DNA of 33,819 nt from Candidatus Binatia bacterium (GTDB lineage: Bacteria; Desulfobacterota; Binatia; Bin18), in assembly GCA_022824615.1 (NCBI GenBank), contig JAJDZM010000115.1, forward strand, positions 1 through 33,819, written 5' to 3'. A program made the position numbers and the translations under genes. This document shows positions 1 to 33,819 of the stretch, one piece after another; the first letter of the stretch is position 1, and each line of letters begins with the position of its first letter. A model generated the notes under the pieces. The model had not been told where the DNA came from. It worked only from the letters and a program-made list of their open reading frames with translations, and ran no database searches.

Positions 1-774
1 AATATGGAGCTGGCCATCGTGCGCGACGGGGACCACTATATGCTCAACGGGCGCAAGTGGTGGATCACAGGAGTGCTAAGCGAGCGCTGCAAGGTCATGC
101 TGGTTATGGGCAAGTCGAATCCCGAGGCTGACCGCCACTCCCAGCACTCAACCATCCTGGTCCCGGTTGACACGCCGGGCTTTCGGATTGTCCGGCCACT
201 CAGGGCCTTTGGCAGCTATCACTCTCCCGGCGGGGAAGGCGAGCTGGTATTTGAGGATGTCCGAGTCCCCAAGGAGAATCTCATTCTGGGCGAAGGGCGC
301 GGATTCGAGATTGCCCAGGGCCGGCTCGGGCCGGGCCGCTTTCAGTACGCCATGATGTTTGTTGGCATGGCCCAGCGCTGTCTCGATCTCATGTGCCAGC
401 GGGTAGGCGAGCGGGTGGCGTTTGGCGAGACCCTCATCAAGAAGACCAGCATCCAGCATGAGATCGCCCGCTCCCGGTGTGACATTGAACAGTGCCGGCT
501 GCTGGTGCTGGCGGCGGCCGACAAGATGGACCGCGAAGGCTCGAAGGGCGCGCGCGATTTCATTTCCATGGTCAAAATTGTTGCCCCCCAGATGTGCCAG
601 ACCGTGGCCGACCGGGCCATTCAGGCGTTTGGCGGCAAGGGCGTCAGTCAGGACACACCGATGCAGCATGTGTTTTTGACCAGCCGCTTCTGCCGCATCG
701 CCGACGGGCCGGACGAAGTCCATATGTCACAACTCGGCCGCTGGACCCAGCGCGATGCCAGGGGAGTGCGCTAG
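1..774 (+). CDS. Acyl-CoA dehydrogenase, C-terminal part (5' end outside window)
   Basis: The frame is open from base 1, so this is the C-terminal 257 or so residues of a protein usually about 400 long. Acyl-CoA dehydrogenases use FAD to introduce a C2-C3 double bond into acyl-CoA. The visible part has the middle beta-domain (the NGRKWWITG segment near the start) followed by the all-helical C-terminal domain with the FAD-contacting AFGGKGVSQD segment. The last conserved block is ADGPDEVH, which is typical of the ACAD10/ACAD11-like branch rather than short-chain or medium-chain enzymes. It ends with TAG directly before the next gene, suggesting co-transcription. The substrate cannot be deduced. 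The family is confident; the branch assignment is from the DGPDEVH motif only. Confidence 0.9.
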   Translation, partial: NMELAIVRDGDHYMLNGRKWWITGVLSERCKVMLVMGKSNPEADRHSQHSTILVPVDTPGFRIVRPLRAFGSYHSPGGEGELVFEDVRVPKENLILGEGRGFEIAQGRLGPGRFQYAMMFVGMAQRCLDLMCQRVGERVAFGETLIKKTSIQHEIARSRCDIEQCRLLVLAAADKMDREGSKGARDFISMVKIVAPQMCQTVADRAIQAFGGKGVSQDTPMQHVFLTSRFCRIADGPDEVHMSQLGRWTQRDARGVR

Positions 775-1041
775 GTGGACCGGGCCGGGTCGAATCGACC
801 GTTTATCGCCGGGATGGTCCTGACCTGCCCGGAGCCGACCTGCGGCTACGCGCTGTACGAAATTACACGCTGGGCCCTCACCCAGGATTTGCTGGAGGAT
901 AACCAGCACTATATGAAGCCGCTCCACGCGGCGATTCGCCCGCGCTCGGTGTGGTCTTCACTCAAATGCGGGTTTTGCGGCACCTCGCTGTACGACTATA
1001 AGCGGCGCGCCCTGCATACCTTTGAGCTGGGCTGGTGGTAG
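775..1041 (+). CDS. Small hypothetical protein with zinc-ribbon-like cysteines
   Basis: This 88-residue product is not recognised. It carries a CPEPTC motif near residue 18 and a CGFC motif near residue 66, a spacing compatible with one zinc-binding knuckle or ribbon. The GTG start at 775 abuts the stop of the acyl-CoA dehydrogenase and has a GGGAG-type ribosome binding site about 8 bases upstream. An in-frame ATG at 814 would give 75 residues but has no clear ribosome binding site. The adjacency suggests translational coupling to the dehydrogenase gene. It has no signal peptide or membrane segment. Zinc binding is inferred from cysteine spacing only. Confidence 0.6.
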   Translation: MDRAGSNRPFIAGMVLTCPEPTCGYALYEITRWALTQDLLEDNQHYMKPLHAAIRPRSVWSSLKCGFCGTSLYDYKRRALHTFELGWW

Positions 1042-1056
1042 GCTATACCCTAGCCC

Positions 1057-1428
1057 CTAGCCTTCCGGACCCGCTTCGTTGGCGACGGCGAGCAACACAT
1101 CGGCGTGGCAGTCGTCGTCCAACGGGCACCAACAGGCCAGGTTCTTGCCTTTCAAGTGGTGCTGAATGGTCTCTACCGAGGGCGGAGGCGGAAGCGCGTC
1201 GCCGCCCTTAAAAAGCGCCGCCAGCCCTGGGACCAATTGGTCATTCAGCCACAGCTTGTACACCGCAACCAGCAAGCCCCGGTCAACGGCCATGTCGGGG
1301 TTTTCCTTGAGCCGAAAGAACGGGTTGCCCCACTTGCCGGGCCGTCCGACATAGACGGCGTTTTTCGGCATCTTCCAGTCCTTGGTGCGTTTGCGCTGAA
1401 TTCGCTTTGGGTGTCTTTTACGTGCCAT
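1057..1428 (-). CDS. DUF4326 domain protein
   Basis: A 123-residue protein containing the two hallmarks of the DUF4326 family: a YVGRPGKWGNPF block around residues 26-37 and a LACWCPLDDDCHADVLL block close to the C-terminus. The function of this family is not established; members are often found on phages and plasmids. The N-terminus is very basic (MARKRHPKRIQRKRTKD). The open frame continues upstream to 1779, but that extension is antisense to the start of the next monooxygenase gene and carries no family signature, so the ATG at 1428 was chosen. No strong ribosome binding site precedes it, and a second in-frame ATG (MPKNAVYVG) is possible. It converges with the upstream zinc-ribbon gene. 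Confidence 0.75.
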   Translation of the reverse strand: MARKRHPKRIQRKRTKDWKMPKNAVYVGRPGKWGNPFFRLKENPDMAVDRGLLVAVYKLWLNDQLVPGLAALFKGGDALPPPPSVETIQHHLKGKNLACWCPLDDDCHADVLLAVANEAGPEG

Positions 1429-1542
1429 GCATTCAGCATAAGGCGGTCCGGGGTTCAGAGCAAGCGTTGACAGCCGCTCGACAAGGCCGCCCTGAACGCA
1501 GTACGCTATGGGCATTCGTGTATCGCTCATGAGGATACGGTT

Positions 1543-2844
1543 ATGCCCAAGCAAATCCATCTCGCCTGCTTCGCCCTCTTTACCCCGGCTCCGCATATGC
1601 CGCTGTCGTGGATCTATCCGCGCGAGAAGATTCGTCACAAATGGTATGAGGGCGAGTACTGGGAATCCGTGGTCCGTACCCTGGAGCGCGGCAAGTTCGA
1701 CATGCTGTTTTTCGCGGACAGCCTGGCGGGGGGCACGCAGCCCGATCAGGTGCGCTACGCCATCCAATTCCCCAGCCATGACCCGGTCTCCCTGATAACC
1801 TATCTCTCGGCAGTCGCCAAAAAACTCGGCTTTGCCGTCACCATGTCTACGACCTTTTACCCGCCGTTTCTGCTGGCCCGGACCTTATCGACCCTCGATC
1901 ATCTCACCAAGGGCCGGATCGGCTGGAATATCGTGTCCTCGACCTCAACGGCCGAGGCCAGAAACTTCGGGCTGGAGAGCCTGCCAGCGCATGACGACCG
2001 CTATGAGCGCGCCGACGAATATATGCAGGTATGCTACGGCCTGTGGAACAGTTGGGACTCGGATGCCGTGCAAATGGACATGGAGCACAAGGTCTTTGCC
2101 GACCCGTCAAAAGTCCACCGCGTCGACTTTCAGGGGCAGTGGTATCGGGTCCAGGGGCCGTTTACGGTCATCCCCTCTGCCCGCCGCCGGCCGTTTCTGT
2201 TTCAGGCCGGCCAGTCGGACCGGGGTCGGGCCTTTGCCGCCCAGCACGCCGAGGGCATCTTCAGCGCCGCTCGCGGCGTCAAGCAGATGCGCGCGTTCTG
2301 CGAGGATATTGCCGGGCGGGCGGAACGCCTGGGCCGCAATCCGGACGACATCCCCATCATGTGGGCCGGCCAGCCGCTGGTGGCCGAGAGCGCGTCCGAG
2401 GCGCGCGAACGCTGGGCCGCCATTCGCGCCCGGATTCCGCTCGAAGCGTCCTTGGCCCAGATGTCGATGCACTTCAATCTCGACCTGTCTCGGTTTGATA
2501 TTGACGTGCCGGTCCAGGACTTGGACGTGCCCGGCACCAGGGGCCTGTTCGAGATGTATCAGAAATACGACGTGAACATCACGCTGCGTGATATCGCCAA
2601 AACCTATCTGACCGGCAGCGATACCAACCCGCTGGTCGGCACTCCGTCGCAGGTGGCGGACGCCATGCAGCACTTTCTCGAAGAAGGCGGCGGCAACGGG
2701 TTTCAGATCACACCGCCGTTCTACGCGCCCGACTATTATGAAGACCTGGTGAATCTCCTCGTCCCGGAGCTCCAGAGACGCGGAGTGTATCGGGACGACT
2801 ACACGGGCACGACCTTACGCGAGCATCTGTGCGGGTCGGTATGA
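1543..2844 (+). CDS. FMN-dependent monooxygenase, NtaA/SnaA/DszA-type (LLM class)
   Basis: A 433-residue TIM-barrel flavin monooxygenase of the bacterial luciferase-like superfamily. NtaA/SnaA/DszA enzymes use reduced FMN from a partner reductase and O2 to attack chelators, sulfones and related compounds. Family features seen are the N-terminal strand (IHLACFAL), the GRIGWNIVSS segment near residue 127, the AGQSDRGRAFAA phosphate-binding segment near 223, and the closing GTPSQVADAM block near 370. Length is normal. A GAGGA ribosome binding site lies about 8 bases before the ATG. No flavin reductase gene is adjacent, so FMNH2 must come from elsewhere. The natural substrate is unknown. A second LLM enzyme of a different subgroup lies about 1.3 kb downstream on the other strand. 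Confidence 0.9.
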   Translation: MPKQIHLACFALFTPAPHMPLSWIYPREKIRHKWYEGEYWESVVRTLERGKFDMLFFADSLAGGTQPDQVRYAIQFPSHDPVSLITYLSAVAKKLGFAVTMSTTFYPPFLLARTLSTLDHLTKGRIGWNIVSSTSTAEARNFGLESLPAHDDRYERADEYMQVCYGLWNSWDSDAVQMDMEHKVFADPSKVHRVDFQGQWYRVQGPFTVIPSARRRPFLFQAGQSDRGRAFAAQHAEGIFSAARGVKQMRAFCEDIAGRAERLGRNPDDIPIMWAGQPLVAESASEARERWAAIRARIPLEASLAQMSMHFNLDLSRFDIDVPVQDLDVPGTRGLFEMYQKYDVNITLRDIAKTYLTGSDTNPLVGTPSQVADAMQHFLEEGGGNGFQITPPFYAPDYYEDLVNLLVPELQRRGVYRDDYTGTTLREHLCGSV

Positions 2845-2870
2845 AAGGCGCTGTGATAAAAAATAGAGTA

Positions 2871-2892
2871 TAGAGACGCTCAGCGGCCTCTA
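2871..2892 (-). terminator. Possible intrinsic terminator of the DUF2283 gene
   Basis: On the minus strand a TAGAG/CTCTA stem with an inner GCC/CGC-like extension overlaps the stop codon of the DUF2283 gene. About seven bases later comes a run of six T residues (2858-2863 on the plus strand as A). The short stem and the spacer before the T run make this a weak call. Confidence 0.3.
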
Positions 2893-3108
2893 CTTTCCCG
2901 CAGGAGTAACAGCCTCGTATTCCACCGGCAGGAGATTTCCTAGATTGACATGTTTGGAGGCGTCCAGAATCTCTATCCCAACGATTTGGTCACCTTCACC
3001 CATATCTAAGACAATATCCTCGGACAGCCGTCTGTTCATCACCTGACGCTTTTGATCGTCGAGGCGTATATACAGAAGATCAGACCTCGCGTTGTACTGA
3101 ATCCGCAT
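2890..3108 (-). CDS. DUF2283 family protein
   Basis: A 72-residue protein with the classic DUF2283 pattern: a short strand followed by D-x-LYIRL near residues 9-16, then an acidic DIVLDMGEGDQIVGIEILDAS core. These small proteins are widespread, often next to toxin-antitoxin or DUF4258 genes, and have no defined activity. The ATG at 3108 is preferred because GGGAG sits 8 bases upstream; an upstream ATG at 3129 would add seven residues (MAGGRNL) without a ribosome binding site. No partner gene is seen beside it. The family call is confident; the function is unknown. Confidence 0.82.
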   Translation of the reverse strand: MRIQYNARSDLLYIRLDDQKRQVMNRRLSEDIVLDMGEGDQIVGIEILDASKHVNLGNLLPVEYEAVTPAGK

Positions 3109-3213
3109 TAGGTTTCTCCCACCTGCCATAAAAGACGTAGACCGTCACAGTGATAAGCAGGAGGATCAATTCTGATTTCCATTTATCTTAGGGCAGCTGA
3201 ATTATCGATTTGA

Positions 3214-3232
3214 GCCGCTAAATAGCAGCGGC
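3214..3232 (-). terminator. Hairpin after the selenoprotein gene
   Basis: A perfect 6-bp stem (GCCGCT/AGCGGC) with a 7-base loop lies 9 bases past the stop codon of the selenoprotein gene on the minus strand. There is no U-rich tail, so it may be a weak terminator or an mRNA 3'-end stabiliser. Confidence 0.3.
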
Positions 3233-3241
3233 ATTATGACT

Positions 3242-4051
3242 CTACGCCGCCTGAGTGTTCTCGGGCAACTCCATATACGTCTCGCGCCACTCGCCGGTTT
3301 CGTCCCACCGAAAGGGCGTCTGCAGCGTCGTCAGCGGATAGCGCGCGGTCTCAAGCAGGTCGAGGGCCATGCCGACGATGGCCCGCTGCATGTCCTTATC
3401 TCCCGGCTTGCCGCACGGATTGCCGAGCGGGAAGTCGGTAAAGACAAAGCGCGGCACCCCGCACTGCTCAACAATATCGCGGGCCGAGCCGAGGACGACC
3501 GTTGGGATACCGTGCGCCTCAAGATGTCGGGCAACCAGACTCACGGTCTGGTGACACACCGGTCACAGGGCGACCAGCAGGGCAATATCGACCCCATCCT
3601 CACGACAGAAGTCGAGCACGGCCGGGGCATCTTCGTGCATAGTCTGCCGCGCACTATAGACCGTGGGTACGCCGTAAAAGCGCGGCGACAGGCTGCCGAG
3701 CCGGCCTTCGGCCACGTACTCGTTTACGCGGCGGACCGGCAGGAAGGTTTCGATATCGTCGGTATGGGTGGCTGTTTTGTGCCACGACAGATGACGGGTA
3801 TAGAGCGCCTCGGGGGCAGGTCGGGTAGCCGCGGTATACCGGCTGCGCTTCCGCCCGCCCTGCAAATCCGGGGCCGCGGTGGTGACTAGAGCCACCCGGC
3901 TTTCGCTCAGCGGTTTGGCCAGCGGCGTGAACGGCGCGTCCGGGTTGGACGCCCAGCGGTAGGGATTGCCGTAGCCCTTCGCCAGGTAGAATTCACGCGA
4001 TTTGTCGATATAGCTGACAAAGCCGCGCTGGGTCGGATCGAAATCACTCAT
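3242..4051 (-). CDS. Selenoprotein, glycine/betaine/sarcosine/D-proline reductase GrdB/PrdB-like (in-frame UGA = Sec163)
   Basis: Read through the TGA at 3563-3565, this is one continuous 269-residue protein. Upstream residues 1-162 and downstream residues 164-269 are in the same frame and both look like the substrate-reducing subunit family of clostridial-type amino acid reductases (GrdB/PrdB). The TGA falls in LLVAL-U-PVCHQTVSL, giving a U-x-x-C redox motif (Sec163, Cys166) followed by the family's CHQT-SLVAR-LE block. A hairpin fitting a bacterial SECIS element starts 10 bases behind it. The start at 4051 has a GAGGGGAG ribosome binding site 7 bases upstream. Neither GrdA, nor a proprotein-type subunit, nor sel genes are in the window, so the true substrate is unknown. 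Automated calling would split this gene in two. Confidence 0.85.
3534..3565 (-). promoter_or_regulatory. SECIS element and Sec-coding UGA
   Basis: On the minus strand the UGA (3565-3563) is followed after 10 bases by a perfect 7-bp stem (ACCAGAC/GTCTGGT, 3552-3546 with 3540-3534) closed by a five-base loop CGTGA. The loop has a G at its second position and lies 18-22 bases behind the UGA. Bacterial SECIS elements bound by SelB have this geometry: a short stem with a small apical loop bearing an early G, placed roughly 16-37 bases downstream of the codon. The structure is seen directly; SelB binding is inference. Confidence 0.72.
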
Positions 4052-4168
4052 TGCTGTTCTCCCCTCATCGCGGAAGGCTACGGTTGGGGTTGGGAGATAA
4101 ACCAACCGGCTCCCGCTTGCAGGAGCCGATCAGCCAGATGAATCCCGGCCCTGAGCCGAGTCGAAGGG

Positions 4169-5518
4169 TTAGGCGGCCATCAGTTCGGCCAGAGCATCGG
4201 CATCGCTGACGGGACCGGGCTTGCCGTTGGCCAGGGGCCGCGAGCCGGGTTTTTGCGTAAACGGGTCAACCAGCCCCAGCGTCTTGCCGTGCTCGCGCAT
4301 GGCCGGAATGACATCGCGGTTGAGCAGCTCCAGACAGCGCATCCGATCCTTGGCCGGCACCGGGCCGTCCAGCCAGAAGGAGAAGATGCCCGGCCGCAGG
4401 ATATCCTGGATTTTCTTGAGCTTGGGAATCACGTCGTCGGGCGTACCGGCGATCATGACCATATCCTTGAGCACACCGGGATAGCTGTCGTAAATGGTCT
4501 TTTTGACGGCCTCGATCTCTTCGACCGTCGTTTCCCCGCCCTCACCGTACAGCGGTCCGGCAGAGGCATTGACGCCGAAATTCGTCCGGGCCAGCCGGCG
4601 GGTGGCCGCCTTCGAGTTATAGCCCGGCGGGAACATCCACTCGGGCCGGGCAAAGTGGGCAAAGGCACCGCCGTACAGAATACGCTTGCCCATTTCTTCC
4701 GCGCGCTCCTGGCTATCGCAGACCATGACCGGTTGCAGATAGCCGAAATTCTCCGGTCCGGCCTGATAGCCTTCGCGGGCGGCAGCTGTATTGTAGAAAT
4801 CCCACAGCTCCAGGGTGGGTTCGAGCCGGGTGGCGAGGGCCACATAAGGGTAGCGGTTCTTGGCGCACCAGGCCACGGTTTCCGGGCTGATGAGACCGGG
4901 AATCCAGAAGGGAGGATGCGGCTCCTGGACGGGCAGCACCCAGGGATTGACGTGGCGGAAGTGAAAGTGTTTGCCCTCATACCGAAACGGGCCGGGCTTG
5001 GTCCACGACTGGACGATAAAGTCGATGCCCTCTTCAAAGTACTCGCGGTTAAAGGCCGGGTTGGCGTTATTGGCGAGTTGTTCGCTGCCCGCACCACGGA
5101 CCCAGCCGGAGATCAGGCGGCCATTGGAAATCAGGTCGATCATAGCCAGCTCTTCGGCCAGTCGGAGCGCATTCGAGACGGTCGGAACCGGGTTACCGAG
5201 CAGGGCCATTTTGACCCGGCTGGTCGCCTTGGCCAGGACCGAGGCTTCGACATCCATGACTGCGCCCAGGCAGAAGGGATTGGCATGGTGCTCGTTGAGC
5301 ATGATGCCGTCAAAGTTCATCAGCTCCTGGTCAGTATAGATTTTCTCGTCGAGATACTGGTTGAGCAACCGCGCGCCGTGCTGGCGATCAAAATAGCTGT
5401 TCGGCGTCCCGAAAAAGCTGCGTTTGCGAATAATCTCGTTTTCGAGGTCGCGATATTGCTCCGGATGTTCCTCCGGGTCGTAGTGATACGCGCGTTCCGT
5501 AAACCACATGAAATGCAT
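4169..5518 (-). CDS. LLM-class flavin-dependent oxidoreductase (luciferase-like)
   Basis: A 449-residue member of the bacterial luciferase-like monooxygenase superfamily, from a different branch than the NtaA-type enzyme at 1543. Seen are the N-terminal strand MHFMWFTERAYHYDP, the metal-free substrate pocket segment FDGIMLNEHH near residues 68-77, NPVPTVSNALRLAEELAMIDLISNGRLISG across residues 107-136 in pieces typical of the family, and a late GTPDDVIPKL block near residue 359. AGGAGG lies 7 bases before the ATG at 5518; a longer frame to 5575 lacks such a site. It is on the same strand as the selenoprotein gene, 117 bases upstream, so both may be one transcript. The substrate is unknown. 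Confidence 0.88.
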   Translation of the reverse strand: MHFMWFTERAYHYDPEEHPEQYRDLENEIIRKRSFFGTPNSYFDRQHGARLLNQYLDEKIYTDQELMNFDGIMLNEHHANPFCLGAVMDVEASVLAKATSRVKMALLGNPVPTVSNALRLAEELAMIDLISNGRLISGWVRGAGSEQLANNANPAFNREYFEEGIDFIVQSWTKPGPFRYEGKHFHFRHVNPWVLPVQEPHPPFWIPGLISPETVAWCAKNRYPYVALATRLEPTLELWDFYNTAAAREGYQAGPENFGYLQPVMVCDSQERAEEMGKRILYGGAFAHFARPEWMFPPGYNSKAATRRLARTNFGVNASAGPLYGEGGETTVEEIEAVKKTIYDSYPGVLKDMVMIAGTPDDVIPKLKKIQDILRPGIFSFWLDGPVPAKDRMRCLELLNRDVIPAMREHGKTLGLVDPFTQKPGSRPLANGKPGPVSDADALAELMAA

Positions 5519-5594
5519 AGTCTGTCCTCCTGCTGTGAAAAGACTAGAAATATAAGAGACGGGCGGCGGAGGCAAGAGGAAATCTGAACGAGTA

Positions 5595-5611
5595 GTGGCT
5601 CAGTTTGAAAT
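5595..5611 (+). repeat. Solo copy of a terminal-repeat sequence (GTGKCTCARTTTGAAAT)
   Basis: This 17-base stretch and its flanks (AGTAGTG, then TTTTCC further on) match the left end of the putative mobile element at 17018 over roughly 28 bases with few differences. The same core is present inverted at 17249 and 18566. No inverted partner is visible near this copy, so it looks like a solo end or relic in the intergenic region before the lipoprotein gene. Confidence 0.55.
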
Positions 5612-5720
5612 CTTTTCCTTACAGAATTTCCTAGTTTAAGGTCCTGATTCTCGACCGTTCTTGACAACCTTTTTCCTCTTCTGCATTTTTACGCCCATTC
5701 TGTACCGGGGAGGAAACTGC

Positions 5721-6119
5721 ATGAGGAGATGGAAATATCTTGGACTGATCGGGCTTCTACTTATCCTGCACGGCTGTTCGGTCGGGATGGCCATGTCTGG
5801 ACGGCCTGACCCGAATACCGGCGCATTGCGGGTCGGGCAGGCCCGCGATGAAGTCTTGTTGCATTTGGGACAGCCGACACAGACCTATGCGACTGAGACG
5901 GGCCGGACGGATACCTTCCATCTGCAACGCGGGAACCAGCCCTCCACGGGCCGGGCGGTCGGCCATGCGGTCATGGATGTCCTGACACTAGGAGCCTGGG
6001 AGATCATTGGGACGCCGGTGGAAGGGTTTACAGGCGAAAAATTCACGCTCTCGGTCTCCTATGATAAAGAAGAACAAGTCACAAAGATTACGACCTCGCC
6101 AGGAGTTCCTGAATTTTAG
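5721..6119 (+). CDS. BamE/SmpA-like lipoprotein
   Basis: A 132-residue lipoprotein. The N-terminus is basic, then hydrophobic, ending in ILHGC with the lipidated cysteine at position 19. Residues about 38-55 (RVGQARDEVLLHLGQPTQT) match the start of the SmpA/OmlA (BamE) fold, where a helix followed by an LG-x-P turn precedes two strands. A glycine-rich segment (GRAVGHAVMDVLTLGAWEIIGTPVEG) follows and resembles small outer-membrane-associated lipoproteins more than true BamE, so a role in the Bam complex is not claimed. GGGGAGG lies 7 bases before the ATG at 5721; an in-frame upstream ATG at 5661 would destroy the signal sequence. It implies a Gram-negative envelope. Confidence 0.75.
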   Translation: MRRWKYLGLIGLLLILHGCSVGMAMSGRPDPNTGALRVGQARDEVLLHLGQPTQTYATETGRTDTFHLQRGNQPSTGRAVGHAVMDVLTLGAWEIIGTPVEGFTGEKFTLSVSYDKEEQVTKITTSPGVPEF

Positions 6120-6143
6120 CCTTACCTCTCATCAAACGGCAGA

Positions 6144-6329
6144 ATGAGCACATTTGGCGACGATCTGATCCAGTCCCTAAATGAAGCCCTCATCCACGCG
6201 AAGGGCGATGGCCCCACCATTCTCCATGCTGTTATGACTCCGCGCGAGGTTCAGCAGCAGGCGAACCTTTGGGCTCGACGAGTTCCGCCTGCTGCCAGAA
6301 GGTCTCGTCCAGTTCAGGAATATCGCTGA
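6144..6329 (+). pseudogene. Truncated helix-turn-helix antitoxin (5' part only)
   Basis: The first 42 or so residues (MSTFGDDLIQSLNEALIHAKGDGP..., then TPREVQQQANL) look like the N-terminus of HigA/MqsA-type HTH antitoxins, which continue with REV-x-x-x-AGL-T-Q and then a helix-turn-helix domain of another 50 residues. Here the similarity stops at about base 6270; the remaining codons to 6329 are antisense to the neighbouring BrnA-like fragment. No ribosome binding site is obvious and no toxin gene precedes it. The DNA-binding helix is missing, so the product is unlikely to work. The family assignment rests on a short stretch. Confidence 0.5.
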
Positions 6330-6396
6330 AATCGATGTTCTCGTCTTTCGTGGCCGCGATCTGTCGGGGGGTGAGGGGTTTATCGTATCCGCTCAT
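6232..6396 (-). pseudogene. Truncated BrnA/CopG-type antitoxin (N-terminal half)
   Basis: The 54-residue product starts as BrnA-type antitoxins do (MSGYDKPLTPRQI, then DFSDIPELDETFWQQAELVEP), but the ribbon-helix-helix half that should follow is absent. After about residue 43 the frame runs through sequence antisense to the truncated HTH gene and stops. GAAGG lies about 10 bases before the ATG at 6396. It begins 16 bases after the stop of the intact BrnA gene on the same strand. The break at about 6268-6274 coincides with the break of the opposing HTH fragment, so one deletion or recombination event probably removed both 3' parts. Confidence 0.55.
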
Positions 6397-6412
6397 GGTA
6401 AACTTGCCTTCG

Positions 6413-6688
6413 TCACGCGGCGTCATGTTTTCCGATCCACTCACGGAGCGCCTGATCGATCCGTGTCTGCCATCCGCGACCGCCGGCCTTGAAGTGATCG
6501 ATCACGTCCTGCGACAGACGGATGGTCGTTGACACTTTCGGTCTGGCGACCGGTGGTCGGCCGCGGCGGACAGCCGCCTTGGCGAACTTCTCCGGCCAGC
6601 CGTCCCCGGACAGGTCCGGCGCCGTATCCGGATCAAAATCTTGGGGTATAGAGCGTTCGTTCCCGTCCGTTGCCGTTCCCGATACCAA
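6413..6688 (-). CDS. brnA: BrnA family antitoxin (no BrnT partner seen)
   Basis: A 91-residue protein with an acidic N-terminal arm (DFDPDTAPDLSGDGW), the RRGRPP-x-RPK linker and the C-terminal ribbon-helix-helix: STTIRLSQDVIDHFKAGGRGWQTRIDQALREWI. This order is diagnostic of BrnA, which neutralises the ribonuclease BrnT and represses its own operon. The only start codon that keeps the usual N-terminus is TTG at 6688, directly after the stop of the EthD gene, so translation may be coupled. BrnT normally lies immediately upstream of brnA; here that place is taken by an unrelated EthD gene and no BrnT-like frame is visible in the window. It is likely an orphan antitoxin or regulator. Confidence 0.78.
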   Translation of the reverse strand: MVSGTATDGNERSIPQDFDPDTAPDLSGDGWPEKFAKAAVRRGRPPVARPKVSTTIRLSQDVIDHFKAGGRGWQTRIDQALREWIGKHDAA

Positions 6689-7357
6689 TCAATCCACAAT
6701 ACGCACCTCATACCCGCTGCATACCAGCATGGGTTCGACCAGTTCGCCGAAACCGTCCGGCTCATACCCCTGGATGTCGGCGAATGTGGCATTGGGGTGG
6801 TCGATGCAGATTTGGGCCACGCCGTCGTAGGCGCGTTCTCGCTCGGCATCGTCCAGGTCAACCAGGTCCACGGAATAACGCACCGCGTCCGGCGTATTAT
6901 TGATGGCCGCGACAACGTTCGGCACGTGGACGTTCAGCCAGTAGTCATCCAGGTGGGCGCGCTCAATTCCCTGGCGTCGCTTGATAAAGAAGGTGAGCTT
7001 GGTGGTGTCGCGGGTCGTCGGACCATCCACGTTGAGATGCTCGGTCACAAACAGATTACAGCCCGGTTGGATGGTGGCGTAGGTGCTGAATTTGTCGGCG
7101 TCGATATTGGGCGGGGCCTGCCGTCCGATCGTGGTCTCAAAATGCTCTCGATCCCGGAACCACAGCTCGGCCATACCGTCCGGTGGACGGCTGTCCGCAT
7201 CAGCGCTGTCCGAGGGCGGATCAAAGAAGGTGATGCGATAGCGTTCCGGCTTGACCAGCGAAACGACATGCGGGGCGTGCACATGCTCCCAGACGTGCAC
7301 CAGCTCGTCATGCGAAATATGATCCAGACGCCGAACAGCAGCCATAAATTTCAACAT
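6689..7357 (-). CDS. EthD domain protein with two tandem EthD repeats
   Basis: A 222-residue protein built from two ferredoxin-like EthD units: residues about 1-110 (MLKFMAAVRR, then ELVHVWEHVHAPHV) and about 115-222 (KLTFFIKRRQGIE, then LDDYWLNVHVPNV). EthD was named from the ethyl tert-butyl ether degradation cluster, and related domains include small dimeric enzymes such as methylmuconolactone isomerase-like proteins. The fused form would mimic that dimer. GGAGGG lies 6 bases before the ATG at 7357. It sits 11 bases after the SMP-30 lactonase gene on the same strand, suggesting a shared catabolic operon that continues into brnA. The reaction is unknown. Confidence 0.82.
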   Translation of the reverse strand: MLKFMAAVRRLDHISHDELVHVWEHVHAPHVVSLVKPERYRITFFDPPSDSADADSRPPDGMAELWFRDREHFETTIGRQAPPNIDADKFSTYATIQPGCNLFVTEHLNVDGPTTRDTTKLTFFIKRRQGIERAHLDDYWLNVHVPNVVAAINNTPDAVRYSVDLVDLDDAERERAYDGVAQICIDHPNATFADIQGYEPDGFGELVEPMLVCSGYEVRIVD

Positions 7358-7368
7358 GGTGTCCCTCC

Positions 7369-8223
7369 TTAGAAGCGTGCTTGGGGCACGGGCAGCCCGG
7401 GGATATCCGAACGCGCCCAAAAGACGCTGCCCTTGAGCTCGCGTTGATCGTTGTTGGCGGTGACCACATACAGGTCCGACATGTCGGGTCCACCAAAAGC
7501 CACGCTGGTGACCGTTTTGGCCGGCACCTTGATACGTTGATCGACCGTGCCGTCCGGCTTGAACCGCACGATTTCACCCCGCCCGGCCACCGTGGCGACC
7601 CACACCCCGCCTTCGACGTCAACGGTCATGCCGTCGGGCATACCCTCGGGTAGCTGCGCGAACAGTTGACGGTCGCTGACGGTACGGTCGGCGCGCACTC
7701 CATAGGCCCAGACGGCCTTGGTGGTGGAATCACAGTGGTAGAGCAGTTTGCGGTCCGGACTGAAACCCAGACCGTTGGTCACCTCAACTCCCTCCCAGAG
7801 GTGCGTCACCTGGCCCGGTGGATCGATGCGGAAGAGCGAGCCCGGCGGCGGCGTGCTCTTGAAATCGAAGGTATGAATATCGCAGCCAAACGAACCCACC
7901 CAGATACTGCCCTGGTCGTCCATGGTCAGGTCGTTCAGGCCGAACAGGGGCTTCCCTTCCCATTCCGCGAAGATATCCCGTAGCGCGCCGGACTGCTCGT
8001 CCCAGTGCGCGAGCGACAGACCCGTCACCAAGATATCGCCGCCCGCGTTCAAGCCGATGCCACCAACAAACTTGCGATCCGCCAGCAAAGTCTCAATCTC
8101 CCCGTCAGGGCTACGCCGGAAGACACCCCCACCGCGCACATCGCTGTAATAGAGCCGATTCTGCTCATCGGTCCGGGGTCCCTCAACGAGTCCGTAGCCG
8201 CTGGCCAAGGTTTCAAATTCCAT
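7369..8223 (-). CDS. SMP-30/gluconolactonase-like (LRE) family protein
   Basis: A 284-residue six-bladed beta-propeller of the SMP-30/gluconolaconase/LRE family, which hydrolyses lactones with a divalent metal. The metal ligands expected by comparison with SMP-30 are all visible: Glu14 (VEGP), Asn150 (TNGLGFSPD) and Asp197 (MPDGMTVD), with Asn97 (GLND) at the substrate position. There is no signal peptide, so it should be cytoplasmic. AGGAGG lies 6 bases before the ATG. It heads a minus-strand set with the EthD gene and is divergent from an MFS transporter gene, a layout typical of uptake-plus-degradation modules. The lactone used is unknown. Confidence 0.88.
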   Translation of the reverse strand: MEFETLASGYGLVEGPRTDEQNRLYYSDVRGGGVFRRSPDGEIETLLADRKFVGGIGLNAGGDILVTGLSLAHWDEQSGALRDIFAEWEGKPLFGLNDLTMDDQGSIWVGSFGCDIHTFDFKSTPPPGSLFRIDPPGQVTHLWEGVEVTNGLGFSPDRKLLYHCDSTTKAVWAYGVRADRTVSDRQLFAQLPEGMPDGMTVDVEGGVWVATVAGRGEIVRFKPDGTVDQRIKVPAKTVTSVAFGGPDMSDLYVVTANNDQRELKGSVFWARSDIPGLPVPQARF

Positions 8224-8380
8224 ACGCTTCCTCCTTTTGTGTGACCGCTCACGTGAATATCAACATGATGAGGCGAGGGTAATCGCTCCGGGGGCGGAAG
8301 ACAATGGGCGGGCCGGCCACAGACAAAGCCGCCGACTTTGTATAAGGTGCGCGTCTACTCCTTCATCGCGACGCTATCCG

Positions 8381-9733
8381 ATGCAGCGAAAAGAATTTCC
8401 CTTTTATTATGGCTGGGCGGTCGTGGCCGTGGCCTTTGTCACCCTGGCTATCGGCGTGAACACGCGTACGACCTTCTCCCTGCTCTTTCCGCCCATTCTG
8501 GCGGAATTCGGTTGGGACCGGGGTAGTACGGCCGCGGCCTTTTCTTGCGGTTTTCTGGCGGCAACCGTGTACGCGCCCATAGTCGGCATGCTCATGGATC
8601 GCTGGGGACCGCGCGTGGTCATCCCGCTGGGTGCGATTCTGGTCAGCGCCGGCATGGTCTCGATTACCCTGGTTTCTCAGCCGTGGCACCTGTATCTCAC
8701 CTTCGGCATCCTGGTCGGCGGCGCGAGCACCTCTATCAGCTATCTCGGTCACTCCCTGTTTCTACCTTACTGGTTTGTGCGCCGCCGCGGGCTGGCTCTG
8801 GGGCTTGCCTTTTCCGGCGTGGGCGCCGGTTCCATCCTGCTCTTCCCGTGGGTGCAAAGCATCATCGATCAGGCCGGCTGGCGTGAGGCGTGTTGGGTCG
8901 TGGCGGGGCTCCTGCTGGTGGTCGTATTTCCATTGAACGTGATCCTGCAACGCCGCCGCCCCGAGGACCTGGGCTTGGCGCCCGACGGAGACGCCGCCCC
9001 AGGCACCGCTCACGGGGAGCAGCGTCCGGCCGATAACATCGTGGACCATGCCTGGGCCGCGACCGACTGGACCCTGGCACGCGCTATACGCACCTCCCGT
9101 TTCTGGTGGCTGGGCGTCTCTTTTTTCAGCAGTCTGTACTCCTGGTACGCCATCCAGGTGCATCAAACCAAATACCTGACCGACATCGGCTTTTCACACG
9201 AGGTGGCGGCCTTTGCCCTCGGGCTGGTCGGACTGACCGCCTGCGGCGGCCAGATTGGCCTGGGTACGCTCTCCGACCGGATCGGACGCGAGTGGGTCTG
9301 GACCATCAGTATGATGGGCTTTGTCCTGTGCTACGTCATTCTGCTCAGCATGCCCGAGCAACCCAGTCTGGTGCTGTTATACGCTATGGTCGCGGCCCAG
9401 GGCATGCTGGGCTACGGCACGGTCTCGGTGTTCGGCGCCATCCCGGCGGAGATTTTTCAGGGCAAACAGTACGGCCGCATCTACGGCACGCTGACCATTG
9501 CCGGCAGTCTGGGCGGCGGGACCGGTCCCTGGGTGACCGGCCTGCTCTTTGACCGTACCGGCAGTTATACGGCGGCCTTCTGGATTGCGCTGGCGTTTGC
9601 CTTCGTATCCATTGGCGGCATGTGGCTGGCCGGTCCGCGCAAGGTACGCGTGGTGGCCGGTCAGGTGAAGCACCTAGCGGCGCGGCGGGCTCTGATAGAA
9701 AAAGCCGGTCTTGGGGAGAACAGGATATCCTAA
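8381..9733 (+). CDS. MFS transporter, oxalate/formate antiporter or monocarboxylate-type
   Basis: A 450-residue major facilitator protein with about 12 hydrophobic segments and a hydrophilic central loop at residues 190-225 (RRRPEDLG, then a charged stretch). The MFS signature between segments 2 and 3 is present (MLMDRWGPRVV), as is the repeat copy in the second half (LGTLSDRIGREWVW). The opening YYGWAVVAVAF and the L-G-H-SLFLPYWFVRRRGLALG block resemble the OFA/monocarboxylate transporter group, so an organic acid substrate is plausible. The ATG at 8381 fits the usual N-terminus; no strong ribosome binding site is seen. It is divergent from the lactonase operon. The 3' end overlaps the truncated nucleotidyltransferase frame by 60 bases. 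Confidence 0.88.
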   Translation: MQRKEFPFYYGWAVVAVAFVTLAIGVNTRTTFSLLFPPILAEFGWDRGSTAAAFSCGFLAATVYAPIVGMLMDRWGPRVVIPLGAILVSAGMVSITLVSQPWHLYLTFGILVGGASTSISYLGHSLFLPYWFVRRRGLALGLAFSGVGAGSILLFPWVQSIIDQAGWREACWVVAGLLLVVVFPLNVILQRRRPEDLGLAPDGDAAPGTAHGEQRPADNIVDHAWAATDWTLARAIRTSRFWWLGVSFFSSLYSWYAIQVHQTKYLTDIGFSHEVAAFALGLVGLTACGGQIGLGTLSDRIGREWVWTISMMGFVLCYVILLSMPEQPSLVLLYAMVAAQGMLGYGTVSVFGAIPAEIFQGKQYGRIYGTLTIAGSLGGGTGPWVTGLLFDRTGSYTAAFWIALAFAFVSIGGMWLAGPRKVRVVAGQVKHLAARRALIEKAGLGENRIS

Positions 9734-10069
9734 GTTTATCCTGATTTCCCAGATATAGTCAGTCGCTTTTGTAACGCCGAGACCCGAGACGGCCCTCCAT
9801 AGGCGGACGGCCTCCTGGCGTCGGCTCCTGCCATTGCCGAATGGGGTAGGCTCGATCACGAGCAAGTCCACGTCCGAGTCTTCGCGTGCGTCTCCTCGCG
9901 CCCGCGAGCCAAACAGAATGACCTGCTCGGGATCGACTTCGGTCACGATGGCCCGCACCATGTCACTCAGAAGCGAGTCCGTCACCTGTTGAGTATATTT
10001 TTCCCTTCTCGCTTCCATGACAGTTTCACACCGTACGGCATAAGGGTTCGTGTGTAGCTCCTCGTGCAT
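9674..10069 (-). CDS. MNT-type nucleotidyltransferase domain protein, apparently truncated
   Basis: A minimal nucleotidyltransferase fold: residues 50-71 carry VILFGSRARGDAREDSDVDL in family spacing, with Gly54-Ser55 and the Asp66-x-Asp68 metal pair. Such proteins are usually the antitoxin half of HEPN-MNT pairs and AMPylate the HEPN toxin. After about residue 98 (SGLGVTKA) the sequence no longer matches the usual C-terminus, which would continue with a VDVVVATPEEVER-like strand, and the frame runs into the 3' end of the MFS gene on the other strand. No HEPN gene is adjacent. Start 10069 has an AAAGG site at short spacing; Met18 (10018) is an alternative. It is probably a decayed remnant. Confidence 0.6.
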   Translation of the reverse strand: MHEELHTNPYAVRCETVMEARREKYTQQVTDSLLSDMVRAIVTEVDPEQVILFGSRARGDAREDSDVDLLVIEPTPFGNGRSRRQEAVRLWRAVSGLGVTKATDYIWEIRINLGYPVLPKTGFFYQSPPRR

Positions 10070-10108
10070 CTTACCTTTTCTGGCCAGCCTCTAAAACAAG
10101 AGCGTACT

Positions 10109-10906
10109 TCAACGGCTCAACGCACCGCCGTTATTTTGAATCGTAAAGCCGCCGTCAACAACCAGCGTGGCTCCGTTGATGTATGACGCAGCCGGGAGAA
10201 CGAGGCTCAACGTCGCGTGGGCGACTTCTTCCGGGTCGCCGTAACGTTTGAGCGGTACGCGCTGCCGGGCGAAGATGTCTTTTGCTTTGTCCGGGATGGC
10301 GGCGGTCAGGCCGGTGTGAATCGCGCCCGGACAAATGCAGTTGACGGTGACGCCCTGGGTGGCCAGTTCCACCGCCAGCGCCCTGGTGAGGCCCATAACG
10401 CCATGCTTCGCCGCGGTATAGGGGCTGGCAAAGGCACTGCCGCCGACCGCTTCGGTCGAGGCAATATTGACGATTCGTCCGGCCCCGCTTTTCGTAAGAT
10501 GCGGCAGGGCAGCGCGAATGAGGCGCTGGTGGGCCGTCAGATTCACGCTGAAACAGCGCTCCCAGACCTCTTCGTAGCGGCTGCTCTGAATACGGGCGGA
10601 GGCATCGATCCCGGCATTATTGACCAGAATATCGAGCCCACCGAAATGTTCGACGATCCGGGTCAGCGTCGGTTCGATCTCCGTGGCGTTGGCGAGTTCC
10701 AGGGTCCAGCCCGTGGCCGTACCGCCGGCTTGGGTAATCTCCTCGACCACTTGCGCAACGCCTTCCGCATTTCTGTCCAGAACGGCAACCTGCGCCTCTT
10801 CGTCGGCAAAGAGATGGGCGGTTGCCCGTCCCATGCCGCTGGCGGCTCCGGTCACCAGCGCAATTTTTCCTTTGATTGAGCGACTCAGCTTGCTCAGGCG
10901 TGGCAT
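10109..10906 (-). CDS. SDR family oxidoreductase (NAD(P)-dependent)
   Basis: A 265-residue classical short-chain dehydrogenase/reductase. Seen are the dinucleotide-binding TGAASGMG (residues 19-26), Asp44 at the end of strand 2 which favours NAD over NADP, NNAG at 96-99, catalytic Ser150, Tyr163 and Lys167, and the C-terminal INGATLVVDGGFT block. Length is normal. GGAG precedes the ATG by about 10 bases. It is divergent from the secreted cyclase gene with 162 bases between them. Substrate alcohol or ketone is not predictable from sequence. Confidence 0.9.
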   Translation of the reverse strand: MPRLSKLSRSIKGKIALVTGAASGMGRATAHLFADEEAQVAVLDRNAEGVAQVVEEITQAGGTATGWTLELANATEIEPTLTRIVEHFGGLDILVNNAGIDASARIQSSRYEEVWERCFSVNLTAHQRLIRAALPHLTKSGAGRIVNIASTEAVGGSAFASPYTAAKHGVMGLTRALAVELATQGVTVNCICPGAIHTGLTAAIPDKAKDIFARQRVPLKRYGDPEEVAHATLSLVLPAASYINGATLVVDGGFTIQNNGGALSR

Positions 10907-11068
10907 GTTTTGTGACTCCTTTTTTTCTCGTATCCGTCCCGTCCATACTTACCTGTGGCCGGACCGATGCAAAAGGCTCCAGCGGCGTTGGATTCTGTCG
11001 CACGCTGCCCTCTCTTGTCTTGCTCTTCGGTCTCATCCCGAGTACACATGCCAGCGAGGAGGGGAGCA

Positions 11069-12070
11069 ATGAAATATCGATCCATGGCATTGTCGGTGAG
11101 TGTATTCCTGATAGCCGCTCTCATGCTGGACCGTCCAAGCGTCGCTCAGGCGACAGATCCCCTCCCCCAACTCACGGCAGCGACTCTGGAACAGTGGATG
11201 GCCAGCCTCTCAAATTGGGGGCGCTGGGGAGAGGACGACGAACTCGGTACGCTTAATCTGATTACCTCCGAGAAACGGCGGCAGGCCGCCACGCTGGTGA
11301 CCGAGGGCGTCTCGATTTCTTTGGCCTTTGACCTGGCGAAAGAGGCCAGCACCAATAATGAGTTTCCGCTTGAGCACAGCCTCCTGGTGCATGATGACGA
11401 CGGCAACGTCTTTGCTGAGGATATCTATACGATCCGGTATCATGGTTTTGCCCATTCGCATGTGGATGCGCTGTGTCATATTTTCCACCAGGGCAAGATG
11501 TACAATGGCTTCCCGCGTTCAGCGGTCAAACCCTCGGGCTCGGAGCAGCTCGGCGTACAGACCATGCACCAGGGGATTTTCACCCGCGGGATTCTGGTGG
11601 ATGTCCCCTGGTTAAAGGAGGTGCCCTATCTCGAACCGGGCACCGCAGTCCGCGTCGAAGACCTGGAAGCCTGGGAGCAAAAGACCGGCATACGTATCGC
11701 GAGCGGCGATGTGCTGCTGGTCCGCACCGGGCTGTACAAACGATACCAGGAGGTCGGCTCCTGGGATCTCACCCAAGGGGCCGCAGGCCTGCACCCTGCG
11801 GTCGTCCCCTGGCTCAAGGCGCGCGACGTAGCAACGGTCGGTTCCGACGGCACGAATGAAGTCTTCCCGTCCGGGATCGAAGGGATGCCGTTTCCGATTC
11901 ACCGGCTGGCCGTGGTCGCCCTGGGTATGCCGCTGTTGGATAACCTGAACCTCGAGGATCTGGCCCGCGAAGCGCAGGCGCGCCAGCGCTGGACCTTCCT
12001 CTTTGTGGCCGCGCCCCTGCGGGTCCCTGGCGGAACGGGCTCGCCGCTCAACCCGCTAGCCCTGTTTTAA
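11069..12070 (+). CDS. Secreted cyclase family protein (kynurenine formamidase fold)
   Basis: A 333-residue protein of the cyclase family (PF04199), metal-dependent hydrolases that include kynurenine formamidase and isatin hydrolase. The zinc/manganese site is visible as HSHVDALCH at residues 129-137 (His129, His131, Asp133), with GTLNLIT near residue 64 and a distal GTNEVFPSG segment near 269. An N-terminal Sec-type signal peptide is evident (MKYRSMALSVSVFLIAALML, cleavage near VAQA), which is unusual for characterised members and suggests a periplasmic enzyme. GAGGAGGGGAG precedes the ATG at 11069; the open frame extends further upstream without a start signal. The likely substrate is an amide, imide or lactone, not specified by the sequence. 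Confidence 0.87.
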   Translation: MKYRSMALSVSVFLIAALMLDRPSVAQATDPLPQLTAATLEQWMASLSNWGRWGEDDELGTLNLITSEKRRQAATLVTEGVSISLAFDLAKEASTNNEFPLEHSLLVHDDDGNVFAEDIYTIRYHGFAHSHVDALCHIFHQGKMYNGFPRSAVKPSGSEQLGVQTMHQGIFTRGILVDVPWLKEVPYLEPGTAVRVEDLEAWEQKTGIRIASGDVLLVRTGLYKRYQEVGSWDLTQGAAGLHPAVVPWLKARDVATVGSDGTNEVFPSGIEGMPFPIHRLAVVALGMPLLDNLNLEDLAREAQARQRWTFLFVAAPLRVPGGTGSPLNPLALF

Positions 12071-12116
12071 GATAAGGATGTTTTAGGCCGATGATGCAAG
12101 GCCGCGGAGGTTCATT

Positions 12117-12737
12117 GTGTTGAGCGTCGAAACAATACGGAACGCCCTGGCCGCTCGTCAGCCCGCTCCCGGTCGTCTCAATGCCGATCGCAGTTGTGCC
12201 GCGGTGGCCCTGATACTCGCGGGGCCGGAGGACAATCCCGAGCTGTGCGTGATCCGGCGAGCCGAAAAATCGGGCGATCCCTGGTCGAGCCATATGGCCC
12301 TTCCGGGTGGACGCTATTCTCCCGAGGATGCCGACCTTCGCGTCACGGCCGAGCGTGAAACGCGCGAAGAAGTTGGCCTGCACCTGGACCCGGCCCATCA
12401 TCTGGGGTCGCTTGCCTCCCTCTCCATCTGGCTGAGCGGACGGGAACAGCCCCTGGCCCTGTTTCCTGCGGTCTATTATCTGGGATCGGCCATCCCGGTA
12501 TTGACGCTGAATCATGAGGTCGCCGCGGCCTACTGGATGCCGCTGTCGCATCCGTGGGAGGCCGGGAACGCCACTCACCTCAAGCTGTCTGCGGACGGCA
12601 AGACGCTCTACTATCCGGCGATTCGTCTTCAGGACCAAGTGATTTGGGGTATCACCTTACGCGTCCTGACCCTGTTCTCCGACGTGCTGGGCCGCCCCTT
12701 GCCGCATTTGGAGGAAATTCCGGGACTCGGGCACTAG
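12117..12737 (+). CDS. Nudix hydrolase, CoA pyrophosphatase (NudL-like)
   Basis: A 206-residue Nudix enzyme. The box is at residues 64-88: LPGGRYSPEDAD, then TAERETREEVGL, ending in the diagnostic R-E-x-x-E-E-x-G-L. The arginine/proline-rich N-terminus, the SGDPWSSHMALPGG lead-in (the UPF0035 CoA-pyrophosphatase signature region) and length fit NudL/CoAse, which splits coenzyme A or acyl-CoA to phosphopantetheine and 3',5'-ADP. The start is GTG at 12117 with GCGGAGG 6 bases before. It lies 46 bases after the cyclase gene and 26 bases before the dimethylformamidase-like gene, so these three may be one operon. Confidence 0.85.
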   Translation: MLSVETIRNALAARQPAPGRLNADRSCAAVALILAGPEDNPELCVIRRAEKSGDPWSSHMALPGGRYSPEDADLRVTAERETREEVGLHLDPAHHLGSLASLSIWLSGREQPLALFPAVYYLGSAIPVLTLNHEVAAAYWMPLSHPWEAGNATHLKLSADGKTLYYPAIRLQDQVIWGITLRVLTLFSDVLGRPLPHLEEIPGLGH

Positions 12738-12763
12738 CCCGTCCATATAAAAGGAGGGAAGTA

Positions 12764-14995
12764 ATGGAGATTGTTGGTTATGCCGATCGGTTCAGTGTCG
12801 CGCCGGGGGGAACGATCCGATTTCATGTGAGCTGTATGCAGCCCAGCTATCAGGCGGACATTGTGCGTTTGATCCATGGCGACCCCAACCCAAAGGGCCC
12901 GGGCTTCAAAGAGAAACTCGTTGCAACGCCGGTCAGCGGCGAGTATCCGGGCCATCGTCAGGATATCCATACCGGTTCACACATTATCGTGCCCGATGTG
13001 CCACTGCTGGGTCTGCACGACGGCTTCACCCTGCACGCCTGGATATATCCCACAACTCCGCAAAAAGGTGTGCAGGGCATTCTCACCAAGTGGTCGGAGG
13101 CGGAAGGCGGCTATGGTCTGGTGCTTGACGAGGGTGGTGTCTTGGCCATGTGGCTGACTGACCCGGCAGGACGCATGGAACAGGTACGGATCAATACCCC
13201 CCTCCGCTCCGTGGACTGGTATTTTGTGGCGGCCACGTTTGACGCCCACAGCGGCCAGATCGCCGTGTATCAGGAGCCGCTGCGCACGTGGCCACAGGAC
13301 CAGACCCGGGCGACCGCGACGGCCACGACCCAGTTCCAGACCACTCCCACGACTGGGGTCGATTGCGTGATGGCCGGCCTGTGGCAAACGGGTGATGACG
13401 GCGAGTCCCGCGTTGGTCAACATTTTAACGGCAAGATCGACCGCCCGGGGGTGTTCCGGCGAGCCCTGAGTCGGGACGAGTTGCTCTCGCTCCAGCGCGG
13501 AGCCTCGCCGTTGGCCTTTGGCGACGATCTCGTCGCGGCCTGGGATTTTTCGGCCGAGGTTGCCTCCGACACCGTCATCGACACCTCACCCCACGGTTTA
13601 CACGGCCGAGCGGTCAACATGCCCGCCCGGGCCATGACCGGTTATAACTGGAGCGGACAGGAGACGGATTTCCGCAATACCCCGCACGAGTACGGCGCGA
13701 TTCATTTTCATGACGACGACCTTGAGGACGCCGGCTGGCAGGTCGATTTTAGCTGGACGCTGCCGACCGAGTGTCAAAGCGGGGTGTATGCCGCGCGCCT
13801 GCGGACCGAGGGCGGCGAAGACCACATTCCGTTTTTTATCCGGCCGCCACGGGGCCTGGCCACCGCGGACATTGCTTTTCTGGCCCCGACCAACAGTTAT
13901 CTGGCTTATGCCAACGAGCAACTCACCACCCTGCCGCCGGCACTGTTTCCCAATCGAAAGCAGGGCGAGCTTGCGCCGGACGACCGCTACATCAGAGAGA
14001 ATCGCTTGCTGAGCCTGTACGACAGTCATGCCGACGGCAGCGGGGTGTGTTATTCCAGCCGGCTGCGGCCCATCATCAATATGCGCCCGCGCTACCACAT
14101 GCGGGCGCTCAACTGCCCGCACCAGTTGCCCGCCGACTTGCACCTGATCGACTGGCTCGAAGCCAAGGGCCACGCCTATGACGTGATTACCGACGAAGAC
14201 CTGCACGCCGAGGGCCTGGACCTGCTCGCCCCGTATAAGGTCATCATCACCGGCAGCCATCCCGAGTACTGGTCCGGGCCGATGCTGGACGCCTTGGAAA
14301 CCTATCTGAACACCGGTGGGCGGCTGATGTATCTGGGCGGCAACGGTTTTTACTGGATCACCTCGTTTGCGCCCGGTCGTCCCCACGTGGTTGAGGTTCG
14401 GCGCCGGGTCGGCACCCGGAGCTGGCATGCCAGGCCCGGCGAATACCACCACAGCACCACCGGCGAACCCGGCGGCCTCTGGCGGGACCGGGGCAGAACA
14501 CCCCAGCGCCTGGTCGGCGTCGGTTTCACCACTCAGGGCTTTGATAACAGCGCGCCATACGAGCGGAAGTTCGACAGCTTTGATCCGCGTGCAGCGTTTA
14601 TTTTTGAGGGGATTAGCGACGAAGAGACCATTGGTGACTTTGAGTCCCTGGTCCTCAACTACGGGGCGGCCGGTTTTGAGCTGGACCGGGCCGAACGTTC
14701 CCTGGGGACACCCGCCCACGCCCTGGTGTTAGCCTCCTCCTCCGGCCATTCGGACTCCTATCAGCACGTGATTGAAGAGGTCTTGCTGAGCGACTCGCAA
14801 CAGGGCGGCACCGTCAATCCCAAGGTCCGGGCCGACATGGTGTATTTTGAATACCCCCAGGGCGGCGCGGTTTTTTCGGCCAGCTCGATCGCCTGGGACG
14901 GAGCCTTATCTCACAACCAGTATGAGAACACCGTCTCGCGTATCACCGACAACGTCCTGCGTCGCTTCGCCGCCGAGGGGCCGCTGAGCGAGTGA
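12764..14995 (+). CDS. N,N-dimethylformamidase large-subunit-like protein with LamG-type domain
   Basis: A 743-residue cytoplasmic protein resembling DmfA2, the catalytic subunit of dimethylformamidase, an amidohydrolase with a mononuclear iron site. Layout: an N-terminal strand-rich segment (1-60), a concanavalin/LamG-like domain at about 75-250 (DGFTLHAWIYPT, DWYFVAATFDAHSGQIAVYQ), then the catalytic part. The conserved GSHPEYW block is at residues 497-503, where family enzymes have their His and iron-ligand Glu (Glu501), and Tyr379/Tyr382 in TNSYLAYAN are candidate iron-ligand tyrosines. AAGGAGGG precedes the ATG by 5 bases. The small DmfA1 subunit is not adjacent. The substrate could be another small amide. 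Confidence 0.82.
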   Translation: MEIVGYADRFSVAPGGTIRFHVSCMQPSYQADIVRLIHGDPNPKGPGFKEKLVATPVSGEYPGHRQDIHTGSHIIVPDVPLLGLHDGFTLHAWIYPTTPQKGVQGILTKWSEAEGGYGLVLDEGGVLAMWLTDPAGRMEQVRINTPLRSVDWYFVAATFDAHSGQIAVYQEPLRTWPQDQTRATATATTQFQTTPTTGVDCVMAGLWQTGDDGESRVGQHFNGKIDRPGVFRRALSRDELLSLQRGASPLAFGDDLVAAWDFSAEVASDTVIDTSPHGLHGRAVNMPARAMTGYNWSGQETDFRNTPHEYGAIHFHDDDLEDAGWQVDFSWTLPTECQSGVYAARLRTEGGEDHIPFFIRPPRGLATADIAFLAPTNSYLAYANEQLTTLPPALFPNRKQGELAPDDRYIRENRLLSLYDSHADGSGVCYSSRLRPIINMRPRYHMRALNCPHQLPADLHLIDWLEAKGHAYDVITDEDLHAEGLDLLAPYKVIITGSHPEYWSGPMLDALETYLNTGGRLMYLGGNGFYWITSFAPGRPHVVEVRRRVGTRSWHARPGEYHHSTTGEPGGLWRDRGRTPQRLVGVGFTTQGFDNSAPYERKFDSFDPRAAFIFEGISDEETIGDFESLVLNYGAAGFELDRAERSLGTPAHALVLASSSGHSDSYQHVIEEVLLSDSQQGGTVNPKVRADMVYFEYPQGGAVFSASSIAWDGALSHNQYENTVSRITDNVLRRFAAEGPLSE

Positions 14996-15095
14996 CGCGG
15001 AGTAGAGATATGGACATACACCCAGCCGGAGGAACTCTGTCATTCGGCTTTTGGGGAAATAGCGATGAATTACAAGATTTTGAGGGGAAGAATTC

Positions 15096-15869
15096 ATGGA
15101 CATATCGGTAGACAACTGGCAGGACATTAGCGCCATCGCTACCGTCGCTATCACCATCCTGACCCTCATTGGGGTGGTCGTCATTCCCCTCGTGCTCTAC
15201 CGCGGACAACGCCGACGCGAAAGCCTCGCTGGGTTTGATGATTACAGAAGGGAGCTTCTCGATTTCGCAAAAGATGTGATCTTTACGATGAGTCAAGTAC
15301 AAGAGCTGATCGCCACCAATCCCGCTCTGGCCAAGGGAGATAAGACTGTTGCGCAAGATGCTTTCTTTAATCGACGGAGCGAACTTTTCAGTAAACTATC
15401 TTCGCTTATCGACTATGGTCGTTTCTTTTTTCCCAACTACGAAGCAGGTGAATTTGGTCAACATAAAGGCGCTCCATACCAAGGCTTCCGCGACCCCGTA
15501 CTAGATCGTGTCATAGCTGCCTACCATGGTTTGTCGGCGGTAGACTACGAGGATTTTGCACGGAATCAAAAACGAATGAGCCTTGCTGAATTATGCACCG
15601 AGAAACGTTTATTAGATGCCTTTCGGCACCTATCGGAAGAAGAGCAACAGAGATTGAAACGGATTGAGACCAATCAAGGTCGAAGCGGTATTACGCTGAA
15701 GGAAATTATCGTCTCTGCTAAGCGGAGTTTCGTGCAGGAGATCTTCACCATCATTCAACCACGGGATTGGCTGGAGCAAGTAGAAAAAGCTCATGGACTA
15801 CAATTACGATCCCGCAAAACGGAAATCCAGGGTGAAGGTCGAACATCTTCCAAGGACCTTCCCCCATAA
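15096..15869 (+). CDS. Hypothetical single-pass membrane protein
   Basis: A 257-residue protein of unknown family. A short polar N-terminus is followed by one membrane segment (residues about 11-35, IATVAITILTLIGVVVIPL) and then a basic RGQRRR stretch, so the large helical C-terminal domain should face the cytoplasm. Its middle (YRRELLDFAKDVIFTM, LFSKLSSLIDYGRFFFPN) resembles the soluble part of small bacterial membrane proteins with no assigned activity. Base composition is visibly lower in GC than neighbours. GAGGGGAAG lies about 6 bases before the ATG. It stands alone after the dimethylformamidase-like gene and looks like recently acquired accessory DNA. Confidence 0.65.
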   Translation: MDISVDNWQDISAIATVAITILTLIGVVVIPLVLYRGQRRRESLAGFDDYRRELLDFAKDVIFTMSQVQELIATNPALAKGDKTVAQDAFFNRRSELFSKLSSLIDYGRFFFPNYEAGEFGQHKGAPYQGFRDPVLDRVIAAYHGLSAVDYEDFARNQKRMSLAELCTEKRLLDAFRHLSEEEQQRLKRIETNQGRSGITLKEIIVSAKRSFVQEIFTIIQPRDWLEQVEKAHGLQLRSRKTEIQGEGRTSSKDLPP

Positions 15870-16029
15870 AACATGTAAAGCAAGATAGCCCCGTAGGTCA
15901 GATTATACCTCCGGCTAATCCGCTCTACTACTGAGCTCGTCAAACTCTCCACCGATCCGCCCGAAGATTGACAGCCGGCGCGTTAGCACGCTAAGGGCTT
16001 GCAGGAGGGCTACGCTCAAAGGGGGGAAT

Positions 16030-16578
16030 ATGGAGCAGGGTGTCCACACCGACCAGATGGCCGAGCCGGTGCTCGCCTTTACCGCCAAAGCGGTCGAGAT
16101 GATCAGGCACGCCATGCGGCTGAAGGGCCTGCGGGACGGTGGCATTCGGATGACAGTTGCGGGCGGCGGCTGCAAGGGCTTCCAGTACAGCCTGAACCTT
16201 GAGCGAACCGCGCAAGCGGACGATACGGTGGTCGTGCAGGACGGGATCAAAGCCTTTCTCGATCCGAACAGTGCCCAACATCTTCAGGGAACGCGACTGG
16301 ATTATGTCACCAACCGTCAGGGCACCGGATTTCATTTTTTCGGGATGGAGTCGTCCCGGACCATTGGCTGCCGCTCTACGGTTCTGCTGCGCTGGTGCAT
16401 CGAAAACAATACCCGAACCGAGGGCTGCGTCCAGTGCGCCAAGCGACCGCTGATGGACATAGACCTGGAGGCGGCGACCCAGTTTGTGGATAGCAGACAG
16501 AGCATCTCTCATCCCGGTCTGCGCCCGATGCAGCTGTGTGAAAAATGTCACTATGTCATCTGTCAGTGTGATAATTAG
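16030..16578 (+). CDS. IscA/HesB-like protein with cysteine-rich C-terminal extension
   Basis: Residues about 12-117 follow the A-type iron-sulfur carrier fold: FTAKAVEMIRH, GGGCKGFQYSLNL with Cys48, and LDYVTNRQGTGFHF. In canonical IscA the fold ends with a C-G-C pair; here the aligned place reads TIGCRST, so one of the two cysteines is replaced by Ile112 and only Cys114 remains. A 65-residue tail follows with Cys123, C133-x-x-C136, C170-x-x-C173 and C178-x-C180, which could bind zinc or a cluster. GGGGGG lies 3 bases before ATG 16030; Met10 is an alternative start. It converges on the NTF2-like gene with a 4-base overlap. Isc/Suf genes are not nearby. Confidence 0.78.
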   Translation: MEQGVHTDQMAEPVLAFTAKAVEMIRHAMRLKGLRDGGIRMTVAGGGCKGFQYSLNLERTAQADDTVVVQDGIKAFLDPNSAQHLQGTRLDYVTNRQGTGFHFFGMESSRTIGCRSTVLLRWCIENNTRTEGCVQCAKRPLMDIDLEAATQFVDSRQSISHPGLRPMQLCEKCHYVICQCDN

Positions 16579-16943
16579 ATTTGGAGCCCCGGCCACTTCG
16601 AGAATTCCGTATAGGTCCAATCCGTGACGATTTTCCCGTCGCGGCAGGTGAGCACGGCGCAGAAGAGCAGTTGCCAATTCGCGCCCTGGTCCGGGTCGAG
16701 CAGCACCGCCTCGACCACGACAACGTCTCCGGTTGCGTGCTTGCGGTCAACGCGCATCTTTCGTTGTGGTGCGGCCTGCAGGACCTGCCGTTCAATTTGG
16801 ATGAGCTGTTCGTGCCCGCGAATAAAGCCCCCATTCACTTCGCAGTCAGGGGTGTAGACTTCAAAGACAAAGCGTTCGATGTCGTTGTTGTACATGTCCT
16901 CATACGCCTGGGCGACCGCGAGACTACGTTCTTCCTGTGTCAT
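16575..16943 (-). CDS. NTF2/SnoaL-like fold protein
   Basis: A 122-residue protein with the alpha+beta cone pattern of the nuclear transport factor 2/SnoaL superfamily: helices with ERSLAVAQAYEDMYNNDIERFVFEVY, DCEVNGGFIRGHEQL, and paired strands ending in CRDGKIVTDWTYTEFSKW. Members include polyketide cyclases, steroid isomerases and many uncharacterised proteins, so no reaction can be named. AGGAGG lies 5 bases before ATG 16943; the frame extends upstream to 16997 but without such a site. Its stop overlaps that of the IscA-like gene on the other strand. Confidence 0.78.
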   Translation of the reverse strand: MTQEERSLAVAQAYEDMYNNDIERFVFEVYTPDCEVNGGFIRGHEQLIQIERQVLQAAPQRKMRVDRKHATGDVVVVEAVLLDPDQGANWQLLFCAVLTCRDGKIVTDWTYTEFSKWPGLQI

Positions 16944-17017
16944 TGTTTCCTCCTTTGGAATGCCGACAGTTTGAGGATGCAAACGACCATTTGTCAAGGA
17001 CAGGACCCCCCCTTCGG

Positions 17018-17037
17018 GTAGTGTCTCAATTTGAAAT
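17018..17037 (+). repeat. Left terminal repeat of the cassette
   Basis: It shares GTGTCTCA-R-TTTGAA with the copies at 5595, 17249 and 18566. Together with the inverted copy at 17249-17264 it also bounds a 247-base gene-free segment that could be a MITE-like sub-element. Confidence 0.6.
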
Positions 17038-17248
17038 TTTTCTCCTCGTCACCGGTTTTGTCGCCCCATTTCTCCTCTCGGTATTGACGGCCCATTGTTT
17101 TCGGCGCTCGTGCCATGATTTCCGTTATTTTCTATCAATTTTGATAGGGACAGGAGCGGCAGAAGTGTGTATAGACCTTTTCTCAGTGAGGCTAAGACAC
17201 TGAGGCCGGCGGCGTCACAGTCCCCCATGCGAGAGCGAAATCCCAAGG
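17038..17248. other. Gene-free left part of the cassette
   Basis: No convincing gene is seen between the NTF2-like gene (starts 16943) and the first secreted-protein gene (17308). The segment includes a short AT-rich stretch around 17120-17150 with an ATTTTCTATCAATTTTGATA palindrome-like part. It may hold the promoter of the secreted-protein gene; no reliable -35/-10 pair could be picked. Confidence 0.4.
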
Positions 17249-17264
17249 ATTCAAACTGAGACAC
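17249..17264 (-). repeat. Internal inverted copy of the terminal repeat
   Basis: ATTCAAACTGAGACAC, identical over 16 bases to the right terminal repeat at 18566-18581 and inverted relative to the left end. It lies 44 bases before the first secreted-protein gene. Confidence 0.6.
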
Positions 17265-17291
17265 CACTGATAGATGAGTGATGAAGACATG

Positions 17292-17453
17292 AGGAAAGGC
17301 TGAACCCATGGATATATTAAAGCTTCAGTGTGAATCTCTGCTGTGTCCTCGAGGATGGCGGAACCTCCGGCGCCTGACAGGGACCGTGCTCAGCCTGGGC
17401 TGCCTGTTCCTTGCGGGGGTCCTCCTTCCCCAGGCAGTGCGGGCAGACGCGGA
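17292..17453 (+). repeat. Leader duplication, copy 1
   Basis: This 162-base block covers the ribosome binding site, start codon and signal-peptide codons of the first secreted protein. It matches 17988-18149 without gaps at all but about 12 positions (roughly 93%, counted by eye). The similarity drops sharply on both sides. Confidence 0.8.
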
Positions 17454-17700
17454 CGAATGGGAAATGTTCGAAATGTGCAGGAGGTGTGTCAATACCCAAC
17501 CCGGGAATTGGCATTTCTTTTTTTGTACCAATCCAATCGGCGGGGGAGAGGGGGTCGGTGAGGGCCGTTGTAGGCGCAAGCTATGGTTCGGCGACACCAC
17601 ACAACGCGACACGCGAGAGCTTTGTCAGGAGGCGGGTTTCGAGAGCATAAATTGGAGTAGAACCGAGGAACAGTGTGGCCTCCATTTTCGTGGGAGGTAG
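17308..17700 (+). CDS. Secreted six-cysteine protein, paralog 1
   Basis: A 130-residue protein of unrecognised family. Residues 1-23 form a basic amphipathic lead, 24-41 a hydrophobic segment (VLSLGCLFLAGVLL), and a cleavage site is plausible at VRADA (near 46), so export is likely. The mature part has six cysteines (57, 60, 73, 88, 106, 123), starting with C-R-R-C-V and including a FGDTTQRD segment. The same six cysteines, almost equally spaced, occur in the second paralog 700 bases on. AGGAAAGG precedes the ATG by about 8 bases. The paired cysteines suggest disulfides or metal binding in the periplasm or outside; the role is unknown. Confidence 0.65.
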   Translation: MDILKLQCESLLCPRGWRNLRRLTGTVLSLGCLFLAGVLLPQAVRADADEWEMFEMCRRCVNTQPGNWHFFFCTNPIGGGEGVGEGRCRRKLWFGDTTQRDTRELCQEAGFESINWSRTEEQCGLHFRGR

Positions 17701-18003
17701 TAAACCAGAGGGAGAGGGAGCCCATCGAGACGAACCCCGTCTCCAATATACGCTTCCGTATTGCAATGAGGACTCAGGGGAGAGACGAGCGATACAAGAG
17801 TTTGTGAAGAAATAGAAGAGAAAGGAGGGTGCCCAATGGACCGTATTCGGTTTTGCGAGTTTGGATGGCTCTGAGAGCATCAATCGCGATTTTGCGAAAA
17901 GACGGGCGAAAGTAGTAGGTCCTGTGCGCCGTTCTGGACGATATGGGGCCTCCCCAGCAGTGTCACGATCAGAAGATCGCCATCAAAAGGAAAGGATGAA
18001 CCC
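17701..18003. other. Spacer between the two paralogs
   Basis: 303 bases without a full gene. It contains a very short frame at 17836-17874 (12 codons, MDRIRFCEFGWL) behind an unusually strong AAAGGAGGG ribosome binding site, which may be the stub of a lost third gene or a leader peptide. Nothing else was recognised. Confidence 0.4.
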
Positions 18004-18149
18004 ATGGATATATTAAAGCTTCAGTATGAATCTCTGCTGTGTCCTCGAGGATGGAGGAACCTCCGGCGCCTGATGGGGGGCGTGCTCAGCCTGGGCTGCC
18101 TGTTCCTTGTGGGGGTCCTCTTTCCCCAGGCCGTGGTGGCAGACGCGGA
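17988..18149 (+). repeat. Leader duplication, copy 2
   Basis: This is the direct repeat of 17292-17453, offset by exactly 696 bases and gap-free. It spans the ribosome binding site through the signal-peptide codons of paralog 2. Confidence 0.8.
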
Positions 18150-18531
18150 GAGGGAAAGGGATCATCAACTGAAATATGAGCAGAAGGTCCAAGAAATCTG
18201 GGATGAAAGGGCGAAGAGCCTCGACCCCGAAAGTTGGAAAAGGTACGACGAGTGCAGAAAATGTGTAACGAGAAAGCCAGGATGGTGGTATTACTATGCT
18301 TGCGTCAGTTCAACCGGCGATCGCGAAAGAAGCGAAAGAGTGGGAGGGGCGAAATGCCTCAGATTTAGTTTCTGGGGTGACACCAGCAGGAAAGACATGA
18401 AAAGGCATTGCCAGGCACTGGGCTATGGGGATGTTGTCCTCCAACGACTAAAAGAGGATGACTGTGCGATAGCGTGGTTTCCTGGGATCCGCCACGGTTT
18501 GTGGGAGAGATATATCCATGAATTCGACTGA
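18004..18531 (+). CDS. Secreted six-cysteine protein, paralog 2
   Basis: A 175-residue relative of the protein at 17308. The first 48 residues are almost the same (signal peptide ending near VVADA). A charged helical insert of about 27 residues (ERERDHQLKYEQKVQEIWDE and on) follows, then the same cysteine frame at 84, 87, 100, 118, 136 and 154, with C-R-K-C-V, P-G-W-W and FWGDTSRKD matching paralog 1. A longer C-terminus (FPGIRHGLWERYIHEFD) is unique. Away from the leader the DNA of the two genes is much less alike. No known family is recognised; export is inferred from the leader. Confidence 0.65.
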   Translation: MDILKLQYESLLCPRGWRNLRRLMGGVLSLGCLFLVGVLFPQAVVADAERERDHQLKYEQKVQEIWDERAKSLDPESWKRYDECRKCVTRKPGWWYYYACVSSTGDRERSERVGGAKCLRFSFWGDTSRKDMKRHCQALGYGDVVLQRLKEDDCAIAWFPGIRHGLWERYIHEFD

Positions 18532-18565
18532 CAAGAGACAGATCCCTAAGCCCGAAACTCACAAG

Positions 18566-18585
18566 ATTCAAACTGAGACACGACT
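18566..18585 (-). repeat. Right terminal repeat of the cassette
   Basis: Inverted partner of the end at 17018, followed at once by CCCCTTCGG, which also precedes the left end. Confidence 0.6.
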
Positions 18586-18687
18586 CCCCTTCGGTCTCCT
18601 TTGCCCAGGGAAGGCCAGTTGTGATATGGGTAGGTCGCCTGCGTGACCGCTCAGGCGGTCACGGAACAAATCTGGGAAGGGGAAAGT

Positions 18688-19848
18688 ATGGGCGTATTAT
18701 CTGGATATAAAGTTGTTGAATTCGCGGGCATTGGGCCTGCTCCAATGTGTGCGATGCTGCTCTCGGATATGGGAGCGGAGGTGCTGCGTCTGGACCGGGC
18801 TGAAGATGCCGACCTCGGTGTGCCGACCGACGCCAAGTTCAACCTGCTCGGGCGCGGTCGCCGCTCGGTTGCGATTGACCTTAAGAAGCCGGAGGGAACC
18901 GAGGCGGCGCTCAAGCTGATAGAGCAGGCCGATGCGCTCATCGAGGGCTTCCGGCCCGGGGTGATGGAACGGCTGGGGCTCAGCCCCGAGGTGTGTATGG
19001 CCCGCAACCCCCGCCTGGTCTTTGGGCGCATGACCGGTTGGGGCCAGGAGGGACCGCTGGCCAACGCGGTTGGTCATGACATTAACTATATTGCCCTGAT
19101 TGGGGCGCTGCATTCGATTGGGCGTAAAGGCGAAGCGCCAGTGCCGCCCCTGAATCTGGTTGGTGACTTTGGCGGCGGCGGAGTCTTCCTGGCGCTGGGC
19201 GTGGTCAGCGCCCTGCTCGAAACCCAGAAGTCGGGCAAGGGCCAAGTCATTGACGTGGCCATGATCGATGGCGCGGCGTCGCTGATGGCCGGTATCTACG
19301 GTCTGCGTGCGGCCGGCAAGTGGACGGACAACCGTGGAGAGAACATTCTGGATACGGGCGCGCATTACTACAATGTGTACGAGACCAGTGACGGCCAGTA
19401 CCTCTCCGTCGGTTCGATTGAAGCGAAGTTCTATGCGGAATTACTGCGTTTAACCGGGCTGGAGAGGGAAGAGTTGCCCCACCAGAACAACCGGGCCGAG
19501 TGGCCGGCGCTGACCGAGAAACTGGCCGCGATTTTTAAGACCAGGACCCTGGCGGAGTGGAACGAACTCCTGGAGGGCAGCGATATCTGCTATGCGCCTG
19601 TCCTGAATATGGCCGACGCGCCCAACCATCCGCACAACCAGGAACGCGGCACGTTTGTCGAGGTCGAGGGGGTCCCGCAGCCGGCTCCGGCCCCGCGCTT
19701 CAGCCGCACCCCGAGCGCTATCCAGCGTCCTCCCGCCAGTCCGGGCGAGCACACGGAAGAGGCCCTGCGCGATTGGGGCTTTGATACCGGAGAGCTTGAG
19801 CAGTTGCGAGGAAGCGGCGCGATCGGCGTTCGGACCGCGGCGAAATAA
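18688..19848 (+). CDS. Alpha-methylacyl-CoA racemase-like CoA transferase family III protein
   Basis: A 386-residue CaiB/BaiF-family protein. The three catalytic residues of mycobacterial alpha-methylacyl-CoA racemase (His126, Asp156, Glu241) are all present with a constant shift of four: His130 in GHDINY, Asp160 in [10 protein letters not shown], and Glu245 in [10 protein letters not shown]. This favours racemisation of 2-methyl-branched acyl-CoA over CoA transfer, and would feed branched acids into beta-oxidation. GGAAGGGGAAAG precedes the ATG at 18688; an upstream in-frame GTG at 18643 is less likely. The gene starts about 100 bases after the right end of the putative mobile cassette. Confidence 0.9.
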
Positions 19849-19870
19849 TCCCGGTAGCTATACGAACAGT

Positions 19871-19892
19871 GCTGGGCGGTCCCACGCCCAGC
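19871..19892 (+). terminator. Hairpin behind the racemase gene
   Basis: A perfect 8-bp stem (GCTGGGCG/CGCCCAGC) with a 6-base loop lies 22 bases after the stop codon. It lacks a T run (AAGTAAAAATG follows), so it may be a terminator of weak type or part of the repeat-rich spacer. Confidence 0.35.
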
Positions 19893-19948
19893 AAGTAAAA
19901 ATGTCCCTTCAATATCACCCCGTGCAAAATCCCCTCCTCCTTGCTGGT

Positions 19949-19976
19949 GTAGGGGCAATTCATGAATTGCCCCTAC
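19949..19976. repeat. Perfect 28-bp palindrome of the GTAGGGGCAA type
   Basis: Each half reads GTAGGGGCAATTCA (5'-3') and the two halves are exactly self-complementary with no loop. The same half-sequence recurs around 24065-24088 and 26715-26742, always between genes. It is a short intergenic palindromic repeat of REP-like character. Confidence 0.8.
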
Positions 19977-20029
19977 GGCATTCACTTTGATATGTCCCTA
20001 CCGCTCTGAAACGGAGAGGAGTCAGTACG

Positions 20030-21004
20030 ATGCAACTCGGCATGATTGGTTTAGGCCGAATGGGTGGCAATATGGTCCGCCGCCTCATGCGGGGCGGACA
20101 TGCGTGTGTGGTGTTTGACCTCAATGCTCAAACGGTCAAACAGTACGAGCGGGACGGGGCGACCGGAGCGTCTTCCCTCGATGATCTGATCCAAAAGCTC
20201 ACGCCGCCCCGCGCCGTGTGGGTCATGCTGCCGGCGGGCGCGGCAACGGATGAGACAGTGACCGCCCTGGCCGAGAGAATGGACGCGGACGACAGCATTC
20301 TTGATGGCGGAAACTCGCACTTTAAGGACGACATTCGACGGGCCAAAGCCCTCAAACCGAAAGGGCTCCATTACGTGGATGTTGGGACGAGCGGTGGGGT
20401 GTGGGGAGTCGAGCGCGGCTATTGTCTGACGGTCGGCGGGGAACAAGAACCGGTCCAGCGGCTGGACCCGATTTTCCGTACTCTGGCCCCCGGCAAGGGA
20501 GCCATCCCGGAAACGCCGGGTCGTGAGTCGATGAACAGCACGGCCGAGCAGGGCTATCTGCACTGCGGCCCGGCCGGAGCTGGGCACTTTGTGAAAATGG
20601 TCCATAACGGCATCGAGTACGGGTTGATGCAGGCCTATGCCGAAGGCTTTGATATCCTGCGAAGCGCCCACGCCAGCGGACTGGACTATCACTATGAGTT
20701 GAATCTGCCGGACATTGCCGAGGTGTGGCGTCGCGGCAGCGTGATTGGTTCCTGGCTGTTGGATTTGACGACGATAGCCTTGGCGGAAAGCCCGGAGCTG
20801 TCCGAGTTCTCCGGCGAAGTTCGGGATTCGGGCGAAGGCCGCTGGACGATTGCGACAGCCATTGAGGAGGCGGTTCCTGCCGATGTCCTCTCAGCAGCAC
20901 TCTATGCACGCTTTCGATCCCGTCAGTCTCATACCTTTGCCGAGAAAATCTTATCGGCCCTGCGCTTCAAGTTTGGCGGGCACGTTGAGCCGCCACAGAC
21001 ATGA
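20030..21004 (+). CDS. gnd: 6-phosphogluconate dehydrogenase (decarboxylating), short NAD-type
   Basis: A 324-residue enzyme of the short GndA/YqeC class, which oxidises and decarboxylates 6-phosphogluconate to ribulose 5-phosphate. Visible motifs are [10 protein letters not shown] (dinucleotide binding, residues 7-16), [10 protein letters not shown] near 90, VGTSGGVWG near 116, [15 protein letters not shown] near 191 with the catalytic lysine and asparagine, and SGEGRWT near 270. The short length (about 300 rather than 470) and this C-terminus distinguish it from the long Gnd; cofactor preference for NAD is a family expectation. GGAGAGGAG precedes the ATG. It is followed after 12 bases by glucokinase, forming a clear two-gene sugar operon. 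Confidence 0.92.
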
Positions 21005-21016
21005 GAGAAAACCGTC

Positions 21017-22042
21017 ATGACAACCCATGTCCTGGCTGGTGATATTGGCGGGACCAAGACCAACCTGGCCCTGTATGCGCTTGGGGGAGAGGATAAGCTC
21101 CGCCTCGTTCGGGAATCGTCTTTTCCGAGTGCCAAATATACCGAGCTGGAGGACGTCATTGCCGCCTTTTTTGCGGGGGAAGTTTCCCCCGAGCCCCCTC
21201 TTCGCTCCAGGGAGGCGGATACGGTAATAGCGGCCGGTGCGTTTGGTATTGCCGGGCCGGTTCTTGACGGCAGGGTCGAAGCGACAAATCTCCCCTGGAA
21301 AGTTGACGCTTCCGACATACGCCGGGCTATCGGCGGTGGCCAGGTCCGGCTCATGAATGATCTTGAGGCAACCGCCTATGGGGCGCTATTCCTGCCCGCA
21401 GATGAAATACTGACGCTTAATGCGGGCAAACCCCGGCGCGGTAACTGTGCGGTGATTGCAGCCGGCACCGGCCTGGGACAGGCGTTTCTGTTTTGGGATG
21501 GACAAGGTTATAGGCCCGTCGCCACGGAAGGCGGCCATGTTGATTTCCCGCCTCGGAACGACACAGAAGTAGCCCTGCTACACTTCCTCACAAAGCAGCA
21601 CAACGGGCGAGTATCCTATGAGCGTGTGCTGTCCGGCCCCGGCCTGGTGAGCATCTTCAATTTTCTGTGTCAGGTATTGCAGCGTCCTGTGGCAGAAGCC
21701 TTGCAGATACGCCTGCAAACCGAGGACGCGGCTGCGGTCATTGGTGAAGCTGGTGTTGCCGGCAGTTGCCGGACCTGTATGGAGGCGGTGGACCTGTTTA
21801 TCAGTTTATACGGAGCCCAGGCCGGCAATCTGGCCTTAACGGTGATGAGCGTCGGCGGGGTGTATATTGGCGGTGGGATCGTGACCAAGCTGCTGCCCAA
21901 AATGACGGCTGGTGGGTTTATGCGGTCCTTTACGGATAAAGGACGCTTCAGTCAGCTCCTGCAGGATATGCCGGTCCGCATCATTCTGAATCCCAAGGCG
22001 GCCCAGGTCGGCGCGGCCCATGCGGCCCGGGAACTCTTGTAG
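21017..22042 (+). CDS. glk: Glucokinase
   Basis: A 341-residue ROK-unrelated, proteobacterial-type glucokinase that phosphorylates glucose with ATP. Seen are the phosphate-1 loop GDIGGTKTNLALY (residues 8-20), the LMNDLEATAYG segment with the catalytic aspartate near residue 115, GTGLGQAF near 151, EGGHVDFPPR near 171, and GGVYIGGGIVTKL near 276. Length is normal. It starts 12 bases after the 6-phosphogluconate dehydrogenase stop; the two genes together join glucose entry with the oxidative pentose phosphate route. Glucose-6-phosphate dehydrogenase is not in the window. Confidence 0.92.
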   Translation: MTTHVLAGDIGGTKTNLALYALGGEDKLRLVRESSFPSAKYTELEDVIAAFFAGEVSPEPPLRSREADTVIAAGAFGIAGPVLDGRVEATNLPWKVDASDIRRAIGGGQVRLMNDLEATAYGALFLPADEILTLNAGKPRRGNCAVIAAGTGLGQAFLFWDGQGYRPVATEGGHVDFPPRNDTEVALLHFLTKQHNGRVSYERVLSGPGLVSIFNFLCQVLQRPVAEALQIRLQTEDAAAVIGEAGVAGSCRTCMEAVDLFISLYGAQAGNLALTVMSVGGVYIGGGIVTKLLPKMTAGGFMRSFTDKGRFSQLLQDMPVRIILNPKAAQVGAAHAARELL

Positions 22043-22043
22043 A

Positions 22044-22058
22044 GTGCGCCCCGCGCAC
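22044..22058. terminator. Hairpin between convergent glk and moeA-type genes
   Basis: A 6-bp perfect GC stem (GTGCGC/GCGCAC) with a CCC loop starts just behind the glucokinase stop and could act in both directions. No U run follows on either side. Confidence 0.35.
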
Positions 22059-22073
22059 CATCCGGAGGCCGGA

Positions 22074-24047
22074 TTACGTCTTGACCGTTCCGGTTTTGGT
22101 TGTGTCGTAGCCGTCCAGTTGTTCGACCGCACGTTTGAAAGCGTCGGAGCGGATGACGGCGGCCAGCCGCTGGCCCTGCTCGCTGTTGAAGAAGGCTTTC
22201 TGAAAGACGAGGTCGTACTCCTCGCGCTCAATGGGAACAAAGTCGAGCCCCAGAGCTTTGGCCGCTGATTTGACGCCGAGACCGGTATTCACCAGACCGC
22301 TGGCAATGGCCACCGCGACCGCCATATGGGTGGTTTCTTCGCGTTCATAGCCCTTGATGCGCTCCGGTTTGATACGGAGTTTACCGAGCTTATAGTCCAA
22401 CAGCACGCGCGTACCCGCCCCTGGCTGGCGATTGATAAAGGTGACCTCCTTGCGCGTCAGGTCTCTGAGATTTTTGATCTTTTTGGGATTGCCTTTGGGA
22501 ACAATCAGGCCCTGTTCCCGAATGACCAGATTCATCACAACCGATTTGGCGAGCAGCCGCTGTTTTTTGAGGTCGGGCAGATTATAGACGCCGCTGGCGG
22601 GGTCGAGCAGATGGGTGCCGACCATATGGGCCTCGCCCCGTCTCAGGGCGACCAGACCGCCGAGTGAACCGATATTGCTGGCGGATATTTTGAGACCCGG
22701 ATGCTGGGCGCGGAGTTGGTCGTCAAGCACGCCGATGGTCAGGTCGTTGCTGCCGGTAAACAGAATCGTATTGGCGATTTCCTCTGCCGGACGCAGGAGT
22801 TCGACCTGCACCTCCGTGCCCGCGTTCAAGCCCTCGTCCAGGGACGGAATACGCAACACTCCATCGGCCTTAACCATAGTGGTGATGACCCCGGCGCCGC
22901 GTCCGATGGGATTGGCCACAATCGTATCGTCGACCTGACCGAGGTTGACTCGGACAAACTCTTCCAGGCCAAGCCGCGACGGCACCTTGCGCGGCAGGAC
23001 CGCCCTGATCTTCGTGGGCTCCTCTGCCGGCCGGCCGAGAGAATGGGCAATCAACTTGCGCAGGACCTGTTGACAGATTACGACCGCGGAAACCGGATAG
23101 CCGGGCAGGCCGATGACCGGCGTGCCGTCAATAACTGCCAGAATTGCGGGCTTACCCGGCATGACATCGATGCCGTGGACCAGGACTTCGCCCAGTGATT
23201 CCAGAGCCCGTAGCGTAAAATCGTGCTCACCCGCAGAGGAGCCGGCAATAATGATGACGATATCGTGCCGCTTGACCGCCTTTGCCAGCGCGCGGGTAAT
23301 GGTTTTGAGATCATCCACGACTCGGGGCAAACGCTTGGGCACACCGCCCCACTCTTCCACAAAAGCTCCGGCGACCCGGGAGTTGAACTCGATAATCCGG
23401 CCCGGCTCGGCCGGGTCGCCGGGTTCGATCAGCTCGGAACCGGTTGGAATAATGCCGACCGTCGGAGGAGCCACGACCGGAATAGTAGTGTGGCCGGCGG
23501 CCAGCAGCGCGCCCAGATCGTACGGCCGGAGCTTATGGCCACGCGGCAGCAGCGGCTCGGTGGCTACAATGTCCTCGCCGACGAGACGGACGTGCTGCCA
23601 CGGGGTGGCGGAATCGCGAATCTCAATCTCGGCTGCGCCTTTCTTAAACACCCGCTCGATCATAACGACGGCATTGGCCCAGGTCGGAATGGGGTGGCCG
23701 GTATCGACATATTGAAACGGCGGCGGGGTGGCCGCACCGTTCTTTTTCCGACGTGGCCGGCCGTCTTTTGCGACCCGCTTGAGCGTCAGCGGAGCAAATT
23801 CACTGGCACCAAACGTATCCTCGGCGCGCACGGCAATACCGTCCATGGCCGCACCGTGGTAATGCGGGGCGGACAGCACCGCGAAAATGGGTTCGGCGGT
23901 GGTGCGGTGGAGTGCCTTTTCGACCGGGACCCGTTCGGTTTTTGAACGAGGTGGGACGGTACCGAGAAAAATAGCGAGGGCGTCTTCCAGCGATTTCTTT
24001 TTGAGATAGCGCTTGCGGTCGGTTTTGGCGGTGGGCTGTCCGTGCAT
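22074..24047 (-). CDS. MoeA-type molybdopterin protein fused to a PBP-like domain
   Basis: A 657-residue two-part protein. Residues about 15-430 are MoeA, which inserts molybdate into adenylylated molybdopterin: MDGIAV near 67, GSSAGEHDF near 267, GLPGYPVSA near 313. Residues about 435-640 form a periplasmic-binding-protein-like domain (LysR substrate-binding type, PF12727) with FTGSNDLTIGVLDDQL, IGSLGGLVALRRGEAHMVGTHL and NRQPGAGTRVLLDYKL. Such fusions are known in bacteria and archaea; the added domain may sense the oxyanion or the cofactor. The ATG at 24047 lacks a clear ribosome binding site. It is the last gene of a minus-strand set after moeA and the nitrilase gene. Confidence 0.9.
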   Translation of the reverse strand: MHGQPTAKTDRKRYLKKKSLEDALAIFLGTVPPRSKTERVPVEKALHRTTAEPIFAVLSAPHYHGAAMDGIAVRAEDTFGASEFAPLTLKRVAKDGRPRRKKNGAATPPPFQYVDTGHPIPTWANAVVMIERVFKKGAAEIEIRDSATPWQHVRLVGEDIVATEPLLPRGHKLRPYDLGALLAAGHTTIPVVAPPTVGIIPTGSELIEPGDPAEPGRIIEFNSRVAGAFVEEWGGVPKRLPRVVDDLKTITRALAKAVKRHDIVIIIAGSSAGEHDFTLRALESLGEVLVHGIDVMPGKPAILAVIDGTPVIGLPGYPVSAVVICQQVLRKLIAHSLGRPAEEPTKIRAVLPRKVPSRLGLEEFVRVNLGQVDDTIVANPIGRGAGVITTMVKADGVLRIPSLDEGLNAGTEVQVELLRPAEEIANTILFTGSNDLTIGVLDDQLRAQHPGLKISASNIGSLGGLVALRRGEAHMVGTHLLDPASGVYNLPDLKKQRLLAKSVVMNLVIREQGLIVPKGNPKKIKNLRDLTRKEVTFINRQPGAGTRVLLDYKLGKLRIKPERIKGYEREETTHMAVAVAIASGLVNTGLGVKSAAKALGLDFVPIEREEYDLVFQKAFFNSEQGQRLAAVIRSDAFKRAVEQLDGYDTTKTGTVKT

Positions 24048-24064
24048 GTGGGGGTCGCTCTCAC

Positions 24065-24137
24065 GGGCAATTCCTGAATTGCCCCTACGTTTCTCGTTCC
24101 CTCGCCCCTTGGGGGAGAGGGCTAGGGTGAGGGGTTC
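24065..24137. repeat. Intergenic repeats: GGGCAATTC palindrome and CCCC-TAGCCCTCTCC type
   Basis: Positions 24065-24084 form a 9-bp perfect palindrome (GGGCAATTC/GAATTGCCC, loop CT) continuing as CCCTAC, a degenerate copy of the repeat at 19949. Behind it, 24102-24137 has the CTCGCCCCTTGGGGGAGAGG type stretch with GGGCTAGGGTGAGGGG, a kind of dispersed intergenic repeat common in GC-rich environmental genomes. The two together fill the spacer between the two MoeA genes. Confidence 0.6.
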
Positions 24138-24141
24138 TCCA

Positions 24142-25482
24142 TTAGAACAGGATCACTTCAACTTCTTCTCCGGCCTCTCGGCCTTCTTCGTTATGGGGAA
24201 TGCGGACCATGCCGTCGGCCTGCACCAGGCTGAAGATCGCACCGGACTTTCCCGGCAGCGGCTGGGCGAGCTGAGTGCCGCGCTCTTCATTGGGGGAGGC
24301 GTTTTGCAGCTTGACCCGGACGTAATCTTCCCGGCCGGGTGCAGAAGCGACATTTTGGGCCAGCCGGGCGCGGGCCGTGCGCAGCGGTACAAAGGCCGTG
24401 TCCGCGGACTCGCCACCGATCATCCGCACCAGCGGCGCGCCAAAAAGAGCAAAGACGACCAGCGCCGATACCGGGTGACCGGGCAGCCCCATGACCGGCT
24501 TGCCGGCGGCGCGGGCAAAGATCGTCGGCTTGCCCGGAGCAATGGAAATACCGTGAAAGAAGAGTTCCGAGCGCGGGAAGGAACAGATGACATCCAACGC
24601 CATGTCCTTGATGCCGACCGAGCTTCCACCGGACACCATCACCACGTCGGCGACTTTCAGCGCGGTAGAGAGCGCCTTGGTAAACGCCTGAGGATCATCC
24701 CTGATGACGCCCAGGTCGGTCACGGTTCCGCCACATTCGGTAATCATGGCATGCAGAGAATACTGGTTCACATTCCGGATTTGGCCGGGGCGGGGAGAGC
24801 GTGAGGGCGGAATGATTTCATCGCCCGTGGAAATCAGCGCCACGCTTGGGCGTTTATGGACCGGCACTTTGGTAATCCCTACGCCGGTAAGCGCACCGAT
24901 ATCGTGGGCGCGCAGGCGGCGGCCGGCAGGAAAAATCGGCTTCTTCTTCTTAATATCCTCGCCAACCCGAAGAATGTTTTCCCACGGCGACACGCTGCGT
25001 AAAATCTCGACCGTCCCGTCGCCCAACTCCTCGGTGTATTCCACCATGACCATGGAGTTCGCGCCTGGCGGGAGCATGCCGCCGGTCGCAATCCGCATGG
25101 TCTCGCCCTTCTTGAGCCGGCGTTTCGCCTCCGAGCCCATCTCGATTGCCCCAACGAGTGTGAGGTAGGCCGGCAGACTGGCCGACGCCCCAAAGGTATC
25201 CTGGGCACGGACCGCGTAGCCGTCCATATTTGTCCGGTTGAAATGGGGCAGATCGACCGGCGAGGTCAAGGGCTTGGCCAGCGTCCGCCCGCAGGCGTCG
25301 AGTACCGGAATCTGTTCGCTCTTGGTCTTGGGGGCAAAGGCGGCAAGCTGACGACGGGCTTCCTCGGACGTCACCACCCGAAAAAAGGCTTTGACCGGGG
25401 CCGGAGCTAAAAGAGTAGACGTGTCAACATTTCTCTGTTTGGAGGACACGTTTACTCTTTGAGCCGCTGATGCGCGAGGCAC
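24142..25482 (-). CDS. moeA: Molybdopterin molybdenumtransferase MoeA
   Basis: A 446-residue MoeA/gephyrin-E family protein. Motifs seen are NRTNMDGYAVRA near 83, ATGGMLPPGANSMVMVEYTE near 132, STGDEIIPP near 217, GGSSVGIKDM near 286 and GLPGHPVSALVVF near 335. It catalyses molybdate insertion into MPT-AMP in the cytoplasm. The ATG at 25482 lies inside the 3' end of the nitrilase gene (31-base overlap); a GTG at 25449, just after that gene's stop, is an equally possible start. Both readings imply translational coupling. A second, longer MoeA lies directly downstream, so the two may serve different oxyanions or targets. Confidence 0.92.
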   Translation of the reverse strand: MPRASAAQRVNVSSKQRNVDTSTLLAPAPVKAFFRVVTSEEARRQLAAFAPKTKSEQIPVLDACGRTLAKPLTSPVDLPHFNRTNMDGYAVRAQDTFGASASLPAYLTLVGAIEMGSEAKRRLKKGETMRIATGGMLPPGANSMVMVEYTEELGDGTVEILRSVSPWENILRVGEDIKKKKPIFPAGRRLRAHDIGALTGVGITKVPVHKRPSVALISTGDEIIPPSRSPRPGQIRNVNQYSLHAMITECGGTVTDLGVIRDDPQAFTKALSTALKVADVVMVSGGSSVGIKDMALDVICSFPRSELFFHGISIAPGKPTIFARAAGKPVMGLPGHPVSALVVFALFGAPLVRMIGGESADTAFVPLRTARARLAQNVASAPGREDYVRVKLQNASPNEERGTQLAQPLPGKSGAIFSLVQADGMVRIPHNEEGREAGEEVEVILF

Positions 25483-26261
25483 GGCAGTTCCTTCCTCACT
25501 TTTTCCAGATAATCGAGATCAATCTCGGCGGTAATGAAACACTCGCGGTCGGGCGCCCGGGCAATAATCTTGCCCCACGGGTCAATAATCATGGAGTTGC
25601 CATAGTCGGCAAAACCGTACACGTTTTTGCCGATCTGGTTCGGGGCAATGATATACACTTGGTTCTCAATGGCCCGCGCCCGCAGCAGGGCTTCCCAATG
25701 GGCCGCGCCGGTCGGAAAGGTAAACGCCGACGGAACGGAGATGATTTCCGCGCCCTGGTGGGAGAGCCCCCGGTAGAGTTCAGGAAAGCGGAGATCGTAG
25801 CAGACCGAAAGTCCTACTGTGCCGAGCGGCGTGGAGGCTACAATGACCTCTTCCCCCGGCTTCATGCTGTCGGACTCTCTGATGCTGACCTGACCGGGGA
25901 TATCAACGTCAAAGAGATGGATCTTACGGTACTGGGCCAGGAGGGCGCCCTGCGGGTTGATCAGCAGACTGGTATTATAGGCGCGGACTTCGTCCGATCT
26001 TTCGAGGAAGGAGCCGGCCAGCAAGTGAATTCCGAGTTGGGTTGCCAAATCTTGCAGGCGGTGGGTGGTCGGACCGGGGATGGGCTCGACCTGTTCGGGC
26101 TCTTTTTTATGCCGTCCGCGCCAGGAAAAGACCTCCGGCAGCACGACCAGGGCGGCGCCCCGTTCTGCGGCCAGACGGACAAACGTTTCGGCCTTGGCCA
26201 GATTCTCTTCTTTTGAAGAGGACGCGGTCATTTGCACTGCCGCGGCGAGGTAGGATCGCAT
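25452..26261 (-). CDS. Carbon-nitrogen hydrolase (nitrilase superfamily, Nit2/omega-amidase-like)
   Basis: A 269-residue amidase of the nitrilase superfamily with the complete catalytic triad Glu43 (LPEVF), Lys113 (YRKIHLFD) and Cys154 (SVCYDLRFPELYR). The CYDLRFPELYR block and length are those of the Nit1/Nit2 branch, which hydrolyses omega-amides such as deaminated glutathione or alpha-ketoglutaramate. No signal peptide is present. It is the first gene of a minus-strand operon with moeA; that neighbourhood does not explain its substrate. No strong ribosome binding site precedes the ATG at 26261. Confidence 0.9.
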   Translation of the reverse strand: MRSYLAAAVQMTASSSKEENLAKAETFVRLAAERGAALVVLPEVFSWRGRHKKEPEQVEPIPGPTTHRLQDLATQLGIHLLAGSFLERSDEVRAYNTSLLINPQGALLAQYRKIHLFDVDIPGQVSIRESDSMKPGEEVIVASTPLGTVGLSVCYDLRFPELYRGLSHQGAEIISVPSAFTFPTGAAHWEALLRARAIENQVYIIAPNQIGKNVYGFADYGNSMIIDPWGKIIARAPDRECFITAEIDLDYLEKVRKELPCLAHQRLKE

Positions 26262-26397
26262 GATTCAGACTCCCTCAGTCTCTGAGGACGAAGACTACCG
26301 AACGCCTCACAGGGGGTCAAGAGAAGAGGCAGGTACTTTGCGACTCTCATCTGTTTCGATACAGATATACGAGAACGATCTTACGGTCTCTTTTACT

Positions 26398-26688
26398 ATG
26401 CGATTTCATTCGAATGGAGCGGGCTGGCGGTGGCGGCTTCAACTCATGGGGGGAGTCCTGGCAGTCTTTGGAATGTTCTTCGCGGGCTGCCAAACGCTTC
26501 AGTATGCGATGTCTTTTACCGAGTCGAGGCGCGACCCGCAGCTCGCCCGGATACTGGGCAAACGGGCCGAACTGGAGGAGCAGTATTGGGAGTGCCGGGT
26601 CGAGCACGGGTCTGCCGACGCCGCCGAGTGTGCTCGGTACAAACGAGAGTTGGACAAGCCGCCTGTGCTGTCGACCGCCTCAGAGTAG
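26398..26688 (+). CDS. Small putative lipoprotein
   Basis: A 96-residue protein with a basic N-terminus, a hydrophobic stretch and the lipobox FFAGC (lipidated Cys31). The mature part is short and charged (EEQYWECRVEHGSADAAECARY), with two further cysteines. No family is recognised. The leader (GWRWRLQLMGGVLAVFGMFF) vaguely recalls the leader of the six-cysteine protein at 18004 (WRNLRRLMGGVLSLGCLF), which may be chance. The ATG at 26398 has no good ribosome binding site; the longer frame from 26260 would bury the signal sequence. Confidence 0.55.
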   Translation: MRFHSNGAGWRWRLQLMGGVLAVFGMFFAGCQTLQYAMSFTESRRDPQLARILGKRAELEEQYWECRVEHGSADAAECARYKRELDKPPVLSTASE

Positions 26689-26714
26689 ACACATAGGGCG
26701 AGGGAACGAAACAT

Positions 26715-26742
26715 GTAGGGGCAACCCCCTGTGGTTGCCCGG
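26715..26742. repeat. Degenerate GTAGGGGCAA-type palindrome
   Basis: GTAGGGGCAACC and GGTTGCCC flank a CCCTGT loop, a relative of the palindrome at 19949. It lies between two convergent genes, where it could also serve as a transcription stop. Confidence 0.6.
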
Positions 26743-26754
26743 CCCCCTTGCGAG

Positions 26755-27513
26755 TCAGGACCTCGGCATATCCATGACGGCCAGACCCTCCAGAGCCAGC
26801 CCATAGCCCAGACCGTCAAGCATCAGTTTTTTGATCTGCTGGGTAATGGAGATGCGTGCATACCGCAGGGTCAGGGGGGGCTGTTTGACCAGTTGTTCGG
26901 CCAGCTCCCAGGCGCGAGCAGACAGTTGGTCCGGTGGCAGCACCTCATTCACCACCCCAAGGGTGAGCGCCTCCTGGGCAGACAGCTTTTGCCCGGTCAG
27001 AAGAAAATAGCGCCCCCGGTTGGCCCCCAAAAGCAGCGGCCAGACCAGATGAACGCCGTCACCCGGTACAATCCCGTTTGGAAAATGAGGAGCGTCCTGA
27101 AACGCCGCGGCCTCGGACGCCAGCACGATATCGCACAGCACGGGGATCTCCGCATGGATGAGGGCCGGCCCGTTGACTGCGGATATCATCGGCACGGGAA
27201 TATCGAGCAGATTCATCAGCAGGCGCTTGCCTTCCCAATAGACAGTGTCCCAGCCACGCGGCGTACCCAGGCCATCGCCAAAACTGGCAAAATCGATATC
27301 CGCGCAATAGCTGTCGCCCGTTCCAGCCAGAATCACGACTTTATTCTCCGGGTCGGCTCCGATATCAACGCAGGCATGGCCGATTTCGCGGTGGGCCGGT
27401 TCATTCCAGACCAATGGGCCATCGTCGACGTGAAAGGTGACTTCGAGAATGCCGTTGCGCCGCTGCATTTTCATTGTTTCGTACTTATTGGCATAATCCT
27501 CAAATTGACTCAT
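26755..27513 (-). CDS. Crotonase-fold hydrolase resembling 6-oxocamphor hydrolase
   Basis: A 252-residue crotonase superfamily protein. Instead of the usual G-G-G helix start after NGPA, it reads NGPALIHAEIPVLCD, and it carries QDAPHFPNGIVPGDG. These are the features of 6-oxocamphor hydrolase, a retro-Claisen C-C hydrolase of cyclic beta-diketones. The catalytic residues remembered for that enzyme (His122, His145, Asp154, Glu244) map with a constant shift of two to His120, His143, Asp152 and Glu242 here. A generic enoyl-CoA hydratase label would therefore mislead. AGGAGGGGG lies just before the ATG. It is divergent from the PNPOx-like gene; the physiological diketone is unknown. Confidence 0.82.
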   Translation of the reverse strand: MSQFEDYANKYETMKMQRRNGILEVTFHVDDGPLVWNEPAHREIGHACVDIGADPENKVVILAGTGDSYCADIDFASFGDGLGTPRGWDTVYWEGKRLLMNLLDIPVPMISAVNGPALIHAEIPVLCDIVLASEAAAFQDAPHFPNGIVPGDGVHLVWPLLLGANRGRYFLLTGQKLSAQEALTLGVVNEVLPPDQLSARAWELAEQLVKQPPLTLRYARISITQQIKKLMLDGLGYGLALEGLAVMDMPRS

Positions 27514-27621
27514 CTGTCCCCCTCCTGTTTTCTTTTACCTCCCCTTCTAACGCTTCTCTCAGGGCGCTGTCGAGAGATATGGTATATGAGGAACAAGTCT
27601 GCACCCATAAAAGAAAGGTGA

Positions 27622-28281
27622 ATGCCCATGTCGCATTTTGAGAGAACCGAGCGAACCCGATTGCGCCGTATGCCGGAGCGCGCGTCATATGACACCACTG
27701 TCGTCGGAGCCATTCTGGCGGAAGGCTTATACTGCCACGTCGGCTTCAGCGTTGACGGTCAGCCGTATGTGATTCCCACGATCTACGCGCATATTGGGGC
27801 TCATCTGTATATTCACGGCTCGGCTGCAAGCCGGATGCTGCGCACGATTGGTGGGAGTCTACCGGTCTGCGTCACCGTCACCCTGCTGGACGGCTTGGTG
27901 CTGGCTCGTTCAGCTTTTCATCATTCGATGAATTATCGCTCCGTGGTGATTCTCGGCCAAGCCACAGAGGTTACCGACCCGGACGAAAAGCTGACCGCCC
28001 TCAAAGCCATTGTCGATCACGTCATGACCGAACGCTGGGCTGACGTCCGCGAACCGTCTGCTCAGGAGTTGAAGGCCACGAGCGTGATCCGCGTGCCCCT
28101 GGAAGAAGTGTCAGCAAAAATTCGCACCGGGCCACCAGTGGACGCGGAGGAAGACTATCAGCTCAACTGCTGGGCGGGAGAGCTGCCGTTGCACCTGGTG
28201 CCGCAACAGCCGGTCGCCGACCCGCAACTCCGAGCCGGTATCGCTCTGCCGGAGTACGCAAAAGATTATACCCGTTCCTGA
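27622..28281 (+). CDS. Pyridoxamine 5'-phosphate oxidase-like flavoprotein
   Basis: A 219-residue split-barrel protein of the PNPOx-like family (FMN or deazaflavin binding). Seen are LAEGLYCHVGFSVDGQPYVIP near residues 32-52, LYIHGSAASRMLRTI near 62-76, and the strand LARSAFHHSMNYRSVVILG near 93-112. This layout is shared with uncharacterised stress-related flavin proteins rather than true PdxH. AAAGAAAGG precedes two close ATGs (27622 and 27628); the second has better spacing. Its 3' end overlaps the arsS gene on the other strand by 16 bases. The reaction is unknown. Confidence 0.82.
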   Translation: MPMSHFERTERTRLRRMPERASYDTTVVGAILAEGLYCHVGFSVDGQPYVIPTIYAHIGAHLYIHGSAASRMLRTIGGSLPVCVTVTLLDGLVLARSAFHHSMNYRSVVILGQATEVTDPDEKLTALKAIVDHVMTERWADVREPSAQELKATSVIRVPLEEVSAKIRTGPPVDAEEDYQLNCWAGELPLHLVPQQPVADPQLRAGIALPEYAKDYTRS

Positions 28282-29288
28282 GAAGTTTCTGCGCTCTCCC
28301 CCGCCAGCGCTCCGCCGCAGGAACTGCCCGCACCAGCGGTGCAGCCGTAACAATGGGAATCCAGACGAATGTCCCGACCGATGAGCTGCCGGATCAGACT
28401 GTCGGCGGAATGCTCGCCTAGGCGTAGCGGTGTACCGTTGCCCAGTCGCAGATCAAGCATCTGGTTGAAATCACAGTCGTACAGATAGCCGTCCCAGGAG
28501 ACGCTCACCAAGTGACGACACATCAAACTCTCAAGCGTGGCCGGATTGAATGCCTGAGCCAATAGCTCCATGTATTCGGCCAGATTGCCATCCCGTTCCA
28601 GGCTATGGGCAAAGCGGGCGATGGGCATGTTCGTAATCGTCAACAGGCTGTTAAACGTCAGTCCAAAGCGTTCGCCGAGTTCTCGTTTATAATCCGCCTC
28701 CAGGTTTTTCTGAGGCGGCGGCAGGTGAGCGCCAACCGGGTTGTAGACAAGATTGAGGACTAGACCCGAACCTGCCCGTCCGTAGCCGAGGGCGTTTAAT
28801 TGCTGGAGGGCGGAAATGGATTTCTCGTAGACGCCGTGGCCACGTTGTGCGGTGACGTTCTCTTCCGAGTAACAGGGCAGGCTGGCAACGATTTCAACTT
28901 GGTGTTCGGCCAGGAACTCGGCCAGGTCTTCCTGGCCGGGCTCAAACAGGACGGTCAAATTACAGCGGTCCAGCACATGCCGGCCGTCCTGGCAGTTTTG
29001 CTCAACCAGAAAACGGAAAGATGGATTCAACTCGGGCGCGCCGCCAGTCAGATCGACCGTTCGAGCCCCGGCTGCGCGTATGAGTTCGAGGGCCAGTGAG
29101 GCCGTCCGCGGGGCCATGATCTCGGTCCGTTTCGGACCGGCGTCCACATGACAGTGGAGGCAGGCCTGGTTGCACAGCTTGCCCAGGTTGATCTGAACGG
29201 TCTCCAGATTGACCCGTTTAAGAGGAAGGCCCTTCTCTTGGCCTACCCGCTCGGTAAAAGGCTGAAAAGATTGTTCAGCGGCGTGCAT
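28266..29288 (-). CDS. arsS: Arsenosugar biosynthesis radical SAM protein ArsS
   Basis: A 340-residue radical SAM enzyme. The cluster motif CNQACLHC is at residues 39-46 (Cys39, Cys43, Cys46), followed by the DLTGGAPELNPSF block near 79-91. The C-terminal third is the DUF3641 domain, with CRHLVSVSWDGYLYDCDFNQ and HCYGCTAGAGSSCGG adding further cysteines, as in auxiliary-cluster enzymes. ArsS acts after ArsM, transferring a SAM-derived adenosyl group to dimethylarsenic to start arsenosugar formation. It lies 22 bases downstream of arsM on the same strand, as in other arsenosugar operons. An AGGAG site is 13 bases before the ATG, somewhat far. No arsR is seen nearby. Confidence 0.93.
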   Translation of the reverse strand: MHAAEQSFQPFTERVGQEKGLPLKRVNLETVQINLGKLCNQACLHCHVDAGPKRTEIMAPRTASLALELIRAAGARTVDLTGGAPELNPSFRFLVEQNCQDGRHVLDRCNLTVLFEPGQEDLAEFLAEHQVEIVASLPCYSEENVTAQRGHGVYEKSISALQQLNALGYGRAGSGLVLNLVYNPVGAHLPPPQKNLEADYKRELGERFGLTFNSLLTITNMPIARFAHSLERDGNLAEYMELLAQAFNPATLESLMCRHLVSVSWDGYLYDCDFNQMLDLRLGNGTPLRLGEHSADSLIRQLIGRDIRLDSHCYGCTAGAGSSCGGALAGESAETSQERV

Positions 29289-29310
29289 GCGTGTGTAGCC
29301 ACTCCTTTAG

Positions 29311-30228
29311 CTAACAGCATTTACTTGGCGCACAGCACGCCTCGGCGTCTGTAGTCGCTCGATAATCGAGTTCCTGGGTTCCGGGTTCGCCCTTATGGGC
29401 AACCACGGTCATGGACCGGAACGCGATGCCTTCGACCGTTCGCCACGGCTGCGGGTCACGTTTAAGAACAGCGATACTGGAGAAACCAGCCTCTTCAAAC
29501 GCCGTGATGAATGCTTTTTCCTGCATGGCCCCAGAGACGCAGCCGCTCCACAATTCGGGGTCGGCCTTCAGATGGGCTGGTACCGGTTCGTCGGCAACGA
29601 TATCGGAGATCACTGTCCGCCCGCCCTGACGCAGCACCCGAAAGATTTCACCAAAGAGTTGCCGTTTATCTGAGTCCTGGACGAGGTTGAGCACGCAGTT
29701 TGAGACGACAACATCAACGGAACCGTCGGCAATGAGCGGCCGCTGCGCACGCTGTTCGGTCATGGCTGCTTCAAAGGCTTGGAAATCTTCAAATGAGTTC
29801 ACCGGATGCTCGCGCAGATGGGCATCTGCGGCATAGAGGTCGGTCCGCAAATCCTGGATTCTGCCGCGGTGAAACTCGACATTGTGATAGCCCAGTTGTT
29901 CGCCAATGGAATGGCGATATTTCTCAGCCAGGGCTAACATCTCCGGCGTCATATCAACGCCGATAACCCGGCCTTCAGCCCCAACAACCTGGGCGGCAAT
30001 ATAACAGATCTTGCCCGCGCCCGAGCCGAGATCGAGCACGGTTTCGCCGGACCGGAGGTGCTGCGAGGGATCTCCGCAGCCGTAATCGCGCGCAAGAATT
30101 TCTTCAGGAATGAGCGCAAGAAAACGCTGGTTATAGTCCACCGGACAACACAGCTCCGCTTCCTCCTGCTGTGCCCCGGTGGCATAACGTGCTCTAACTG
30201 CCTGCTCGATATTCAGCACCTGTGTCAT
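29311..30228 (-). CDS. arsM: Arsenite S-adenosylmethionine methyltransferase (ArsM-like)
   Basis: A 305-residue class I methyltransferase. The SAM site is LDLGSGAGK at 65-73 with acidic Asp92. Cysteines that bind arsenite in ArsM proteins are at expected places: Cys51 (YGCGDP), Cys178 (SNCVLNL) and Cys230 (WSGCVSGA), with another pair at 27-28 (LCCPVDY). The C-terminus is cysteine-rich (ACCAPSKCC). It should methylate As(III) to mono- and dimethylated forms, which ArsS downstream uses. GGAG precedes the ATG by about 8 bases. It is divergent from the reductive-dehalogenase-like gene across 215 bases, where an arsenic-responsive promoter might lie; no ArsR box was identified. Confidence 0.9.
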   Translation of the reverse strand: MTQVLNIEQAVRARYATGAQQEEAELCCPVDYNQRFLALIPEEILARDYGCGDPSQHLRSGETVLDLGSGAGKICYIAAQVVGAEGRVIGVDMTPEMLALAEKYRHSIGEQLGYHNVEFHRGRIQDLRTDLYAADAHLREHPVNSFEDFQAFEAAMTEQRAQRPLIADGSVDVVVSNCVLNLVQDSDKRQLFGEIFRVLRQGGRTVISDIVADEPVPAHLKADPELWSGCVSGAMQEKAFITAFEEAGFSSIAVLKRDPQPWRTVEGIAFRSMTVVAHKGEPGTQELDYRATTDAEACCAPSKCC

Positions 30229-30443
30229 CGCTTCTTCTCCTTCTAGACCGCGCCCGTTAGAGTCGTGTCCGCATACTAGCGTATCTCTTCATCAGTGTAC
30301 TAGGGTGCCACGGGCGATCAAGCTACCACCGCGGGTATCGTGCGGCGCGCTCTGGTGGAGGCTCGGGCTTTGCTCCACTGTTGACGGAGTCGCGCATCCA
30401 TCTTATTTCGAGAGGGATGGCTACCCATGCTGAGGCAGACTGA
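30229..30443. other. Divergent intergenic region arsM / dehalogenase-like gene
   Basis: 215 bases between two divergent genes, so it must hold both promoters. A GCATACTAGCGTATC imperfect palindrome at about 30272-30286 is a candidate operator, but no known box was recognised. Confidence 0.3.
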
Positions 30444-31643
30444 ATGCCAACGATTAAAGACGACGCGGTCTCGGAATCGGACACAGCGGCGGGCTTCCAC
30501 CTCCGACCGCACTTCGAGCGTTTCAACCAAAAAAATGACGTGTTTCGTCGCTCGTGGTGGGATGAACGCATTCGGACCCGGAAGAGCGAGTTATTCTACG
30601 AGACGTATAGAGAGCCGCTCAAAACCTGGCGCAAGGTTGATGGCTTTACCCAAAAGGATTACGCGCTCCGCAATGCCGCCTGGCATGTCAGCGACCTCTT
30701 CACCGAACTCAAACAAGACCAGGATCGTCGGGAAGGCTTCTCCGACGAGTTTACCTTGTACCGAGATGTGGCCGCAGAGCAGATGGACCTTGGGACGCCC
30801 GCTCAAGCCGCGGCCGAAATAAAACGGGTCGGGAAAGCCTTTGGCGCAGATCTGATTGGCATTACAGATTACGACGAACGCTGGATGTACGTGAATAAAT
30901 TCAGCGACATAAGTCAACGCGAAAAGCCGCAGGAAATACCCGAGGGCCTGTCGTCTGTCATTGTGGTTGCTCAGGCGATGGACTACGACCTGATTCGGAC
31001 TGTTCCGTCTGCCCTGAGCGGGGCGGCCACTGGTCTGGGGTATTCGCACGACGCCCTCGTCGTGCTGTCACTCGCCCAGTACATCCGCAACCTCGGCTAC
31101 AATGCGATTGCGAGTATGAACGATACCGCGCTCGCGATTCCGTATGCAATCAAGGCCGGCCTGGGCGAGTATGGGCGGCTCGGGCTGTTGATCACCAAAG
31201 AGTTCGGTCCTCGCGTCCGGCTCGGCAAGATTTTTACCAACCTCCCACTTGCGCCCGATAGACCGATTCGGTTTGGAGTGAAGGAATTTTGCGATACGTG
31301 TCGGCGGTGTTCTGAGGGCTGTCCGGTGAACGCCATTCCCTCGAACGCCCCGTCGGACGAAATCTATAATCAGTCCAACATCAAAGGAGTGGTGAAATGG
31401 ACGGTTGATGGGGAAAAATGTTTCGGCTATTGGGCCGCCCAAAATAGTGACTGTTCGATTTGTATCCGGGTGTGTCCCTACAACAAGGACTTCTCCAAAT
31501 GGTATACACGGCTCGGACGCTGGCTGGCCGGCACGCGCTTACGCAAGCTGATGTTGCGGCTTGATATTGCCCTGGGTTTTGGAAGCCGGATGCCTTCGAA
31601 GCGGTGGTGGCGGGGGGAAGGGGAAACTGCGGGTGGCTCCTGA
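30444..31643 (+). CDS. Reductive dehalogenase-like corrinoid iron-sulfur protein, cytoplasmic
   Basis: A 399-residue protein resembling reductive dehalogenases: a central nitroreductase-like corrinoid-binding region (about 120-275, FGADLIGITDYDERWMY, VVAQAMDYDLI, IPYAIKAGLGEYGRLGLLITKEFGPRVRLGKI in its segments) and two [4Fe-4S] motifs. The first is C283-x-x-C286-x-x-C289-x-x-x-C293-P; the second has Cys326, then C337-x-x-C340-x-x-x-C344-P. Epoxyqueuosine reductase shares this architecture but lacks the long N-terminal extension and the SDCSICIRVCPYNK form. There is no twin-arginine signal and no RdhB-type anchor gene, unlike respiratory enzymes. A catabolic or assimilatory role is inferred; halogenated substrate use is untested. 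Confidence 0.78.
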   Translation: MPTIKDDAVSESDTAAGFHLRPHFERFNQKNDVFRRSWWDERIRTRKSELFYETYREPLKTWRKVDGFTQKDYALRNAAWHVSDLFTELKQDQDRREGFSDEFTLYRDVAAEQMDLGTPAQAAAEIKRVGKAFGADLIGITDYDERWMYVNKFSDISQREKPQEIPEGLSSVIVVAQAMDYDLIRTVPSALSGAATGLGYSHDALVVLSLAQYIRNLGYNAIASMNDTALAIPYAIKAGLGEYGRLGLLITKEFGPRVRLGKIFTNLPLAPDRPIRFGVKEFCDTCRRCSEGCPVNAIPSNAPSDEIYNQSNIKGVVKWTVDGEKCFGYWAAQNSDCSICIRVCPYNKDFSKWYTRLGRWLAGTRLRKLMLRLDIALGFGSRMPSKRWWRGEGETAGGS

Positions 31644-32290
31644 GCCGCTTGGTGTGGGCAAAGGGGAAAAAGTGAGATCTGTCGCATAAAGCCGCCCTCT
31701 GCCCTTCCCCTTTGCCAGTCTTTTCATTTCTCCTAGCAGTCTCCCTGCCACACGCGCGACTACTTCCTTTTCCGCTCGCTCTTCCACGGTCCGTGCCAGT
31801 CTTCTGAGCACATCCGCCACGCGTTCTCCAGAGCTCACAAATCTGAACAATAAATCCTGCGGGAGCACGACCACCCCTCGGCTCCTCATCCCGCCTTGGC
31901 GATGATTCCGCCTCACACCGATTCTCGTGCAGGGGAACGCGCCCTCGAAGTAGGGGCACCTTCCGGCAGCCGCTCCTAGGTCCTTAACCCTAACCCCCAA
32001 TCATCTGAGAGGGGTTAACGCGATAGCTGCCGAAAAAATCGTAAACTTCTCGGCGTTCCAAGATTCCAAGCCTAAACTTCTCCCCTCTCGATTTGAATAT
32101 ATAAGGGAAGGGAGAAAATATGAATAAAGAGACTCCGTATGAGAAGGATATAAGGTGAATATACAGATAGGAAGAATGCACCTTGACGGCCCCGTCTCCC
32201 AAAAAAAGACCCGATTCCGAATTTATTTTGAAAAACGCCTAAACCTTATCGATCTCGCTTTGTAAGTACGAATGAAAGGAGAGAGACACA
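31644..32290. other. Gene-poor, AT-richer stretch with small ORF candidates
   Basis: 647 bases without a firm gene. The first half allows a minus-strand frame (TTG at 32000 down to 31539) whose middle part (VVVLPQDLLFRFVSSGERVADVLRRL in pieces) is protein-like but has no ribosome binding site or recognised family. The second half (32010-32280) is clearly AT-richer. It contains a 12-codon frame at 32120-32158 behind a GGGAGA site and a 29-codon basic frame at 32176-32265. Both could be leader peptides for the genes that begin at 32291. A promoter is likely here but could not be placed. Confidence 0.35.
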
Positions 32291-32629
32291 ATGGCAACGA
32301 TAGTAATGGATCAGAAGATGTACATTGATCTGCCCCGGCCCGAGGACGAGAAAGACGGTTACTACGAGGAGCGCAAGGAAGTGGCGCGGGTGCGCGTCAT
32401 GGACAGCGCCCGGGGAGCGGGGGAAATGATCGGGTGGTTGGAGTACCAAACGGACGACGAAGTGGGGCTGGTTCAGCCCGAAGGCTATCGGCTACCGGAC
32501 GATGAGGAAAAGTACGTGCCGGACCTGGGCGACTGGCTGGCCGAGCGCTCTGGCGTCGACAGATTTTACTGGGGGAACATGGTGGTTCAAGAAGAGGTCT
32601 GGAAGGCCGTGATTGCACGGTTTCTGTAG
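32291..32629 (+). CDS. Acidic hypothetical protein
   Basis: A 112-residue acidic protein, not recognised. It begins with a short strand, has a charged DEKDGYYEERKEVARV segment, and later EYQTDDEVGLVQPEGYRLPDDEEKYVPDLGDWLAE. The last 20 residues are aromatic and hydrophobic (FYWGNMVVQEEVWKAVIARF). GAAAGGAGAG precedes the ATG at good spacing. It opens a run of three plus-strand genes (32291, 32710, 33246) with short gaps, which probably form an operon. No signal peptide or membrane segment is present. Confidence 0.6.
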   Translation: MATIVMDQKMYIDLPRPEDEKDGYYEERKEVARVRVMDSARGAGEMIGWLEYQTDDEVGLVQPEGYRLPDDEEKYVPDLGDWLAERSGVDRFYWGNMVVQEEVWKAVIARFL

Positions 32630-32709
32630 GGATATGAACACGCCCTCGCAAGGTGACGACCTTGACGTTCGTCACCGCCTGGGGAGCCAAGAATGCAAAG
32701 GAGGAAGCA

Positions 32710-33234
32710 ATGGATGAGTCCCGGCTCAGAATCGGCTACTACTACAGCAAGGAAAAAGGAACAATCGCCCTTGACCTCGACGACCTCCACAAGATGCTGA
32801 ACGCCGGCCACGGCTACCACAAGATTACCAAATCCCGGCATTCGCGTTTCTGCGATGTCGTTGGCCGTAGCAGGCTCAATAACGACGGAGGGCTCGTATT
32901 CGTAATGGAAGCCGGAGCACTTGAGATAGAGCCGATGAACTTTGACCCCGTCCCGCGCCTGGTGGACATAGGAGAAATAGGGCGAGAACACCCCGTCCCC
33001 ATGCCCAATGTCTCCAAGCCGGGAATCGCCACCGAGGAGCACCCTCTCATTCTCTCCTGTAAATGGGAAACCATCACCACATCAAAGGGGAGCAAGAAGG
33101 ATGAAGAGACCGTCACCATTGCTCTTGACGATCTCCAACAGCTTCTGAACACCGGCTACGGCTATCACGAGATCATCCCATCCCGGTCGTCCGGCTCGGT
33201 CTCCATCATTCCAGCGAACAGAGCCGGGGAATAA
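32710..33234 (+). CDS. Hypothetical protein with internal repeat
   Basis: A 174-residue protein of unknown family. Residues about 18-45 (TIALDLDDLHKMLNAGHGYH, then K-I-T-K-S-R-H-S) and about 135-161 (VTIALDDLQQLLNTGYGYHE, then I-I-P-S-R-S-S) are clearly the same unit, so the protein arose by duplication or is a two-module binder. GGAGG lies 5 bases before ATG 32710; an earlier in-frame start at 32653 has no such site. It follows the acidic protein by 80 bases and precedes the phosphatase by 11. No enzymatic motif is visible. Confidence 0.65.
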   Translation: MDESRLRIGYYYSKEKGTIALDLDDLHKMLNAGHGYHKITKSRHSRFCDVVGRSRLNNDGGLVFVMEAGALEIEPMNFDPVPRLVDIGEIGREHPVPMPNVSKPGIATEEHPLILSCKWETITTSKGSKKDEETVTIALDDLQQLLNTGYGYHEIIPSRSSGSVSIIPANRAGE

Positions 33235-33245
33235 AGGAAAGAGAG

Positions 33246-33704
33246 ATGATGGATAGACGACCGATAGAATACTGTTACTGGGTGGAGGAGGGCCAATTCC
33301 TGGCCGGGGAGTATCCCAGGAACAAGGAGGACGACGCGGCTTCCAGGGCCAAACTGGCGGCGCTCACTAAAGCAGGGATCACCACCTTTATCGACCTGAC
33401 CGAGGAGGGAGAGCTATCGCCCTATGCCCGGTGGCTGGACTCGGAGAGCCAGACCTATCATCGTTTCCCGATCTGGGACGTGAGCATTCCGGACTCGCCG
33501 GAAACGACCATAGATATCCTCGACACCATCGACACCCACATAGCCAAAGGCGATGTCGTGTACCTGCATTGTTGGGGAGGGGTCGGGCGCACAGGGACCA
33601 TAGTAGGCTGCTGGTTGGTCAGGCACGGGCATCCTGGACCTGCGGCATTGGAGCGCCTGGCGGAACTCTGGGCTGAATGCCCTAGGCTCAGGACCTATAA
33701 ATGA
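33246..33704 (+). CDS. Dual-specificity/tyrosine phosphatase-like protein
   Basis: A 152-residue cysteine phosphatase. The P-loop HCWGGVGRTGT is at residues 108-118 with nucleophile Cys109 and Arg115, and the preceding WDVSIPDSPE segment holds the candidate general-acid aspartate. The sequence follows small bacterial dual-specificity phosphatases, but those usually run 15-25 residues further, ending with an SPET-type block; here it stops at PRLRTYK, so the C-terminus may be shortened. Ribosome binding site GGAAAGAGAG is close to the ATG. It is the third gene of the operon-like run and lies 65 bases before a transposase gene. Confidence 0.8.
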   Translation: MMDRRPIEYCYWVEEGQFLAGEYPRNKEDDAASRAKLAALTKAGITTFIDLTEEGELSPYARWLDSESQTYHRFPIWDVSIPDSPETTIDILDTIDTHIAKGDVVYLHCWGGVGRTGTIVGCWLVRHGHPGPAALERLAELWAECPRLRTYK

Positions 33705-33769
33705 TGATTGCTGGAGTGTAGTGTGGTGAGTGTTGGATACCCAGTCTCTATTGGAACAGGAGTTCTGTC

Positions 33770-33819
33770 ATGTCAGGCCCTCCTCTGTGGCTCACCGATG
33801 CACAATTCGCCCGCTTGCA
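33770..33819 (+). CDS. IS5-type transposase, first 16 codons (cut by window end)
   Basis: The ATG at 33770 has AGGAG 7 bases upstream, and the translated start MSGPPLWLTDAQFARL resembles the opening of IS5-family transposases, which begin with a W-L-(T/S)-D-x-Q-x-x-R-L segment. The rest is outside the window, and the left inverted repeat of the element should lie in the 65 bases between the phosphatase stop and this start. The assignment is from a short stretch only. Confidence 0.5.
   Translation, partial: MSGPPLWLTDAQFARL

Follow-up and report, generated by a model that had tools for sequence, protein, structure and literature searches.

Positions 17017-18585 of the window, the whole stretch of 33,819 nucleotides analysed here (contig C163 of the draft genome G000; 4.98 Mb in 308 contigs, 89.6% complete), are most probably a mobile insertion cassette: a non-autonomous, MITE-derived unit with ends of the IS1-family type of Binatia, moved in trans. 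The original prediction of a non-autonomous cassette is borne out by empty sites, an 8-bp duplication, and inverted pairs with duplications in the genus. The insertion is precise, its target is single-copy in relatives, the same cassette stands elsewhere in the congener G005, and a family of elements shares its ends and its duplication size. Gene-carrying transposition is thereby cleanly documented, empty sites included, in an uncultured lineage. In the scheme that we favour, two tandem genes would have been preceded by a 252-bp MITE and followed by a second right end, a solo one. A trans-acting transposase would have ignored the MITE's own right end and paired the MITE left end with the outer right end; the whole 1569 bp would have moved between a SnoaL-like gene and a CoA-transferase gene, with duplication of CCCCTTCG.

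Limits, ends and target site of the cassette

The left end of the cassette reads GGTAGTGTCTCAATTTGAA and the right end AGTCGTGTCTCAGTTTGAA. The inverted ends had been predicted to agree at 16 of 18 bases, and they do so in register (17018-17035 against 18567-18584); with the outermost base included, G at 17017 and an unmatched A at 18585, the agreement is 16 of 19. An exact 8-bp duplication, CCCCTTCG, adjoins the cassette on both sides (Table 1). The longer string CCCCTTCGG, noted earlier as lying directly outside both ends, is present as placed, but the duplication measures eight bases and not nine: the ninth flank base, a G, belongs to host DNA on one side, and on the opposite side it opens the left end of the cassette. 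Among 25 short duplication-bearing elements of the family described below, the next base agrees in 8 on the one side and in 8 on the other, roughly what chance would give. The family therefore duplicates 8 bp, and the cassette unit runs from 17017 to 18585 (1569 bp).

Table 1. Coordinates, in the window, of the cassette features and of one related end
Feature	Position	Strand	Description or basis
Solo end, outside the cassette	5591..5609	+	Motif search; congener comparison
Target-site duplication CCCCTTCG, left copy	17009..17016	.	Sequence, G003 empty site, family duplication size
Left terminal inverted repeat GGTAGTGTCTCAATTTGAAAT	17017..17037	+	Window sequence and end-motif search
Complete MITE copy forming the left part of the cassette	17017..17268	+	Aligned to seven further copies (5 genomes)
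Inner right end (the MITE's own), putatively skipped in the window insertion	17250..17268	-	End-motif search
Upstream-plus-leader repeat, 162 nt, first copy	17292..17453	+	93% to second copy
Gene 1	17308..17700	+	130 aa, predicted signal peptide, six-cysteine mature part
Remnant (3' part) of a gene similar to the 567-aa one on G000 contig C52 (76%)	17726..17915	+	Sequence comparison
Upstream-plus-leader repeat, second copy	17988..18149	+	Sequence comparison
Gene 2	18004..18531	+	175 aa, predicted signal peptide; its six cysteines align with the gene 1 set
Outer right terminal inverted repeat	18567..18585	-	Window sequence and end-motif search
Target-site duplication CCCCTTCG, right copy	18586..18593	.	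Sequence, G003 empty site

With up to two mismatches, GTGTCTCARTTTGAA has four copies in the window against 0.09 expected (100 shuffles, maximum 1); with up to one, it has 12 copies in the G000 genome and none for the reversed control. Both extra copies of the end that had been noticed within the window were confirmed, one as the inner right end and the other as the solo end. The solo end itself has one mismatch, and its form, GTGGCTCAGTTTGAA, is present in four of six congeners (G001, G003, G005 and G006). The comparison of its place covered the G005 and G001 copies and shows the same place for G005 only, where neighbouring bases and gene match; the inner bases differ in the G001 copy. The cassette was also expected to lack a transposase, and neither of its ORFs scores above the cut-off of any Pfam family, transposase or other.

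Pfam identifies the genes flanking the site as a SnoaL-like gene and a class III CoA-transferase gene, and these two stand side by side without the cassette in all six congeners found. The empty site with a single CCCCTTCGG that the original prediction proposed to look for is present in G003, where it reads CCCCTTCGGTCTCC and contains one exact copy; the other five congeners are empty as well, with no insert exactly at the cassette site and with diverged local bases. Homologous genomes carrying the same genes in the same place, the finding that would have told against mobility, were sought and are absent among the six congeners. One of the six, G005, has the empty site on contig C86 and, on contig C21, a cassette 93% identical over window 17128-18586. 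The C21 cassette lacks the first 111 bp (window 17017-17127), a different end abuts there, and no target duplication was recognised at it, so that this place is less clear than the one in the window. It lies near RND-pump genes, which in G000 are found on contig C52.

G001 and G003 carry different insertions about 40-60 bp beyond the empty cassette site, that of G003 starting with an end of the same family, so insertions may favour this intergenic gap. Insertions in it occupy two loci. One (L070 in G003, 2028-5725) has a pair of family ends and a 1081-aa ORF with a leader-like stretch; in the other (L080 in G001, 3088-5619), a predicted secreted protein is interrupted by a gene that we take, from its motif, to be IS630-like.

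A family of short and long elements with the same ends

The cassette ends, which are close to RGTAGTGTCTCAGTTTGAA, belong to a MITE family of the genus. Inverted pairs with both ends at no more than 3 mismatches in 19 and 60-3000 bp apart number 71 distinct cases (56 short, 15 long), counts that describe the family and not genome density, as the stretches were fetched mostly for holding ends. The search for the end in inverted pairs, suggested at the outset, thus found them across the genus, and with 8-bp target duplications: allowing one mismatch, these occur at the predicted offset in 25 of the 56 short and 6 of the 15 long pairs, and shifting one side by 1 to 4 bases (eight other offsets) gives duplications in none or one pair each. 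The remaining 31 short and 9 long pairs have no recognisable duplication. The end pattern, searched as four exact spellings, occurs in 9 of 16 genomes of the taxonomic family (two of its seven genera) and, across the phylum, in 3 of 395 sampled genomes, G000 being among these three. Positions 17017-17268 align with seven other MITE copies at a mean column identity of 68% and are themselves a MITE copy, so that the cassette consists of a MITE, two genes and a second right end.

Several observations concern repeats of this genus more generally. At a G001 locus (L095, 1990-4993), the left end of a family element appears to be duplicated in tandem together with its flank, at a spacing of 1860 bp. 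Two G000 contigs, C52 and C128 (L227 and L228), start with two different ends of one short MITE type; opposite MITE ends with matching flanks (GAGAGGAG) suggest that these contigs may be neighbours split at the repeat. Genes that we presume to encode TonB-like receptors start 18-23 nt outside family ends in G002, G001 and G004 (L071, L076 and L087, respectively). A palindromic, REP-like repeat, GTAGGGGCAATTCATGAATTGCCCCTAC, lies at window 19949-19977 and 24065-24089, and among the matches listed it occupies about three dozen congener places, about half of them in G003.

Six long elements carry duplications, the window cassette included. That of G003 (1173 bp) holds one alpha/beta hydrolase gene (PF00561), and its empty site, with a single GAATAGAT, is present in G001 and G002. 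The G004 element (2232 bp, duplication 7/8) holds an ORF of 634 aa with a leader-like stretch some 100 residues from its start; its product has no Pfam match and is a predicted secreted protein, and relatives of the gene stand beside family ends at two other loci (L067, and L078/L088, which are one orthologous place). In G002, an element of 873 bp has no convincing gene, and two other places in the same genome carry a repeat of part of its passenger (82% over about 210 bp). The G001 element (1144 bp) has ORFs resembling an IS630 transposase, a likeness assumed from a familiar motif, and an element of 710 bp in G028, from another family of the class, carries a DUF1622 gene. Three of the six (window, G002 and G004) have a MITE as left part with its own right end inside, and it is on this shared plan that the end-skipping model is based.

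Two other histories of the locus were weighed against one-piece transposition. It is extremely unlikely that these are ordinary, vertically inherited genes and that the repeated end serves as a terminator or as a regulatory box between genes. Such a box would fit the proximity of ends to genes, an ATG-started ORF of at least 100 aa lying within 120 nt and reading away at 87 of 176 ends against 988 of 4000 random places. However, the empty sites of all six congeners contradict vertical inheritance, as does the same cassette elsewhere in G005, and the occurrence of 8-bp duplications at one offset only argues against a box; the ends, examined with this alternative in mind, are transposon ends and not merely regulatory. 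A very unlikely course of events is that the MITE inserted first and the genes arrived later by homologous recombination between MITE copies, with no transposition in one piece. The complete MITE with its own right end inside the cassette agrees with this sequence of events, and the family is dispersed enough for recombination. Nevertheless, it is the outer ends that bear the exact duplication, the 8 bases that follow the inner right end (GATAGATG) do not match, and recombination is not expected to put CCCCTTCG at the outer junction. The G002 and G004 elements are likewise duplicated at their outer ends and not at their inner ones, which again favours transposition of the whole unit.

Passenger genes

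Gene 1 has no Pfam match at E up to 1. The sole match of gene 2, to Conotoxin (E 0.079), is below the cut-off and was taken as chance. Leaders and mature parts differ in age: dS is 0.067 between the two leaders and 2.4 between the two mature parts, so leader copying between the genes is recent and their mature parts are old. At 32% identity, the latter keep all six cysteines. The remnant between the genes, similar to a C52 gene, indicates that its cargo is chromosomal DNA that has been captured and rearranged; on C52, the 567-aa gene precedes a different large protein with the same kind of leader. Of the two mature parts, compared between G000 and G005, the one of gene 1 is conserved (dN/dS 0.24); the one of gene 2 shows dN 0.072 against dS 0.028, with 18 differences in window 18328-18427. 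These values hint, in one genome pair only, at fast change of gene 2 between species.

Relatives of the cargo proteins occur in 2 of 58 genomes, G000 itself and G005. A search of assembled-genome contigs (a set that may omit the genome of the window) returned one locus, that of G005; no relatives were found in viral contigs, nor in plasmids, which were searched with DNA as well. Against solved structures the best matches reach only E 0.1 and 0.17, and the predicted structure has a mean pLDDT of 59.7, too poor for a fold search.

Judged by their hydrophobic leaders alone, both proteins are probably secreted. The original prediction regarded them as secreted mobile cargo and as an unusual passenger; their carriage on a transposed cassette stands, secretion is a leader-based prediction, and a secreted or exported passenger has precedents: MIC231A1 of Bacillus cereus has a D-stereospecific endopeptidase gene as passenger (PMC3913671), and TnXax1 of Xanthomonas has genes for a type III effector and a lytic transglycosylase as cargo (PMC6304161). 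After removal of homologues, a strongly hydrophobic N-terminus was counted in 13 of 34 ORFs within 60 nt of an end and in 10 of 63 further out (Fisher p 0.014 at 60 nt, uncorrected; rank test p 0.053). Other cuts give p 0.023 (45 nt), 0.031 (80 nt), 0.37 (30 nt) and 0.27 (100 nt). A general tie between family ends and genes for exported proteins is thus weak, and it is treated as a lead because the distance cuts were chosen after the data had been viewed.

It is conceivable, though rather doubtful, that the IS1-derived MITE family of Binatia is a working gene-capture system that operates by end skipping, and that the captured genes include exported proteins, here a pair of six-cysteine secreted proteins known from two genomes only. 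If so, a transposase that bypasses the MITE's own end would move any genes up to a second end, and the recently copied leaders on older mature parts, together with the fast change of gene 2, would fit an antagonistic or recognition protein. The cassette suggests how a tiny, gene-less repeat may become a gene carrier through use of a second end. One origin of mobile insertion cassettes thereby becomes testable, the plan being seen in three of six long duplication-bearing elements, and looking between such ends is a way to new proteins of unknown function.

The mobiliser and comparison with known systems

The mobiliser of the cassette is likely an IS1-family transposase, which would act in trans, and the family ends are probably of IS1 type. 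Transposase profiles served as the basis for this family assignment. An IS1-type transposase is physically joined to such ends in two cases, an element on G000 contig C28 and a remnant in G028. The C28 element (L192, 2742-5393; 2652 bp) lies within identical 21-bp ends, GGTAGTGCGTCAATTTGAAAT, which match the left end of the window cassette at 17 of 19 positions and the consensus at 16 of 19; its flanks agree at 6 of 8 bases. Its transposase (PF03400, E 3.4e-9; NF033558, E 1.9e-11, below cut-off) has an interrupted frame, being split over two overlapping frames in a +1 relation. The element also holds, as passengers, a helix-turn-helix gene and a DUF4258 gene, which look like a toxin-antitoxin pair. 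The strongest link of the ends to IS1 is the remnant (L172). The 710-bp cassette of G028 is flanked by an exact 8-bp duplication, and one of its ends matches the consensus at every position; directly inside that end stands a C-terminal piece of an IS1 transposase gene, 77.6% identical in DNA over 214 bp to a full IS1 copy of G028.

Support from the wider set of transposases is uneven. PF03400 is above its cut-off for the L177, L201 and L192 proteins, and NF033558 matches three of four IS1-type proteins, all three under its curated cut-off. PF03400 matches occur in 4 of 11 genomes, with no copy at E 0.001 in six of the seven genomes of the genus; a more sensitive four-row IS1 profile, built partly from the G000 copy itself, has matches in 10 of 16 genomes of the family and in 5 of 7 of the genus, several of them fragments. 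No intact transposase with family ends was found in the genus, and the one intact congener transposase examined (G004 contig C89, 295 aa) has only a single, poor end candidate nearby. When the 160 bp internal to each of 176 ends were compared with five subterminal IS1 references, no DNA similarity rose above the score limit, ten loci holding IS1 copies being excluded from the ends; the L172 remnant was missed there because the 160-bp references stop short of the G028 transposase gene. Shared codons reading ...ISN-stop at the ends were considered as a trace of transposase ancestry and rejected, as they come from the end sequence itself.

The IS1595 family also makes 8-bp duplications, and its transposases are common in the genus (PF12762 matches in seven of seven genomes, over the cut-off in six). 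It is nonetheless unlikely that one of them moved the cassette. End-like sequences do lie within about 700 bp of the gene at at least 4 of 20 IS1595 loci (L110, L111, L121 and L122), as at position 127 of L121 (G004 contig C420), where a lone GATACTGTCTCAGTCTGGAA stands 132 bp before an IS1595-type transposase ORF. However, none of these lone sequences has a partner across the gene, whereas a duplication-flanked inverted pair was found de novo at 9 of the 20 loci, beginning with GGGAATTA in seven and with CGGAAT in two; none of the nine has GGTAGTGTC ends. In addition, the transposase remnant next to the DUF1622 cassette end is of IS1 type. IS1595 was accordingly rejected as mobiliser on the different ends at the 9 of 20 resolved loci, a rejection against which the lone end-like sequences count, and an IS1-family transposase is retained as the likely one.

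In the IS1 family, ends begin GGT, duplications are 8-9 bp long, and two frames joined by a -1 frameshift are typical, though not universal. The elements described here resemble this family in their transposase profile match and short inverted ends. They differ from it in lacking the -1 frameshift documented for IS1 (PMC3196728): three intact transposases (L177, L188 and L201) are single-frame proteins of 284, 292 and 295 aa, and the overlapping frames of the C28 copy are in a +1 relation. Like bacterial IS-derived MITEs, window 17017-17268 and 25 other pairs (144-443 bp, with 8-bp duplications) have such ends; unlike MITEs, the window unit has genes as cargo, and the right end that it uses is a second one lying further out.

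The window cassette shares three attributes of mobile insertion cassettes, namely IS-type inverted repeats, a target duplication with empty sites, and passengers without a transposase. The cassettes of MIC231, qnrD and qnrS2 likewise have inverted ends, a duplicated target and a passenger gene in place of a transposase. Unlike MIC231, the window cassette has ends of putative IS1 type, and its left part is a complete MITE that shares its left end; IS231 belongs to the IS4 family. Such cassettes are an established kind of element (PMC3913671, PMC5444012, PMC3129680), and MIC231A1 is described as mobilised in trans by the IS231A transposase (PMC3913671). The Aeromonas plasmid pAC3 has a cassette holding a MITE and a passenger gene (PMC5444012). 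It is like the window cassette in uniting the two in one cassette, but the pAC3 MITE is bounded, within its cassette, by 17-bp ends of its own and by 4-bp duplications, whereas the window MITE shares the cassette left end. Titles and abstract openings of the papers listed, a weak guide in which subscription journals are thinly covered, mention no IS1-derived or MITE-led mobile insertion cassette with a bypassed end, and none in Binatota. The window cassette departs from the established ones in its putatively IS1-type ends and in its MITE-led plan, in which the inner end would be bypassed.
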